Of a stretch of 64,000 nucleotides of DNA, positions 1-64,000 are shown in pieces. Source of the stretch: an uncultured Verrucomicrobiota bacterium (GTDB lineage Bacteria > Verrucomicrobiota > Verrucomicrobiia > Opitutales > Seribacteraceae); contig CACMBV010000008.1 in assembly GCA_902612125.1 (NCBI GenBank), positions 1 through 64,000 of the forward strand, given 5' to 3'. A program made the translations under genes and the position numbers. Numbering within the stretch: the stretch's first letter is position 1; every line of letters begins with the position of its first letter. The notes beneath the pieces are model-generated. The model worked only from the letters and a program-made list of their open reading frames with translations. It was not told where the DNA came from and did not search any database.

Positions 1-356
1 ACGGCCGTTGTTTCCAAGAAGCAGTCACCCTCCACCTGATATGAATATTGGAGGCTATTTTGTTCTCTCAGGGTATTGGCTGCGTCAATAAAATTTTGGG
101 AAAAATCGACACCTAAAACATCTCCAAAATATTTTCCCAGAACAAAACTGGATGCACCCACCGCACATCCGACATCCAAGGCTTTAGAACCGGCATAAAA
201 ATCTTTATCTTCGATTAGAGACTCAACCGTCCTGCTGGTGAAACCCAAAGCCTCCACCGGTCCTTTCGACCATGGAAGGACTTCGTCCTCTTTGCCATAG
301 TGAAACAATAAATATTCCCCTAAGAGCTTTGTACTTTCGTACGGATTTTCTTCCAT
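1..356 (-). CDS. OvoA C-terminal-type methyltransferase (partial, runs off the window start)
   Basis: The reading frame opens with ATG at 356 and continues leftward past base 1, so only the first ~118 residues are present. It reads MEENPYESTKLLGEYLLFHY at the start, followed by a PWSKGPVEALGF stretch and the SAM-binding glycine motif ALDVGCAVGASSF, then GVDFSQNFIDAA. This arrangement is the hallmark of the putative 4-mercaptohistidine N1-methyltransferase family, which is fused to or encoded beside the sulfoxide synthase OvoA in ovothiol A biosynthesis. The inferred role is the final N-methylation of the thiol-histidine antioxidant. The synthase part is not fused upstream here and would have to lie elsewhere. 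Only 16 bases separate it from the stop of xylB. The family call is from motif memory, without an alignment. Confidence 0.7.
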   Translation of the reverse strand, partial: MEENPYESTKLLGEYLLFHYGKEDEVLPWSKGPVEALGFTSRTVESLIEDKDFYAGSKALDVGCAVGASSFVLGKYFGDVLGVDFSQNFIDAANTLREQNSLQYSYQVEGDCFLETTA

Positions 357-372
357 TCCTATATTTTCTACT

Positions 373-1887
373 CTAAAATAAGGATGACATCGAGTAAAAG
401 TGATCCTTTAAGGATGGATACAATTGAATATATCGAGAATATATCTTCCGATAAGTTTCAACTTTTCCATCGGGCAAAATTCTTTCGGTTTCCTTGATCC
501 ACTCCCTACTCACTTCCTCCACTGAATTTTTTATTTTAACTCCAACGGCCGCCAACATGGCAGCCCCATAAGCCGCTCCTTCCTGTGCATTTACTAAGGT
601 GCATGTGGATTCGAAAACATCGGCAAGCATCTGCTTCCAAAGGCTGGATCGAGTGCCACCCCCTGTAAGAATCACATTGGAAGGATTAATCCCAAGCCGC
701 TTCATTAGGGTAAGTGAATCATTGAGTCCGAAGCTTACGCCTTCCAAAACGGATCTGGCCACATGCCCTATTCCGTGTCTGAGGCTCAAACCGATAAAGG
801 CCCCCCTCGCATGGGGGTCTGGATGAGGCGTCCGTTCCCCGGATAAATAAGGTAAAAAAAGACAACCCTCACTTCCCGGTTTGATCGAAGAGGCCATTTC
901 AGTCAACTGATCGTAGGCATTCGCTCCCCCGTCTTTTTCGATTTTGTCTTCCAGTTTGGCAAATTCATTTTTAAACCATTGGAAAGAGCCGGCCGCGGAT
1001 AACATTACTCCCATCAAATGCCATTTTCCGGGAACGGCATGACAAAAAGAATGTAATTTCCCCTCAGGTTCCACCCGGTATGAATCACTTTGAGCAAATA
1101 CCACACCACTTGTGCCCAAAGTAACGGAAATCTTTCCTTCCTCAACGATAGAACTCCCGACAGCTTGGGCAGCACAATCGCCACCTCCGGCAACAACGGG
1201 AGTGCCGGCCGCCAATCCGGTAGATTTGGCTCCAAAAGATGAAACTTTAGAAGTAACTTCCGTTGATTCCGTGACATCCGCAAACCATTCTTTTTTCCAC
1301 CCCAAATGATCAATGATCTGATTTGACCAAGTTCGTTCACCCACATTGAGTAAGGACATGCCAGATGCATCTGAAACATCGGTGAAAAACTCTCCAGTCA
1401 ACTTATAACGGATAAAGTCCTTGGGCAGGATTATTTTATCAATTCGGGCAAAGATATCTGGCTCGTTTTTTTGCAGCCATAGGATTTTAGGAGCTGTAAA
1501 TCCGGCGAGGACCGGGTTTCCGGTAATTCTCAAAATTTCTTCCTCACCAATAATGGAGGTCATTTCCTCACATTCAGCGAAAGATCTTTGATCATTCCAC
1601 ATAATACATGGACGAAGAGCTTCGCCTTTTCCATCCAGTACGACCAATCCATGCATTTGCCCGGTTAGTCCGATCCCTCCAATGCTGCTTGGATCAACTT
1701 CATCCAAAAGTGCTCGGACTGCCTTCTTTGTTGCTTCCCACCAGACCCCCGGGTCGGTTTCGGCCCACAAAGGTTTAGGTGTTTGAAACGGATATTCCGG
1801 TGAGCACACCTTCAAGACTTCTCCAGAAGAAGAAGCAATAAGTGCTTTGACGGAAGATGTGCCGATATCTAAACCAATTGTGTTCAT
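373..1887 (-). CDS. xylB: Xylulokinase (FGGY carbohydrate kinase)
   Basis: The product should phosphorylate D-xylulose to D-xylulose 5-phosphate in the cytoplasm. It starts with MNTIGLDIGTSSVKALI, the N-terminal phosphate-binding motif of FGGY kinases, contains GLTGQMHGLVVLD and GGGDCAAQAVGSS (the catalytic-Asp region), and ends with the signature LPYLSGERTPHPDPHARGAF and a C-terminal GGGTRSSLWKQMLADV motif, as in XylB. The length of 504 residues is normal. A longer frame to 1950 exists, but the added 21 residues are unlike any kinase N-terminus, so the ATG at 1887 is preferred. No Shine-Dalgarno sequence is visible. A 10-bp palindrome lies about 90 bases upstream. Specificity within the FGGY family (xylulose versus another ketose) is inferred from overall similarity. 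Confidence 0.88.
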   Translation of the reverse strand: MNTIGLDIGTSSVKALIASSSGEVLKVCSPEYPFQTPKPLWAETDPGVWWEATKKAVRALLDEVDPSSIGGIGLTGQMHGLVVLDGKGEALRPCIMWNDQRSFAECEEMTSIIGEEEILRITGNPVLAGFTAPKILWLQKNEPDIFARIDKIILPKDFIRYKLTGEFFTDVSDASGMSLLNVGERTWSNQIIDHLGWKKEWFADVTESTEVTSKVSSFGAKSTGLAAGTPVVAGGGDCAAQAVGSSIVEEGKISVTLGTSGVVFAQSDSYRVEPEGKLHSFCHAVPGKWHLMGVMLSAAGSFQWFKNEFAKLEDKIEKDGGANAYDQLTEMASSIKPGSEGCLFLPYLSGERTPHPDPHARGAFIGLSLRHGIGHVARSVLEGVSFGLNDSLTLMKRLGINPSNVILTGGGTRSSLWKQMLADVFESTCTLVNAQEGAAYGAAMLAAVGVKIKNSVEEVSREWIKETERILPDGKVETYRKIYSRYIQLYPSLKDHFYSMSSLF

Positions 1888-1979
1888 GAAATTAGCTTGT
1901 AAGGATTGGCACTGTTGGCAATAGGAATGCAAGAGATTCGTGATCAACAATTGTCAAACTCGCGAATTTCAAAATGTAT

Positions 1980-1989
1980 ATACCGGTAT
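1980..1989. promoter_or_regulatory. Palindrome ATACCGGTAT upstream of xylB, possible operator
   Basis: A perfect 10-bp palindrome with two further matching positions on each side lies in the gap upstream of the xylB start. Size and place suit a dimeric sugar-responsive repressor of LacI or GntR type, but only one copy is seen, so this is weak evidence. Confidence 0.25.
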
Positions 1990-2143
1990 GTAGCAATTTA
2001 CTTCTATTCCTTGGTGTGGAGGTAATTTTAATAGCGGAAAACTGTCCGAAAGATCGAAGTTCACCTAATCAGCGTCTACTCTGTTTAAATTTAGTTTTAT
2101 CTACTAACCGATATCCAGTAAATATAAGTAAACCTTGATGAAT

Positions 2144-3214
2144 TTAATTCATCGCCTGCGTTTTATCGGCCTCAATTTTTTGTTCCATCAAACGAATTTG
2201 TTCCATTTCCACAAATTTACTTTTACCACCAGTCATCGCCGCAATCTCTTCCAACGGTTGTTTAGCCCCTGAGGGAGCGCCATAACCGATCGTGTAGATT
2301 TTAGTTTTTCCTTTTTTACTTTTAATAATGTCCATGCCCTGGAAATTTTTATTGGCATTTCCGTCAGTCATAAAATAGATCACATCCGGTTTCGGATTCA
2401 TGTAAAATGCCCACTCAAAGGAATTGTCCCAAACGGTTCCAAAGGTTAAGGGAGTGGATATGACAGCCTCATGAAGCATTTTCTTGTTCGAAGGTGTAAC
2501 CGGTAACCACTTTGGACGCTCTGGTATATGTCCTTCCTTAGGTTTCCATCCACTGCCATTTGTTCCTTCCCAATTTTTATGCAAGACATTTGCATCCTGA
2601 CCGGCAATCCAGGTTGGTCCGGAAAAGAAAAGCACTGAAACAGAACCAACCGCTGGAAGCTTATCGATTGCCTTGCATAGTTCATATCGCATGACTTTAT
2701 CCCTTCCCTTCATGGACGCGGAATAATCTATGATAAATAAAATTTTATTAGCCTGCGATTTAACCCCCATGAAATTGGAGGCGAATGCTTTGTTTAGAAC
2801 AGACATATCCACATCCACTTGAACATCACCAACATCTTCCATCGGACTTAAAGCCATTGCCGGATTTAAGTCTTTAGCTTCAATATCGACCATGGGAACA
2901 GAAATTTCTGAAACCGAAATCGCACGAAATGTATGTGCTTTTGTAGGTCTTGCCTTTTTCTGTCTCTGCATCAGGCGTACCTTATGTTCTTGCTTTTGAG
3001 GGGCTACATTTGACTTCCCGGCATCTGAAAAATCTGCACCCTGGCTTTCACCCGTATCAACCCAAACTACAATGTTCCACAAAAGGCCAAAAAGGAATAG
3101 GACGGCGAAAAGAGAAATCAATAAGCTGTTCAGTAATCGGTATTCACGAAGATATTTTGAAAATGGACTCTCTAAACCAGGAGCGTGATAAGTTTGAGGG
3201 CTGTTATCGCTCAT
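2144..3214 (-). CDS. Membrane-anchored von Willebrand factor A domain protein
   Basis: The 356-residue product has a short cytoplasmic N-terminus, one hydrophobic segment at about residues 28-51 (LLNSLLISLFAVLFLFGLLW) and a basic, low-complexity linker, followed by a VWA domain. The metal-ion-dependent adhesion site is complete in outline: IIDYSASMKG supplies DxSxS, a threonine follows in TPLTFGTVWDN, and an aspartate in YFMTDGNAN. VWA domains bind partner proteins through a divalent cation. The gene is the last of a minus-strand run behind the PSD1 and DUF1501 genes, 84 bases after the latter, so co-expression is likely. No specific partner can be named. The ATG at 3214 is a good start. Confidence 0.75.
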   Translation of the reverse strand: MSDNSPQTYHAPGLESPFSKYLREYRLLNSLLISLFAVLFLFGLLWNIVVWVDTGESQGADFSDAGKSNVAPQKQEHKVRLMQRQKKARPTKAHTFRAISVSEISVPMVDIEAKDLNPAMALSPMEDVGDVQVDVDMSVLNKAFASNFMGVKSQANKILFIIDYSASMKGRDKVMRYELCKAIDKLPAVGSVSVLFFSGPTWIAGQDANVLHKNWEGTNGSGWKPKEGHIPERPKWLPVTPSNKKMLHEAVISTPLTFGTVWDNSFEWAFYMNPKPDVIYFMTDGNANKNFQGMDIIKSKKGKTKIYTIGYGAPSGAKQPLEEIAAMTGGKSKFVEMEQIRLMEQKIEADKTQAMN

Positions 3215-3298
3215 ACTTGAGTATTCAACGACTCACAAATGGTTGCCAGCAAAAAAAGCTGCCATTTTTCAGGCTTAAAATGAATTTGGACTATACCC

Positions 3299-4717
3299 TT
3301 ATGTGAGGATCTCCTTGATTAAGTGTCCGTAAACTTCGGTGAGCCTCATGTCTCGCCCCCCGAATCTAAATGTACTTTCAGTATGTTCGATCCCTAAAAG
3401 ATGTAACATGGTGGCATGAAGATCATGGATTTCATACTTATTTTCCACCGCCTTATATCCGAACTCATCGGTAGCTCCGACAGTAACACCAGGTTTAATA
3501 CCACCTCCGGCGAACCAGGTGGTAAAACCAAAAGGATTATGGTCCCGGCCATTTGAACCTTGAGCAAAAGGGGTTCGGCCAAATTCACCAGTCCAGACAA
3601 CCAAAGTTTCATCCAACATACCCAGTTTTCTTAAATCACGAATGAGTCCGGCAATCGGTTGATCCACCGATTTACAGTTTTTACCATGGCCGTCAACCAA
3701 CCCACCATGCTGATCCCATCGATCTCCATTCCCGCCTGGACAAGTCAATTCAACAAACCGGACTCCACGTTCAACAAGTCTACGGGCCAACAAGCATTGC
3801 ATACCAAAGGTCCGGGTATTTTTAAAATCAGATTCCATGCCGTAGGATTTTTTAACGACTTCCGACTCTCCGCTCAGGTCCATGAGTTCAGGGACCGAAG
3901 TTTGCATTTGATAGGCAGTCTCATAGTTTTGAATGGCCGCTTCCACTTGGGGATCATATTCCATTTCCGCCAAGGAAGAATGATCCAATTCCGCAAGTAG
4001 AGAAAGTTTGTCCTTTTGTAAATCCGGCGATTTCTCCTTGGGATTAATATTGGCAACCGGTTCACTTTTCGGGAGAAAAACCGATCCTTGATAACTGGCA
4101 GGAAGAAATCCGGAACCAAAGCAGTCAAGGCCTCCGGGAGGAATCAGTCCCCCGTTTAAAACAACAAAACCAGGTAAATTCTGATTCTCGGTTCCCAAAC
4201 CATAGCCCAACCAAGCGCCCATGCTCGGCCGTCCCTGAAATCCGCTACCCGTGTGGAGAAAATAGTTGGCGGAAGTATGCTCGGAAAAGTTGGATGTCAT
4301 GGATTTAACCATGGAAATTTCATCAATCACTTCGTCCTCAGCGATACACGGAAAAAGATCGGAAACCCACTGTCCACTCTGACCCCTTTGTTTAAAATCC
4401 CATGGACTTTTTAAGATTTTACCGATGTTGTCAAATTGAGTTGGTGCCAGTTTTCCAATTACTTCGCGGGGATCTTTACCATTGTATTTTTCGAGTGCTG
4501 GTTTGTAATCAAAAATATCCACATGAGATGGCCCTCCATCCATGTACAAAAATATCACATTTTTAGCACGGGGAGTGAAGTGGGGTTGTTTGGCTGCAAG
4601 GGAAGAGGCAGAAGCCTTTTGTGACAAAGCGGAAAGAGCAAGTCCACCAAATCCCATGGCACAGGATTGGAGCATTGAGCGCCGTGAAAGTGGAGTGGAA
4701 AATTTATTACAATGCAT
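3299..4717 (-). CDS. DUF1501 family protein (Tat-exported, sulfatase-fold)
   Basis: The 472-residue product carries a twin-arginine signal (SRRSMLQSCAMGFGGLALSA, residues 11-30) and the features of DUF1501 proteins: NVIFLYMDGGPSHVDIFDYK, FPCIAEDEVIDEISMVKSM, LARRLVERGVRFVELTCPGG and WTGEFGRTPFAQGSNGRDHN. DUF1501 belongs to the alkaline-phosphatase-like superfamily and is abundant in Planctomycetes and Verrucomicrobia. Its substrate is unknown. It follows the PSD1 cytochrome-type gene by 9 bases, the standard pairing for this family, which implies that the two act together in the periplasm. A second such pair lies at 25180-29454. The start ATG at 4717 immediately precedes the signal peptide. 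Confidence 0.88.
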   Translation of the reverse strand: MHCNKFSTPLSRRSMLQSCAMGFGGLALSALSQKASASSLAAKQPHFTPRAKNVIFLYMDGGPSHVDIFDYKPALEKYNGKDPREVIGKLAPTQFDNIGKILKSPWDFKQRGQSGQWVSDLFPCIAEDEVIDEISMVKSMTSNFSEHTSANYFLHTGSGFQGRPSMGAWLGYGLGTENQNLPGFVVLNGGLIPPGGLDCFGSGFLPASYQGSVFLPKSEPVANINPKEKSPDLQKDKLSLLAELDHSSLAEMEYDPQVEAAIQNYETAYQMQTSVPELMDLSGESEVVKKSYGMESDFKNTRTFGMQCLLARRLVERGVRFVELTCPGGNGDRWDQHGGLVDGHGKNCKSVDQPIAGLIRDLRKLGMLDETLVVWTGEFGRTPFAQGSNGRDHNPFGFTTWFAGGGIKPGVTVGATDEFGYKAVENKYEIHDLHATMLHLLGIEHTESTFRFGGRDMRLTEVYGHLIKEILT

Positions 4718-4726
4718 GGCGGAAAA

Positions 4727-7700
4727 TTAGTTGAGGAAAAGGAAACTTTTAGAGTTAATCAACACATGGGCCAAATCAGACCACGCTTGCTCGCTTACCC
4801 CACCTTGGGCATTTGATTGCGTATCCAGAAAGGTGAGAAGCTTCTTTTGCACTTCATTGCTCGGAATCTTACCAGTGATGGTTTCATACAGCATATTGAC
4901 GACTTCGGTTCGGGGTTTTTTTGATATGATAGCATTTTGACCCATTAACTTACATTGATTTATGATAAACGGGTCATTCAATAGAGCAAGTGATTGTGCC
5001 GGGACATTGGAAACAGACCTTCTGCCTTTGGTTCCAAAGGGTGCGGGTTGGTCAAAAGCCAACATAAAGGGAGACAAAAAATTTCGATACACTGAACCAT
5101 AAATACTACGACGCCCTGCCCCGTCTAGTGGACCATTTTTCTTACCACCCCGACCGGTCATGAATGCAGTCTTATAGATTGGAACCGAAGGACCAAAAAG
5201 TGTCCTGTCGATTCGACCAGAGAATGACAAAATTGAATCCCGAATAAACTCGGCCTGCAACCTGCGGACAGGCATCTTGTGGAATAAGAGATTTTGCGGA
5301 TCAACCAGTTTAATTTTATCTTCATGGTTTTCAGGATGGGTCACACTGGACTGGCGATAAGTCTGACTGAGTACTATTTGACGGATTAAGCTCTTGATGG
5401 ACCACTTATTTTCACGGAAATCTGTCGCCAACCAATCCAGCAATTTTGGATGACTGGGTTCTTCTCCCATGGGGCCAAAATCATCCGGGGTAGGAACAAT
5501 TCCGCGACCAAAAAACTGTAACCAGATACGATTGACCATCACCCGAGCAACAAGAGGATTTTCTACAGAGGTTAGTTGTTTGGCTAAATCCAAACGCGAT
5601 CCTGGTTGTCCTCCCAATGCCGTAAGGTTTCTACCATCTACCGAAGAACCAAGATTGTGCGGACTTCCGCGGACATATACATGGCCGGTAAACTTGCTCC
5701 CTTCTGCCATCGCCAGTACATATCTCTCCCGAGGTGTTTTGGAATCCAACTCTTTTGCCTGGTGTAAGATTTGATCGATAGCAGTCCGCTTGTCGAAGGG
5801 GATAAGGCCCTCGCTGTACAGGTAATTCAAGAAAGAATATTCTTCACCAGTAAACTCTCCTGCCTTTACCGTGTTGAACGATTTTTCTAGAAATGCATCC
5901 AAGTAATTTGGCAGATTACTTTGATTGATTTTGCTGTCAGAAAGAAGCAGGGAAAATTTGGAGTCTGGACTCTGCCCCATTCCTGTATTGGCAAACCTAA
6001 CCTGATCAATTTCGATGAAAGCATCGGGACCACGATCCACAAATTCAAGGTAAGCCCAGTGACCTTTATATTTCTTGGAAGAGAGGCTGAACCATTTAAA
6101 ATCACCTTCAGAATTCGCTTCCTTAATGGCAGTTCCACCGAAAAGCAGGCCCGAGTATTTCGCCATATGGTAATTATCAATTACCAGGCGAATAAAAGTC
6201 TTATTGGACTTTGCCTTAATCAAAACATGGTCATGTTCGATTTTGAAATGTGGCGAACGTAAATTACCCACCCTTTTTTTACCCAATAGACAGGAAGAAA
6301 GTACACTTGGATCGGCAAGAAGAGAGGATTCATCAAATGAAAACATGCGAGATCCTCTGGGTTTAAAAGCCTCCCCTGAGAGTTTCCAACCTTTCGGGAT
6401 TTGCGAAGAAGTAAAATTTGCGAAGGGTTGGCTATTTTGAATGAAATTCTCCTCTGCCTTGACCAGCCCAATGTGGGTACTTTTCGCATTCTTAAAATTT
6501 TGAGAAAGCGTTTGGAGGTTTTGTAATTTATTAAAGTGTACACACCAAGACAGAAGAGTCTGGGCATTTAAATTATTTTTCTGCGAATAGCTCTCAAGAA
6601 CAGGGAAAGGTGGTACGGGTTTATCGCTCTTTTTGTTTAACGGTTTTTTGGAAAATACAAACTCATCTGCATGAACATGGGCCCACCTTCCGGTTGCATG
6701 ATCAACTACTCGAATCTCCACCTCTCTGTTGTGGTAATCAATCAGATCCCAGCTCTTCTGTACCAGTTTATCGCTATTTTCTCCCCGGGATACGATCACA
6801 CATTTATTCTCGGCCCAAAGCTCAACTCCAACATCATTAAGTTGTCCCCCACCGATTAGGAAATTAAGAAATCGGTGCTCAACCTTGAGTTTTGGTGATA
6901 TTAATGAACCGGTCGATTTTTTAGGATCATTGTTAAAAGAGGACACCCAAGCCAAACCCTTATATCCATCCACTTTTTTCATCTCACTCGAACTCTTATG
7001 CCTAGTTTTTTCAAAAGCCTTTCCACGGGGTTTCCACTTCCCTAAACCATTTTCGAAATCGATAATAAGATCTGTGGTTTGATTCGATTCTACCGTCGTA
7101 AGATCAAAGCAAGAAGAAGTTAGATGCAGGGCAGCTTGCCAGTATTTGCTCGCGGGTACAGATGCAAATACATTCTGGTTACTGGCAGAAAGAGAAGCAA
7201 AAGCAGAACGGCACAGAACTTCTATCTGATTAGCTATTTCTTTCCTTTGACCACCGGGATCCAATGGGTATTCCTGCCGATTACTACCCTGCATGTAGGA
7301 AGCTAATGAATAATAATCTTTTTCTGATATCGCATCAAATTTGTGATCATGACACCTCGCACATCCTATGGTAAGTCCTAGAAAAGTCTTTCCAAAAACA
7401 TCGAGTTGATTTTCCATACGGTCCGCATTGTCCACTTTGGGGTCAGTGGGGGCGTGGACTGCCTCATGAAAGTACCAAAATCCGGTGCCAATGATAGATT
7501 CATTGAATTTTAAGTCAGGATGAAGCCGGGGATTTTCAATCAGATCACCAGCCACATGTTCACGAAGAAATTGGTCATATGGAACATCTGCATTAAACGC
7601 CCTGATCAGGTAGTCGCGGTATTCATGGGGATGTTCCAAAGGGTAATCAAATTCATGCCCGCAGGTTTCTGCATACCTGACCAGATCCATCCAATTTCTA

Positions 7701-8413
7701 GCCCATTTTTCACCATAATGTGGAGATGTAAGTAAGCGTTCGACTACGGTCTGATAAGAATTATCTGAATTATCCGATAGGAAACTATCTATATCAGCTA
7801 AACTCGGAGGGAGCCCCGTTAAGTCAAAAGTCACTCGCCTAAGCCAGGTTCTTTTGTCTGCGGACTTGGCAGAAATTAAGCCTGCTTGAGCATGTTTTTT
7901 CCGAATCAACTGGTCTATTGGATGTAACTTTTGAGCGGATTCCGCGATTGGAAGAATTGGAGGTGTGATGGGCTGCCAACACCAGTGATCCTTTGTTCTT
8001 TTCTCCAGGTTAAAAGATGACCTATCGGATTTTAAGGTAAAACTGGGTGCAGGCTCCTCTGGCCAAAACGCTCCATCTTTGATCCAGTTTTCAAGGTTAA
8101 AAATTGAATTTTGAGGGATTTTGCCTTTGGGTGGCATCTGGAAGTCAGGCTCCTGGTATCGAATTGCCTCTACTAATAAAGATTTTTCGGGGTTGCCACG
8201 CACCAGGGCAGGACCTGAATCACCACCTTGCAGGATCAGGTCAATATGATCTAATCGAAGTCCACCCTTATTTTCACCACTTTGTGCACTGTGGCACTCA
8301 TAGCATTTACCGGCAAGTAAGGGTCTCACCTTTGATTCGAAAAAATTTAATTTCTCATCAACCGCAAATCCGAAAAATGGCGAACAAAGAAGTAATGAAT
8401 AAAGAAATTTCAA
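4727..8413 (-). CDS. PSD1 and planctomycete cytochrome c domain protein (DUF1549/DUF1553), long form
   Basis: This 1228-residue exported protein begins with a signal peptide (about residues 1-18) and a planctomycete cytochrome-like domain with a haem-type motif CYECH at 37-41. A DUF1549 (PSCyt2) region follows, with WARNWMDLVRYAETCGHE and CARCHDHKFDAIS, and the C-terminal third is DUF1553 (PSD1) with NPLVARVMVNRIWLQFFGRG. Between them, roughly residues 400-900, sits a long insertion of apparent beta-sandwich modules that the 916-residue paralogue at 26704-29454 only partly matches. The reading starts at TTG (8413), as no in-frame ATG precedes the signal peptide. The function is unknown. The context with DUF1501 and sulfatases suggests a role in glycan oxidation or degradation, which is inference. 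Confidence 0.87.
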   Translation of the reverse strand: MKFLYSLLLCSPFFGFAVDEKLNFFESKVRPLLAGKCYECHSAQSGENKGGLRLDHIDLILQGGDSGPALVRGNPEKSLLVEAIRYQEPDFQMPPKGKIPQNSIFNLENWIKDGAFWPEEPAPSFTLKSDRSSFNLEKRTKDHWCWQPITPPILPIAESAQKLHPIDQLIRKKHAQAGLISAKSADKRTWLRRVTFDLTGLPPSLADIDSFLSDNSDNSYQTVVERLLTSPHYGEKWARNWMDLVRYAETCGHEFDYPLEHPHEYRDYLIRAFNADVPYDQFLREHVAGDLIENPRLHPDLKFNESIIGTGFWYFHEAVHAPTDPKVDNADRMENQLDVFGKTFLGLTIGCARCHDHKFDAISEKDYYSLASYMQGSNRQEYPLDPGGQRKEIANQIEVLCRSAFASLSASNQNVFASVPASKYWQAALHLTSSCFDLTTVESNQTTDLIIDFENGLGKWKPRGKAFEKTRHKSSSEMKKVDGYKGLAWVSSFNNDPKKSTGSLISPKLKVEHRFLNFLIGGGQLNDVGVELWAENKCVIVSRGENSDKLVQKSWDLIDYHNREVEIRVVDHATGRWAHVHADEFVFSKKPLNKKSDKPVPPFPVLESYSQKNNLNAQTLLSWCVHFNKLQNLQTLSQNFKNAKSTHIGLVKAEENFIQNSQPFANFTSSQIPKGWKLSGEAFKPRGSRMFSFDESSLLADPSVLSSCLLGKKRVGNLRSPHFKIEHDHVLIKAKSNKTFIRLVIDNYHMAKYSGLLFGGTAIKEANSEGDFKWFSLSSKKYKGHWAYLEFVDRGPDAFIEIDQVRFANTGMGQSPDSKFSLLLSDSKINQSNLPNYLDAFLEKSFNTVKAGEFTGEEYSFLNYLYSEGLIPFDKRTAIDQILHQAKELDSKTPRERYVLAMAEGSKFTGHVYVRGSPHNLGSSVDGRNLTALGGQPGSRLDLAKQLTSVENPLVARVMVNRIWLQFFGRGIVPTPDDFGPMGEEPSHPKLLDWLATDFRENKWSIKSLIRQIVLSQTYRQSSVTHPENHEDKIKLVDPQNLLFHKMPVRRLQAEFIRDSILSFSGRIDRTLFGPSVPIYKTAFMTGRGGKKNGPLDGAGRRSIYGSVYRNFLSPFMLAFDQPAPFGTKGRRSVSNVPAQSLALLNDPFIINQCKLMGQNAIISKKPRTEVVNMLYETITGKIPSNEVQKKLLTFLDTQSNAQGGVSEQAWSDLAHVLINSKSFLFLN

Positions 8414-8664
8414 TAAAGTTATAGAGGGTTGTTTAATAATTACTTTTCAAAAAAGTATTAATGTCAATTAAAGGAGGTATATTTTGAGGAGGTTGTTTTT
8501 ATAAGTATGACCAAAAACGAGTCTCCTGTATAAGTCTGTGGCCATGACAAATTTTGTTTGGACTGCTTTTGTTTAGATGTGACCACTACACTGTAAGAAA
8601 ATAGCTTCAATATACGAATGCATATCCTTGACTTCAACAAATCAAAAATTGACATTTAAATAAG

Positions 8665-9537
8665 GTGGATTCAAGTAACGAACATTTTTCGAACCAGGTA
8701 GAAGATGCAAGACAGGTTTTTATGGGCTTCCCCGTTGAGAAACTGGTTCAACCTTCCATGGATGCGTAGGTTTTGAAAAATACCTTATCGATTTTAGGTC
8801 GAAAGAGAATCTTACCCGCAAATCGGCAAAAGTAATCCCAACAGGCAATTTACAACGACTGAATTTATCCCTGTGAGTGTGGGACAAATACAATTCAGGG
8901 ATTCGTACTTTGAATTATCGGCTAGCAGTTTCTTTGCTTGTAAAATCGGCACATATCATAAGATTACGAGTTTAAGGTAAGATCGAATGGTTAAATATTG
9001 CATAGTGCATGCCCACCCCCCGTCATTTCAGACTGATCCCCTTACCGAAAGGGAATCTTCTTTTTCGGGATCACTCAGGGTGGAGAAATTATCGAACTTT
9101 CTGAGCTTATTTTGGTGAATGCGAATTCAGGTTCAATCAACGGAATAGTAATTGCCAACCTGCTTGCACATTCCCTAATCCTAAAGATCTTTGCATTGAC
9201 CCATTCTTCTCAGGATAAACCAGACCGTTCCTGTGATACATACAACTGCATCCTATTGTATCTCCGAAAAAACTATTTCCGTATCAAGACGATTGAAGGA
9301 CTGGCTTCGGAAGTTAATGTAGAGCCGGCTTATCTTTCGCGGGTCTTTCGGCGTTTTCATAATGAATCACCTTACAAATTTCTTATCCGACACAAGATGG
9401 GACATGTCGCCTCCCTGCGTCTCTTCTCGTGGAGACAAATCATGGAGATTACCTATGCATAGGGTTTTGAAAACCCATTTCATTTCTCAAGAACTTTTAA
9501 GTCAGAGCACGGATTATCTGCCGAAAACTTCATTTAA
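8665..9537 (+). pseudogene. Decayed AraC-family regulator (full-length remnant)
   Basis: Conserved pieces of a two-domain AraC regulator can be read in order but in changing frames. From GTG 8665 comes SNQVEDARQVFMGFP, ending in a stop. In a second frame, about 8790-9055, come VERESYP, GQIQFRDSYFEL, GTYHKITS and RMVKYCIVHAHP, with stops between them. Back in the first frame are YNCILLYLRKNYF and the helix-turn-helix EGLASEVNVEPAYLSRVFRR. An in-frame TAG at 9460 then interrupts before GFENPFHFSRTFKSEHGLSA, the normal AraC C-terminus, which ends at 9535-9537. The total span of ~290 codons equals a complete family member. At least two frameshifts and several stops make it non-functional. It lies divergent to the PSD1 operon and may once have regulated it. 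Confidence 0.78.
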
Positions 9538-9561
9538 CCCACTGCCCTGCAAGACTTTTCA

Positions 9562-9843
9562 ATGAACTACAAAATAATCATTCGTTACTGTCCCGGATGC
9601 CGTTGGCTACTAAGATCCAGTTGGATGGCTCAGGAGATCCTCACCACTTTTGAGCATGAAGTTGACGAAGTCGGCCTTCAACCATACCGGGAAAAGAATG
9701 GAACATTTCAAATAATCTGTAATGAAAAATTACTGTGGTGCCGGGTCAGGGACGGTGGATTTCCTGAAATCAAGGAGTTAAAGAAGAGGATCAGGGATTT
9801 CGCGTCCCCAGAGAGGAAACTCGGACACCTCGACCGGGAATAG
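9562..9843 (+). CDS. SelT/SelW/SelH (Rdx) family thioredoxin-fold protein
   Basis: The 93-residue product begins MNYKIIIRYCPGCRWLLRSS, giving a CxxC motif at Cys10 and Cys13, followed by WMAQEILTTF and RVRDGGFPEIKELKKRIRD and a closing LGHLD. These are the conserved stretches of the Rdx/SelW family, whose eukaryotic members often use selenocysteine at the second position. Here both are ordinary cysteines. The family is believed to have a redox role, but the substrate is not defined. The gene starts 24 bases after the AraC pseudogene and its 3' end overlaps the convergent acyltransferase gene by 53 bases. Confidence 0.8.
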   Translation: MNYKIIIRYCPGCRWLLRSSWMAQEILTTFEHEVDEVGLQPYREKNGTFQIICNEKLLWCRVRDGGFPEIKELKKRIRDFASPERKLGHLDRE

Positions 9844-11674
9844 TTTTTGGTGCAGGCTTAAGCTTTTCGTCCATTTTTTCCCTGGCCGCAATGATTCTGG
9901 TCAACCCCGATTCTCCAAAATATTGAAGCAATTGCCTGTCTTCCATGTTACGAATATCCACGACGATTAATCCATCCAGTGAGTTATTAAAGTCTGGGTC
10001 GACCGCAAAGCCCACAAATGATCCGTGTAGTTTCAAGTAATGCTTTACCAATACGGGAACACCCTTTCCATCTGGTTCAACCCCTGAAATTAATGCGGAA
10101 ATATCGTCCAAAGTCCTTCCTTCCTGTTTAACCCAGTTAGCCAAAGCAGGGCTGAGTTGTTTAAGTTTAAAAGTATTTTTAGCTTTGGTCCGACTTGCGA
10201 TTTCGGCAGACCATCGATTGGTACGCAAAAAACGGACCATCAGGTTCCTGGAAAGCTGTGTGTAGTCTGCTGATATGCTCACCGGACCGTAGAGCACAAA
10301 GTGATCAGGATGCCGGTTCATAAACTCTCCAATTGCCTTCCAAATCAAACCAAGGAGAGAAAATTTTCTTTGATATTCCTCAGTAATGAAAGATCGGCCA
10401 ACTTCAACTGCTTTGCCCAAGGACGAGAAAAATCCCCTTTTGAGGGAAAATTCAGATGCCGCGTACATTCCCGCTTTTCCCTTCTGCTCAAGTATTTCAT
10501 CGGCGACCCCCAATCGATAACCGCCTGCAATTTTTGAGTTTGTAGAATCCCAGGCAAAAATTTGGTAATACCATTCGTCAAACGGATCAATGTCTAAAGG
10601 ATATCCCGTGCCTTCGCCTGCCTTACGAAAAGTCTTTTCCCTTAATCTGCCAATTTCCCTCATCACAGATGGTACTTGCCTGGCCAAGCAACCATAAATT
10701 TCGAACCCTCCCTTCGCGACAAGCAAACTTGATTCAGGCAGGGATTTAATTTCTCTTTGGAGCTTTTCATCGCTCACGGGCAAAACCAATTCTTCGACAC
10801 ATTTGGATTTACATCCCGCGAAAAATTTCGCGAAGGAGGAAACTTGATGACTTTCATTTTTGAGGGCTTCCACGCAAACCCTGAGGTATTCCGTGGCATC
10901 CGTAACCTTTTCAAAAGAACAAATTTTCATTGCTGAAACGGGTTCCCCAATTCTCATATTTAAATCCTTGCCTCTCTTGTTTACTAATTCCCGAGCCAGC
11001 AAAAGTGTTCTTAATCGAGGATCCACTAGACCCAACACTTGAAACAACCACCCATTTTTTCCCTTAAAACAAACGGGCAGAATTATTGCGTTATTCCTCC
11101 GAGCCAGCGTTACGGGATGATTCGACCATTCTGGATCAATAATTTTACGGGTCCGCAGATGCAGGGAGGAAACTTCCCCTGCTGGAAAAACCCCGAGGCA
11201 ATATCCCTTTCTCAGGTAGCGGGAGCTTTCTGCCATGGTTCTCAAATTTTGGGCCCTGGATGATTTCCCACCCAAAATATCAACTTGAAAAAGCCAGGGC
11301 TTCATCGCTTGGAACACTCCTAATTCTTGATTTACCAGAATTTTAAAATCCGACCTAGTTTTTGAAAGCAACGAACCCAGGGCCAGACCATCAATACCAC
11401 CGAAGGGGTGATTGGCCACCACCAATAAGGGACCTTCTCTGGGGATTTTGGCTATATCCTCTGGTTGAACCTCCATTCGAATATCCAACTGCTTCAGAAC
11501 GGCTTCAAAAAATGTTATATTTTTGTGGTCAGCATTGTATTTTACTGATTCAGAATACAAACGATTAATTCTGGTGAATCCTAACAAACCGTCCAAGCAC
11601 TTGCAAATAAACCCCGGTAGCAAACCAATTCCCAGTCGAAATTTTAATTTGGCCAGTGATATGCATTGATCCAC
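9791..11674 (-). CDS. Two-domain acyltransferase, OlsF-like (PlsC-type plus OlsB-type GNAT)
   Basis: The 627-residue protein joins two acyltransferases. The N-terminal half has VANHPFGGIDGLALGSL, which corresponds to the HxxxxD block of PlsC-type O-acyltransferases, and LGVFPAGEVSS. The C-terminal half, from about residue 320, matches the hemolysin/OlsB-type N-acyltransferase fold with REIGRLREKTFRKAGEG and DPFDEWYYQIFAWD, followed by AGGYRLG. This architecture is that of OlsF, which makes ornithine lipids by N-acylating ornithine and then O-acylating the product. That chemistry is a homology-based inference, and another amino-acid lipid or acylated metabolite is possible. The start is GTG at 11674. 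It sits 63 bases downstream of the UxaE-like gene on the same strand. Confidence 0.72.
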   Translation of the reverse strand: MDQCISLAKLKFRLGIGLLPGFICKCLDGLLGFTRINRLYSESVKYNADHKNITFFEAVLKQLDIRMEVQPEDIAKIPREGPLLVVANHPFGGIDGLALGSLLSKTRSDFKILVNQELGVFQAMKPWLFQVDILGGKSSRAQNLRTMAESSRYLRKGYCLGVFPAGEVSSLHLRTRKIIDPEWSNHPVTLARRNNAIILPVCFKGKNGWLFQVLGLVDPRLRTLLLARELVNKRGKDLNMRIGEPVSAMKICSFEKVTDATEYLRVCVEALKNESHQVSSFAKFFAGCKSKCVEELVLPVSDEKLQREIKSLPESSLLVAKGGFEIYGCLARQVPSVMREIGRLREKTFRKAGEGTGYPLDIDPFDEWYYQIFAWDSTNSKIAGGYRLGVADEILEQKGKAGMYAASEFSLKRGFFSSLGKAVEVGRSFITEEYQRKFSLLGLIWKAIGEFMNRHPDHFVLYGPVSISADYTQLSRNLMVRFLRTNRWSAEIASRTKAKNTFKLKQLSPALANWVKQEGRTLDDISALISGVEPDGKGVPVLVKHYLKLHGSFVGFAVDPDFNNSLDGLIVVDIRNMEDRQLLQYFGESGLTRIIAAREKMDEKLKPAPKTIPGRGVRVSSLGTRNP

Positions 11675-11737
11675 TCACTTCCCGTACAAAAATTATAACC
11701 ATAATCCATTACATTTCTGTAACAAAAATGAATCTTT

Positions 11738-13606
11738 TTAATCTAGCCGGGTAATGCTGTCCAAGAAATCAGAAAATAGATGAATGCCGCCAAGCTCCGT
11801 TCTAGCCCTTTTACAAATTTCTGATTGAACCAGGGAAGTGCTCTCAGCCAGGAATAGAATGTATTCCGCAACTCTTTTAGCATAGAGCAAGCGTCCTTCC
11901 TCACTGATGGCATAAAATCTTTGCCTTTGCTTATAGCCGGCGGCAGAATGATCACCGAGGACCTCCTTATCCGTAGCCCCCCCCTTCGCCAATACATAAA
12001 GGAAATTATACTCAAACCAGAAAAAATGATCGGGACTGGGTTCCAAGCGTTGAAGAAGGGAACGGCAATCCTCAAGACTCGAAAATGCTTTTTCAGCTGA
12101 TGCCTCATCCAGGGTTAAACTGACAAACGCACGAGCCATTTTCCTCTCGGTCGGATCCTCAGCAAAGCAGCCATTAGTTGTAAGCTCGACGGTAAAATTA
12201 TGCCAGTCATGCCAGAGCTTCTGATCGTACGAATCTGTCGAATGGTAAAGGGCTACGCCCATCTCATAAGTATACCGGCCGCTGGTTTTAATTTCGAGAT
12301 TACCACGGGTTACCTCCCCTGCGACTTGATAATTTTCGGCAGACTTTCCGGACCCCGAATGAAAGCCAATGGAAACCCCAAACTTTTCGCAAATATTCCA
12401 AATCGGTTTAATCATTTCACGAAGTTTTTGGTTATCCGGATACGGAATATTTTTCTGAAAACCAAAAGCGGGTGCCACAAAATGAATGGGCATATCCATT
12501 GCAAACGACAAGGCCAACATTACTGCGGTCGTTTCAGGAGTGGTCAGACCGGGCAGTTCATCAATTGACAACTCCCTGAGATATTCCCTTCCCTGCTCGA
12601 TGGTAAAATAATCTTCACGAATTTTTCGGTATTTCTCGTCACGGGCTTTCATTTTGACCATGGCTGGCCAGACATAGGAAAGTAATCCGTTGAATTCTTC
12701 CTCCGTCGGGGTAAGACCCGCTGCTTCCACTCGTTTTCTGGTTGCTTCCACGAGGTCAGCGGGAATTTCATTCCTGACAAACTCTTCTTTACCGCTGGCG
12801 TAATCGGGAACCTCGGTAATGGCCAACTCGGGAGACAAATCGAAAGTAATATAACTGGCAAAAAGGCAACCTTTCACCAATTGGTCTTCCCTTACATCGA
12901 ACTTCCCGCCAATCGGTTGATGGTCGGCATTAAAACTCCAGGGAATCCCGAGTGTATGAAAACCATTTTTTAATTTGGCCAAGATGCAACCATGACTCAT
13001 GCCCTCAACACTCTGCCCCTGATGCCCTTCCGGAACATCACAACCGATAAATGGGAAGGGTACGGAATCCAGCTTGTCAGCCAGCATCGCATCCACATCG
13101 TAGACCAGTTCGCGCGGAATACTGTTTTGATTCGCGGTAAGGCCAATCCCCAGTCGACTCATAGCCCAGTCCACGCCATCCCAATGCAATGTGGTGAATC
13201 GTGCCCCAATTCCAAGGGTTGATTTCCCAAGTTGTTCACTTGTTCGGGGGAATACTGTGCAGGATGAATCATTTTCCATCATCAGATTTTTCATTCCGAT
13301 CAGATTGGAATAAGTGGCGGGGAAATATCGTTTACCCTGAATTTCCACGCCCTGACTCAGGCATTGAATACCGGAAGCATGGCACTTTCCAAGAACTTCC
13401 CATGCATGATCACCCTGCGCATTTTCAACCAGATAAAAGTCCGCGTCTGCAATGGAAAATTTACTTTTGGTATGTTGTTTGTAATCTCCAGATTTGATCG
13501 AAGCTTTTAATTCCTCCCAATCCAGGCAAAAATCAGGACTAATACAGGGATTGTCGGAGATTCGAAGTTCATTGAAAACAAGAAATTGATTAATCGGAGA
13601 AAGCAT
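11738..13606 (-). CDS. Tagaturonate epimerase (UxaE) family protein
   Basis: The 622-residue protein resembles the UxaE family, which epimerises D-tagaturonate and D-fructuronate in galacturonate breakdown. The supporting motifs are GIPWSFNADHQPIGGKFD, a TADH-like metal and substrate region; VSIGFHSGSGKSAENYQVAG, where the HSGS-K motif is characteristic; and LEIKTSGRYTYEMGVALY. It is longer than the ~480-residue bacterial UxaE, with extra sequence at the N-terminus. It is the last gene of the sugar ABC-transporter operon, 32 bases after the permease, which fits a role in processing an imported uronic acid or related sugar. The reaction and substrate of this longer variant are inferred. Confidence 0.6.
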   Translation of the reverse strand: MLSPINQFLVFNELRISDNPCISPDFCLDWEELKASIKSGDYKQHTKSKFSIADADFYLVENAQGDHAWEVLGKCHASGIQCLSQGVEIQGKRYFPATYSNLIGMKNLMMENDSSCTVFPRTSEQLGKSTLGIGARFTTLHWDGVDWAMSRLGIGLTANQNSIPRELVYDVDAMLADKLDSVPFPFIGCDVPEGHQGQSVEGMSHGCILAKLKNGFHTLGIPWSFNADHQPIGGKFDVREDQLVKGCLFASYITFDLSPELAITEVPDYASGKEEFVRNEIPADLVEATRKRVEAAGLTPTEEEFNGLLSYVWPAMVKMKARDEKYRKIREDYFTIEQGREYLRELSIDELPGLTTPETTAVMLALSFAMDMPIHFVAPAFGFQKNIPYPDNQKLREMIKPIWNICEKFGVSIGFHSGSGKSAENYQVAGEVTRGNLEIKTSGRYTYEMGVALYHSTDSYDQKLWHDWHNFTVELTTNGCFAEDPTERKMARAFVSLTLDEASAEKAFSSLEDCRSLLQRLEPSPDHFFWFEYNFLYVLAKGGATDKEVLGDHSAAGYKQRQRFYAISEEGRLLYAKRVAEYILFLAESTSLVQSEICKRARTELGGIHLFSDFLDSITRLD

Positions 13607-13638
13607 TTTCTAAAAGGAAATCAGTTGTCCTTGGAGAC

Positions 13639-14643
13639 TTATCTAGCAGCGAGCTGTTTCTTGGCCATGGTCTTTTTTAGCACTTCATCGCCGATCACAC
13701 CCAACAAAATAACCATTCCTAAAATGCCGAACTCCAAGTGAGTCGAAATTCCGACCATATTAATCGAATTATAAATCATTCGAATCACCGCAGCTGCGAT
13801 TACAACACCCAATATTGAACCTTCTCCACCCCTCAAACTGCAACCGCCCAGAACCGCTGCGGCAATTGCATAAAGTTCATAGAACTCACCCGTTTGGGCA
13901 GGCTGAACTGAACCCAATTCAAAAGCAAAGAGAATACCCGCAATTCCTGCTAAAAGTGAGCAGACCATATAAGCGACTATTTTCATCCTGTCTGTATCAA
14001 TTCCGCTGTAACGGGCTCCTTCTTCATTGTTTCCCAAAGCATAAAGATAACGGCCCCAGATAGTTCGACGAAGGAAAACCCCGGCTCCTATTGCCACCAC
14101 AAGCATGAACAGCAAGGGGGTTGGTAGATTAAACGATTCACCAATCGGAATTTTCCCACTGAAAATAAAATCCAATCCCATAATTTGGTCAATATTTTGG
14201 TATCCTTTATCTCCTTCGAGAGGAACGGGACCAAGCGATTGATTATCCGTCAACCAACGTCCAAGGCTCCTGTAAATAAGCAATCCACATAGGGTAACGA
14301 CAAAAGGTTGAAGCTTCGCCTTAGTGATCAACAAACCGTGAATGAGCCCGATCACCACTGACATGAGGAGGGTCAATCCAATGGCAAGGGTCGGATCAAT
14401 TCCCTGTATTTTGGTAAAAAAGGCTAAAACCACCGCCACTAACCCCACTACCGAACCAATTGATAGATCAATTCCTCCGGTAATGATCACAAAGGCAACC
14501 CCAATGCTCATCACCCCATACAAGCTCGACCATTTCAGCAAGTTCTGCATGTTGTAAGCATTCAGAAATTTTGGATTAATCAGAGCGGTTAAAACAAAGA
14601 TCACCACAAGCAAGGCGGCAATTCCAAGAACATTCTTTTTCAT
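13639..14643 (-). CDS. Sugar ABC transporter permease (RbsC family)
   Basis: The 334-residue membrane protein has about eight to ten hydrophobic segments, beginning ALLVVIFVLTALINPKFLN, and the ribose-type permease signatures ITGGIDLSIGSVVGLVAVV and GRYLYALGNNEEGARYSGI, then AAAVLGGCSLRGGEGSILG. It forms the transmembrane channel for the neighbouring RbsA-type ATPase, starting 9 bases after that gene stops. The sugar carried is unknown. The UxaE-like epimerase and SDR in the same operon suggest a sugar acid or an unusual aldose or ketose. Confidence 0.9.
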   Translation of the reverse strand: MKKNVLGIAALLVVIFVLTALINPKFLNAYNMQNLLKWSSLYGVMSIGVAFVIITGGIDLSIGSVVGLVAVVLAFFTKIQGIDPTLAIGLTLLMSVVIGLIHGLLITKAKLQPFVVTLCGLLIYRSLGRWLTDNQSLGPVPLEGDKGYQNIDQIMGLDFIFSGKIPIGESFNLPTPLLFMLVVAIGAGVFLRRTIWGRYLYALGNNEEGARYSGIDTDRMKIVAYMVCSLLAGIAGILFAFELGSVQPAQTGEFYELYAIAAAVLGGCSLRGGEGSILGVVIAAAVIRMIYNSINMVGISTHLEFGILGMVILLGVIGDEVLKKTMAKKQLAAR

Positions 14644-14652
14644 AATTTACTT

Positions 14653-16164
14653 TCAGGCAGCGGCTTTACTGGCACCGGTTGCTAGGTTCATAACTGATTC
14701 CTCCGACAGTTCATCCCGTGATAACTCACCGGCAATCCTACCTTCGTGCATCACATAGGCTCGGTCAGCCATACCCAGGATTTCCTCCATTTCACTGGAT
14801 ACAAAAAGGATCGCCATTCCTTCCTCCGCCAGTTTTTCCATCAGTTTATAAATTTCACGCTTTGCCCCGATATCTATTCCCCTGGTTGGCTCATCCAGCA
14901 TCAGTAACTTAGGCTTCATGGCCAGCCATTTGCCCAAGACAATCTTTTGTTGGTTGCCACCCGAAAGAAATCTTGCCACCTGCTCAATATTAGGAGTCTT
15001 AATGCTCATTTGTTTAACCGCATTATCGGTTAATTTTACTTCCTTCAGGCTGTCCAGGAAGCCTTTTTTCTGATCCCTTTCCAGACTCGGTAAGCTGGAA
15101 TTTTCCCTTACGGTCATAGGTAAAATAAGACCATGCTGCTTTCGATCCTCAGGAGCCAGGGCAATCCCTCTCTTAATTGCATCCTTGGAGGAGAAAGGAT
15201 GATAATCTGCGTCTTCCAGTTCCATCTCACCATTCACGGCGGGGGTTATTCCAAAAATTGTCTGCAGAAGTTCGGTCCTCCCTGCCCCCACAAGACCTGC
15301 TACTCCGACAATCTCACCAGAACGAATTTCGAAATCAAGAGGAAACTCCGGATAAGCCGGCGAAATGAGTTTCTTGGCCCGCAGTACCACCTTGCCCGGG
15401 GGATGAACCTTGCGGTTGTAGAACTCGCTTAATTCCCTTCCGACCATCAAGCGAACCATATTCCCATGATTGATATCTTCCTGGTCCAAGTCGCCCGCAT
15501 TTTCCCCATCGCGGAAAACCGTAACCCGGTCAGACAATTCAATCACTTCACCCAAACGGTGAGAGATGTAAATTACGCTTATACCCTGGCTTCTTAACTC
15601 TTTGACCACCTCGAAAAGGGTTTCCGTTTCTTTCTGGGACAAACTACTGGTTGGCTCATCCATAATCAGGACACGTGCGTCACATGACAAGGCTTTTGCG
15701 ATTTCAACAAGCTGTTGTTTTCCAATGGGCAGAGAGCCTGTAATTGTTTCCAATGGAAGATCCAGCCCGACCCGTTGCAAATATTTCGACGCTTCCTCCC
15801 GCAATTTATTTTCTTGGACGAACCCCTTCTTCTGGGGTTCACGGCCGAGGAAAATATTGGCAGCCAAATCGAGATTGGATGCAAGATTAAGTTCCTGATG
15901 AATCAATGCAATGCCCCGGTTCATGGCATCCCTCACATTCTGAAAGTTCGCCGGTTCACCGTCGACTAAGTATTCTCCACTGCTCGCAGATTGCACACCG
16001 GCAAGAATTTTCATCAATGTGCTTTTTCCAGCCCCATTTTCTCCGATAAGGGATAGCACTTCTCCTTTTTTCAGCGACAACGACACCCCGCGAAGAGCAA
16101 GCACCCCAGGGAAACTTTTGGTTAAATTACTTACCTGAAGTAATGGTGGGGTGGAATCCAGCAT
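14653..16164 (-). CDS. Sugar ABC transporter ATP-binding protein (RbsA/MglA family)
   Basis: The 503-residue protein contains two fused ABC ATPase domains, as usual for the CUT2 family. The first has the Walker A motif GENGAGKSTLMKILAG and Walker B RVLIMDEPTSSLS. The second has a degenerate Walker A (GLVGAGRTELLQTIFG) and the signature LSGGNQQKIVLGKWL followed by LLMLDEPTRGIDIG. It energises import through the adjacent permease. Its ATG at 16164 directly abuts the TAG of the binding-protein gene, which argues for translational coupling within one operon. Confidence 0.93.
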   Translation of the reverse strand: MLDSTPPLLQVSNLTKSFPGVLALRGVSLSLKKGEVLSLIGENGAGKSTLMKILAGVQSASSGEYLVDGEPANFQNVRDAMNRGIALIHQELNLASNLDLAANIFLGREPQKKGFVQENKLREEASKYLQRVGLDLPLETITGSLPIGKQQLVEIAKALSCDARVLIMDEPTSSLSQKETETLFEVVKELRSQGISVIYISHRLGEVIELSDRVTVFRDGENAGDLDQEDINHGNMVRLMVGRELSEFYNRKVHPPGKVVLRAKKLISPAYPEFPLDFEIRSGEIVGVAGLVGAGRTELLQTIFGITPAVNGEMELEDADYHPFSSKDAIKRGIALAPEDRKQHGLILPMTVRENSSLPSLERDQKKGFLDSLKEVKLTDNAVKQMSIKTPNIEQVARFLSGGNQQKIVLGKWLAMKPKLLMLDEPTRGIDIGAKREIYKLMEKLAEEGMAILFVSSEMEEILGMADRAYVMHEGRIAGELSRDELSEESVMNLATGASKAAA

Positions 16165-17220
16165 CTATTGAGTTTTTCCAAGTTCCGCCATTTCTTTCTT
16201 TTTAGCCCAGAATCCATCGACATTATCCTTCGTTACCAGAAGGAAGGATGTTTCGGAATAACCCTTGGTTTCAGAGCCAAGATTTTTCACGGGGCGTTCA
16301 AGTAGTTCATCGATCACCCCCTGCCGCCGTTGGCGGGCATTGAGTTGCTCCAATCGGCCAACAAACAAAACCACTTCCCCACCTTCAGGTACTGCCTTTT
16401 TGACCAACTTACCAAGAGCTCTCCCTGCTTTGTAATTATTCGTGCCAATAAAGGCCAGACGCTTACTGTCGGGAGCATCCGAATCATTGGTGATCAGAAT
16501 GGTATTCTCTGCCACTTCATTAAGGAAAGGAGTTTGGTTTTCCGCATCCACAGGACTTACCGCTATGCCGTCTACCGCGTTTGCAAGCAGAGTCTCCATC
16601 ATTCTCTTCTGGTCAACCACACCCTTGGGCGGCATCAAAACTTCGCATGAAATACCGAACTCTTTTTCTGCAATCCTTACTCCCGCTGCGCAAAGATCCC
16701 AAAACGGATCCACTCCATTGGTTACATATGCAAAGGAGGTTGAAGGACTTACCTCGTTCCCTTGTGCTTCATATAATTCCTTCAGTTTTTTGATAGACTG
16801 ATATCCATACTCCCAAGGCTGTTGACTGACGGTTCCGTAAGCATGTCCCTGCCCTATTGCCTCAAGCAAAGCGTCCTGCTCATCAAACCCGCACACTTTA
16901 ATTTGCTTCAATTTGTCGGCTTCTTTGATTGCATCAATGCAAGAGGGAGAATTGTAGGCAAATAATCCAACCATGCATTGTAAATCCTTGAATTTAGTGA
17001 TTGCATCCTCCGCGTTACTTTTCGCCTTGGCCTTGTCAAAGTTATCCGTTCTGGTTTCCAAGATGATATATTTGGAACTCTCACTGGTCAGGTTTACTAC
17101 ATCCACGGGATCATAATCCTTGTTGCCTCCATCTCCTGAATCAGGGGAAGAACCTCCTGAACAAGCAAAAAGAAATGCTGTAATTAAAAAAAGTGGAATT
17201 TGGTTTATTTTATTCTTCAT
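16165..17220 (-). CDS. Sugar-binding lipoprotein of the Rbs-type ABC transporter, with permuted domain order
   Basis: The protein should capture a sugar in the periplasm for the RbsA/RbsC-type transporter. Starting at ATG 17220 (a longer frame to 17289 lacks a credible signal), it has a lipoprotein signal ending LFAC at Cys20 and a Gly/Ser/Asp-rich linker. The remainder is a type I periplasmic binding fold with its blocks rearranged. The part normally in the second half (KYIILETRTDNFDKAKAK, FDEQDALLEAIGQGHAYGTV, EYGYQSIKKL; residues ~48-157) comes first. The normal N-terminal half (SFAYVTNGVDPFWD through NARQRRQGVIDELL; residues ~160-309) comes second. The normal C-terminal tail (FLLVTKDNVDGFWAKKK; ~310-351) is last. 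All blocks are present once, in frame, and total length is ordinary. The transport role is well supported by the operon; the permutation is described in the findings. Confidence 0.85.
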   Translation of the reverse strand: MKNKINQIPLFLITAFLFACSGGSSPDSGDGGNKDYDPVDVVNLTSESSKYIILETRTDNFDKAKAKSNAEDAITKFKDLQCMVGLFAYNSPSCIDAIKEADKLKQIKVCGFDEQDALLEAIGQGHAYGTVSQQPWEYGYQSIKKLKELYEAQGNEVSPSTSFAYVTNGVDPFWDLCAAGVRIAEKEFGISCEVLMPPKGVVDQKRMMETLLANAVDGIAVSPVDAENQTPFLNEVAENTILITNDSDAPDSKRLAFIGTNNYKAGRALGKLVKKAVPEGGEVVLFVGRLEQLNARQRRQGVIDELLERPVKNLGSETKGYSETSFLLVTKDNVDGFWAKKKEMAELGKTQ

Positions 17221-17258
17221 GATTTGAATTGATTTAAGGAATAGGACAAAGAATAACT

Positions 17259-18014
17259 TTACCACGGTGTACGCCCACCATTCACGCATAAAGTTTGCCC
17301 GGTGACAAAAGATGCCTCGTCTGAAGAGTAAAAAACGACCGCATTGCCCACATCTTCAGGAGTACCCCAGCGACCGAGAGGTATGGTTTGAAGGTACTCA
17401 TCCCTGACATTCTGAGGATCATTCATATGACGCTCGGTCGGTATCCAACCCGGAGCAACTGTGTTTACGGTAATTCCAAAAGGACCCAACTCCTTAGCCA
17501 TACTTCGGCTCCAACCAATTTGCCCACCCTTGGCTGCAACATAAGCACTAAATTCCGGAACACTGCAGTGAAAAACCTCACTGGTAATGTTGATAATTCT
17601 ACCCTTTTTCCTTTTTTTCATACCTGGAAGCACTGCCAGAGCCAGCCTAAAGGGGCTCATCACAAAATAGTCGTACATTAGGCGGTAAAAATCGGCGTCA
17701 TATTCTTCTATTGGCTTCTGCGGCTGATCTGGAGTGGCATTCGGAACCAGAATATCAAGGGAACCAAACTTCTCTTCAATCGCTTCAACCATTGAATTAA
17801 TTTGATCCGTATCCGAAGCATCCGCCCGAAACATTGTGGCATGAATACCTCCGTTTCGAAGATCCTGTAGAGTCTTTTGAGCAGATTCCGGATTGTTCAG
17901 ATAATTCAAACAAACCTTGGCTCCTGCTTTGCCGAGAGAAAGTGCTATCCCGCGACCAAGACCGCGGCTACTTCCAGTGACAAGTGCAACTTTATTGGTT
18001 AATGAAAAGGGCAT
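17259..18014 (-). CDS. Short-chain dehydrogenase/reductase (FabG-like, classical SDR)
   Basis: The 251-residue enzyme has the NAD(P)-binding motif TGSSRGLGRG at residues 13-22, the NxT-type strand LVPNATPDQ in place of the usual NNAG, the catalytic serine region INITSEVFHCS, the YxxxK motif AYVAAKGG, and the C-terminal GQTLCVNGGRTPW. It should oxidise or reduce a hydroxyl group of a small substrate. As the first gene of the sugar-transport operon, it most likely acts on the imported sugar, a lactone precursor or a polyol. The exact substrate is unknown. A palindromic operator candidate lies 67-86 bases upstream of the ATG. Confidence 0.88.
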   Translation of the reverse strand: MPFSLTNKVALVTGSSRGLGRGIALSLGKAGAKVCLNYLNNPESAQKTLQDLRNGGIHATMFRADASDTDQINSMVEAIEEKFGSLDILVPNATPDQPQKPIEEYDADFYRLMYDYFVMSPFRLALAVLPGMKKRKKGRIINITSEVFHCSVPEFSAYVAAKGGQIGWSRSMAKELGPFGITVNTVAPGWIPTERHMNDPQNVRDEYLQTIPLGRWGTPEDVGNAVVFYSSDEASFVTGQTLCVNGGRTPW

Positions 18015-18080
18015 GGAAGAACTATAATGAAGAAAAATAGTTTGAAATAAATATGAAAAAGCAAAAAGTTCCGATTTTAT

Positions 18081-18100
18081 ATATCAAAATAATTTGATAT
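18081..18100. promoter_or_regulatory. 20-bp inverted repeat upstream of the sugar operon, operator candidate
   Basis: Two perfect 8-bp arms, ATATCAAA and TTTGATAT, are separated by ATAA. The element lies 67 bases upstream of the first gene of the SDR/ABC-transporter operon, a normal place for a repressor or activator site. It is AT-rich and seen once, so binding is inference. Confidence 0.4.
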
Positions 18101-18497
18101 GTAGAATTACCAGTCCCATAAAGTCGAGATGTTATGTTTTCGGATAAATCTCAACTCACGATTTTATAGGAGATTGGTCTTGTGAATAAAAATCAAGGGT
18201 CGTCTAATTCGCTCATGAAAAGAAATCTGGGGTTATAAAAATTCCCTAGGAAATAATATTAAAGATTATTCTATTTCCTTTGGTGGTCCTCGCTTAGGCA
18301 ATTATCCTTGTTTATTTTTCAAAACTCATAGGCGCACAACTTCGGTTTGATCAATGATCCCTCTACATATCACTTGAACATATTCAAGACATTAAAAAGC
18401 CAGCATTCATTCAACTTCTTCGCTATGGAATTCATCGGTGCTTGGATGACCAAGGAAACGGTAAAAATTTTTGAGGTTTGGAAAAACGGATGACGAT
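18101..18497. other. Gene-free stretch between the SMP-30 gene and the sugar operon
   Basis: No recognisable gene is present. On the plus strand a GTG at 18182, preceded by AGGAG at 18168-18172, opens an 18-codon frame that resembles nothing known. Around 18270-18350 an interrupted hydrophobic reading is visible. These could be traces of an old gene, but no family can be named. Confidence 0.4.
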
Positions 18498-19373
18498 TCA
18501 TCCAAGATAGGCAAATGGCCTGACTCCCCGCACCCCCATGCCGTCGACCACAAATACCCTTCCGGCATTCTCCTCTTCTACGGACTTATGGATACCCGTG
18601 GTTACGAATAGGCGATCGAATTCATTCCCACCAAAAGCACAAGCAGTAGTTTCGATACAGGGAAACTTAATTTCCTGAACTACTTTTTGAGCTTCAGGAT
18701 TGATTCTTGCCACCAAGCCACCATGGCACATAGCCACCCATAGCATTCCATCCGCATCAATAGTCATGCCATCGGGAGAGCCTTCCAAGCCAGCGTCTTC
18801 GGTATTGAGCACCACCCGTCTTTCCCCCAGTTCCCCCGAATCATTATTGAAAGGAAACCCCCAAATTTCTTTCGTCGGAGTATCGATGTAATACATTCTG
18901 TCGGCCTGATCGTTCCAGCATAACCCGTTGGAATTGGTAACTCCGAAAACTTTCAAACTCAACTTTCCTAATGTATTGAGCATATAAAGATTGGCATCAC
19001 CCGTCTTTTTGACGGTGCTGATTGTACCCGCCCAGAAACGGCCCTTGGGGTCGCATTTCCCGTCATTAAAACGATTATCCGGCCGTTTATCTGCTTCAGG
19101 ATCCGCTAGTATTTTTTTCTCCTCCTTGACTGGATCAAAGGAATAAATTCCGGAATCTCCCGCACAAATGTATCCGCCTGATTCTCGGGGAACCACAGTT
19201 CCAATCCGTTCCCTCATATCCCAAACTTTTTCTGCACCGGTATCAGAATTTAGACGGATCAGGGCATGCCCTTCAATATCAACATAAAGAAGATGCTCGT
19301 TCCAAAAGATTGGTCCTTCCCCCCATTTGGAAATATGTGATCCCAGAGGGTTGATCGATATGCTTTCGCTCAT
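18498..19373 (-). CDS. SMP-30/gluconolactonase/LRE family protein
   Basis: The 291-residue protein is a six-bladed beta-propeller lactonase. Metal-ligand regions typical of the family are visible: WGEGPIFWNEHLLYVDIEG near the N-terminus, DNRFNDGKCDPKGRFWAGT, SNGLCWNDQADRMYYIDT, and GSPDGMTIDADGMLWVAMC. It is predicted to hydrolyse an aldonolactone to the open acid using a divalent metal, a step that commonly follows sugar oxidation by an SDR or similar dehydrogenase. There is no signal peptide, so it should act in the cytoplasm. It lies downstream of a dead SGNH hydrolase gene and the esterase/sulfatase run. The substrate is inferred from context only. Confidence 0.88.
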   Translation of the reverse strand: MSESISINPLGSHISKWGEGPIFWNEHLLYVDIEGHALIRLNSDTGAEKVWDMRERIGTVVPRESGGYICAGDSGIYSFDPVKEEKKILADPEADKRPDNRFNDGKCDPKGRFWAGTISTVKKTGDANLYMLNTLGKLSLKVFGVTNSNGLCWNDQADRMYYIDTPTKEIWGFPFNNDSGELGERRVVLNTEDAGLEGSPDGMTIDADGMLWVAMCHGGLVARINPEAQKVVQEIKFPCIETTACAFGGNEFDRLFVTTGIHKSVEEENAGRVFVVDGMGVRGVRPFAYLG

Positions 19374-19410
19374 GTCCTTATTTATTGGTTACTTTGGTAG
19401 AGGCTTGCAA

Positions 19411-20141
19411 CTAATTCCTTGTAATCAATTCTTGTCCCTGTGGGCGTGGATACTCATCCCATATCCATTGATGTGAAGATACTTCTGGGGCAGCTTGGTC
19501 AAAAATCCTTTGGATGGTCCTGCATTCTTTTAGCAGTCGGGCTACGATCTTACCTGTTTTTTCGATTTCAGCAGGCCCATGGTCCCTTTGGATTCTGAGC
19601 TTAAACGAATCATCCGCAAAACGAAGGGATCCATAAAAACAACCTTCGAGTCTGGTTTTGCAACTCCGCTCCTGTTCAACATGAGTCGATAATCTATCTC
19701 CCATTTTTTCAAGTTAATCGACTTGCCACAGGATTGACTGACATCATTCACTCCAATCAAAATAGTCGACCGATTGGCCTTCATTTGATGACATCTTAAT
19801 GCAAGCAATTCCGTAAATCACTCACTTTATTCCCGCTCATTCTGCAGTAAAAAAACTCCAGTTTTTTCTTCAGTAAATTCACGCCTATTCAGAATGCGGG
19901 TAAAATAAAAAACATAACCTCTGCAATGATTTAGATCCTATGCGTTGGGTCTTCATTGCATATCGGTAATTGAATCACGCTTATACTACGACTATGAGCC
20001 CTCCTCGAATTTTGGAAGTGGATAGTGATATCCTTCCTTTGTAAACATTTTCCTCCTTTGACTCTTGCTAAGCCAGTGGTTCTGGATCTTCATCAATGCC
20101 AAAGCCATGCCACCGCCCAGCATAAATTCACTTCGGTTCAT
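19411..20141 (-). pseudogene. Decayed Tat-exported SGNH/GDSL hydrolase
   Basis: An ATG at 20139-20141 overlaps the TGA of the esterase gene (ATGA), a classic coupled start. It opens MNRSEFMLGGGMALAL, a Tat-like signal, and runs to KFEEGS before a TAG at 19992. In the same frame, separated by further stops, follow DSITDM (SGNH block I, where the family has GDSIT), DLNH and GYVF, and then the long stretch STILIGVNDVSQS (block III) and SKVVFMDPFVLR. A frameshift near 19600 switches to GKIVARLLKE, KIFDQAA-like IQRIFDQAAPEVSSHQWIWD and RPQGQELI, the family C-terminus with the catalytic His position of WDGVHP changed to WDEYP. The gene is complete in extent but dead. Confidence 0.75.
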
Positions 20142-20908
20142 TGATTATTAATTGATTTTTTCTTCCATGACTTTTGGAAGAATTCCATCGCCAGGTCATG
20201 AATTGATTCTCCATCGGATAAGGTTTGCAAGCCGGTACCCCGCACACCATAAGCCAAACATCGCACTCCCAACTCCTTACATCTTTCCCTTACCATGATC
20301 GCAAAATCGGGATGATGAATCTTGTCCCCTTTTCCTGAGCGGTTGTACACCATCACCGCAGGACCATCAGAGCGAAAAAGTGGTAGCAGCAGGGGGGTGC
20401 CTTTGGGTTGCTGGGTTGGGAATATCGAACGGATTCCCAACTTTTTGGCATGACCCAAATAGCAGGTAATCAGGGCGCCGGCAGAATTTCCCATGACTGA
20501 AATTCGATTGGGATCGATATTAAATTTCCGGGCATTTCTTTGGATAAACAAAACGGATTTCGCACAATGTTCAAAAATCCTGCTGTAGTTTCCATCCACC
20601 TGCTGAATGAACGGATAATTTACACTGGCGAAAGAAACGCCCCTTGGTAAATAACTCCGTAGAATTTGATTCCGTTGTAATGATCTCTTATCCCCGATTT
20701 TAAACCCACCGCCATGAAAATTTACCACCAGCGGAGTGGGTTTATCTGAGTCCGCCAACCACAGGTCAAGCAGACTCCTTTCAAATTCCTTACTGTACCG
20801 GATGTCGGCTGTCGTTGGAGACACTGACTGCCCAAAACAACTGACGAAAAATAGACCAAAAAAAATGACCAACCCAAACTTGCTTCTCTTGAGTAAAGAC
20901 CTGAACAT
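20138..20908 (-). CDS. Alpha/beta hydrolase (esterase/lipase HGG family)
   Basis: The 256-residue product has an N-terminal hydrophobic signal (FGLVIFFGLFFVSCFG), so it is probably exported or a lipoprotein. It contains the oxyanion-hole motif VNFHGGGFKIGDK and the nucleophile elbow SVMGNSAGALITCYLG, placing it with the HSL/BD-FAE carboxylesterases. Candidate Asp and His residues follow in GKGDKIHHPDF and ESIHDLAMEFF. It may remove acetyl or feruloyl-type ester groups from a polysaccharide, in keeping with the sulfatases 90 bases upstream. Its stop overlaps the start of the dead SGNH hydrolase gene. Substrate assignment is inference. Confidence 0.78.
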   Translation of the reverse strand: MFRSLLKRSKFGLVIFFGLFFVSCFGQSVSPTTADIRYSKEFERSLLDLWLADSDKPTPLVVNFHGGGFKIGDKRSLQRNQILRSYLPRGVSFASVNYPFIQQVDGNYSRIFEHCAKSVLFIQRNARKFNIDPNRISVMGNSAGALITCYLGHAKKLGIRSIFPTQQPKGTPLLLPLFRSDGPAVMVYNRSGKGDKIHHPDFAIMVRERCKELGVRCLAYGVRGTGLQTLSDGESIHDLAMEFFQKSWKKKSINNQ

Positions 20909-20998
20909 AACAAGACCAGTTTACATTAAATCCTGTTACAAAGTAAACGGAGAAGAGAAAACGACATTTCAATAGTACATCCATTTCATCAACTAATT

Positions 20999-22516
20999 TC
21001 AATTCGATACATTCGCCCCGATCTCCGAGGCCATCTCGATCCACTTTTTTTTCATCGAATTAGTTCTGTCCGGAAATTGCAAAGCCAAATCCTTGGTTTC
21101 CGTTCGATCCTTGCTCAAATCATATAGTTGCCATGGTTCTTTTTTCCGCTTAACCAACTTCCATTGGTCCTGACGGATTGCCTGCCAAGACCCAAATTGA
21201 AAAAATAAGGGATCATCCCGAAGTAATTTTTTTCCGGAAAAAGTGGATGTAAGGCTGATGCCATCCAACTTCGGAAGATCGTTAGGATACTCTGCCTGCT
21301 TTCCCGCTAATTCCATGAAAGTAGGAAGGACATCAATTAAGTGGCAGGGGTCTCTTGCAATGGAATTCTTCGATAGTTGGATTCCTTCTGGCCAATGAGC
21401 AATCATAGGCGTGCAGATTCCACCCTCCATGCTTTGAATCTTCCACTTCTTAAACGGGCTGTTAACCGCATTTGCCCATGACTGTCCAATCGCCTCGAAG
21501 GAACCCACGCTTCCCCATTCTGAGTTCGGATTTTTATATCCTCGTTTGGGCTTCTCCGGACTGGCTCCATTATCAACCAGAAAAAGAATTAGGGTGTTTT
21601 CCAATTTTTGAAGTTCTTCAAGCCTGCCAATAAGCCGGCCGATATTCTGGTCCAAACGGTCCACCATTGCGGCATGAATCTGCATTCGAAGAGCCTCGTC
21701 TTTTCTCTCCTTCTCTGACAATTCTGACCAAGGTGTATGGTCTGCTTCGCTTAAAGGAGTAACCTTCTCATCAAACAATCCCAGGTTAATCTGCTTACGA
21801 TACCTTGAATTACGAATGGCTTCGTATCCCTGATCATACACTCCGTCATACTTCCTTATATCCTCAATATGTGCGTGCAGAGGCCAATGGGGGGCATTAT
21901 ATGAGAGGAATAAGAAGAAAGGCTTAGCGAAAACTTGATCCTCTTCGAGCCACTCAAGGCTCCAATCAGTGAAGGTATCGGTGGCAAAAAATTCCGTTGT
22001 GGGATTGTAGGGTTTGATCACCTTATCATCAAAAGCCCAGGAATACACCGCACGCCAACCCGGCTCGTCCTCCCCTTCTCTGGCACGATCTCCTGGATTC
22101 CAAAAATTTATGGCTCCTCCAAGAAATCCTGAAAAATGATCAAATCCACGATCGTAAGGATTAAAGTCAGCATGATGCTTTCCTGTCCACCATGTATGAT
22201 AGTCCGCAGGCTTTAGCACTTCTCCCACTAGGGCGGTATTCATAAAGTTACGATCGCTCCGATGATGGTACAAACCGGTGAGCAAACTAATGCGTGTGGT
22301 CCAGCACTTCGAGGTGTTATAAGCCTGGGTGTATCGAAGCCCATTTTCAGCCAAACGGTCCAGGTTGGGCGTTTTTATCTCACCTCCATAACAACCTAGA
22401 TCAGAGTAACCCATATCATCGGCCAAAATAAGGATGAAGTTTGGCCTTTCTTCTCCATCCAATAATTTCGCAACTGAGAGAAGTGAAATTACAAAGAAAC
22501 CGTAAAAAGATCTCAT
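20999..22516 (-). CDS. Arylsulfatase-family sulfatase with unusual CxTxR motif
   Basis: The 505-residue exported enzyme has a signal peptide (FVISLLSVAKLLDG) and the sulfatase N-terminal metal motif ILILADDMGYSDLGCYGGE. The formylglycine site reads SKCWTTRISLLTGLY, so the residue two after cysteine is threonine, where most family members have proline or alanine. Later motifs include TWWTGKHHADFNPYDRGFD and LILFLVDNGASPEKPKRG. The role would be to remove sulfate esters from glycans in the periplasm or outside the cell. It overlaps the preceding sulfatase gene by four bases (ATGA), so the two are co-translated. Whether the atypical site is converted to formylglycine cannot be seen. Confidence 0.88.
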   Translation of the reverse strand: MRSFYGFFVISLLSVAKLLDGEERPNFILILADDMGYSDLGCYGGEIKTPNLDRLAENGLRYTQAYNTSKCWTTRISLLTGLYHHRSDRNFMNTALVGEVLKPADYHTWWTGKHHADFNPYDRGFDHFSGFLGGAINFWNPGDRAREGEDEPGWRAVYSWAFDDKVIKPYNPTTEFFATDTFTDWSLEWLEEDQVFAKPFFLFLSYNAPHWPLHAHIEDIRKYDGVYDQGYEAIRNSRYRKQINLGLFDEKVTPLSEADHTPWSELSEKERKDEALRMQIHAAMVDRLDQNIGRLIGRLEELQKLENTLILFLVDNGASPEKPKRGYKNPNSEWGSVGSFEAIGQSWANAVNSPFKKWKIQSMEGGICTPMIAHWPEGIQLSKNSIARDPCHLIDVLPTFMELAGKQAEYPNDLPKLDGISLTSTFSGKKLLRDDPLFFQFGSWQAIRQDQWKLVKRKKEPWQLYDLSKDRTETKDLALQFPDRTNSMKKKWIEMASEIGANVSN

Positions 22517-24168
22517 AATTTTTTTCCTACCCCGACATTGTGCAGTTTTGATAGCAATGCGGAGGTTATTTTGGGGTTATCGAGGGCTACATTATTCGTT
22601 TCATTAGGATCATGGAGGTGGTCATACAATTCCAGAAATAAAGGCTCTGCCTTTACCTCACGATAATCAAGCCAGGCTACCAAGCGATACCTTTCCGTTC
22701 GGATGGAATAGCCCATCAAATGATTCTCAAACAGATCACGATCCCAGAATATTCCCTGTTGTTGCTTAATTTTATCTTCCACTTCCTGAATCAGGGGTCC
22801 GAAAAAGGTTTCCCGCATGCCCGTTGAAAGCGGGTTGGCTGCCCATTCACGAAGGGCCGGATTGGGAAATTGACTGACTGCAAAGGTTTTTCCTTCAGCA
22901 TTTGGGTCCTGCAACTGAGGGACTAAGCTGGTCCCAGCTAAATTCTCTGGCGCGGTCAAACCAGCCAAGTCACAAAGGGTCGGATATAAGTCAACCAGTT
23001 CGACTAATGTGTTTGATGGCTTTCCCCTATTCTTCATTTCCGGTGTCCAAAAGATCAGGGGTACTCGGGTAGCAATTTCATAATTGGTGGCTTTTCCCCA
23101 GATTCCCATTTCACCCAAATGCCATCCATGATCTCCCCAGACTACGATAACGGTATTTTCCCGAACTCCTGCTTCTTCCAAGGCATCCAACATCAAACCG
23201 ATCTGGGCATCGACATAACTGACACAGGCAAAATAACCATGAAGCAGAGTCTTAGCCAGTTCTTCCCCAATTGGACCCGACTTTGGAATCCCGTGACGGG
23301 TTCTCAATTCGAAGGACGCATGCAATCCGGTGGTGGCTCCTTCGATAGGACCATTAACCTGGGAAGCAATCTTGATTTCGTTTCGATTATACATATCCCA
23401 ATATTTTTTGGGAGCTACAAAATTGAGATGTGGCTTTACAAAACCAAGGGCAAGAAACAGGGGTTTATTTGGTTTTTTTTGCAAATGTTCAGTAAGGGTG
23501 GCAATGGCCAACTGGGTACTGATTCCATCTGCAAAGAAGTGGTCAGGCACATCTGCACTTTCATAAGCCGGTCCATGCACCAATCCTCTTGATCCCTCCA
23601 CCCCATACTTTTTGGTCATTTTTATCCGGTTCATTTTCAGAATTTCCAGGTTTGCCTCCAATCCGTAGGGCTTGGGCCTTTGCTTAAATGGCAGCTTACT
23701 CCAGGCGGGCTTGCGACTCCACGAATATTGCTCATCCGTCATTCTTCCGTGATAAATTTTACCGCAATAAACTGCCTCATAGCCATGCTTAATAAAATAC
23801 TGAGGCAAAGTAACAATTTCTGGATTCAAATTGCGAAAATAAGCTGTATTTTCGGTTATTGCGATTTCATCGGGTCGACTGCCTGTCATCAGACTTGCTC
23901 GGGAAGGACTGCAAATTGACTGCTGACAATAGGCCCGCTCAAACCACCTGCCATCTCTGGCTAAGTTGTCCAGGTTGGGCGATCTTACGATTGGTGAACC
24001 ATAGCAACCGAGTTCAGGACGGAGATCATCTATAGCGATAAATAAAATGTGAGGCTGCTTAGCCCTTAGCTCTGGAAAAATCGTTATAGAGATAAGGCAT
24101 GATAGAAATGTAAAAAATCTTTTCTTTACTATCTCAGAAGCAGGCACGGATACTGCAAAACTAATCAT
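22513..24168 (-). CDS. Sulfatase (iduronate-2-sulfatase-like)
   Basis: The enzyme has a hydrophobic export signal (FFTFLSCLISITIFPELRA), the motif HILFIAIDDLRPELGCYGSP, and a canonical formylglycine site SICSPSRASLMTGSRPDE. Other conserved segments are VYCGKIYHGRMTDEQYSW and VVWGDHGWHLGEMGIWGKA. The LRPELGCYG and KIYHG features are those of iduronate-2-sulfatase-like (S1) enzymes. The open frame extends to 24258, but the ATG at 24168 directly precedes the signal peptide and falls one base beyond the HDOD gene stop, so it is preferred (551 residues). It heads the sulfatase pair. The sulfated substrate is unknown. Confidence 0.9.
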   Translation of the reverse strand: MISFAVSVPASEIVKKRFFTFLSCLISITIFPELRAKQPHILFIAIDDLRPELGCYGSPIVRSPNLDNLARDGRWFERAYCQQSICSPSRASLMTGSRPDEIAITENTAYFRNLNPEIVTLPQYFIKHGYEAVYCGKIYHGRMTDEQYSWSRKPAWSKLPFKQRPKPYGLEANLEILKMNRIKMTKKYGVEGSRGLVHGPAYESADVPDHFFADGISTQLAIATLTEHLQKKPNKPLFLALGFVKPHLNFVAPKKYWDMYNRNEIKIASQVNGPIEGATTGLHASFELRTRHGIPKSGPIGEELAKTLLHGYFACVSYVDAQIGLMLDALEEAGVRENTVIVVWGDHGWHLGEMGIWGKATNYEIATRVPLIFWTPEMKNRGKPSNTLVELVDLYPTLCDLAGLTAPENLAGTSLVPQLQDPNAEGKTFAVSQFPNPALREWAANPLSTGMRETFFGPLIQEVEDKIKQQQGIFWDRDLFENHLMGYSIRTERYRLVAWLDYREVKAEPLFLELYDHLHDPNETNNVALDNPKITSALLSKLHNVGVGKKL

Positions 24169-24169
24169 T

Positions 24170-25057
24170 CTATAAAAGGAGGAGGGATGGGCAGGTTTGT
24201 TCATATTTATCTCGAATGCTGGACTCAAGTTCGGCAAGTCTTTGATTATCCATGTCAAAAGATCTCAAAAATTTCGGGGAAAGTTTTCTCGTTACTGAAT
24301 GACCACTGTATCCAATCTTTAATTTGTTAATCATTACATTTGCGAAAAAAATAATATCGATAAGTTTATGAAGTTCAGGGGATTCAACTCCATCTCTTTC
24401 TTCCCTATTTTCCGTATGATGCCATTTTACGGTCAAGGCTAGATCTCCAGGCATCCTCCAAAACTTCATCATTAAATATCCCATATAATCATGTCGAAGC
24501 AAATTCCTGCGTTTTTCAACTTCGCATAAATCTAATTTTTTGCGGTAAGCAGAAGCGATTTCTTTGGCAAAGGATAGATGGCTGAATTTTATTTTAACGA
24601 GTTTACCAATATCATGAATCAAACCGCAAGTGTAAGCTTGATCAGGGTTTTCGTAATTTGAAATTTGAGCTAATTCTGCACTTGCTACCGCTACACCTAG
24701 ACTATGCTGCCAAAGCTGTTCAGAACAAAAATTTTGAGGAAATTTTGTTATTCTAATAAGTTTCAGAACGGAAATATTTAGAGAAATTCTCTTGGCATTT
24801 TCAAAGCCTATCTTATGTAAGGCGTCATGAATCGTAACAATCCTGTCTTCATGAGGTTCTGTAAATTCAACTTTATTAGCAACTTTGAGAATTTCAGTGG
24901 TTATTGCTTGATCGATTTCAACCAGCTCTTCAATGTTGTTTAAATTTGAGTTGGGATCAGAGAGTTTGTCGACCAATTCTTCGAGAATTTGAGGCAAACT
25001 TGGTAGTTTTTCTTTCAATGAATCAATAACTGATTCATAAGTGATTTCCTTAATCAT
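24170..25057 (-). CDS. HDOD domain protein
   Basis: The 295-residue cytoplasmic protein starts at ATG 25057 (an upstream TTG at 25066 is less likely). It shows the HDOD features LPSLPQILEELVDKLSD, a helical N-terminal region, LWQHSLGVAVASAELA and CGLIHDIGKLVKI, so the histidine and HD pair of an HD-type metal site appear retained. HDOD proteins act in bacterial signalling, often as effectors near cyclic-di-GMP or chemotaxis systems, without a proven common enzymatic activity. The sulfatase gene begins immediately after its stop, which makes co-transcription likely. A role in controlling the sulfatases is only a guess. Confidence 0.88.
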   Translation of the reverse strand: MIKEITYESVIDSLKEKLPSLPQILEELVDKLSDPNSNLNNIEELVEIDQAITTEILKVANKVEFTEPHEDRIVTIHDALHKIGFENAKRISLNISVLKLIRITKFPQNFCSEQLWQHSLGVAVASAELAQISNYENPDQAYTCGLIHDIGKLVKIKFSHLSFAKEIASAYRKKLDLCEVEKRRNLLRHDYMGYLMMKFWRMPGDLALTVKWHHTENREERDGVESPELHKLIDIIFFANVMINKLKIGYSGHSVTRKLSPKFLRSFDMDNQRLAELESSIRDKYEQTCPSLLLL

Positions 25058-25179
25058 TATTGCCAATAGGATAGGGTAATAATTTAATGTTTACCTTTCG
25101 GAAAACAATTAGCAATGAGTAAATTTCCTAACTTTCGAAAGGAAAATATTCCTAAAATGAAATCAGTCGAAAAGCGATT

Positions 25180-26685
25180 TCAGGCAAGAACCTGCTTGAT
25201 TACATGTCCGTGAACATTGGTAAGTCTTCGCTCAAGACCGTTGTGATAAAAACTCAACCTTTCATGATCCAATCCCATCAGGTGTAAAATGGTGGCGTTG
25301 AAATCATAGACTGTAGATTTTCCGGAAACACTCTTAAATCCGAAATTATCACTTTCTCCGTAGCTGTATCCTTTCTTTACCCCAGCACCGGCTAGAAAAC
25401 AGGTAAAAGCGTCGGGGTTATGGTCCCGTCCTGTCCCGTTGCCCTGTAAAAAGGGCATCCTTCCAAATTCAGTGCACCAGACGACCAAAGTATCTTCCAA
25501 CAAGCCACGGTTCTTTAAATCTTGTATTAGCCCTGCGGTTGGCTGATCCATAATCTCAGCCTGCATTGCATGGGTTTTGTCAATATTACTGTGGGAATCC
25601 CAGTTAGTGATGCCGTTTCCTCCGGATGGGTCACTGCCGTTGAAAAGCTGAACCACCCGAACACCTTTCTCAATCAGACGTCGGGCTAAAATACAGTTCT
25701 TGGCGTACTCTTTTTTCAGCTCAGTTCCCGTCTCGACTCCGTATAATTTTTTAACGGAATAAGGTTCATTGGATATGTCCATGACATCCGGGATGGAAGT
25801 TTGCATCTTGCCTGCGAGTTCATAACTGGCAATTCGGGCAGCCAAATTGGCGTCACCGGGATAGCGTTGCAAGTGCTTTCCGTTTAGCCTTTCGAGTAAA
25901 CCAATCGTTGAACGATCATCCGCTTGCGAATAGGAATCTGGTCTTTTTAAATTAGCGGGTGGACTTTTAGCACTAAAATCCGTTCCTTGGAAAGCGGCAG
26001 GCAAAAAGCCATTTCCAAAATTATTTTTCCCCGAGCGGGCAAGTCCACGTGGATCATTAATCGCAACAAAGGCGGGGAGTTCTTCATTTTCAGAACCCAA
26101 AGCATAGGTAACCCAGGCACCAAAAGAGGGAAACCCTTCCATGGTAAATCCAGTGTTTAAAAAGTTTTCACCCTGAGGATGAGCACTTGTTTGAGTATGA
26201 AGTGCATGAAGAAAGCAAAAATCATCAGCCATTTCACCCAGATTCGGCACAAGGTCTGAAATCATTTTACCGGACTTACCTCTGGGCTTGAATTCCCAGA
26301 AGGGTTTGGCGATGTTACCTGATGGTCCCTCGAATGTGACCGCAGGAATGCCGGGAGGTTTCTGCCCATGGTATTTGGTAAGATCAGGTTTATAGTCAAA
26401 AGTGTCCACATGACTGACGGCTCCCGGACAGAAAATCACCAAGACCTGTTTGGCCGGTGGATTAAAATGCGCATCACGGGGAGCGTAAGGATTGTCTGGA
26501 TCAATGGCAGGGCGAACAGGAGACTTTCCCGTAAAACTGGTTGGGTCGGAAGCACCAAGCAATCCATCCTTGGACAAGAGTTGGGCAAGCCCGAGTGCCC
26601 CGATTGAAAACCCCGAGTTTTTCATAAATGAACGGCGATTCAAAAGAGAGTGACCAATTGGCGATAAATGTTCTTCTGGGATCAT
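25180..26685 (-). CDS. DUF1501 family protein (Tat-exported), second copy
   Basis: The 501-residue product has a twin-arginine signal (NRRSFMKNSGFSIGALGLAQ, residues 16-35) and DUF1501 motifs: QVLVIFCPGAVSHVDTFDYK, NLGEMADDFCFLHALHTQTS, CILARRLIEKGVRVVQLFNG and WCTEFGRMPFLQGNGTGRDH. It follows the PSD1 gene at 26704 by 18 bases. The family lies in the alkaline phosphatase superfamily and is of unknown substrate. It is clearly paralogous to the gene at 3299-4717 but not close enough to be a recent duplicate. Confidence 0.9.
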   Translation of the reverse strand: MIPEEHLSPIGHSLLNRRSFMKNSGFSIGALGLAQLLSKDGLLGASDPTSFTGKSPVRPAIDPDNPYAPRDAHFNPPAKQVLVIFCPGAVSHVDTFDYKPDLTKYHGQKPPGIPAVTFEGPSGNIAKPFWEFKPRGKSGKMISDLVPNLGEMADDFCFLHALHTQTSAHPQGENFLNTGFTMEGFPSFGAWVTYALGSENEELPAFVAINDPRGLARSGKNNFGNGFLPAAFQGTDFSAKSPPANLKRPDSYSQADDRSTIGLLERLNGKHLQRYPGDANLAARIASYELAGKMQTSIPDVMDISNEPYSVKKLYGVETGTELKKEYAKNCILARRLIEKGVRVVQLFNGSDPSGGNGITNWDSHSNIDKTHAMQAEIMDQPTAGLIQDLKNRGLLEDTLVVWCTEFGRMPFLQGNGTGRDHNPDAFTCFLAGAGVKKGYSYGESDNFGFKSVSGKSTVYDFNATILHLMGLDHERLSFYHNGLERRLTNVHGHVIKQVLA

Positions 26686-26703
26686 AAAGAGGAAAGATTA
26701 AGA

Positions 26704-29454
26704 TTAGGGCAGAAAAGCAAATTCGTTTGAATTTATAAGTGATCGGCAGACGATTTCCAAACCGCGGTCGTTGGCGACATTAATCGCAAGAGAAAGTTCG
26801 GAAGCGTCAGGCGGGCGACCAAAAAGTAATTCAAAACAACGAATGACTGCATCTTCCATTTTTCCATTGACATTTTTTTTCGCCCGCATGGCAAGATGCT
26901 TTGACTGGTCGACCACAAATTCGCTGTTCATTAAATTAAGTGCCTGAAGGGGTGTGGTCGAGACGGGGCGCTTATCTCTTACCTGTCCACAATCCGGAAA
27001 ATCAAAGGCAGTGAAAATACGGTCATCCACCCGTCTCATGCGCTCCTGATAAATCATACGCCGCCATGTTTCCGGCCCATAATTGTTAACCACCTCCCAT
27101 TGGGCATAGGTTTTTTTCACATTGTGAATCCGGTAACTGCGGCCACCCAATCTGGGATTCAATTTTCCGGAAGCAAGAAGAATTCCATCACGGATTACCT
27201 CTGCTTCAACACGTCTGGGAGGGAAACGCCAAAGTAGGGTGGAAGAAGCATCTTTTTCCATCCCAACTGATGTCGGTTCGCTTGACCTTTTAAAGGCATC
27301 GGAGGTCACCAATAAACGGATCAGTTCTTTCATCGACCATGGGATCCCCTCTGGCCTGGAGGGTTGTGCGAATTCCAGGGCTAACCAATCCAGTAATTCA
27401 GGATGACTCGGTTTGGCACCGGCTCGTCCAAAATCGCTTCCGGTAGTGACTATTCCGGAGCCGAAAACATGTTGCCAAATACGGTTTGCCATGACCCGAG
27501 CAGTCAGTGGATTCTCATCACCAACCACCCATTCGGCAAATCGTGAGCGACGGGAACGACCACTTTCTTTCGAATCCATGCCTAACTCACCCTGAAGAAT
27601 TTTAGGAGCTCCTGGAACAACCAGATCACGGGGATTTTCAGGACTTCCGCGATGCAAGACATAGGTCATTTTGGGATCAATAAAACTGCCCACAAAACTT
27701 GGTCGTGGCCCTTCCTCTGCAAGGCGATAAGTTAGATGATTAATTTCCTGTACTGAATCTGAAACCACCTTATCCTCCTCGGCAAGTTTCCGGAAGTCAT
27801 GAATTGATGCGATTTGTTTCCATTCACCATCGGACATCTTCACTGATACTAAAAATTCATCAAAATTAAACTTGTTCTTATGCTCAAGATAATCAGTTTC
27901 CAGATAATATTCGCGGTTTGTGCTGATCCGGAGTCTTCCTACCGTGACGGGTTTTGTAAAAGTTAACTCAAGCCAGGGATTTTGTTTTTTCTGGTTATTA
28001 TAACTAGCCTGCCAACGCTGAGTGCCAAACTTTCCATCATTTACCCTGTCGATGGGAAAACGATCACCCTGTTGGCTAAAAGCAGCTTCTGTATGTGCCC
28101 GAGTACCGTGAGATTTATGAGCCCAATTCACATCTTCCGATGGTTTTCCAAATACTTCAACTTCATCCAGCCCCACATAACCAGACCAAAAATTTAACCG
28201 CATTGCACTTACCTCAACAGGCTTCCAATGCACTTCTTTATACCCTCCCCAGTCTTCTTCCCATACCTCCGTTTGTGAACGGATTTTGGATCTGTTCATG
28301 GCGATTTGCTTCCATAGATCTTTGGCCTTTTTTTTGCGAGGATGATTTATATCGAATTCCGGAAAACGGCTTCCGAATTCAATATCCTCAAAAACTGCGG
28401 ACATGGAATAATAGTCCTGAATCGAGATTGGGTCGAACTTGTGATTGTGACAACGGGCACAACTCATAGTCACCCCCATCATTGAAGCACCCACGGTTTG
28501 CATAATTTCGTCCATACGGTCGGCCCGTGCTTGACGCTTGGCGGATGGCTCCTGTCCGACGGTTGCAGCTGGGACATGCGGGCCCGCTACCAAAAATCCA
28601 AGAGCTTCACCTACCCCCAACCCATCCCCGGCAATTTGCTCGCGGACAAACTGGTCATAGGGAATATCCTGATTGAAACTTCGAATCACATAATCCCGGT
28701 AAGTCCAGGCCAACTTGCGGTAGAGATTCGATTCAGATCCGTTGGTTTCTGCCCACCTGATCACATCCAGCCAATGCTGAGCCCACCGTTCCCCGAAATG
28801 AGGGGAAGAAAGCAATTCATCGACCAGATCATTGTAGGAGTTGTGAGGGTCAGATTTGTAATCCAGAAGAAACTTCTTTACCCGGTCCGCTTTGGGTGGA
28901 AGACCAGTGAGCACTATCGACGCTCGACGAATTAAAGATAACGGGTCGGCAGTATTATTTACAGGTATTTCCTCTTTGACTAACCGATCTTCCAGAAAGG
29001 AATCGACTGGATTTGGTTCAGCCAAAGGAATATCAGGTCTTTTAACGGGAAGAAAAGCCCAGTGATCAGTTCCTTCCTCAATTTTATCATTCATTTGTCC
29101 AGGCCAATCAGCACCCTGGGCAATCCATTCCTTGATGATTTCAATTTCATCTTCAAAGAGAGGACCTCCTTTGGGCGGCATGCTTATCTCCGGGTCGTCA
29201 CTGTTGAGAACTTCCATCATGTAACTTTTCTCGGGGATACCCGGAATCACGGCGGCCATTCCAGTATCTCCACCCTTAAGAAGATGGACTCGACGATCCA
29301 CCCGGAAGCCGGATTTTTGTTTTTCAGGGCCATGACAGTCAATGCAGTAATCCTGCAAAAGTGGGTATACATCTTCTTCAAAATCTATGCTTCCAAAAGC
29401 GACAAGGGGTAAAACAATGGAAGAAATTAATGAAAGGGTATGTGAAGGACTCAT
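26704..29454 (-). CDS. PSD1 and planctomycete cytochrome c domain protein (DUF1549/DUF1553), short form
   Basis: The 916-residue exported protein has a signal peptide, a cytochrome-like domain with CIDCH at residues 37-41, a DUF1549 region containing WAQHWLDVIRWAETNGSE and CARCHNHKFDPISIQDYYSM, and a DUF1553 C-terminal region with NPLTARVMANRIWQHVFGSG. Between the latter two, roughly residues 400-590, is an F5/8 (discoidin)-like module (NPWLELTFTKPVTVGRLRIS), a fold that often binds carbohydrate. This suggests the protein docks on a glycan while acting with its DUF1501 partner. The ATG at 29454 precedes the signal peptide. The catalytic function is unknown. Confidence 0.9.
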   Translation of the reverse strand: MSPSHTLSLISSIVLPLVAFGSIDFEEDVYPLLQDYCIDCHGPEKQKSGFRVDRRVHLLKGGDTGMAAVIPGIPEKSYMMEVLNSDDPEISMPPKGGPLFEDEIEIIKEWIAQGADWPGQMNDKIEEGTDHWAFLPVKRPDIPLAEPNPVDSFLEDRLVKEEIPVNNTADPLSLIRRASIVLTGLPPKADRVKKFLLDYKSDPHNSYNDLVDELLSSPHFGERWAQHWLDVIRWAETNGSESNLYRKLAWTYRDYVIRSFNQDIPYDQFVREQIAGDGLGVGEALGFLVAGPHVPAATVGQEPSAKRQARADRMDEIMQTVGASMMGVTMSCARCHNHKFDPISIQDYYSMSAVFEDIEFGSRFPEFDINHPRKKKAKDLWKQIAMNRSKIRSQTEVWEEDWGGYKEVHWKPVEVSAMRLNFWSGYVGLDEVEVFGKPSEDVNWAHKSHGTRAHTEAAFSQQGDRFPIDRVNDGKFGTQRWQASYNNQKKQNPWLELTFTKPVTVGRLRISTNREYYLETDYLEHKNKFNFDEFLVSVKMSDGEWKQIASIHDFRKLAEEDKVVSDSVQEINHLTYRLAEEGPRPSFVGSFIDPKMTYVLHRGSPENPRDLVVPGAPKILQGELGMDSKESGRSRRSRFAEWVVGDENPLTARVMANRIWQHVFGSGIVTTGSDFGRAGAKPSHPELLDWLALEFAQPSRPEGIPWSMKELIRLLVTSDAFKRSSEPTSVGMEKDASSTLLWRFPPRRVEAEVIRDGILLASGKLNPRLGGRSYRIHNVKKTYAQWEVVNNYGPETWRRMIYQERMRRVDDRIFTAFDFPDCGQVRDKRPVSTTPLQALNLMNSEFVVDQSKHLAMRAKKNVNGKMEDAVIRCFELLFGRPPDASELSLAINVANDRGLEIVCRSLINSNEFAFLP

Positions 29455-29804
29455 GAGATGAAATACATTCTAGACTTTTCTTTCCGTTTTAAAAGTTTTA
29501 TTCAGTGAATTTTAAGTAATTATCTGTAAAGACATAATCATTTATATAATCTTTTTTGCTTTCTAGTCTAATAATTGGAGACCGTTATGCCGGAAGATCA
29601 TTTTATCGGGAAGTTTTAATACCTCGAGGATTAACAAATTCATTTATATTCCTTAAGATTTAAATTTAAAGCACTCTTCTTGTCATCAATTTGCTGAAGC
29701 CTTGCTTTGGTTCAAACGAAGGTTGAGTGGAAATTACTTCCATTCCATTGGCTAAAAAAACTTCCTATGTTCATAAACGACAGATTAGAGAAAATCCCAT
29801 GCAG
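29455..29804. other. Gene-free stretch between cysS and the second PSD1 operon
   Basis: No supported gene, repeat or strong hairpin is seen. The region is AT-rich and probably holds the promoter of the PSD1/DUF1501 operon and the end of the cysS transcript. Confidence 0.5.
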
Positions 29805-31220
29805 TTAATCGGACTTGCAAAGCTCGAAAGCTTGTTTGCCGTCCTTAATCAACCAGCCCTGTTTTAAAAGTTCATCCCGCAACTGGTCGGCCACTGCCCA
29901 ATTTTTTTCAACCTTGGCTTGCCATCTCTTTTGGGCAAGTTCCTGGATATCGGATGGGACTTCAATAGGTTCTTCCTTCTTTACCTGAACAATCAGCCCA
30001 AAAGCATCAAGGCATGATTGAAATCCTTCATGCACCGAGATTATTTTACTCCTTTGGCCTTTAAATTCTCCCCGATTCCAAGCATCCGTCAGTTCGCGAA
30101 CCAGACGAAACAATCTGCCAAGTGCCTCAGGCGTATTTAGATCTTCAAGCAGGGCTTCCTGAACCGCATAGAAGGGCCCAAATTTACACTTCAATGGAGA
30201 GCATGCTGCGTATTCAAATTCAAATTTGGAAGCAAAGTCAGTGAGCTTCGAAATGGCTTTTTGGGCTGCTCCCAAAGAATCAAAGGTGAAATTCAAAGGT
30301 TGGCGGAAGTTACCCGAAAGTAAAAGATAACGGATTTCCTGGGGTTGGTAACCCCTATCTGCAAGATCTGATAAGGTATAAAGATTACCCAGAGATTTAC
30401 TCATCTTTTGACCCTCCACCATCAGATGGGCAATATGAAACCAATGGTGGGCAAAAGTCTTGCCGGTTACGCTCTCACTTTGAGCAATTTCGTTCTCGTG
30501 GTGAGGAAAAATCAAATCGACTCCACCAGAATGAAGGTCAAAAGACTCTCCCAGATACTTCATGCTCATGGCACTACATTCAATATGCCAACCCGGACGG
30601 CCTTGACCCCAAGGAGAATCCCAAAAATTTTCGCCGTCCTCAATTTTACGAGCCTTCCACAAGGCAAAATCTGCAGCTGAATCGCGGTCGTATTCATCCG
30701 ATGACTCGCGGAAAGTTTCCGATGTGGTAATTTCCCGATCAGCCAATCTCGAGAGTCGACCATATTCAGCAAAAGCCTCCACCCGGAAGTAAACGGACCC
30801 GTCCTTTGTTTGATAAGCCTTATCTTTTTCAATTAATCGTTCGATCAAACCTATTTGCTCAGGTATGTGTCTTACGGCTGAGGGCTCTTTATGGGGAATC
30901 ATTAAGTTGAGCAATTCGCAATCATTTTGAAAGCGGGCAGTCCAAATGGCAGTGAAATCCTGAAGCCTGATTCCCTCTTCCTGTGACCGACGAATTGTTT
31001 TGTCGTCCACATCCGTGAGATTTCTGACATGGAAAGTCTTTATTCCTGATGTTTCCATGACCCTTCGGAAAACATCCTGCATCACAAATGTTCTAAAATT
31101 CCCGATGTGAGCCGGACCGTAGACAGTTGGTCCGCACGCATAAAAACGAACCGATTCTCCATCCATAGGAGATACATCCTGTACTTTTCGAGTCAGGGTA
31201 TCATAGAGTTTTAAAACCAT
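29805..31220 (-). CDS. cysS: Cysteinyl-tRNA synthetase
   Basis: The 471-residue class I synthetase charges tRNA-Cys with cysteine. It has the zinc-ligand Cys in FYACGPTVYGPAHIGNFRTF, which also holds the HIGH-type motif (HIGN), GRPGWHIECSAMSMKYLGE with further zinc ligands, HSGGVDLIFPHHENEIAQSE, and the KMSKS loop QKMSKSLGNLYTL. The length is normal. It is followed on the same strand, upstream in transcription, by the TatD-like gene at a distance of five bases, so it is probably the last gene of that short operon. Confidence 0.97.
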   Translation of the reverse strand: MVLKLYDTLTRKVQDVSPMDGESVRFYACGPTVYGPAHIGNFRTFVMQDVFRRVMETSGIKTFHVRNLTDVDDKTIRRSQEEGIRLQDFTAIWTARFQNDCELLNLMIPHKEPSAVRHIPEQIGLIERLIEKDKAYQTKDGSVYFRVEAFAEYGRLSRLADREITTSETFRESSDEYDRDSAADFALWKARKIEDGENFWDSPWGQGRPGWHIECSAMSMKYLGESFDLHSGGVDLIFPHHENEIAQSESVTGKTFAHHWFHIAHLMVEGQKMSKSLGNLYTLSDLADRGYQPQEIRYLLLSGNFRQPLNFTFDSLGAAQKAISKLTDFASKFEFEYAACSPLKCKFGPFYAVQEALLEDLNTPEALGRLFRLVRELTDAWNRGEFKGQRSKIISVHEGFQSCLDAFGLIVQVKKEEPIEVPSDIQELAQKRWQAKVEKNWAVADQLRDELLKQGWLIKDGKQAFELCKSD

Positions 31221-31225
31221 CTTCG

Positions 31226-32047
31226 CTATTCTTCGTAAATAGTTATTGGCTTAATGTCCCATTTGGGATTTTGTCCAAGAAAACGACAGGGATTATTGTG
31301 ATAAATTTCCACCGCCTCCTGCAAACTGTGTCCTCTTCTGCGAAACTCGACTATTGATTCCTGCAGGGTGAAAGGGTCACTTGGACCCCAGTCGGCGGAG
31401 GAATTTACCAGCAACCGTTCCCTCGGATATTTCTCCAAAATGTCAACCGCCCGGCGTGGACTGCATTTTGTGACTGGATAAAGCGTCATCCCAGCCCAGT
31501 AACCGGCGTTAAGGACTGATCCGATCGTCTGCTCCTCCACATGATCGATCCAAATTTTGTCAGGGTTTACCTCCATTCCCGCCAAGACTTCGAGAACTGT
31601 TTTAGTACCATGAGCCTTGTCCGAAAGATGGGGCGTGTGGATCAAAACCAACTGGTCATGCTTCATTGCCAAATCCACATGTGCCTCGAGAGATTCGATT
31701 TCATTGGGCGTGGATTTATGCAGACCGGTCTCCCCAACGCCAAGGCAGGTGGGCTTCTCCAAAAATTCTGGCATCTGTTGCAAAACCTCATCAGTGAGTT
31801 CTTTGTTTTCGGCTTCCTTGGGATTCACGGCCACCCAACAATAATGCCGTATGCCAAACTCTGCTGCACGGGTTGGTTCGAATTCGGAAATCTGGGCAAA
31901 ATAATCGATAAAGGTTTCAGGGTGACGCCGGTCAAAACCGGCCCAAAAAGCAGGCTCGCAAACCGCTACGACTCCGGACATAGCCATGCGCTCATAGTCT
32001 TGGGCAGTCCTCGCTATGGCATGATAATGTGGTTGAATGATTTGCAT
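31226..32047 (-). CDS. TatD-like metal-dependent hydrolase
   Basis: The 273-residue protein has a TIM-barrel amidohydrolase pattern: HYHAIARTAQDYERMAMSGV at the N-terminus, CLGVGETGLHKSTPNE with the metal-bridging glutamate, LVLIHTPH, IWIDHVEEQTIGSVL, and LLVNSSADWGPSDP with a terminal aspartate. It belongs to the TatD superfamily, whose best-known members are DNases, but this branch resembles the metabolite-type hydrolases more than true TatD, so the substrate is open. It is preceded on the minus strand by a small conserved-looking gene at 32059 with an 11-base gap and is followed by cysS. Confidence 0.75.
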   Translation of the reverse strand: MQIIQPHYHAIARTAQDYERMAMSGVVAVCEPAFWAGFDRRHPETFIDYFAQISEFEPTRAAEFGIRHYCWVAVNPKEAENKELTDEVLQQMPEFLEKPTCLGVGETGLHKSTPNEIESLEAHVDLAMKHDQLVLIHTPHLSDKAHGTKTVLEVLAGMEVNPDKIWIDHVEEQTIGSVLNAGYWAGMTLYPVTKCSPRRAVDILEKYPRERLLVNSSADWGPSDPFTLQESIVEFRRRGHSLQEAVEIYHNNPCRFLGQNPKWDIKPITIYEE

Positions 32048-32058
32048 AAAAGAAAAGG

Positions 32059-32295
32059 TTAAGAAATTTTAGCAAAATGATCCAGCAATTGCTCTGCTCG
32101 GTTAGCATCTGGATGATCCGGTTGGGCAAGAATTTCCATGGCTTTGAGCAATGAATCCTTTTTGGATTCATTTTCGGCTTTCGAACCATCTCTTTTTACC
32201 GCCTCATCATATCGGTCAAGCATTGCTGCGACTTCCAGTAAATCACGACGGGCTTCCAAGTAATAAGTGTCCAAGGTATTTTGAGGATTTAACAT
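32059..32295 (-). CDS. Small hypothetical protein, possible partner of the TatD-like hydrolase
   Basis: The 78-residue product begins MLNPQNTLDTYYLEARRDLL and continues EVAAMLDRYDEAVKRDG before a Lys/Glu-rich middle and a helical end. It is predicted to be mostly alpha-helical and soluble. A start seven codons earlier (32316) is possible. No family is recognised. Its tight linkage with the TatD-like gene, 11 bases downstream, suggests a shared function. Confidence 0.55.
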   Translation of the reverse strand: MLNPQNTLDTYYLEARRDLLEVAAMLDRYDEAVKRDGSKAENESKKDSLLKAMEILAQPDHPDANRAEQLLDHFAKIS

Positions 32296-32328
32296 AGATA
32301 AGAAAGCGAAACGCAAAGGGTAAATTTT

Positions 32329-32703
32329 TCAAGCAGGAATCAACGAGGAGTGATGATGCTTTATTTTATGAGCCGTTTCGACTTTAACAACATAAGTGAA
32401 TCTGGCCGGATGTCGAATCTCCTCTCCCTTTTCCCGGTAAAAAAATTCGTAGAGACCTGTGCTTATATATAGATTGTTACTGAATGTTTGATAAGCGATT
32501 GAAGTAGAATTTAGGCAAACACCGGCTCCTTCTCTTGCCAGAAATCCGAAAAAATAATCACGGATACCTTCCGGAGTTTTGATTGGTTGTGCCTGAAAAG
32601 TGGCAAACAGGGTTGCATCCTCCGCATAACAATGCAAAAGAGATTCCAAATTTCCTGCATTTAATTCTTTGCTCCATAATTCTGGTTGTAAATAGGAATT
32701 CAT
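32329..32703 (-). CDS. NTF2-like (SnoaL/DUF4440-type) protein
   Basis: The 124-residue protein starts MNSYLQPELWSKELNAGNLE and contains LLHCYAEDATLFATF and GIRDYFFGF, with a final KIKHHHSSLIP. This pattern belongs to the cone-shaped NTF2-like superfamily, near the CaMKII association-domain branch. These proteins are enzymes or dimerising pocket proteins of many kinds, so no reaction is named. A longer frame to 32787 would overlap the ArsC-type gene and is not used. The ATG at 32703 lies 13 bases after the stop of that gene. Confidence 0.7.
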   Translation of the reverse strand: MNSYLQPELWSKELNAGNLESLLHCYAEDATLFATFQAQPIKTPEGIRDYFFGFLAREGAGVCLNSTSIAYQTFSNNLYISTGLYEFFYREKGEEIRHPARFTYVVKVETAHKIKHHHSSLIPA

Positions 32704-32716
32704 AAGTCGAACTGAG

Positions 32717-33070
32717 TTATTTAGAAAATGCCTCTTGCCAAAGCTCGCGATTATATCCCTGAAGAAGAACGGATTCACCGACAACAAAAGGACGCCTAAT
32801 CAAATTTCCCTGCTTGGATAACAAATCAATTTTCTGCTTGTTTGAAAGGTTGGGTAATGTAGCCTTCAATTCAGGCTTGCGGTAGTCTTTACTCGAAGTA
32901 TTGAATAGCTTTTTTATATTTCCATGATGTGAAGCAAGCATATCGTTCAATTCTTTTTTTGTGGGAGGAGTCTCACGAATTGAAATAGACTTATAAGAAA
33001 TCTTTTTTTCATCGAGCCAGCGGGTAGCCTTTCGGCAAGATTCACATTTTTCGTAAAGATAAAGTTTCAT
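32717..33070 (-). CDS. ArsC/Spx family thioredoxin-fold protein
   Basis: The 117-residue product has the start MKLYLYEKCESCRKATRWLD with a CxxC pair at Cys9 and Cys12, then ISIRETPPTKKELNDML and RRPFVVGESVLLQGYN. This is the Spx/ArsC-like family. Members with CxxC can be arsenate-reductase-like enzymes or redox-sensing regulators of RNA polymerase; the sequence alone does not settle which. It lies divergent from the M16 protease gene and upstream of the NTF2-like gene. Confidence 0.82.
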   Translation of the reverse strand: MKLYLYEKCESCRKATRWLDEKKISYKSISIRETPPTKKELNDMLASHHGNIKKLFNTSSKDYRKPELKATLPNLSNKQKIDLLSKQGNLIRRPFVVGESVLLQGYNRELWQEAFSK

Positions 33071-33140
33071 TTTCGGTGTTTGACGATAGAATCAGATTTA
33101 ATATCTAGTTACCCAGTCATTTGACAACTCTCTTCGACCC

Positions 33141-36080
33141 ATGGCACTAAATTTATTACGGTACTTTCTTCCCCTCTTTTTGACTTTAAGAATACTTATG
33201 AATTCCTGCACCGCTCAAACAAGTGATTCAATCACCCTCACAGAAAACACTGTGACTGATCCTCAAGATGCGAGTGGCATGCAAGTCATACAAAAGACCT
33301 TGGATAATGGGCTTACTGTTTACCTCAGTCCCAATCGAGAAGAACCTCGCTTCTATGCAGAAATCATTACTCGGGCAGGCAGTAAGCATGATCCTTCCAC
33401 CAACACCGGACTTGCCCACTATCTTGAACATTTACTTTTCAAGGGGACTGAATCGTTTGGCACAATCAATTTTGAGAAAGAAAAGCCTCTTCTAGATCAG
33501 ATTACGCAATTGTACGAGAAAAGATCTCAGGAATCCAACGAAAGTAAACGAGCTGAAATTTACAAAGAAATTAACCGTATTTCCACCGAAGCAGCGGAGA
33601 TGGCCATTCCCAATGAAATGGACCGTGCATACAGCGACATGGGGGGCAAGGGAATCAACGCCCATACCTGGCATGAAGAAACGGTTTACAAAGTGGATCT
33701 CCCCGCTAACCGCCTTGAACATTGGGCAAAAATTGAAAGCGAAAGATTCACCAGACCCGTTTTTCGCCTTTTCCACACCGAATTGGAAACAGTATATGAG
33801 GAAAAAAATCGGGCCATTGACAACAAAGACCGCTTACTCCACCGAGAGGTCAATAACCTTCTCTTCAAAACTCACCCTTATGGACAGCAATCTACTCTCG
33901 GCACAGTTGAACACCTCAAAAACCCGTCGATTACCGCGATTAAAGAATTTTATGCCACGCATTATGTTCCCCAAAACATGGCCATTTGTATCTCGGGTGA
34001 ATTAGATCCGCATAAAACATTTGAAATTATTGAAAAATACTTTTCTTCCTGGGAAAATCCGGAGTCTCTTAGGGACGAGCCTAAGTGGGAAGAAAAGCCT
34101 CTAAGTGGCAGAGAATTCGTACAGGTACAATATCTTGGGGAAGAACAAGTACTCATGGCATTCCGAACCGCACCAAGATTTCACGCGGATTACCCCGCCC
34201 TTCGATTAATTGATATGATATTGGATAATTCCGTTGCCGGGTTGATTAACCTAAATCTTGTGAACCGGCAAAAAGTGCGCACAGCTGGATGCTTTCCCCT
34301 AAATTTTAACGATTATGGAGCCCATTTTTTAATGGGATCACCTAAGGATGCTCAAACCTTGGAAGATGTCGAAAAACTCTTACTCGGACAAATCGAACAA
34401 GTTAAGAAAGGAGAATTCGAAGATTGGATTCTTCCCGCCGTCATCAACGACTTCAAGAAAAGGCAAAAGGAAGACCTTGAAAGTAATCCCAAGCGCGTCG
34501 AGTTAATGAGGGATGCCTACTTGGCGTTTGTGGATTGGGAAGTGATGAACAGTCAGATTGCGGAACTTGAAAAAGTGACCAAGCAGGAAATTATCCGAGT
34601 GGCCAACAAATACTACGGCAATGATTATGTTGTAGGGTTTAGAATCGATAAACAGCACGAACTGCCGAGCATCGAAAAACCCCTGATTGATCCCCTCAAA
34701 ATAAACCCCGACAAAGAATCGGTTTTTATGAAATCCGTGGGAGAAATTTCCTACAAACCATTTACCCCTAAATTTATTAAGCAGGGCAAAGACTACCAAA
34801 CTGTTCAAATTAACGATGGCATTCAACTCATTCACGCCAATAACCCTTTGAATGATTTGTTTTCCCTTGAAGTTCGAATGGAAATAGGGAACGACCATCA
34901 GCCCATGCTTACCCTTGTCAAACGCATGCTCGACCGGGCTGGGGCTGGCTCTCTAACTTCTGATGAATTGAAAATAGAGTGGTACAAACTCGCCACTGAA
35001 TTTGGTTTTGCAGTGCGGGAGCATTTCAGCACCTTCTCGATCAATGGACTCGACGAAAATTTGGAAAAGTCATTGGACTTAGCTAACCAACACATGCTTT
35101 CCCCCCTTATTTCGGATGCAAACTGGAATGAGACTAAGGATATCATTCTATCGGAACGGGATGATGAACAAAAAGACCCTCGTGCCTTGAGCAATGCCCT
35201 TGCTCATTACCATCGATATGGATCCAAATCCCGCTACCTCAAAAGACCTTCTGATGGCGATCTGCATGCCAGTTCGGTCGCTTCTCTTACCCAGTCACTT
35301 CTGGAAGCCTTCGAAGTTAAGCGCTCCATTCTTTATTACGGACCGCGATCGCTGGAAGAAATCACCTCAATCACAAAGGACAGTTTTTTAGGCAAAGAGC
35401 CAACCAGAGATGTCCCTGATTTTCTTCCCGACCGTTCCCTGTCTCCAGACACCAATCAGGTTTTCTTTTTGCAGAAGGAAATGGCGCAGGCTCAGGTCAG
35501 GCTGGAATTCGCCGCCGGTACCTACGATGAGGAAAAAGCTCCATTAGGACAGTTGTATAATGAATATTTTGGCGGGGGGATGGCAGGACTTGTTTTCCAA
35601 GAACTTAGAGAAGCCCGTGCCCTTGCTTATTCCGCGTGGGCTCATTTTTTCACTCCCTCTCGCCCTCAGGATGAGAACATTTTGGTTGGTGCGATTGGTT
35701 GCCAGGCAGATAAAACGATCGAAGCAGTGCATGCGTTTATTGGACTGTTGGATCAAATGCCTTTTAATCAGACCAGGTGGGAGTCTGCTCATGCTTCCGT
35801 TCTTAGTGCCTACCGCACCAACCCGATATCGAGTCGTTCCATTCCCGGTTTTGTTTATGATTTCAATGCCCTGAACTTGGACGATGACCCACGACCAAAC
35901 AGATATGTAACTTTACAAAAAGCTGACCTTGATAATCTGCACAGTTTTTACGAAGAAGAAATACAACCTAAATCTATTCTTCTCTCTATTGTGGGAGACT
36001 CCGCAAAAATTGATTTGGAAGAGCTTGGAAAAATTGGCCCTTTAACCAAAGTAAAACCCGAAAAACTTTTTAATCGCTAG
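33141..36080 (+). CDS. M16 family zinc metallopeptidase (insulinase-like, two-unit)
   Basis: The 979-residue exported protease has a signal with lipobox-like LMNSC, then the inverted zinc motif H93-Y-L-E96-H97 within LAHYLEHLLFKGTESFGTIN, and a downstream ELETVYEEKNRAIDN supplying the third ligand glutamate. The second half, from about residue 560, is a second M16 unit without the zinc motif, as in pitrilysin-type enzymes, and includes the RxxY-like region GGGMAGLVFQELREARALAY. It likely degrades peptides in the periplasm or at the outer membrane. The gene stands alone, and its 3' end overlaps the convergent gene at 36070 by 11 bases. Confidence 0.93.
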   Translation: MALNLLRYFLPLFLTLRILMNSCTAQTSDSITLTENTVTDPQDASGMQVIQKTLDNGLTVYLSPNREEPRFYAEIITRAGSKHDPSTNTGLAHYLEHLLFKGTESFGTINFEKEKPLLDQITQLYEKRSQESNESKRAEIYKEINRISTEAAEMAIPNEMDRAYSDMGGKGINAHTWHEETVYKVDLPANRLEHWAKIESERFTRPVFRLFHTELETVYEEKNRAIDNKDRLLHREVNNLLFKTHPYGQQSTLGTVEHLKNPSITAIKEFYATHYVPQNMAICISGELDPHKTFEIIEKYFSSWENPESLRDEPKWEEKPLSGREFVQVQYLGEEQVLMAFRTAPRFHADYPALRLIDMILDNSVAGLINLNLVNRQKVRTAGCFPLNFNDYGAHFLMGSPKDAQTLEDVEKLLLGQIEQVKKGEFEDWILPAVINDFKKRQKEDLESNPKRVELMRDAYLAFVDWEVMNSQIAELEKVTKQEIIRVANKYYGNDYVVGFRIDKQHELPSIEKPLIDPLKINPDKESVFMKSVGEISYKPFTPKFIKQGKDYQTVQINDGIQLIHANNPLNDLFSLEVRMEIGNDHQPMLTLVKRMLDRAGAGSLTSDELKIEWYKLATEFGFAVREHFSTFSINGLDENLEKSLDLANQHMLSPLISDANWNETKDIILSERDDEQKDPRALSNALAHYHRYGSKSRYLKRPSDGDLHASSVASLTQSLLEAFEVKRSILYYGPRSLEEITSITKDSFLGKEPTRDVPDFLPDRSLSPDTNQVFFLQKEMAQAQVRLEFAAGTYDEEKAPLGQLYNEYFGGGMAGLVFQELREARALAYSAWAHFFTPSRPQDENILVGAIGCQADKTIEAVHAFIGLLDQMPFNQTRWESAHASVLSAYRTNPISSRSIPGFVYDFNALNLDDDPRPNRYVTLQKADLDNLHSFYEEEIQPKSILLSIVGDSAKIDLEELGKIGPLTKVKPEKLFNR

Positions 36081-36555
36081 GTTTTTCTTCCTTAGATTGA
36101 GCACCCCGAGAAGAGTCGAATGGAAAACCACCACCGGTGCCTCCATCGGAACCATCTGCTTTGGGAGGATCCATTAGACTCTCCTTTTGAGAAATTGAGC
36201 TTATTTCCGGCAAAGCGAGGATATTTCGAAAGAAAACAAAAACTTTCTCACATTCCTTCTCCTGCTCCCGGGCATCTTTCAGTCGAAGAACAATTCTGCT
36301 CGATTGACCCGTCTGTAATTCTGTAAGTGTACAGTTGCAGGTAATTCGACCATTATTGGTGGGTAATTCCACCACATCAATTCTACCCATCGGGGTAAAA
36401 TCGTTATCAGGTTCCGCGACTTCCATACGGAGGGACACACGATTTTCATAGAAATTGAAAATTCGAGTGTAATTTACTCGCAAGCCCTCAGCCTTGCCTA
36501 GCATTTTTTCCATGCCTTTTCTTAGAATTGCAATAATTTCCACCGATCGATTCAT
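36070..36555 (-). CDS. Hypothetical protein with disordered Gly/Ser/Asp-rich tail
   Basis: The 161-residue protein has a folded-looking first two thirds (MNRSVEIIAILRKGMEKMLG, FYENRVSLRMEVAEPDND, IDVVELPTNNGRITCNCTL) with alternating beta strands and a low-complexity tail after about residue 130 (KADGSDGGTGGGFPFDSSRG). No signal peptide is seen. I do not recognise a family. It is a real gene by its length and by its neat convergent end with the M16 gene. Confidence 0.55.
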   Translation of the reverse strand: MNRSVEIIAILRKGMEKMLGKAEGLRVNYTRIFNFYENRVSLRMEVAEPDNDFTPMGRIDVVELPTNNGRITCNCTLTELQTGQSSRIVLRLKDAREQEKECEKVFVFFRNILALPEISSISQKESLMDPPKADGSDGGTGGGFPFDSSRGAQSKEEKPSD

Positions 36556-36617
36556 TTCAGCAGATCAATTTCTCATTTTTTTTCTCACGAGTGCAAATGT
36601 TTTCGTATCTTCATTTC

Positions 36618-36815
36618 ATGGGAGAGCTCTCCAACAATAAGATTCTTCAGGAATTAAATGATTCCGATATTTTAGAGGGAGAGCATTTTGAGAAATGTCT
36701 CCTGCAAGCGGATGGGAATCTTGAGCGAGCCGAAAAATATTACCTTCATCAAGTCTTGCAAAAGAGGTGGAATTCGATGGCAAGGCAGATAACGGGAAAA
36801 ATAGCCAATACTTAG
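36618..36815 (+). CDS. Small hypothetical protein
   Basis: A 65-residue frame from ATG 36618 encodes MGELSNNKILQELNDSDILE and AEKYYLHQVLQKRWNSMARQ, an acidic-then-basic helical protein. A start nine codons earlier exists. No family is recognised, and the coding status rests on plausible composition only. Confidence 0.4.
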   Translation: MGELSNNKILQELNDSDILEGEHFEKCLLQADGNLERAEKYYLHQVLQKRWNSMARQITGKIANT

Positions 36816-37071
36816 GCCCCTTCTTACACTCTATATCCTTAGCACCGTTGGAGTCCTAGCCCTTGAATAAGGTTAATAAGGGAGTTGTCTAGATTGGTGG
36901 TATGTAAAGTAAACTCATAAACAAATATTCATTTATCAACTCTAAAATAAACAAATCAGTTACTTCAAGAATCGGATCAAATAAAATAATAGTGTAGTAG
37001 TTAGGTTGCCTTATTTGAAATTAAGGTTGAATATATGAAAGTATGCTTATCGAATTTTCCTTCTTTGCTGA

Positions 37072-37755
37072 ATGAAAAAAAACCAAGATCGTGAACCTGA
37101 CCTGATCCAATATAGGTTGGAATATTCCTTTAACGATGATTTGCCCTCGGAAAGATATTTTATGGCCACCAACCCTCGGGATGCTCTATCGCAGGTTGCT
37201 TACTCTTGCATCAAGCACATCCCGGTCAATAGTTTAACCGAGATCGAGCAGGATTGTTTCGTCAAAGCGTTCTCAAATCCATCCAAGCCTTTTCTCGAAA
37301 AGCCTGAGCTGTTGACCGTACCTGTGCCTATTCCTGATATTGATTATCCAGAACCCGAGCCCACCACGCCAACCGTTGAACCAGAACCTTCAGGCGAAGA
37401 AAATCAGGAAAACTTTTCTGAAGATGAGTTCGTTGATAACCAAAATAACGAATCAGGCCTTTCAAATACCGATCTTCAACCGAAACCTGATCCAGCTGCC
37501 GAACACAAAGCAAAACAGGAAGAGAGACTCTCTGAAATTGAAAAGATTAAAAATCAGAATCAGTTGATGAATGAGAAATATGAAAAATTAATAAGTAAAA
37601 CACGCAAAATAATTGAGTGGTTTACTCCTAGGATTGAAATCATCACATTTGAAGAACACAATCGTTGGACAGACTCGTGGACTTCGATCGAATATCCTTT
37701 GGCACCCGATCAGGAAGAAGTCTCTTCCAACCCAGATGATCCGGAGGCAGAATAA
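37072..37755 (+). CDS. Acidic, Pro/Glu-rich protein of unknown function
   Basis: The 227-residue product has a short structured N-terminal part (LIQYRLEYSFNDDLPSERYF, followed by ATNPRDALSQVAYSC), a central disordered stretch rich in Pro, Glu, Asp and Asn (residues ~85-145), a charged coiled-coil-like segment (KAKQEERLSEIEKIKNQNQL) and an acidic C-terminus. No signal or membrane segment is seen. It stands just upstream of tRNA-Lys and the flagellin pair on the same strand, but nothing links it to motility directly. No family is recognised. Confidence 0.6.
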   Translation: MKKNQDREPDLIQYRLEYSFNDDLPSERYFMATNPRDALSQVAYSCIKHIPVNSLTEIEQDCFVKAFSNPSKPFLEKPELLTVPVPIPDIDYPEPEPTTPTVEPEPSGEENQENFSEDEFVDNQNNESGLSNTDLQPKPDPAAEHKAKQEERLSEIEKIKNQNQLMNEKYEKLISKTRKIIEWFTPRIEIITFEEHNRWTDSWTSIEYPLAPDQEEVSSNPDDPEAE

Positions 37756-37812
37756 AACCCTATCGCTTGATCATTGACGAAATCCATCATTCTCGATAAA
37801 AAGTAAGCACTC

Positions 37813-37888
37813 GGGTCGGTAGCTCAATCGGTAGAGCAGTGGCCTTTTAAGCCATTGGTTCCGGGTTCGAGTCCCGGCCGGCCTACCA
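37813..37888 (+). tRNA. tRNA-Lys (anticodon UUU)
   Basis: A full cloverleaf is readable: acceptor GGGTCGG at 37813-37819, D stem GCTC/GAGC, anticodon stem GTGGC/GCCAT with loop CTTTTAA, so the anticodon is TTT at 37846-37848, and T arm CCGGG-TTCGAGT-CCCGG. The discriminator A at 37885 is followed by an encoded CCA (37886-37888). Confidence 0.97.
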
Positions 37889-37937
37889 CTTCTCATTCGA
37901 GCTAATATTGGAAGAGTAAACTATTTTACTTTTTCCC

Positions 37938-37964
37938 TAAAGTCAGGGTTAAATTTGCCGACTC
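37938..37964 (+). promoter_or_regulatory. Sigma-28 (FliA)-type flagellar promoter
   Basis: The -35 element TAAA at 37938-37941 and the -10 element GCCGACTC at 37957-37964 are separated by exactly 15 bases, against the FliA consensus TAAA-N15-GCCGATAA. It ends 24 bases before the ATG of the first flagellin, the expected distance. Class 3 flagellar control is therefore likely. Confidence 0.72.
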
Positions 37965-37988
37965 TTAACTATGATCTTTCTTTAGATT

Positions 37989-39710
37989 ATGGTCGCCCCA
38001 ATTAACAATAATCTCACATCTCTTGTTTTCGAAACAACAAAAAATAAGGCTGCACTCGAAAACTCCATTTCAAAATTATCTAGCGGAAAAAGGTTAAATC
38101 TTGTCGGTGTTGACACTGGTGCTCATAGCCAAGCTACGACCTTAAGTTCCAAAAATAGGCGTGACATAGCAAATGTTCAAAATTTACAAAACCTAGTTTC
38201 TTACTCAAACTCACAAGATGGTATCTTACAGACGGTGGGAAAGATCCTTGACCGGTTGGGGGAGCTTGCCGCTAGGGCATTAGATATCACAGCAACCGAT
38301 GATGACAGAGAGAATTACAATAAAGAATTCTTAGAACTTGCAGATCAACTAGATCAACTGAAGCAAGAAGATTTTAATGGATTAAATTTATTCGGTGCCG
38401 GTGCATTTAGTGACGATAAAAAGCAATTTATCGAAAGTCTTACAAATAATTGGATTGAAGCGGCGGAGACTTTAATAAAAGCCGAGTACGGTTGGGACAC
38501 GGTACCATCAGATAGCTGGAATCTAATCGTAAATGAAAATGATACTGGTGGGTACGCCGCATTTGTAACCACCGGTCAGTATGGAAATGGAACCGCAGAT
38601 GTAATTGATATGCAATTTGACCTTCCAGACTTTGATCCGCCTCATACCTCACCTACCTCAACCGCAGATAGGGTAGTTGCTCATGAAATGGTTCATTTGA
38701 TGCAGGCTCAGAACTCTTACTACGGAGACATCACTGGTGATGGAACAAGTCGAGGAACTTGGTTTAAAGAAGGTCTTGCAGAATTTATCCACGGTGCAGA
38801 CAGCAGAGTTGATACTGTACTAGATAGTAATGGAGATAATTTTGCAGCACTCACTTCGGCAATTGGGACCGGCAATGAAAGTTGGGTCAGTTCTGAGCAA
38901 TATGCTACTGGATATACCGCTGTCAAATATCTACATAGCAGAATTATTGCGAGTAGTCAGGCAGATGGCATTAAGCACATGACCAGTTGGATGAAAACTC
39001 AGTTTGATTCAGGTGCAGGTGCTTCAAGCAGCGGAATTGACGATTATTTTCAAGCATTTAATATAACGAAAGCTGGTGGTGGAAATTTTCTTAGTAATGC
39101 AGATTTTATATCCAATTACAAAGGAACAGACGGTCAGAATTTTATATCAAATTTGCGAAATGCGGGGGGAGGAGATGTTTTTTCCAACACTGATACGGGT
39201 GCAATTCATGGAAGTGATGAAGGCGGATCAACATCTCTTGATGCCCAAGCGGTTGTTCCTGATACAACTGGCACTCCAGAGAGTAGTTACATTGAAGAAA
39301 AAGATAACTCTTCTCTCGCAGCCGCTATTGATGGAACTGGACTGACATACGACTTAAAGAGTGTAAATTCCGTCACAGTTGAGACTACGATATACAACCT
39401 CGAATCCCTCGCTAACGCAAAAGCAACACTTACGGAACTAGAAAATCTCATGACTAATTTGTCTGCGGAACGATCTAATGTGGGTGCAAATTTAAGTCGT
39501 TTAGAAAAAGAGCTGAATAACCTATCTGGAAAAATATCCACAGGTGAAATGGCGGTGAGCCGAATCGAGGATGCAGATATTGCCCAGGAAAGCTCGAACT
39601 ATGCGTCCACCCAGGTCAGAACCCAGGCAAGCATTGCTATTCTTGCTCAGGCAAAGCAGTTAAATGTAGGCGTATCTGATCTTCTACGAGGGATCAATAT
39701 CGGAGGATAA
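37989..39710 (+). CDS. Flagellinolysin: flagellin with a central zinc metallopeptidase domain
   Basis: The 573-residue protein has flagellin D0/D1 ends: an N-terminal region with ALENSISKLSSGKRLN and a C-terminal region with RIEDADIAQESSNYASTQVR and ending in ILAQAKQLNVGVSDLLRGIN. The usual variable centre is replaced, from about residue 140 to 330, by a gluzincin-type protease domain. It contains ADRVVAHEMVHLMQAQNSYY (HExxH at His232-Glu233-His236) and, 29 residues on, TWFKEGLAEFIHGAD with the third ligand at Glu261. This matches the flagellinolysin family, flagellins that assemble into proteolytic filaments. It should therefore be part of the filament and cut extracellular protein. A sigma-28-type promoter precedes it. 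Protease activity here is inferred from the intact site. Confidence 0.9.
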   Translation: MVAPINNNLTSLVFETTKNKAALENSISKLSSGKRLNLVGVDTGAHSQATTLSSKNRRDIANVQNLQNLVSYSNSQDGILQTVGKILDRLGELAARALDITATDDDRENYNKEFLELADQLDQLKQEDFNGLNLFGAGAFSDDKKQFIESLTNNWIEAAETLIKAEYGWDTVPSDSWNLIVNENDTGGYAAFVTTGQYGNGTADVIDMQFDLPDFDPPHTSPTSTADRVVAHEMVHLMQAQNSYYGDITGDGTSRGTWFKEGLAEFIHGADSRVDTVLDSNGDNFAALTSAIGTGNESWVSSEQYATGYTAVKYLHSRIIASSQADGIKHMTSWMKTQFDSGAGASSSGIDDYFQAFNITKAGGGNFLSNADFISNYKGTDGQNFISNLRNAGGGDVFSNTDTGAIHGSDEGGSTSLDAQAVVPDTTGTPESSYIEEKDNSSLAAAIDGTGLTYDLKSVNSVTVETTIYNLESLANAKATLTELENLMTNLSAERSNVGANLSRLEKELNNLSGKISTGEMAVSRIEDADIAQESSNYASTQVRTQASIAILAQAKQLNVGVSDLLRGINIGG

Positions 39711-39725
39711 TCTCGCATAGATTAT
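39707..39725 (+). repeat. Small inverted repeat after the first flagellin
   Basis: Arms ATAATCT and AGATTAT are perfect and flank a 5-base loop, overlapping the stop codon of the first flagellin. It is AT-rich and has no T tract, so a strong terminator is unlikely; it may be a processing or attenuating hairpin between the two flagellin genes. Confidence 0.3.
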
Positions 39726-39798
39726 GTGTCATCCTCGTCTTTGGGTTCATTTAAATTTCTCTAACCTAGGTTGGTGGACTTAGGATCATTGTCCGAAC

Positions 39799-41520
39799 AT
39801 GCCTCTTCAATTATCCCAAGTAGAACTTTCACAAGCTTACAGAGGAAGGGTTGCCAATCGTAATGTAGAGAAATCTTTAAATAAGATAGCTACCGGGAAA
39901 AAGCTTCACGCAGACGGAAAGGATTCGGCTGCCTATGCACAGTCCCTTCGCATAGAAAGTCAACAGAAGCATGGATTGAAAAACCTACAAAATCTTCAAA
40001 ACTTAATCTCCTACAGTCAGGCCCAGGAAGGGGCACTTAACAAGGCAGCTGAAATCCTTGACCGTATGGGCGTTCTCGCCACCCAGTCCCTTGATCTCAT
40101 TAAAAACGAACAGGATCGTGTAAATCATGACAAAGAATTTCAGGAACTTGCCAAAAGCCTGGATGAAATTGAGGGAATGAAGTTCAATGACCTCGATCTT
40201 TTCTCGGACGGGCCTTTTTCAGAAGGCAAAAAGTCTTTTATCACCTTGCTTCAATCCCAGTGGTTGAGTAATGCTGAGCAAGTCATTAAAGATCGTTTGG
40301 GCTTACAAGGCAACGGCACTGACACCTTTAAGGTAGTGGTAAACGACGAGGGTAACAACGCATACAGCATCCAGTTGACTTGGAACTTCACCAATCCAAC
40401 AACACCCGATAAGGAGACGGATTTGTTGCAGATGAGCTTTGAATCATATAACTACAGTTCACCTCCCTCTGAAGATTCAGATCACATGAATGCGATTATG
40501 ATGACATACGCAGTAATGTCGAACAACTTTTACTTTAATGCCATGGCAAACGGGCAGGTAAATAAGGGTGATTCGGCATCAGGTGGTGCAATCTGGTTTA
40601 AATCCGGCATAGCCGATTTTGTCCATGGCGGTGACTCACTGGTTCGGCCCCAGGTAACTCAATCTCAAATTAATGGAATTGCCAATGGAGATCTTTACTC
40701 AACCCGAAGCTCCTCCTATTTAGCCGTTCGTTATCTGCATGAAGAACTCAAGAATAGTGGAGCAGGTGCGAATAATGGAGTGAAGGACATGTTAATTTGG
40801 ATGGCAAACCAGGTAAAGGCTGGCAAATCTCCAGAGGAAAGTAGCATTGGTGCTGCCCTGAAAAATTTTATTCCTTCAAAGTACAGCAATGCAAACACCG
40901 CTAACGATGAATTTATTGCCGACTTTAAAACTAACGGACTCTCCGTGTTGTCTAATGTTGTTAAACCATTGAATGACGACACAGGTGCAATCACCGGACT
41001 GGATGCAGACGGAGGGAGTGAAATTAATCAGCAAGATGCAGTGCCGGATTATCCTGCTACGGATCCTACAACTTCACCTCTTTCGAATTTTGGAATTAAA
41101 TGGGAAAAAGAGGGTAGAACCCTGTTTTCAAGTTCATCAGACGGAAGTTCCCTTACCTTTAATGCAGTCAACACCGTAACTGTTGTAGATACTGATCGTT
41201 ATAACCTAAAGTCGGTTAGTTCAGCCAAATTGACCCTTAGCATGATCGAAACCATAAGCGAAACCCTGAACGAAGAGCGCTCTCAACTGGGTGCCAACAT
41301 ACAACGCTTACAAACTGAAACTGATAACCAAGAATCTCAATACAGCGTGAAGCAGTTTGCCCTAAGCCGTATTGCGGATGTTGATCTAGCGGAGGAGTCC
41401 ACCAACCTTGCGGCGAACAAAATTAGGGCCGAAGCTAGCATTTCCATGCTCGCACAGGCCCAGAAACTAAATGTGGGTGTTGCGGATTTGATTGGAGACA
41501 TGAAAATAGGAAAACCTTAA
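39799..41520 (+). CDS. Flagellin with a degenerate (catalytically dead) protease-derived central domain
   Basis: This second 573-residue flagellin is collinear with the first. The D0/D1 ends are kept (SLNKIATGKKLHADGKDSAA at the N-terminus; RIADVDLAEESTNLAANKIR and MLAQAQKLNVGVADL at the C-terminus). The centre still resembles flagellinolysin: QSQWLSNAEQVIKDRLGL and AIWFKSGIADFVHGGD match the neighbour. However, the HExxH position reads IMMTY (in DHMNAIMMTYAVMSNN), and the third-ligand glutamate of KEG is serine in KSG. It can therefore be a structural filament subunit but not a zinc protease of this type. It lies 88 bases downstream, and no separate sigma-28 site was found. Confidence 0.88.
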   Translation: MPLQLSQVELSQAYRGRVANRNVEKSLNKIATGKKLHADGKDSAAYAQSLRIESQQKHGLKNLQNLQNLISYSQAQEGALNKAAEILDRMGVLATQSLDLIKNEQDRVNHDKEFQELAKSLDEIEGMKFNDLDLFSDGPFSEGKKSFITLLQSQWLSNAEQVIKDRLGLQGNGTDTFKVVVNDEGNNAYSIQLTWNFTNPTTPDKETDLLQMSFESYNYSSPPSEDSDHMNAIMMTYAVMSNNFYFNAMANGQVNKGDSASGGAIWFKSGIADFVHGGDSLVRPQVTQSQINGIANGDLYSTRSSSYLAVRYLHEELKNSGAGANNGVKDMLIWMANQVKAGKSPEESSIGAALKNFIPSKYSNANTANDEFIADFKTNGLSVLSNVVKPLNDDTGAITGLDADGGSEINQQDAVPDYPATDPTTSPLSNFGIKWEKEGRTLFSSSSDGSSLTFNAVNTVTVVDTDRYNLKSVSSAKLTLSMIETISETLNEERSQLGANIQRLQTETDNQESQYSVKQFALSRIADVDLAEESTNLAANKIRAEASISMLAQAQKLNVGVADLIGDMKIGKP

Positions 41521-41527
41521 ACTATTA

Positions 41528-43093
41528 TTAAGTCTCTGCTAATTCCTTAAGTTTTCTCAAGTCTAACTTACCCGTTCCAAGAACTGGAATCTCATTCACT
41601 TTTTTAATTTGCTTTGGAATCCAAAGATTGGGTACACCCTTATTTCTTAACTTCTCTCCTATCCACTGAGAGTTAACCTCGACCTTTGAAAGCAGAACGA
41701 GGCGCTCGCCCTTGGCTCCATCTGCAATGCCGGTTACGGCACAAAACATTTCCTCATTCGGATGACCAGTCATTGTGAGAACTTCTGCAATCATATCTTC
41801 CACTGATTGATGCGAAACCATTTCTCCGCCGATTTTGGAGAACCTAGAAAGACGGCCTTCGATAAACAGGAATCCATCTTCATCCATTCTTCCCAGATCC
41901 CCGGTGATGAACCACCCATCATCGGAAAGAACTTCTTTTGTTTGTTCAGGATTATTCAGATAACCCGTAAAAATATTGGGTCCCTTAAAAGAAAGAATGC
42001 CAGCCTTGCTTTCATGCAAGATTTCATGAGTATCGGGGTCGAGCGTCCTTCCCTCGATCTTTTTCATCAATCTACCAACCGATCCTGCTTTCTTTCCGAC
42101 CCCGGGCAAATTGAATGATAAACCCGGAGAGCATTCAGTGAGACCATACCCTTCCAAGTATTCACAACCATACTCATTTTCCCAAATCTTAATTAAATCT
42201 GGAGGACTTTTTTCCGCACCCGCAACCACATAGCGCACGCTTTTAAAATCATCACTCTTTGCCTTGAGTAGGTATCGTCTTAAAAAGGTGGGCGTACCTA
42301 AGAGCACTTCAGCCCCACCCTCACGAATGGCCCGTAAACTACTTTTATGATCGAGCGGAGAAGGGGCAGAAACAATTCGTAAGCCGTAGAGCAAGGGAAA
42401 AAAACTACCTATGGTAAGGCCAAAACTATGAAATAAAGGCAGGTTTCCCAGAAGAGACATTTTGGGAAAGAACAGCCCGAGTGCATTCATCTGGGCACAA
42501 TTTGAAAGGATATTCTGATCACTTAATACAACCCCTTTGGGTTGGCTGGAACTGCCGCTGGTAAAAAGAAGCACCGCTTCCTTACGATTATTACCGATTT
42601 GATTGATTTCAAACTTACGCATCACTGCACCGGGAAAACAAAACAGTCGTATAGCCGTAAAAAGAAGTGTTCCTTTTCTGTTTTTTTCAACTGTCAGTAA
42701 CTCACCCAAATCTATAAAATGTTTTGACCATGGGAAATCCGGAAATTTCTTCCTGACCTTTTCTGCTGACAACATGAAATCAACCTCAGCCTCACGCAGG
42801 GTCGATTCCATCGATTGTTTACTTACGGTGAGGTTTAGGTTTACGGGAATCTTACCAGCAAAAAGGACGGCAAGATTTCCGAGAATCCCGGCAACTCCGG
42901 GTGGTAAGGCCAACCCAATTCTCGCACACTTGTAATTTCTGATTTTTTGGGATAGCAGGAGTCCCAGCACTAGCAAGATCCATCCCTTCATGGCAATGGG
43001 TTTGGAGAGGCCATAATCACTCACCACATCAGAAAAAAAATTGGCTCGAAGTGAGTCAAAAAGTGCTTGGGGCAAATTCATGTGACTGGTCAT
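41528..43093 (-). CDS. AMP-binding acyl-CoA/acyl-ACP synthetase (Aas-like)
   Basis: The 521-residue adenylate-forming enzyme contains the P-loop LLFTSGSSSQPKGVVLSDQN, EYLEGYGLTECSPGLSFNLP, and GWFITGDLGRMDEDGFLFIE followed by GRLSRFSKIGGEMV, with a C-terminal GTGKLDLRKLKEL catalytic-lysine region. The FHSFGLTIGSFFPLLYG segment and overall pattern resemble the acyl-ACP synthetase part of Aas, which activates fatty acids for membrane lipid recycling. The acyltransferase part of Aas is absent. Its 3' end is only seven bases from the convergent second flagellin gene. The fatty acid chain length and acceptor (CoA or ACP) are unknown. Confidence 0.85.
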   Translation of the reverse strand: MTSHMNLPQALFDSLRANFFSDVVSDYGLSKPIAMKGWILLVLGLLLSQKIRNYKCARIGLALPPGVAGILGNLAVLFAGKIPVNLNLTVSKQSMESTLREAEVDFMLSAEKVRKKFPDFPWSKHFIDLGELLTVEKNRKGTLLFTAIRLFCFPGAVMRKFEINQIGNNRKEAVLLFTSGSSSQPKGVVLSDQNILSNCAQMNALGLFFPKMSLLGNLPLFHSFGLTIGSFFPLLYGLRIVSAPSPLDHKSSLRAIREGGAEVLLGTPTFLRRYLLKAKSDDFKSVRYVVAGAEKSPPDLIKIWENEYGCEYLEGYGLTECSPGLSFNLPGVGKKAGSVGRLMKKIEGRTLDPDTHEILHESKAGILSFKGPNIFTGYLNNPEQTKEVLSDDGWFITGDLGRMDEDGFLFIEGRLSRFSKIGGEMVSHQSVEDMIAEVLTMTGHPNEEMFCAVTGIADGAKGERLVLLSKVEVNSQWIGEKLRNKGVPNLWIPKQIKKVNEIPVLGTGKLDLRKLKELAET

Positions 43094-43306
43094 TTGTTCT
43101 CTTTACCACTAGGTTGCCCACCTGTTTGCCGTTGCCAAGCCTGAAAGGAAAAAATAGCCTTGCAATAACTTGAAAGCTTTTTCCCCAGTTTACCATCTTT
43201 CCAATTCTGCTGCTGATCGAATTGATTAGCCCTATGTTATGGCGTAGGGCTGCCCCGTAAAACTTTCCCACTTTCAATTTAATTTTTTTTTTAACATCCC
43301 ATTACC

Positions 43307-44890
43307 ATGTCATCCACGAAAATTCTCATTTATGACACCACGCTGCGCGACGGCTCTCAAGCCGAAGGCGTCTCCTTCACTGTAGCCGCCAAAATGCGCG
43401 TCGCCAAAAAACTTGATCAATTTGGGGTTGATTACATTGAAGGTGGATGGCCGGGCAGTAATCCTCGGGACATGGCTTTTTTTGAAAAAGCGGAAGAGCT
43501 TGAACTGAGTCATTCACGAATAGCAGCTTTCGGTTCCACCCGCCGAGCCAACACTCCGGTTGAAGAAGACGCACAGGTTAAACTTCTCCTCGATGCATCC
43601 ACTCCTGTGGTCACCATTTTTGGGAAAACCTGGCTGCTCCATGTGACGGATGTACTGAGGACCACACCTGAAGAGAATCTCAACATGATCGAAGATACGG
43701 TTCGCTATCTTAAGCAACAGGGAAAAGAGGTAGTCTATGACGCGGAGCACTTCTTTGACGGGTATTCCAACAATCGAGAATATGCCTTATCAACCCTCGA
43801 AGCAGCCAAATGCGGCGGTGCAGACTTTCTCACCTTATGTGAAACCAATGGCGGAAAACTCGTCACCCCTTTTCGCGAAATTACCAATGATGTGATAAAT
43901 AAATTTCCGGACTCCAAAATTGGGGTGCATTGTCATAATGATGCAGGTGTCGGTGTTGCCGTTAGTATATCCGGCGTGGAGGCAGGGGCAGTTATGGTGC
44001 AAGGAACCATGAACGGATACGGCGAACGCAATGGAAATGCCAATCTCACCACCATTATTCCAAACTTAGAGCTGAAGATGGATTACATCACCAATTGTTC
44101 AAAACATCTCAAAAAACTCAGGGATCTTTCTCTCTTCATCGACGATGCCACCAACCTGCGACCCGATATCCGCTCACCCTATGTGGGTGCCGCATCCTTC
44201 GCTCATAAGGGTGGTGTGCATGCGGATGCTGCATCCAAGTCTACCAGAAGCTACGAGCACATCGATCCAGCTCTGGTTGGTAACCGCACGCGCGTACTTG
44301 TTTCCGATATGTCCGGAAGAAGCAGCATCATGATGAAGGCCAAGGAGATGGGGATGGAGGTGGACGGACGGTCACCTGAAATGAAATCATTCTTGGAGGA
44401 ACTGAAGCAACTTGAATTTAAAGGGTATGAATACGAATCTGCAGACGCTTCCTTTGATCTGTTACTTCGTCGATTTTTACGGGGTGAAGAGGAGGCGTTT
44501 AAAGTTCTCCGCTATCATGTTGGGGTTGGTAACGACACCGAAAAAAAGGATGCCGTTTCCGAAGCCACCGTAAAACTAAAAATAGGAAATGAAACCCGCC
44601 ACATGGTGGCCGAAGGGAATGGGCCAGTGTCCGCACTTGATCATGCATTAAGAAAAGCCCTGGTTCAGGATTTCCCGACCATTGCTGAGGTACGACTCGT
44701 AGATTTTAAGGTTCGTATTCTCGAAAGTAATTTGGGAACCGATGCAATTACCCGAGTACATGTGGAATCAACCGATGGCGAGCAAACATGGGGGACTGTG
44801 GGGGTGAGTGATAATGTTATCACTGCCAGTTGGGAAGCCCTCATTGATTCCGTGTCCTACAAAATTTTGCTTGAAGGAGAATCGGTCTGA
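43307..44890 (+). CDS. cimA: (R)-citramalate synthase
   Basis: The 527-residue product belongs to the HMGL-like aldol enzymes of the citramalate-synthase type, which condense pyruvate with acetyl-CoA to (R)-citramalate, the first step of the threonine-independent isoleucine route. Supporting motifs are DTTLRDGSQAEGVSFTVAAK, YIEGGWPGSNPRDMAFF, SKIGVHCHNDAGVGVAVS, GTMNGYGERNGNANLTTIIP and SFAHKGGVHADAASKS. The C-terminal domain (after about residue 400) is the LeuA-dimer regulatory domain that mediates feedback by isoleucine in this family. The gene overlaps the convergent GT9 gene by 34 bases. Confidence 0.93.
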   Translation: MSSTKILIYDTTLRDGSQAEGVSFTVAAKMRVAKKLDQFGVDYIEGGWPGSNPRDMAFFEKAEELELSHSRIAAFGSTRRANTPVEEDAQVKLLLDASTPVVTIFGKTWLLHVTDVLRTTPEENLNMIEDTVRYLKQQGKEVVYDAEHFFDGYSNNREYALSTLEAAKCGGADFLTLCETNGGKLVTPFREITNDVINKFPDSKIGVHCHNDAGVGVAVSISGVEAGAVMVQGTMNGYGERNGNANLTTIIPNLELKMDYITNCSKHLKKLRDLSLFIDDATNLRPDIRSPYVGAASFAHKGGVHADAASKSTRSYEHIDPALVGNRTRVLVSDMSGRSSIMMKAKEMGMEVDGRSPEMKSFLEELKQLEFKGYEYESADASFDLLLRRFLRGEEEAFKVLRYHVGVGNDTEKKDAVSEATVKLKIGNETRHMVAEGNGPVSALDHALRKALVQDFPTIAEVRLVDFKVRILESNLGTDAITRVHVESTDGEQTWGTVGVSDNVITASWEALIDSVSYKILLEGESV

Positions 44891-45708
44891 TAAATTTTCA
44901 CTGATGGCCCAAGGGGTGACCAAACTTTCGGATTGGTACAGCGAAACCAGACATGTGTCTCAAATCCCAGCATGGCTGCGAGGTGGGAAGGTCCCGAATC
45001 ATTTCCGGCAAAAACTCCTTTGTGGTTTCGCAAACTGACAAAGAAATCATCTAGGGAAGAAAATAATTTGTTTTGAATTCTTGGCTTGCTTGAGACATCC
45101 AGTCGTAAAAATTGATCGTGAAGTTCTAAGTCTGCTTCTCCAAAACTGAAAAAAACTTCACTTTGAGGAAATTTGCCGATCCATTGCTCGGACAAATGTA
45201 TAAACTCCAATAATGGCAGGTTTTTATCGACACCCCCACTGCCAGCATGGATCCAAAGATTTTTTGAAAACTGGCTTGGGATTTCTTTTCCATGGTTGAA
45301 CCATATTTGATTAAGCTTAGTTCGGGTCTTTGGTTTTCTGAAACGCTCAATCAATAACCGTGAAAAGTGGAGGTCGCCCTTAGGCCTAGGATTAAATACA
45401 TGCACCTTCTCGACACCAAGTTCTTTCCACTCCCTGATCCACGCTGGATCATTCCAGAAAGCAACTACTTCCGAACCAGCAGCTAATTTTAGCAATTCAG
45501 TCTCTCCTTGATCCAAATCAAATAAAATTGGTTTGTTGGAAAATTCACTGATCAAGAAATGATATTTGTTAGGAACACACATAATCACTTCCTCGAATAA
45601 ATTTTCCAATTCCCTGAGCAGTGGCAAGGTCAACAGGAGATCTCCCAATCCACCACTCCGAAAAACTATGACTCTGGAAGCAAGCAAGGACGGCTCACTC
45701 GTACTCAT
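44857..45708 (-). CDS. Glycosyltransferase family 9 (heptosyltransferase-like)
   Basis: The 283-residue protein begins with VIVFRSGGLGDLLLTLPLLR, typical of GT9 LPS heptosyltransferases, and has NLWIHAGSGGVDKNLPL and GVFAGNDSGPSHLAAMLGFE, the nucleotide-sugar binding region. It would add a heptose or related sugar to the LPS core or another cell-surface glycan. It is somewhat shorter than typical WaaC/WaaF (about 320-350). It precedes thrC on the minus strand by only 8 bases in transcriptional order, an unusual partner, so the arrangement may be incidental. Substrate unknown. Confidence 0.82.
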   Translation of the reverse strand: MSTSEPSLLASRVIVFRSGGLGDLLLTLPLLRELENLFEEVIMCVPNKYHFLISEFSNKPILFDLDQGETELLKLAAGSEVVAFWNDPAWIREWKELGVEKVHVFNPRPKGDLHFSRLLIERFRKPKTRTKLNQIWFNHGKEIPSQFSKNLWIHAGSGGVDKNLPLLEFIHLSEQWIGKFPQSEVFFSFGEADLELHDQFLRLDVSSKPRIQNKLFSSLDDFFVSLRNHKGVFAGNDSGPSHLAAMLGFETHVWFRCTNPKVWSPLGPSVKIYQTDSPSSKIL

Positions 45709-45716
45709 TTTTACTT

Positions 45717-47072
45717 TTAGGAAATTCTATCAAGAATGAATGAACGAATCGAAGAAGTATCGACCTGAACTTCATAAGACCGGGATTCACGGTCTTTCAA
45801 TTTTTCAAGAGAAGTTGAAACAGGGATTTCCATGCCTGCTTCCCGATAAACAGCGGGGAATTTCGCAGGATGAGCCGTGGCTAGAATTACCGCCCTTTTT
45901 TCAGGATCTAAATCTTTGAATGCGCAGGCCGTGTGTGGATCAACCAGATAGTCATACTCCCGCTTTACCATTTGAATCAAGTTGGGTATCTCTCCGTCAG
46001 AAGCACTTACACTGGAAAATCCGGAAATATCAAAATTTTCAAAGCAATACCTGCCATTTTCACGAAATATTCTCATCACCTCATTAACCTTCGAGGCATC
46101 TCCGTTCAGGAAGTAAAAAAGCAAGCGTTCGAAATTGGAAGCGATCTGAATATCCATCGAAGGAGCGAGACTTGGCTTCACTTCATCCAAAGAATATTCT
46201 CCGCTATTAAAGAGACGGTGAAGAACATCATTCTGGTTGGTAGCTACCCGAAATTCTGAAATCTTCACTCCCATTTTCGTCAATAACCAGCCTGCAAACA
46301 CATTTCCAAAATTTCCCGTAGGCACAACAAAACTGGTTACTTCTCTCTCATCGACGGGAAGTCTCAACCATGCATATAAATAATAGACGGATTGTGCCAG
46401 AATTCTCGCGAGGTTAATTGAATTTACGGCTGATAAATGAACTTCTGCCCGAAATTCGAGGTCAGCAAAAAGTTCTTTCACCGTCCGTTGGGCATCATCA
46501 AAAGTACCGTCAATCGCTATCGGAAAAACATTCCCAGCATCAGTGCAAGTCATTTGCATTTCCTGCAAGGGGGAAACTTTTCCCTTGGGATAAAGGATGA
46601 AGACCTTGACTCCTTTTTTGCCTAAGAGTCCGGAAATTGCAGCCGCTCCCGTATCGCCCGATGTGGCTCCCAAAACGCAAAGATGCTTTCCTTCTCTCTC
46701 TATTTGGAGTTCATAAAGATTGCCCAAAAGCTGAAGGGCAAAATCTTTGAAGGCAAGCGTTGGTCCATGAAACAATTCCAGGCATTTCCAGTTCTTACTC
46801 AGATCAATCATGGGAGCCGTGTGCTGGTTGGAAAAATTGACATAAGCGGAATGCACGCAATTTTCAAGATCTTCCGATGAAAGATCGGTTGCAAAAAAAC
46901 GAAAAAATTCCCGGCATAAGCACGGATAATCTAAACCTATCCATTGATCTAAATGTGATTTTAAATCGGGAAATTCCTGGGGAAGATAAAGACCCCCATC
47001 CGGAGCCAACCCCTGAGAAACTGCCTCGGAAAATGATACCGTTTCTCCTCCTCGAGTACTTCGAAATCGCAT
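45717..47072 (-). CDS. thrC: Threonine synthase
   Basis: The 451-residue PLP enzyme converts O-phosphohomoserine to threonine. It opens with MRFRSTRGGETVSFSEAV and has the PLP-lysine motif GPTLAFKDFALQLLGNLY, the phosphate-binding GATSGDTGAAAISGL, and the pattern VPTGNFGNVFAGWLLTKMG. The ATG at 47072 is preferred to the upstream TTG (47078). It is the last gene of the hom-lysC-thrC run, 30 bases downstream of lysC, so the run makes threonine from aspartate. Confidence 0.95.
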   Translation of the reverse strand: MRFRSTRGGETVSFSEAVSQGLAPDGGLYLPQEFPDLKSHLDQWIGLDYPCLCREFFRFFATDLSSEDLENCVHSAYVNFSNQHTAPMIDLSKNWKCLELFHGPTLAFKDFALQLLGNLYELQIEREGKHLCVLGATSGDTGAAAISGLLGKKGVKVFILYPKGKVSPLQEMQMTCTDAGNVFPIAIDGTFDDAQRTVKELFADLEFRAEVHLSAVNSINLARILAQSVYYLYAWLRLPVDEREVTSFVVPTGNFGNVFAGWLLTKMGVKISEFRVATNQNDVLHRLFNSGEYSLDEVKPSLAPSMDIQIASNFERLLFYFLNGDASKVNEVMRIFRENGRYCFENFDISGFSSVSASDGEIPNLIQMVKREYDYLVDPHTACAFKDLDPEKRAVILATAHPAKFPAVYREAGMEIPVSTSLEKLKDRESRSYEVQVDTSSIRSFILDRIS

Positions 47073-47102
47073 CAACAATTAATTTTGGTAAAAGTTTACT
47101 GC

Positions 47103-48317
47103 TTACTTTCCAAGACCAAAGGCGTGATGAGCCACGCGAGTCGCTTCATCACCCTGATCCGGATTGACGGCAACGGATATTTTGATTTCCGAGGTACTGA
47201 TCATCAGCATATTGATTCCTGAATTGGCGAGAGCGTCAAAAAAAGTGGAAGCAACCCCGGAATGTGATCTCATACCAACTCCGACCACTGACACCTTCGC
47301 AATGTTGGTGCTTCTTCCAAGTTTGCCACCCGCTCCCTCCGCAAAATGTTCCTTCAATGCTTTTTCGGCACGGAACGCATCTTCAGAAGGGACGGTGAAA
47401 GTCAGGTTTGCCTTCCCTTTCCGTGCTACATTCTGTACGATCATATCGACCACCACGCCGGCATCTGCCATCACTTTAAAAATCGCCGCGGCGGCACCGG
47501 GCCGGTCGGGAAGTTCGGTTATACTGATTCGTACTTGATTCTTATCGATGGCCACGCCACTCACGAGGGTGTCCTCAAGGGATTTCACATTTTTCTTCAC
47601 ATTAGTTCCTGATTTTCTGGTAAAAGTTGAACGGACTTCGAAAGGGATGTTGTGCTTTTGGGCAAATTCCACGGCTCTTGTTTGCATAACCTTGGAACCA
47701 CTGCTTGCCAATTCCAGCATTTCTTCATAATTGATTTTATCGATCTTGCATGCATTCGGAACAATTCTCGGGTCAGCGGTAAAGACTCCCTCCACATCGG
47801 TGAAAATCTGGCATGCTTTTGCCTTGAGTGCCCCAGCCATGGCAATGGCACTTAAATCAGAGCCTCCCCGGCCGAAAGTGGTTACATCACCCTTTTCATT
47901 CACTCCCTGAAACCCGGCCAGTACAACTACATTCCCAGCCCGAAGCTGTTTTCTGATATCTCCTCCCGTAACTTCACGAATACGGGCCTTCCCGTGTAAT
48001 CCTTCGGTAATGATTCCTGCCTGCCACCCGGTACGGGAAACAGCCGGAACATCCAACGAGTCAAGTGCCATGCACAAAAGGGCAATGGTTTCCTGTTCAC
48101 CACAGGTCATCAGAACATCCATTTCACGGTCTGAAGGTGCTTTTTGAATCGCATTGGCCCTTGCGATTAGCTCATTGGTAACCCCGGATCTTGCTGAAAC
48201 AACCACCACCACTTGATGTCCTTCCTTTACGCTCAGTTTGATCCTTTTGGCAACCCGCTTGATGCGATCCACATCCCCGACGGAAGTACCGCCAAACTTT
48301 TTAACAATTATACTCAT
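47103..48317 (-). CDS. lysC: Aspartate kinase
   Basis: The 404-residue kinase phosphorylates aspartate in the first step of the lysine, threonine and methionine pathway. It starts MSIIVKKFGGTSVGDVDRIK and includes TFGRGGSDLSAIAMAG and FTDVEGVFTADPRIVPNACK. The C-terminal third carries two ACT domains (ITELPDRPGAAAAIFKVMAD; SVVGVGMRSHSGVASTFFDA), the usual site of feedback by lysine and threonine. Its start overlaps the end of hom by four bases (ATGA), so the two are translationally coupled. Confidence 0.96.
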   Translation of the reverse strand: MSIIVKKFGGTSVGDVDRIKRVAKRIKLSVKEGHQVVVVVSARSGVTNELIARANAIQKAPSDREMDVLMTCGEQETIALLCMALDSLDVPAVSRTGWQAGIITEGLHGKARIREVTGGDIRKQLRAGNVVVLAGFQGVNEKGDVTTFGRGGSDLSAIAMAGALKAKACQIFTDVEGVFTADPRIVPNACKIDKINYEEMLELASSGSKVMQTRAVEFAQKHNIPFEVRSTFTRKSGTNVKKNVKSLEDTLVSGVAIDKNQVRISITELPDRPGAAAAIFKVMADAGVVVDMIVQNVARKGKANLTFTVPSEDAFRAEKALKEHFAEGAGGKLGRSTNIAKVSVVGVGMRSHSGVASTFFDALANSGINMLMISTSEIKISVAVNPDQGDEATRVAHHAFGLGK

Positions 48318-49648
48318 CCTTTAGAAACAGCATTCGGATCAAAAACCCGAAACAAGACCGGCTTTTCTATGACCCCCTGGAGTGTCTCAAGGGACTGAAT
48401 TGCCATGTTCATAGAATGTTCATTGGTATCATGGGTGGTTAGGATAACAGTGGAAGTAGCAGATTTACTTTTTGGCCTTTGGGAAACCGTCGCCAGGCTT
48501 ACTTCGTGTTCGGCCAGGCAGTCCGCAACCTTTGCAAGCTGTCCCGGACGATCCTCAACCGTAAGCCTTAAATAGAAGGAACCTTGGATTTCCACTGCCT
48601 TGGCCGGCTTACATTCGTTGGGGGTGACATGCCTGAGCTTTACTGCACCGGAAATACCTTTCTTTGCTTTCACAAGATCCACAATATCACTAATTACGGA
48701 ACCAGCGGTTGGATCCTGCCCGGCCCCCCTTCCGGTAAGAACCACGGTACCCACCACAGATCCAGTTAAACTGATTCCATTATATACCCCATCAGTACGT
48801 GCGATTATTTCATCCATTGGGACTAGGGCCGGATAAACCCCAACAGAAATGTGATTGTTTTCAAAATTTCTGCGGATAACCCCAATCAACTTTATTTTAC
48901 AGCCCAGTTTCCTTGCCGCTTGCAAGTCCTCAGTCGAAATTCTGCGAATTCCCTCCACTGTGATATCTTCGAGGTTCACCCATATTCCATGTGCAAGGTA
49001 GGCTAAAATAACTGCTTTATGAGCGGCATCTACACCATCCAGATCCAAAGCTTCATCAGCCTCCACATAACCAAGCTCTCGTGCATCGGTTAAAACATCC
49101 TCGAAGGAGACACCCTCCCTCTCCATACGGGTTAGAATATAATTGGAAGTTCCGTTGAGTATTCCATAGATCAATGGAAATTCGTTGGCCACCATGCTTT
49201 CTCGCAATACTTTGATGATGGGAATTCCTCCAGCCACACTTGCCTCAAATCCATATTGTACACCGGCTTTCTCAGCCGCCTCAAACAATTCGTCGCCATG
49301 TTCACAAATCAGGGCCTTATTGGCCGTAACCACTGATTTTCCTTTCTCAAAAGCATGGAGAGTTAAAATTTTGGCCTCTTCAATTCCACCAATCAGTTCA
49401 CAGATTAAATCAATTTCCGGATCATCCACAATCGATAGGGAATCAGTGGTAAGAGCAGAATCGGAAATCTTTACATTTCTTGCTTTTTCAATTGATCGAA
49501 CGGACGCTCTTTGGGGAATCAACTCCACGCCCAAAATTTTTGCCCAAAATTTATCGTTCTCTTCCAGGTGCTTCCATGTTCCTTGACCCACGGTACCAAA
49601 TCCGAGTATCCCAATATTTATGGTTTGGATATTATTTTCTGCGTTCAT
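48314..49648 (-). CDS. hom: Homoserine dehydrogenase
   Basis: The 444-residue NAD(P)-dependent enzyme reduces aspartate semialdehyde to homoserine. The Rossmann motif is NIGILGFGTVGQGTWKHLEE. The catalytic region includes FEASVAGGIPIIKVLRESMV, then GILNGTSNYILTRME and YVEADEALDLDGVDAAHKAV. An ACT domain lies at the C-terminus (VEDRPGQLAKVADCLAEHEV). It is the first gene of the hom-lysC-thrC operon. A plsY gene follows upstream with a 18-base gap on the same strand. Confidence 0.96.
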   Translation of the reverse strand: MNAENNIQTINIGILGFGTVGQGTWKHLEENDKFWAKILGVELIPQRASVRSIEKARNVKISDSALTTDSLSIVDDPEIDLICELIGGIEEAKILTLHAFEKGKSVVTANKALICEHGDELFEAAEKAGVQYGFEASVAGGIPIIKVLRESMVANEFPLIYGILNGTSNYILTRMEREGVSFEDVLTDARELGYVEADEALDLDGVDAAHKAVILAYLAHGIWVNLEDITVEGIRRISTEDLQAARKLGCKIKLIGVIRRNFENNHISVGVYPALVPMDEIIARTDGVYNGISLTGSVVGTVVLTGRGAGQDPTAGSVISDIVDLVKAKKGISGAVKLRHVTPNECKPAKAVEIQGSFYLRLTVEDRPGQLAKVADCLAEHEVSLATVSQRPKSKSATSTVILTTHDTNEHSMNMAIQSLETLQGVIEKPVLFRVFDPNAVSKG

Positions 49649-49666
49649 CTTTCAGGCAAGTGGGGG

Positions 49667-50302
49667 TTAGTTCTTGTTTTTTCTCTCAAAACGGTTTTCG
49701 GTGCCACCCTTAAGTCGCTGCAGATTGGCCCGGTGACGCCAGACAATCCACCCCATAATCAAAAGCGATAGGATTACCTTGGCAAATTGACTGCTTTTGT
49801 CATCAACCGACCAGTATCCAACCATTGTGCATACAGGTAAACTAAGGCCAAATCCAATAGAAGCGACCACCACATATCGTGTGGTAAAAAAAATCACCAG
49901 CCAACTCACGAGACCGATAAGCAGACAGCCGGGCATCACTCCGAGTAATCCGCCCATCGCAGTGGCCACTCCCTTGCCTCCCTTAAAGCTGGTAAAGAGA
50001 GGATAAGTATGACCAAGGACGGCAGCGGGCAATCCCCACAAGGCAAGATTTGGATCACCGGAAAAAGCCACCAAACCAAGCTTAAACCACATTGTTGCCA
50101 GCACTCCCTTGAAAAAATCCAAAATGAAAACCGCATACCCAGCAGGTTTACCTATTGTGCGCAAGACATTGGTCGCCCCCGGATTACCACTCCCTACGCT
50201 GAATATATCCACACCCATTTTTTTAGCAACCAAAACTCCAAAAGGTATCGAACCAAGTAAATAGCCTACAATCAGAACGGAGACTGTCTCTAGCGAAAAC
50301 AC
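49667..50302 (-). CDS. plsY: Glycerol-3-phosphate acyltransferase PlsY
   Basis: The 211-residue integral membrane enzyme transfers an acyl group from acyl-phosphate to glycerol 3-phosphate, beginning phospholipid synthesis. The three conserved loop motifs are present: GSIPFGVLVAKK, GSGNPGATNVLRTIG and FKGGKGVATAMGGLLG. About five hydrophobic segments are visible. The start is GTG at 50302. It lies between serA and hom on the same strand, without an obvious functional link to them. Confidence 0.95.
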   Translation of the reverse strand: MFSLETVSVLIVGYLLGSIPFGVLVAKKMGVDIFSVGSGNPGATNVLRTIGKPAGYAVFILDFFKGVLATMWFKLGLVAFSGDPNLALWGLPAAVLGHTYPLFTSFKGGKGVATAMGGLLGVMPGCLLIGLVSWLVIFFTTRYVVVASIGFGLSLPVCTMVGYWSVDDKSSQFAKVILSLLIMGWIVWRHRANLQRLKGGTENRFERKNKN

Positions 50303-50341
50303 TGGGTGAAGAAATAGACTTTAAAATTTATAAATAAACCA

Positions 50342-51937
50342 TCAACCCTGTCGAGAGACTCGGGCTTCTTCAATGTCAGGATCTTCCACTATCGCTTTAA
50401 GAGCATTCGCGGGTGGCTCCTCGTCCAGTTCAAAAATTGTCAATGCCCATTTTCCCTCATCTGCACGGCTCAAAGACATATTGGCTATATTTATGGAATA
50501 ATCACCCAGCATGGTTCCCAATTTCCCTACAATACCGGGTTTATCAACATTTTTAACCACAAGCAATGTGTCCACTGGTCTCACCTCTATAGCCTGGTCG
50601 TCGACTTCGACAATTCGAGGATCGTTGCCCCTGCCTAAAAGGCTGCCCCGCACAGAATGCAGAGCCTTGTCACTCGATACGGTAGAGACTTCTATCAATT
50701 CATTGTAATCGACTGACTCAGCGGACTTCACAGTTTCCACCTTGATCCCAAGATCTTTGATTTTGAAGGGTGCATTCACATCGTTGACTCCCTCGTCCCC
50801 GACTACTCCGGAAAGCCAACCCTTTTGAACCGCACGGGTCAATGGCACACAGTCAAAATCAACAATCCCACCAAAATAGGAAATTTTTATTGATTCAACC
50901 GATCCTTTCGCAGCTTGTCTGGCAAACGCACCCAACCGGTGGCAAAGATCAAGGTAGGGACTTAGGCTTTCCAAATCCTTTGGATCAATGGAGGGCATAT
51001 TAATAGCGTTGCGGATTCTTCCACCCTGAAGAACTTCAGCTACCGCCTCCGCAATTTCAACTCCAACACTCTCTTGTGCTTCGGCCGTGGAGGCACCTAA
51101 ATGGGGGGTAAGAATCAAATTCTCTTCCTTGCGAAACGGATGAGCCTCTGGCAAGGGTTCCTGTTCATAGACATCCAATCCGGCTGCGGCTACTTTTCCC
51201 GACCTCAAAGCTTCCAGCAGAGCACTTTCATTAATGATTCCTCCTCTTGCACAATTAAAGACCCGAACGCCATCCTTCATTTTTGCGAAGGCATCGGCGT
51301 CTACCATTCCACGAGTTTGATCCGTAAGAGGCATGTGAACAGTTATGTAATCGGCTTCTGCAAAAGCCTGCTCCAACTCCACTTTATTCAAGTCCATCTC
51401 CTCGGCTCGGTCATCGGTCAGGTAAGGATCATAGGCAATCACCCGCATTTCAAAAGCCCGGGCCCGTTTGGCCACCTCCGCCCCTATTCTTCCAAGTCCG
51501 AGGACTGCCAGGGTTTTTCCGCGAAGCTCAGCTCCCTTCAGTTGCTTGCGTTCCCACAAACCTTCCCTCATCCCGCTTGCTCCCCGGACGATCGCACGTG
51601 TACCGCACAACATATGGGTAAAAGTTAATTCTGCAGTGGCAATTGTGTTACCCCCCGGGGTGTTCATCACAATAATTCCCTTCTGGGTAGAAGCCTCAAG
51701 ATCAATGTTATCCACTCCCACACCAGCCCGTCCAATAACTTTAAGATTTTCAGAAGCTTGAATCACTTCTGGTGTTATCTGGGTGTCACTCCTAACAATG
51801 ATGGCGGCTGAATCCTTGGCAGTTTCAATGACCTCCTCGGGGGAGGAACCATATGCTTCCACGACTTCAAAGCCATCCTGTTTCTTTAAATACTCAACCC
51901 CGAGGGGAGATATTCGATCAGCTATGAAAATTTTCAT
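50342..51937 (-). CDS. serA: D-3-phosphoglycerate dehydrogenase
   Basis: The 531-residue enzyme oxidises 3-phosphoglycerate, opening serine synthesis. It has the NAD-binding motif LGLGRIGAEVAKRARAF, the catalytic pattern RVFNCARGGIINESALLEAL and LTPHLGASTAEAQESVGVEI, an intervening domain, and a C-terminal ACT domain (LLVVKNVDKPGIVGKLGTML). This is the long, Mycobacterium-type form with an allosteric-substrate-binding domain. It is divergent from ffh across a 121-base gap that presumably holds both promoters. Confidence 0.96.
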   Translation of the reverse strand: MKIFIADRISPLGVEYLKKQDGFEVVEAYGSSPEEVIETAKDSAAIIVRSDTQITPEVIQASENLKVIGRAGVGVDNIDLEASTQKGIIVMNTPGGNTIATAELTFTHMLCGTRAIVRGASGMREGLWERKQLKGAELRGKTLAVLGLGRIGAEVAKRARAFEMRVIAYDPYLTDDRAEEMDLNKVELEQAFAEADYITVHMPLTDQTRGMVDADAFAKMKDGVRVFNCARGGIINESALLEALRSGKVAAAGLDVYEQEPLPEAHPFRKEENLILTPHLGASTAEAQESVGVEIAEAVAEVLQGGRIRNAINMPSIDPKDLESLSPYLDLCHRLGAFARQAAKGSVESIKISYFGGIVDFDCVPLTRAVQKGWLSGVVGDEGVNDVNAPFKIKDLGIKVETVKSAESVDYNELIEVSTVSSDKALHSVRGSLLGRGNDPRIVEVDDQAIEVRPVDTLLVVKNVDKPGIVGKLGTMLGDYSINIANMSLSRADEGKWALTIFELDEEPPANALKAIVEDPDIEEARVSRQG

Positions 51938-52058
51938 TTTTTGAAGGGATAAAAGAGATAGATCATGCTAAATGACGCCCGAATGGCAACGAGGAAAGCA
52001 TTTTCCAAAATAAGGACTTTCCCCCAATCCATTCGCTTGGCATTATGAAAACCCGATC

Positions 52059-53438
52059 ATGTTTGAAAACCTAACAGAAAAACTAAGCAAAACACTTCGA
52101 AATCTTAGGGGTGTAGGAAAATTAACGGAGAACAACATTAGTGATGCCCTTCTTGAAGTACGAAAGGCTCTTCTTTCAGCAGATGTTCATTTTAGGGTTG
52201 TTCGCGAGTTCATCGACGAAGTTAAGGGTGTATGCCTTGGGCAAGATGTTTTGAAATCAGTATCTCCGGGTCAGCAGGTAGTCAAAATTATCAATGATGA
52301 ACTGGTCAAACTTCTCGGAGAAGGTAGCCCCGAGTTACGCGATGAAAAACCATTGCGAATTCTAATGGTCGGATTACACGGAGCTGGGAAAACAACCACA
52401 TCCGCAAAACTCGCCAAACGCCTTGCCAAGGATGGCCGGTCTCCCATGCTTGTTGCTTGCGATATCTATCGCCCGGCAGCCATTGATCAGTTGGAATTTC
52501 TCGCAAATCAGGAAAACTTTGCTTTTTATTGCGACCGAAAGTCCCAAGATGTTCCTCAAATTGCCAGAGCTGCCTGGGAGGAATCCAAAAAAAAGGGTGC
52601 CGATGTGATAATCTTTGATACGGCAGGACGACTCCAAATTGATGATGAACTAGTAGGTGAGCTTGAAATTTTAAACAAGAAAATCAATCCTCATGAAATT
52701 CTTCTGGTAGCGGATGCCGCCCTGGGTCAAGAGGCGGTCAATGTGGCTAAAACATTTCATCAAAGACTAGGACTTTCAGGCATCGTACTGACCAAGGTTG
52801 ATGGAGACGCCCGAGGCGGTTCTGCCCTATCCATGAAGAAAGTAACCGGTGTTCCGATTAAATTCATGGGGATCGGTGAGAAAATTGACGATTTTGAAGT
52901 TTTTCATCCTGACCGGTTGGCATCGAGAATACTTGGTATGGGAGATGTAGTATCCTTAGTTGAGAAAGCTCAGGAGAATTTAGACCAAGAAGAATCCGCC
53001 CGCATGGCTGAAAAGATGCTGAGGGCCGAGTTTGATTTTGAAGACTTTCTTTCCCAAATGCGCCAGATGAAAAAACTGGGTTCGATGGGCTCGATTGCCA
53101 AGATGCTTCCCGGCATCGGAAATGCCCAAGTTGGAGATAGGGAAGAGACCGCATTGGCGAAACACGAGGCAATAATCCTTTCCATGACCAGGGAGGAAAG
53201 ACGACTACCCCGGATTATCGGAGGTTCAAGGAGAAAGAGAATTGCATCCGGGTCAGGTGTTCAAATCCGCGATGTTAATCAATTGATCAAGCAATTTTCG
53301 CAAATGCAAAAAATGATGAAGAAAATGAAGGGCGGAAAAATGAAACGTTTAATGGAGGGCTTTGGAGGGGGAAACATGCCAAACATGGAGGACATTAACT
53401 CCAAGGAATTGGCGAAGCTGGCCAAACAATTCAAATAG
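52059..53438 (+). CDS. ffh: Signal recognition particle protein Ffh
   Basis: The 459-residue GTPase binds signal sequences and, with SRP RNA and FtsY, targets membrane and secreted proteins. The N domain (residues 1-90) is followed by a G domain with [16 protein letters not shown] (P-loop), [17 protein letters not shown] and [15 protein letters not shown]. The methionine-rich M domain at the C-terminus includes [38 protein letters not shown] and [15 protein letters not shown]. Length and domain order are normal. Confidence 0.97.
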
Positions 53439-53505
53439 CTCTATAATGTAAACAGGAACTTCTCTCATGTGCAGAAACAAGCTTGTTGGAAAATAAACCT
53501 TAAGC

Positions 53506-55764
<2,259 letters not shown>

Positions 55765-55806
55765 TTAGGGTGCTGTTTTGTAATTAAGCTTAGTACACGA
55801 AAGCAA

Positions 55807-56457
55807 TTATTTTTCAAGTTCTTGCAAGCAAAGAAAAAGTTTTTTTATTTTTATTTCATCCTTCATACCAGGTTCAGTTTCCACGCCACTATTAACATCC
55901 ACCTGTCTGAGATCTAATTTCTGACACGCACTTGCAATATTGTTAGGACCTATACCCCCGGCTAATATCCATTTCTTTGTAGGGTAAGAACTCTGATATT
56001 TGGCAAAACTTTCCCAATCCGCAGGCTTCCCGGTTCCCCCAAATTTGTCCTGCGAATAAGAATCAATGAGGAAGGTGTCTGCATATTCCAACAAATACTC
56101 AGGGAAATCGATTCCAGGTAGAAGTTTTGGAGCTAGCCACAAGTTGGAAACTCCGACAATCTTGCTCCATTGACGAACCTTCTCTTCCTTTAATTCAAGT
56201 GGGAAATGAAACTGATAAAATTCAAAGCCAGTCTGTTTCATTTGCAGAACATCTTCTAGGGCCGGGGAGACATCAACTGCCACTTTTTTAAATGAGAAAT
56301 CCTTCAAGTTTTCACAGATGCTTCCGGCATAATCCAGGGAAATGTGGCGAGGAGATTTCGGATGAAATATAAAACCGAGGTAATGTGCTCCCGCCTTAAG
56401 TGATTTCCTTGCATCCTTCTCATTGGTGATGCCACAAACTTTGACCTCCACGCCCAT
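55807..56457 (-). CDS. trpF: Phosphoribosylanthranilate isomerase
   Basis: The 216-residue TIM-barrel enzyme carries out the third step of tryptophan synthesis from chorismate. It has VKVCGITNEKDARKSLKAGA near the start, LGFIFHPKSPRHIS, FLIDSYSQDKFGGTGKPADW and ILAGGIGPNNIASACQKLDL, and ends QVDVNSGVETEPGMKDEIKI. All are TrpF signatures. It is not next to other trp genes, and precedes katG by 72 bases on the same strand. It follows the cobA/hemD gene by 14 bases, so it may be the last gene of the haem operon. Confidence 0.95.
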   Translation of the reverse strand: MGVEVKVCGITNEKDARKSLKAGAHYLGFIFHPKSPRHISLDYAGSICENLKDFSFKKVAVDVSPALEDVLQMKQTGFEFYQFHFPLELKEEKVRQWSKIVGVSNLWLAPKLLPGIDFPEYLLEYADTFLIDSYSQDKFGGTGKPADWESFAKYQSSYPTKKWILAGGIGPNNIASACQKLDLRQVDVNSGVETEPGMKDEIKIKKLFLCLQELEK

Positions 56458-56471
56458 ATTTTTTTCGATTA

Positions 56472-58001
56472 TCAGGAAAAGTGTTTCACCAACTTACCAG
56501 TCATGTCTTCGATACTTGGGTTGGTGCACTCCAGATCAACGATGAGCTCATTTTCTAATAGCGTTTTGGTGGTTTCTGGACCAAAACTACAGATGACCGG
56601 TTTGATCGCATTTTCATTGAGAAACAAATCTTCTTCCTGTTCAATGTAAGACAGGGCAGTAGAAGAACTTGTGAAGATGATTGCATCAGCCCCGAATTCA
56701 CGAAATTTCGGAAAATCCGTGGCCTCGGTAACATCAGTAAAATCAGTTTCATACAAGGGAAGCGTGTCCACAATTGCATGTCCCACATCCTCAAGCATCT
56801 TCACAAGAACCTGACGGTTTCGGTTGCCCGATACAACCAATACATTCGCACTGTCAAGTGAATCGGTCGCAACCAACTCTTTGGCAAGACTTTCTGCAAT
56901 GGACTTTTCGGCCACAATTTCCACTTCGAGAGAGTGATTTCTAAAAACTTCCGCCGTGCTTTCTCCAACACAGGCGATCCGCATGGGTCCAATGCAACGA
57001 ATGTCACCATAAGCAAGGAAAAATAGCCTCATAAACTCCCGGGCACCATTGGCACTCGTAAAAACGGCCCACTCGTAGGTTGCAATCCCGGCGAATACCT
57101 CGGCAATCACTTTCTTATCCTGAGAAGGTAAAATCTCAATTAAGGGCAACTCGATCACCTCTGCCCCCAGCAGTTCTAATTTTTCTTTAAACTTGCTAAC
57201 CTGGCCGGCAGGGCGGGTAAGTACAATCCTTCGTCCGAACAACGCTCTCTTTTCAAACCAGTTTGCTCTAATCCCTGTTCGACCGATGGCATTGCCAATG
57301 AATACAATTGCAGGAGCCTGTAAACCTGCTTCCTGCGTGGAGCTGACCAAATCCTTCAAGGAACTAATAATTTTTCTTTGGCTGGGAAGCGTTCCATTGC
57401 TGACGACGGCGGAAGGAATATCGGGCGACATCCCTCCGTTGAGTAATTTTTTGACAATATCTTCTAATTTACTCATCCCCATGTAGATGCAAAGAGTACC
57501 TCCAACATTTGCAAATTTACTGAAGTCAACACGCAACTCTTCCTTGCTCAGATCTTCATGACCTGTAAGAAAGGAAATGGTTGAACCGCATTCACGATGA
57601 GAGAGAGGAAGTCCTGCGTAGCCGGCACAGGCAAGAGCCGCCGTTACTCCAGGCACCACCTCATAGACAATTCCAGCCTTATCCAAAGCAAGCATTTCCT
57701 CAGCACATCTTCCGAAGACAAAGGGGTCTCCTCCTTTCAGCCGCACAACCATCTTACCCGAAGATGCGTGTGTAACCAAGGTTTTTTCAATGTCTCGTTG
57801 TTCAACGGTGTGCCGTCCAGGAGACTTACCCACATCAACTTGAACACACTCCTCACGGGTCCATCTTCGAAATTCTGGATTTGTTAAGTGGTCAAAAACA
57901 AGTACGTCACAACATTCAATCAGTTCCTTCGCTCGTAAAGTCGAAAGTTTCGGTTCACCCGGGCCTGCTCCTACTAAATAGACTATTCCACTCTCACTCA
58001 T
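56472..58001 (-). CDS. cobA/hemD: Fused uroporphyrinogen-III C-methyltransferase and uroporphyrinogen-III synthase
   Basis: The 509-residue protein joins two tetrapyrrole enzymes. Residues 1-250 are a SUMT methyltransferase (VYLVGAGPGEPKLSTLRAKE; VRLKGGDPFVFGRCAEEM; GYAGLPLSHRECGSTISF), making precorrin-2 for siroheme or cobalamin. Residues ~255-509 are a HemD-type synthase (RRIVLTRPAGQVSKFKEKLE; AVFTSANGAREFMRLF; ADAIIFTSSSTALSYIEQ) that closes hydroxymethylbilane to uroporphyrinogen III. The fusion is known in several phyla. It overlaps hemC by four bases, so both act in one operon. Confidence 0.95.
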   Translation of the reverse strand: MSESGIVYLVGAGPGEPKLSTLRAKELIECCDVLVFDHLTNPEFRRWTREECVQVDVGKSPGRHTVEQRDIEKTLVTHASSGKMVVRLKGGDPFVFGRCAEEMLALDKAGIVYEVVPGVTAALACAGYAGLPLSHRECGSTISFLTGHEDLSKEELRVDFSKFANVGGTLCIYMGMSKLEDIVKKLLNGGMSPDIPSAVVSNGTLPSQRKIISSLKDLVSSTQEAGLQAPAIVFIGNAIGRTGIRANWFEKRALFGRRIVLTRPAGQVSKFKEKLELLGAEVIELPLIEILPSQDKKVIAEVFAGIATYEWAVFTSANGAREFMRLFFLAYGDIRCIGPMRIACVGESTAEVFRNHSLEVEIVAEKSIAESLAKELVATDSLDSANVLVVSGNRNRQVLVKMLEDVGHAIVDTLPLYETDFTDVTEATDFPKFREFGADAIIFTSSSTALSYIEQEEDLFLNENAIKPVICSFGPETTKTLLENELIVDLECTNPSIEDMTGKLVKHFS

Positions 58002-58843
58002 TTAACAAAATCATTTATTTTGTACACAATTTCGGTCTCGCTCATTTCTTTGCATGCAAAGGACAAGTATCCGGCACTCTTTTCAAAAAAATGCAATTCA
58101 TTATGACATATACAAACACCCAATGCAATTTGGCAACCACCCCCCTGACTTTCTAATACTTTCCTCTCAATTCCAACTTCCCTTTGGGTGACTGAATTCC
58201 CTAAACATTGATAATTATCAGAGTCCCCGGACCTTGCCTGTATTGCAATGGCACCCTGCCCCGCAGCGGGAACCATCTCACTCACCGGCAAGGGCGTGAA
58301 TTTCAAACCCGGAAACTCAGTCAGTCCCAGCCTTGCAAGACCTGCAGCTGCAAGGATGGTTCCGTCTGCCTGATCTTGTTCTGCAATCTTTCGTAATCGC
58401 GTTTCCACATTTCCCCGTAATTCAATCCATTGACAGTTTGGAAAACGATTCTTTACCTGGGCTTGCCTGCGGGGACTTCCCGTGGCCATCACCCTTGGTA
58501 TTTCAATACCCACCTTGACAACAAGCACATCACGGGGATCTTCCCGTTCCACAAATGCCGAAAGACTAAGCCCTCTTGGAGATTGCGTAGGCATGTCCTT
58601 AGCACTATGGACTGCTAAGTCGACATCTCCATTTAATAAAGCATCTTCCAACTCCTTGGTGAACAGACCCTTTCCCCCTTTTTGGGATAGGTTCCATTGA
58701 GTTTGCCGATCTCCAGTGGTGCTCATGGGAACGAGTTCTGACTGATAACCCTCACCCTCAAGCAAACTAGCAACACGCTTTGCTTGCCATAAAGCTAGCT
58801 GGCTTTTACGGGTGGCAATTCGAAGTAATCGGGGAGAATTCAC
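57998..58843 (-). CDS. hemC: Hydroxymethylbilane synthase
   Basis: The 281-residue enzyme polymerises four porphobilinogens into hydroxymethylbilane. It has RIATRKSQLALWQAKRVASL, KGLFTKELEDALLNGDVDLA, VHSAKDMPTQSPRGL and a SQGGGCQIALGVC motif holding the cysteine that carries the dipyrromethane cofactor. It is shorter than E. coli HemC (313) because of a short C-terminal domain. The start is GTG at 58843. It is the first gene of the hemC-cobA/hemD run. Confidence 0.95.
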   Translation of the reverse strand: MNSPRLLRIATRKSQLALWQAKRVASLLEGEGYQSELVPMSTTGDRQTQWNLSQKGGKGLFTKELEDALLNGDVDLAVHSAKDMPTQSPRGLSLSAFVEREDPRDVLVVKVGIEIPRVMATGSPRRQAQVKNRFPNCQWIELRGNVETRLRKIAEQDQADGTILAAAGLARLGLTEFPGLKFTPLPVSEMVPAAGQGAIAIQARSGDSDNYQCLGNSVTQREVGIERKVLESQGGGCQIALGVCICHNELHFFEKSAGYLSFACKEMSETEIVYKINDFVK

Positions 58844-58905
58844 TGTGCTCGGTTTACACAGAAAAATTTCCGCGAATCAATCGATTCAAGAATTGTTTGT
58901 TTAAA

Positions 58906-59934
58906 TTAGGAGTACGAAGCCTGAGCACCCTTGATATTCTTTTTGGGAATCCAAGGCATCAATGAGCGCAAGCGTTGACCGGTCTCCTCAATAGGGTGTT
59001 TTTCACCATCTTCCAATAATTGGTTGTATTTTGGAAGACCGGCTTGGTATTCCTTTACCCACTCCTTGGCAAATTTTCCGGTTTGAATTTCCTTCAGGAT
59101 GGATTTCATGGATTTTTTAACATTTCCGTTTATTACTCGGGGCCCCCGTGTAACATCGCCATATTTGGCGGTTTCGGAAATGGAAAATCGCATCCCGGCA
59201 ATTCCGGATTCAATCATCAGGTCGACAATCAGCTTCAGTTCGTGCAAGCACTCAAAATAAGCCATTTCCGGAGCATACCCAGCTTCCACGAGGGTTTCAA
59301 AGCCAGCTTCAACCAGTGCGGATGCTCCACCACAAAGCACGGCTTGCTCACCAAAAAGGTCCGTTTCGGTCTCTTCCTTGAAGGAAGTTTCCAAAATTCC
59401 GGAACGGGCAGCACCAATTCCAGCAGCCCATGCGAGGGCAATTTTTTTTGAATCCCTAGAAGAGCCTTTATTCACGGCGACCAAGGCAGGGACGCCTTTT
59501 CCTTCCTTATATTGTGAACGAACGATATGTCCGGGACCCTTAGGAGCAACCATGATGACACTCACGCCGCGTGGTGCCTTAATCAGTCCAAAATGAATGG
59601 CGAAGCCATGCGTAAAAAGCAGTGTTTTTCCTTTGGAAAGATTGGGCTTAATTTCATTATCATAAACTTCAGCCTGCTTCATATCAGGCACACCAATCAT
59701 AATAACATCGGCTTGGATCACTGCTTCAGCGACTTCCATGACCTCGAAACCATGTCGCTTGGCCACCCGGATTGATTTACTTCCTTTATACAAGCCAATA
59801 ATTACCTTGCATCCACTTTCCTTAAGGTTGAGAGCGTGGGCATGTCCCTGAGAACCGTAACCAATAACGGCGAGCGTTTTCTTTTTGATGGGCGTTACTT
59901 TCGCCTCTTTTTGAGTGTATACTTTCGCGGGCAT
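58906..59934 (-). CDS. ilvC: Ketol-acid reductoisomerase (NADP+)
   Basis: The 342-residue class I enzyme converts acetolactate and acetohydroxybutyrate to dihydroxy acids in valine, leucine and isoleucine synthesis. It shows [20 protein letters not shown] (nucleotide binding), [19 protein letters not shown] and [20 protein letters not shown] (metal and substrate region). Length is that of the short class. It is 37 bases downstream of ilvN on the same strand, so the two form an operon, but no large acetolactate synthase subunit (ilvB) is present before ilvN; a tRNA lies there instead. Confidence 0.97.
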
Positions 59935-59971
59935 AGCCTAATGTTTTGTGTGTTTATTTTTTTGATTTAAG

Positions 59972-60457
59972 TTATTCTTCCAAGGATCCACGCCGTAGGG
60001 AGACCGTACCAGTACGGGCCAATTCAGTGATCCCAAAGGAATCTAGAAGCTTAAGAAAAGCTTTAATTTTGTTTTCATTTCCTGTGGCTTCAATTATCAA
60101 AGAGTTGGTGGATACATCAATAATCTTGCCCCTGAAAACATCGCAGATTTGAGTGATTTCCCCACGGGTTTTGGAATCTGCTCTTACTTTAACAAGAACC
60201 AATTCCCGGCCTACGCCCTCTTCACCCACAAAGTTTTCCACTTTGATCACATCAATCAGCTTGTCCAGTTGCTTAATACATTGATCAAGTGCTTTTTCAT
60301 CACCGTTAAGGGTCACAGTAATGCGGGATCTACCGTCTTCGTGGGTGGGACCAACATTAAGAGTGTCGATATTAAACCCACGACCGCTGAATAAACCGGC
60401 TATTCTTGCCAGCACGCCGAACTTATTTTCGACGAGAACGGATATAACATGACGCAT
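59972..60457 (-). CDS. ilvN: Acetolactate synthase small (regulatory) subunit
   Basis: The 161-residue protein regulates acetolactate synthase. It begins MRHVISVLVENKFGVLARIA, an ACT domain, with GLFSGRGFNIDTLNVGPTHE and a C-terminal domain with IVSEVKFRG-like content (LVKVRADSKTRGEITQICDV, FLKLLDSFGITELARTGTVS). It confers feedback by branched-chain amino acids and raises catalytic activity of the large subunit. The large subunit must be encoded elsewhere. It is followed by ilvC. Confidence 0.95.
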   Translation of the reverse strand: MRHVISVLVENKFGVLARIAGLFSGRGFNIDTLNVGPTHEDGRSRITVTLNGDEKALDQCIKQLDKLIDVIKVENFVGEEGVGRELVLVKVRADSKTRGEITQICDVFRGKIIDVSTNSLIIEATGNENKIKAFLKLLDSFGITELARTGTVSLRRGSLEE

Positions 60458-60475
60458 GGGACTAAATAGGTGGGA

Positions 60476-60552
<77 letters not shown>

Positions 60553-60607
60553 TTGTTAAAAGTGAATCAGCAACTTTAAACTAGTTCTGGTCACATGCAA
60601 GCGTGAA

Positions 60608-61381
60608 TCACTTGGATGAGCCAACCTCCACCCGCACTTTTTTAGGACCTAGGATAGGTTGAGAGACGGGTCGATATCCGCCTTTGGGCTTAGCGGGTAT
60701 GGCTTGAGGCATGGCTTGGATAGCTTTTTGTACGGAGGTTGTGCGGGGGCCCAACCAATAGGATGAGCCCGCTGATGGCTCTGAGGATGCCGGTCGTTCT
60801 GCCGGTATAGATGATTTAATCCTTTTTGGCACTTCTTGGTTTCCTTCCGAGCCGGCTTGCTGTACGGGAAATCCAGGTTCGGATGGCCTGCCTTTACGGA
60901 ATTGATAACGGTTAATTTCCTGCAAGGATACATTATTTACTTTGTTCAGCCAGTCATCCACTCTTTTATCTAATTGTGCATACACTGCATCTCGAAATTC
61001 GACTGCGGCAGTAGCCGATGTCCGGTTGATCAAATCGGTTTCGAAGATTCTTTCATTTCCTACTTTTGAGAGTCTTTCCGTAAGCGGACGTTCTCCTTGA
61101 ATCTTTTGCCACGGAATTCTCATTTTGATCAAACCAAGGGGATTTTTGGAAACAAACCTCTTTCCTCCAAAGGGAGAATATTTGGTCGGCCATTCTTCAA
61201 TCTTAATGCGATTATTTAGTTTCGAATTCAGTTTAGAATTTATGAAAGATTTTCCCGAATACCGATTTAATTTACCATCAAAACTACCCACCCTTCTTGT
61301 GAAGTCATTTGATTTCTGCTGACCCACGGACGGATGAATGAGCCAAAAGCTCAAAAATAAATAACAGGATATCCTCGACAT
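60608..61381 (-). CDS. Secreted protein of unknown function, basic and proline-rich at the C-terminus
   Basis: The 257-residue product has a signal peptide (CYLFLSFWLIHPSVGQQ, cleavage near residue 20). A basic middle follows (KLNRYSGKSFINSKLNSKLN), then a helical charged segment (EFRDAVYAQLDKRVDDWLNK). The proline-rich tail (PQAIPAKPKGGYRPVSQPIL) looks disordered. No domain or family is recognised. The composition suits a periplasmic or outer-surface protein. It is unlinked to its neighbours, thyA on the other side being divergent. Confidence 0.6.
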   Translation of the reverse strand: MSRISCYLFLSFWLIHPSVGQQKSNDFTRRVGSFDGKLNRYSGKSFINSKLNSKLNNRIKIEEWPTKYSPFGGKRFVSKNPLGLIKMRIPWQKIQGERPLTERLSKVGNERIFETDLINRTSATAAVEFRDAVYAQLDKRVDDWLNKVNNVSLQEINRYQFRKGRPSEPGFPVQQAGSEGNQEVPKRIKSSIPAERPASSEPSAGSSYWLGPRTTSVQKAIQAMPQAIPAKPKGGYRPVSQPILGPKKVRVEVGSSK

Positions 61382-61455
61382 TATTTGGAAAGAATGGAAA
61401 GACCTTTACCTAATATATCTTTCCCTTCGAAAGCAAGAACTTCAGCATTCCAAAA

Positions 61456-62250
61456 ATGAAATCATACCTTTCCCTTCTTTCCCATGTCCTAGAAAAAGGC
61501 ACCTTTCGGGATGATCGTACGGGAACGGGAACTTGGTCTGTATTCGGTGAACAAGTTCGTTTCCGAATGGACGACGGTTTTCCACTTTTGACAACCAAAA
61601 AGCTGCATCTGCGGTCTATTATTCATGAATTACTGTGGTTTTTAAAGGGTGATACCAATGTAAAATATTTACAGGATAATAAGGTCACAATTTGGGACGA
61701 ATGGGCCGATGATGAGGGCAACCTTGGCAGGATATACGGGGCGCAATGGACAGACTGGAAAAAAACCGACGGGGGAAGTCTTAATCAAATCGATGAAGTT
61801 ATTGAAAGTTTAAAACAGAATCCCTCCAGTCGCCGCCACTTGGTGTGCGCCTGGAATCCAGGGGAGCTCCATTTGATGGCCCTACCGCCTTGTCATGCCC
61901 TTTTTCAATTCTATGTGGCGGAAGGTAAACTTAGCTGCCAGCTCTACCAGAGAAGTGCAGACCTTTTTCTTGGGGTTCCCTTCAACATAGCATCTTACGC
62001 GTTACTGACCTTGATGATTGCCAAAATTTGTAACCTTATCCCCTTTGAATTTGTTCATACTTTCGGTGATCTGCATTTGTACGCCAATCATCGGGAGCAG
62101 GCCGAATTACAACTTTCCAGAAAGCCAAGATCTAAGCCTTTGATGAAGATAAAAGGAGATCACGACAAGATAACTGATTTTAGTTACGAAGACTTTGTAC
62201 TCAGTGATTACGATCCGCACCCAGCCATTCATGCACCCATTTCGGTATGA
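61456..62250 (+). CDS. thyA: Thymidylate synthase
   Basis: The 264-residue enzyme methylates dUMP to dTMP using methylene-tetrahydrofolate and is the same length as E. coli ThyA. The start is [20 protein letters not shown]. The catalytic block is [20 protein letters not shown] with the nucleophilic cysteine in [10 protein letters not shown]. Later motifs are [20 protein letters not shown] and [20 protein letters not shown]. The stop overlaps the start of folA by four bases, so nucleotide and folate recycling are coupled. Confidence 0.98.
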
Positions 62251-62723
62251 GTCCTAAAACGGGGATAAAAGCCATCGTAGCGATTTCAGAAAATTATGTC
62301 ATCGGAAAAAATGGTGATCTGCCTTGGAGAATCTCTGAAGACCTGAAATGGTTCAAAAAAATCACTCTCGGTCACACATTGCTGATGGGGCGAAAAACAT
62401 GGGAATCCCTTCCCGGCCCCCTCCCCAAGAGGGAAAACTGGGTACTCAGTTCCAACCTAGGCGAACAACCGGACATCCAGGTTTTTTCAAAACTCGAAGA
62501 GGCCTTGGTTGCGGGTAGCGATCGTGAATTATTCATCATTGGGGGGGGCGAACTTTACCGACAGACTCTCCCCCTTTGCGGCGAACTGTATGTCTCTGAA
62601 GTTTCCCGTGAAGTCGTGGACGGGGATGCATTTTTTCCACCCTTTAAGGATAAATTCGAGATAATGGAGAATTTGTACAAAAATGATGACTTCTGCTTAA
62701 ACAGATGGACTCGAAAACCATGA
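62247..62723 (+). CDS. folA: Dihydrofolate reductase
   Basis: The 158-residue enzyme regenerates tetrahydrofolate after thymidylate synthase. It contains [40 protein letters not shown], and [20 protein letters not shown], all typical DHFR motifs, with a length near E. coli's 159. It is translationally coupled to thyA by an ATGA overlap. Its 3' end is 7 bases from the convergent DUF420 gene. Confidence 0.97.
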
Positions 62724-62730
62724 ATGGTTA

Positions 62731-63339
62731 TTAGTAGTAGGGGCTGAGAAGTAGGTACACAATCGGACCGGTAACTGCTACATAAAGCCAAACCGGAAAA
62801 ACTTTTCTGGCTAGTTTTTTGTGCTTTGCAAAGTGATGGGTAAATCCGTAGCAAAACGTTAGCAAAATAAAAGGCAAGCTGAGGGCTGCCAGTGCGATGT
62901 GGGAAAGCAGGATTATCAAATAAACAACTCGCATTGCACCCGCTTTCATAAGTTCGGGCTCTGATATTTCCCCATCTCCGTTGAGATCACCAAATTTTGT
63001 CTCAGGAGTGGTAAAATGATAAGTGACATATGATAACAAAAAGAGTAGTGAACAAATCATTGCTGAATAAATCCATCTTCGGTGTAAAAAAGCTTTCCCT
63101 TTTTTTATTGCTACCAGGGCCATTATTAAGGAAAGAGCTGCCAGCGTGTTTAAAATAGCATGAAAAGGAGGCAAAAAAGAAAGACTGACACCCTCGGGCA
63201 AAGGTATTTTAACCTCTCTCATTAACACTACCAAGCCAAGAACTGCTGATGAAATAATCCATACAGCGATTTTGAGCTTTTTCAAAAGCTGCAGATTTGC
63301 AGGAAGTTCTTTTATTTCCTCAGTTTGTGTCATCGGCAT
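62731..63339 (-). CDS. DUF420 membrane protein with an inserted EF-hand-like loop
   Basis: The 202-residue protein has about five hydrophobic helices (IAVWIISSAVLGLVVLM; FHAILNTLAALSLIMALVAI; YSAMICSLLFLLSYVTYHF; VVYLIILLSHIALAALSLPF; FPVWLYVAVTGPIVYLLLS) with histidines in FHAILN, FLHRRWIYSAM and SYVTYHF. This is the DUF420 pattern, a family often beside Sco and cytochrome oxidase assembly genes. Between the third and fourth helices, residues 118-129 read DLNGDGEISEPE, a perfect EF-hand loop where family members usually have a short glycine-rich turn. Its start overlaps the upstream gene by 20 bases. A role in copper or oxidase assembly is inferred. Confidence 0.82.
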   Translation of the reverse strand: MPMTQTEEIKELPANLQLLKKLKIAVWIISSAVLGLVVLMREVKIPLPEGVSLSFLPPFHAILNTLAALSLIMALVAIKKGKAFLHRRWIYSAMICSLLFLLSYVTYHFTTPETKFGDLNGDGEISEPELMKAGAMRVVYLIILLSHIALAALSLPFILLTFCYGFTHHFAKHKKLARKVFPVWLYVAVTGPIVYLLLSPYY

Positions 63340-64000
63340 CGTTTACGAGGTCCAGAGAGAAGGGTATAAAGGTTTCTTCCTCGTCTTCCTCAAGCAAAAC
63401 CTGAGCCCACAACTTAGATTGCTTGATTCGGGATGAATCGAAGGAAAATTTCAAATCTCGGGCAATTGAATCAGTAACCGGACCTACCACACCTTCTTGT
63501 TCGAGAGGATGCAAATGTGCAAAGCCGTTTCTCTCCCAGTCAAATGCAACCAAGTGGGCGTGTGCCCCCATCACGGGGTTTAAAACCAAGGGTTTGTTGT
63601 CGGAATTCCTGGCTTTAAAGGTAAGAATGTATTCATCGGCCGAAGTTTCACCTTGGCTTACCTCCAGGGTAAAAGAACGGTCATTCGTTTCAAATGAACG
63701 CGATTGATCATAGGCAGGTTTTTTAATTTCCCCCCCATCAACCATGAAGGAACCTGAGAGCAAAACTCTTCTCGGGCTGCGTATAGGTATTAAATCTAAG
63801 AAAATACGATACTCACCAAAAGAATGGGGAGTGAGGGTAAACCGCCAAATTCCATCAAATAAATCATCAGGAACCGGATGAAGATGCTGATAGTCTTCCA
63901 AGCTTGAATCCACTGCCAAAAGGTGAATCTTTTGGGTATGACTAAGGGCCACTTCGTCTGCTGCGAGGGGAGAACCGTCAAATTCCTTGAGATTGATTTC
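63320..64000 (-). CDS. His-rich protein with two repeated HLHP domains (partial, cut by the window end)
   Basis: The frame is open to the last base, and its true start is beyond the window; the GTG at 63952 lies inside it. At least 226 residues are present. Two beta-sandwich-like repeats can be aligned: HTQKIHLLAVDSSLEDYQHL ending HP, and HAHLVAFDWERNGFAHLHP. Each couples an H-x-H-L or IHL strand with a His-Leu-His-Pro end. Histidine clusters of this type suggest copper or other metal binding, as in YtkA-like or CopC-like domains. It is joined to the DUF420 gene by a 20-base overlap, so a role in metal handling around respiratory oxidase assembly is plausible but not shown. Confidence 0.6.
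   Translation of the reverse strand, partial: EINLKEFDGSPLAADEVALSHTQKIHLLAVDSSLEDYQHLHPVPDDLFDGIWRFTLTPHSFGEYRIFLDLIPIRSPRRVLLSGSFMVDGGEIKKPAYDQSRSFETNDRSFTLEVSQGETSADEYILTFKARNSDNKPLVLNPVMGAHAHLVAFDWERNGFAHLHPLEQEGVVGPVTDSIARDLKFSFDSSRIKQSKLWAQVLLEEDEEETFIPFSLDLVNDADDTN

Follow-up and report, generated by a model that had tools for sequence, protein, structure and literature searches.

The window analysed here is a stretch of 64,000 nucleotides from an uncultured marine bacterium of the Verrucomicrobiota (Opitutales, Seribacteraceae; assembly GCA_902612125.1, contig CACMBV010000008.1, here G000), whose genome is 63.8% complete, shows 0.06% contamination and is distributed over 84 contigs. 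The gene at 16165-17220 of the minus strand encodes a lipoprotein-type sugar-binding protein of 351 amino acids in an open frame without stop. Its presumed lipidation site is Cys20 (lipobox judged by eye). All neighbours in the operon are located on the same strand and the operon looks intact (Table 1). Binding protein, double ATPase and BPD_transp_2 permease are encoded together, as is typical for CUT2-type monosaccharide ABC importers. Because the gene sits among genes for an SDR-type dehydrogenase, an ABC importer and a tagaturonate-epimerase-like enzyme, the protein is predicted to capture a sugar or sugar acid as the substrate-binding component of such an importer. None of the NCBIfam sugar-binding equivalogs (RbsB, D-allose, RhaS, XylF etc.) scored above its cut-off (best value 49.6 bits versus 335). 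The canonical relative L007 likewise remained below it (56.7 versus 335), so the unusual architecture described below is not the cause of this failure. Upstream of the operon a gluconolactonase/SMP-30-like gene (18498-19373, minus strand; Pfam PF08450) and a sulfatase-like frame (20999-22516, minus strand; assigned by eye) are found, a putative gene content in keeping with the use of polysaccharides or sugar acids.

Table 1. Segments of the permuted binding protein and neighbouring genes of its operon (positions within the window)
Feature	Position	Strand	Basis
Lipoprotein signal peptide and linker (S), residues 1-35	17116..17220	-	translation; like signal/linker of canonical relatives
Block B, residues 36-152; canonically second, here first	16765..17115	-	sits after A in relatives
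B|A linker junction, residues ~153-160	16741..16764	-	A side like signal-A linker of canonical L012 (by eye); coil in model
Block A, residues 161-314; canonically first, here second	16279..16740	-	identity to canonical relatives up to 91%
A|C linker junction, residues ~315-320	16261..16278	-	junction comparison; coil in model
Tail C, residues 321-351 plus stop; two short strands and helix; last in either order	16165..16260	-	tail match; model
SDR-type dehydrogenase, upstream neighbour	17259..18014	-	Pfam PF13561
Sugar ABC transporter ATPase, two ABC_tran stretches	14653..16164	-	PF00005; NCBIfam AraG/XylG/RbsA-like, below cut-off
ABC transporter permease (BPD_transp_2)	13639..14643	-	PF02653; ribose-permease-like, below cut-off
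Tagaturonate-epimerase-like enzyme, downstream neighbour	11738..13606	-	PF16257 UxaE, 33.6 bits vs cut-off 27.1

The protein is recognized by the Pfam profile PF13407 (Peripla_BP_4) with 161 bits against a gathering score of 35.1, in two separate stretches. Its chain does not follow the canonical A-B-C order of type I binding proteins of this family: the product reads signal-B-A-C, whereas close relatives read signal-A-B-C. Matching blocks in the order A-B-C are present in canonical proteins of the Rbs/CUT2 type such as 2h3h (glucose-binding protein of Thermotoga maritima) and Escherichia coli RbsB. The three resulting junctions lie near residues 35 (signal|B), 152-160 (B|A) and 315-320 (A|C); all of them are in frame and fall in linkers, i.e., in coil or ahead of the first strand in the structural model. 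In tblastn comparisons block B is 60-77% identical to the loci L002-L031 and L033 and less so to L032 and L036; within the genus the identity amounts to 75-81% in 16 members and to 44% in two. Tail C, where matched, shares 58-81% identity with canonical tails. In the assembly of 2.41 Mb this gene is the sole match at E of at most 0.001.

The distribution of block orders was followed among relatives at increasing distance. A scan of genome contigs yielded 35 loci, and tblastn was then run on 36 loci, with L001 being the window's own. Block A (query residues ~155-314) lies upstream of block B (~36-153) in 33 of the 36, and L034 and L035 yielded a single main block each. The tail (~321-351) matches separately in 30 of the 33 A-B loci and is always last. 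A profile-based tally of distinct ORF strings gave 75 with A-B, two with B-A (the window protein and L047), three with A-B-A-B, which stand for two genes, and five with a single block; strings cut differently from one gene may count twice in this tally. Both approaches confirm the permuted B-A-C order in an open frame that the preliminary description had claimed. Within the genus 20 of 27 genomes gave matches, 18 of them as two separate matches with A before B; the others are G000 itself and G005, with one single match that spans query residues 29-344 at 48% identity. At family level 33 of 42 genomes matched: two contain B-A-C, 28 the canonical order on one contig, G031 has A and B on separate contigs, and G020 and G039 contribute fragments at contig edges. 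Further B-A-C genes were not found in wider draws from the order (43 of 273 genomes matched), class (63 of 384) and phylum (14 of 387), i.e., there was no other match spanning both blocks. These draws overlap, include the genome of the window and were judged by eye, and many genomes gave block A alone at the chosen threshold, which is uninformative on order. Where both blocks on one contig were looked at (by eye, in part of the rows), A was upstream. Likewise, the phyla of G853 (38 of 68 genomes matched) and G854 (10 of 297) yielded no match over both blocks. Viral contigs revealed no relative, and in none of 49 plasmid records did one place cover more than 80% of the query. The search for homologues that share the B-A-C order, as the preliminary description had proposed, thus yielded one further full gene of this type, L047 in G005.

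Two long frames deserve mention as observations in their own right. L109 (723-4337, plus strand, G040:C58) and L110 (G058:C219) comprise 1204 and about 1036 amino acids, respectively, with two tandem binding-protein units each, and both read A-B-A-B by profile. The units of L109 look as if two different binding proteins had been fused (the first pair being weak), and the C-terminal region of this entry looks ankyrin-like by eye.

L047 belongs to the same genus as the window and occupies the same operon slot. The gene was also recorded as L108 (6754-7776, minus strand, in G005), and related entries are L106 in G020 and L107 in G039. In these fragments the end of A runs directly into C, with the contig edge leaving the A|C junction as the only one visible. 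The window protein and L047 are 47% identical and share the order of blocks as well as many invariant positions. Their junctions fall in the same three linkers: signal|B a little ahead of the first B strand, B|A immediately ahead of the first A strand, and A|C between the last helix of A and the tail strands. An SDR gene precedes the binding-protein gene in the window, in L047 and in the canonical locus L037. The cassette of G005 lies between this SDR gene (77% identical to that of the window) and the epimerase gene (73%; 69% in G039). The permeases of G005, G020 and G039 are 50-53% identical to that of the window and belong to another cassette, which is followed downstream by an epimerase gene of the same kind. 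It appears as if transporter cassettes had been exchanged inside a conserved catabolic operon. In the ATPase tree the protein of G039 is closest to that of L111 (G040:C50; support 88), a locus with a canonical binding protein of another group. Since these two ATPases pair, cassette histories are mixed and parts have been exchanged, hinting that binding-protein and ATPase genes were mixed as well.

The fold was predicted with AlphaFold2 without templates. For the window protein the alignment had 31 rows, namely the protein itself, L047, 14 B-only and 15 A-only fragments; these fragments were taken from 31 A and 31 B fragments of close relatives, the B ones being shortened and their last residue misplaced. 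The best model (pLDDT 86.4, pTM 0.85) starts with the elements of B, followed by those of A and finally by two short strands plus one helix; pLDDT of the five models lies between 86.4 and 75.1, with two near 75-76. The canonical control L007 reached pLDDT 90.4 and pTM 0.87 (five models from 90.4 to 85.4) and comprises the same kinds of elements in the order A-B-C. In a Foldseek search against the PDB the best match of the window model was 5ER3, a solute-binding protein from Rhodopirellula baltica SH 1 (317 columns, TMq 0.70, 4.5 Å). The other 49 matches listed had TMq 0.35-0.46 and covered either 151-186 columns, or 272-340 columns with an rmsd of at least 9.3 Å. All 50 matches listed for L007 covered 294-330 columns (TMq 0.61-0.77), among them the canonical 2h3h/3c6q with about 321 columns (TMq 0.73-0.77), and 5ER3 was not among them. 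AlphaFold2 was trained on the PDB and 5ER3 presumably predates this training; the window model is for this reason not independent of 5ER3, which may have helped to shape it. Most probably the permuted chain still forms a clam-shell of two lobes, as the predicted model suggests, and would hand over a sugar or sugar acid to the importer encoded just downstream. The preliminary description had argued that the rearranged chain could still fold, and the predicted structure (pTM 0.85) agrees with it at the level of a prediction. The idea that B-A-C needs only two cross-overs between the lobes was dropped, as both models keep the two short tail strands and the count may be two or four. In RBP the C-terminal elements are reported to make the second cross-over (PMC9815098).

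Phylogenetic reconstruction was performed for block A and block B with 75 rows each (73 of them different); proteins with more than six X, repeats of the same block pair and orders other than A-B or B-A were left out. In both trees the window sequence is placed within a canonical clade of 32 rows from marine Opitutales and Verrucomicrobiales (SH-aLRT 99), and L047 lies outside this clade among class-level canonical proteins, its exact place being poorly supported. The combined tree (76 rows, with 5ER3 among them) shows L047 in a group of 37 rows (98/89) that does not include the window protein, whose top identity over A+B in this set is 86%, to canonical L003. In the ATPase and permease trees the window's proteins likewise lie with canonical relatives and apart from those of G005, G020 and G039. 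A shared origin of the window protein and L047 was strongly rejected by the block trees and by the AU test (p 3.35e-67, at a cost of 144 log-likelihood units). A shared origin of the window protein with 5ER3 was also rejected (p 2e-4) and one of L047 with 5ER3 weakly (p 0.035); the tested pairs were chosen after the sequences had been seen, and the branch of 5ER3 is very long. The same B-A-C swap has probably arisen separately in the lineages of the window protein and L047, i.e., twice, and the simplest reading of these trees would be that two different transporters underwent it.

The B-A-C order of the window gene is very probably real. An artefact would require a true gene of A-B-C order and three mis-joins of the contig over a distance of 1 kb, or else a chimera formed during amplification should the assembly stem from a single cell. 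In favour of such an error are the draft state of the assembly (84 contigs, 63.8% complete) and the 18 matching genus members besides G000 and G005, which all show A-B. The window form itself is known from one genome and one assembly. Against this stands that no repeat of assembler k-mer size was found at the gene: it has no exact internal repeats of at least 11 bp and no 15-mers in common with the rest of the window, and among the matches listed the longest exact match elsewhere in G000 has 17 bp and the best inexact one 33 bp at 88%. Because shared words of this size are lacking and each of the three junctions keeps the frame and falls in a linker, a misjoin is unlikely. Since another genome of this genus contains a B-A-C gene of its own and the permuted chain is predicted to fold, we regard an artefact as very improbable. 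Of the two explanations offered by the preliminary description, natural segment swap or assembly error, the former is supported and the latter disfavoured by the second B-A-C gene of separate origin, the in-frame linker junctions, the predicted fold and the lack of a suitable repeat. Equally improbable in our view is a single B-A-C gene of ancient origin passed on to both lineages, with later blockwise overwriting of the window copy by gene conversion from canonical genes. The agreement of both proteins in order, three linkers and operon slot would be well explained by this, but block A, block B and tail of the window protein all resemble the canonical gene of the genus, as do ATPase and permease; the AU test speaks against common origin, and no second copy was found in G000 at its given completeness.

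Substitution rates were compared as well, of which only low dN was used because synonymous sites are saturated in most pairs. For the L047-type proteins of G005, G020 and G039 dN is 0.036-0.092 over a stretch of 84 residues that spans the A|C junction, with synonymous sites of this stretch saturated or near-saturated, and we infer that the joined A-C form is kept by selection in this lineage. The window protein shows dN of 0.07-0.12 (A) and 0.14-0.19 (B) to six canonical relatives, compared with 0.11-0.13 (A) and 0.09-0.11 (B) in two canonical-canonical comparisons; block B has thus evolved faster in the window lineage. Its end branches are long as well (0.11 for A and 0.20 for B versus medians of 0.04), and together with the higher dN of block B they could mean relaxed constraint. 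Long branches and raised dN would also suit a decaying pseudogene or a non-functional rearranged copy, but the branch of the ATPase is long, too (0.23), the frame is fully open, the neighbours are intact, it is the only copy found in the assembly, and the protein shares order and many invariant positions with L047 at 47% identity. Decay is therefore considered a highly improbable explanation.

With considerable confidence we interpret the protein as a real, naturally permuted Rbs-like type I sugar-binding lipoprotein, in which A and B have been swapped with signal peptide and tail C fixed, which likely folds and serves its importer, and whose swap is separate from that in L047. Starting from an ordinary A-B-C ancestor, blocks A and B would have changed places with signal peptide and tail staying where they were. 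Our guess for the route is a duplication followed by two deletions: a duplication within the gene would give A-B-A-B, by unequal exchange favoured by the likeness between the start of A and C, and subsequent loss of the first A and the last B would leave B-A-C. Permutation by duplication in this manner is described in a published report (PMC3320104). An A-B-A-B intermediate of this route was not found among the loci examined, as at least L109 of the two tandem frames looks like a fusion. Among the canonical proteins of the window's group, 23 of 29 show a resemblance between the first strand of A and the beginning of C with z of at least 3, and for 28 of the 29 the best match to the start of A elsewhere in the protein lies in C. 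In other canonical proteins the corresponding numbers are 7 of 43 and 33 of 43; rows with more than two X, a short tail or a cut start of A were left out of both counts. Judged from these sequences, the likeness goes back to the ancestor of the window's group. Its weakness in other canonical proteins, including the relatives of L047, speaks against a general cause. The preliminary description had seen a TSFxxVT...VDxFW pattern as a possible mediator of exchange. The likeness of A start and tail holds, canonical relatives also having it, but the mediator role does not gain from the 7 of 43 outside the window's group or from the lack of an exact repeat of at least 11 bp. We tentatively propose, as a possible though rather doubtful extension, that the fixed-tail B-A-C swap is recurrent in this lipoprotein family, was helped by the ancestral likeness of A start and C that allowed tandem duplication, and led to a hinge that was selected in tethered binding proteins.

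Most of the natural permutations described so far involve distant homologues, for which it is difficult to retrace the event. Here, the identity of up to 86% over A+B, the same upstream neighbour and the apparent double swap make the effects of rewiring testable, be it on folding and stability, on the binding of ligands or on the interplay with the importer, as well as the path via duplication and trimming. If the same swap occurred twice, the fold of this protein may have been rewired by nature more than once. Should the proposed recurrence hold, the window protein and its canonical relatives would represent a natural experiment on fold rewiring. There is also a practical aspect, since homology searches report B-A-C genes as two matches and curation could discard such genes as chimeras.

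Among known systems 5ER3 is a relative in sequence with B before A, as in the window protein. Its apparent order is B(29-131)-C(131-160)-A(182-332), with the tail after B and a weak C match of 3.8 bits, in contrast with B-A-C in the window, and seems to be a true circular permutation of a binding protein. Hence, three arrangements of the same parts seem to exist, namely A-B-C, B-A-C and B-C-A. Literature on the code 5ER3 comprised only unrelated papers among the matches listed. The second comparison is with TpMglB-2 (Tp0684), a glucose-binding, circularly permuted type I lipoprotein of solved structure with 26% identity to E. coli MglB over the shared part, for which the subclass "Type Ic / Cluster Bc" was proposed (PMC4990184). 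TpMglB-2 is a natural topological permutation that still binds sugar, and resembles the window protein in being a permuted type I lipoprotein; it differs in its cut, with the first three strands of the N-lobe near the C-terminus and with a fourth cross-over (PMC4990184). Type Ic stands for a cyclic rotation of the canonical order, and the window protein differs since its tail C is last and B-A-C is no rotation of A-B-C. Descent from these circularly permuted proteins, either of the Type Ic or of the 5ER3 kind, would fit 5ER3 being the best fold match among the matches listed and reading B then A. It appears extremely unlikely, as 5ER3 is apparently B-C-A (by its weak C match), the AU test rejects its grouping with the window protein and weakly that with L047, and the cut of TpMglB-2 lies elsewhere. 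Literature matches listed for a natural B-A-C swap, a fixed-tail swap between close homologues or permuted binding proteins in Verrucomicrobia contained none, in a search that covers subscription journals thinly. A possibly natural non-cyclic permutation was proposed for AML1/CBF versus riboflavin synthase from two solved structures, with structural similarity over 42 residues (PMC2096629), compared with 86% identity over A+B between the window protein and L003. Circularly permuted type I binding proteins are thus already known, and what is new here is a block swap with fixed tail in a protein so closely related (86% over A+B) to a canonical one.
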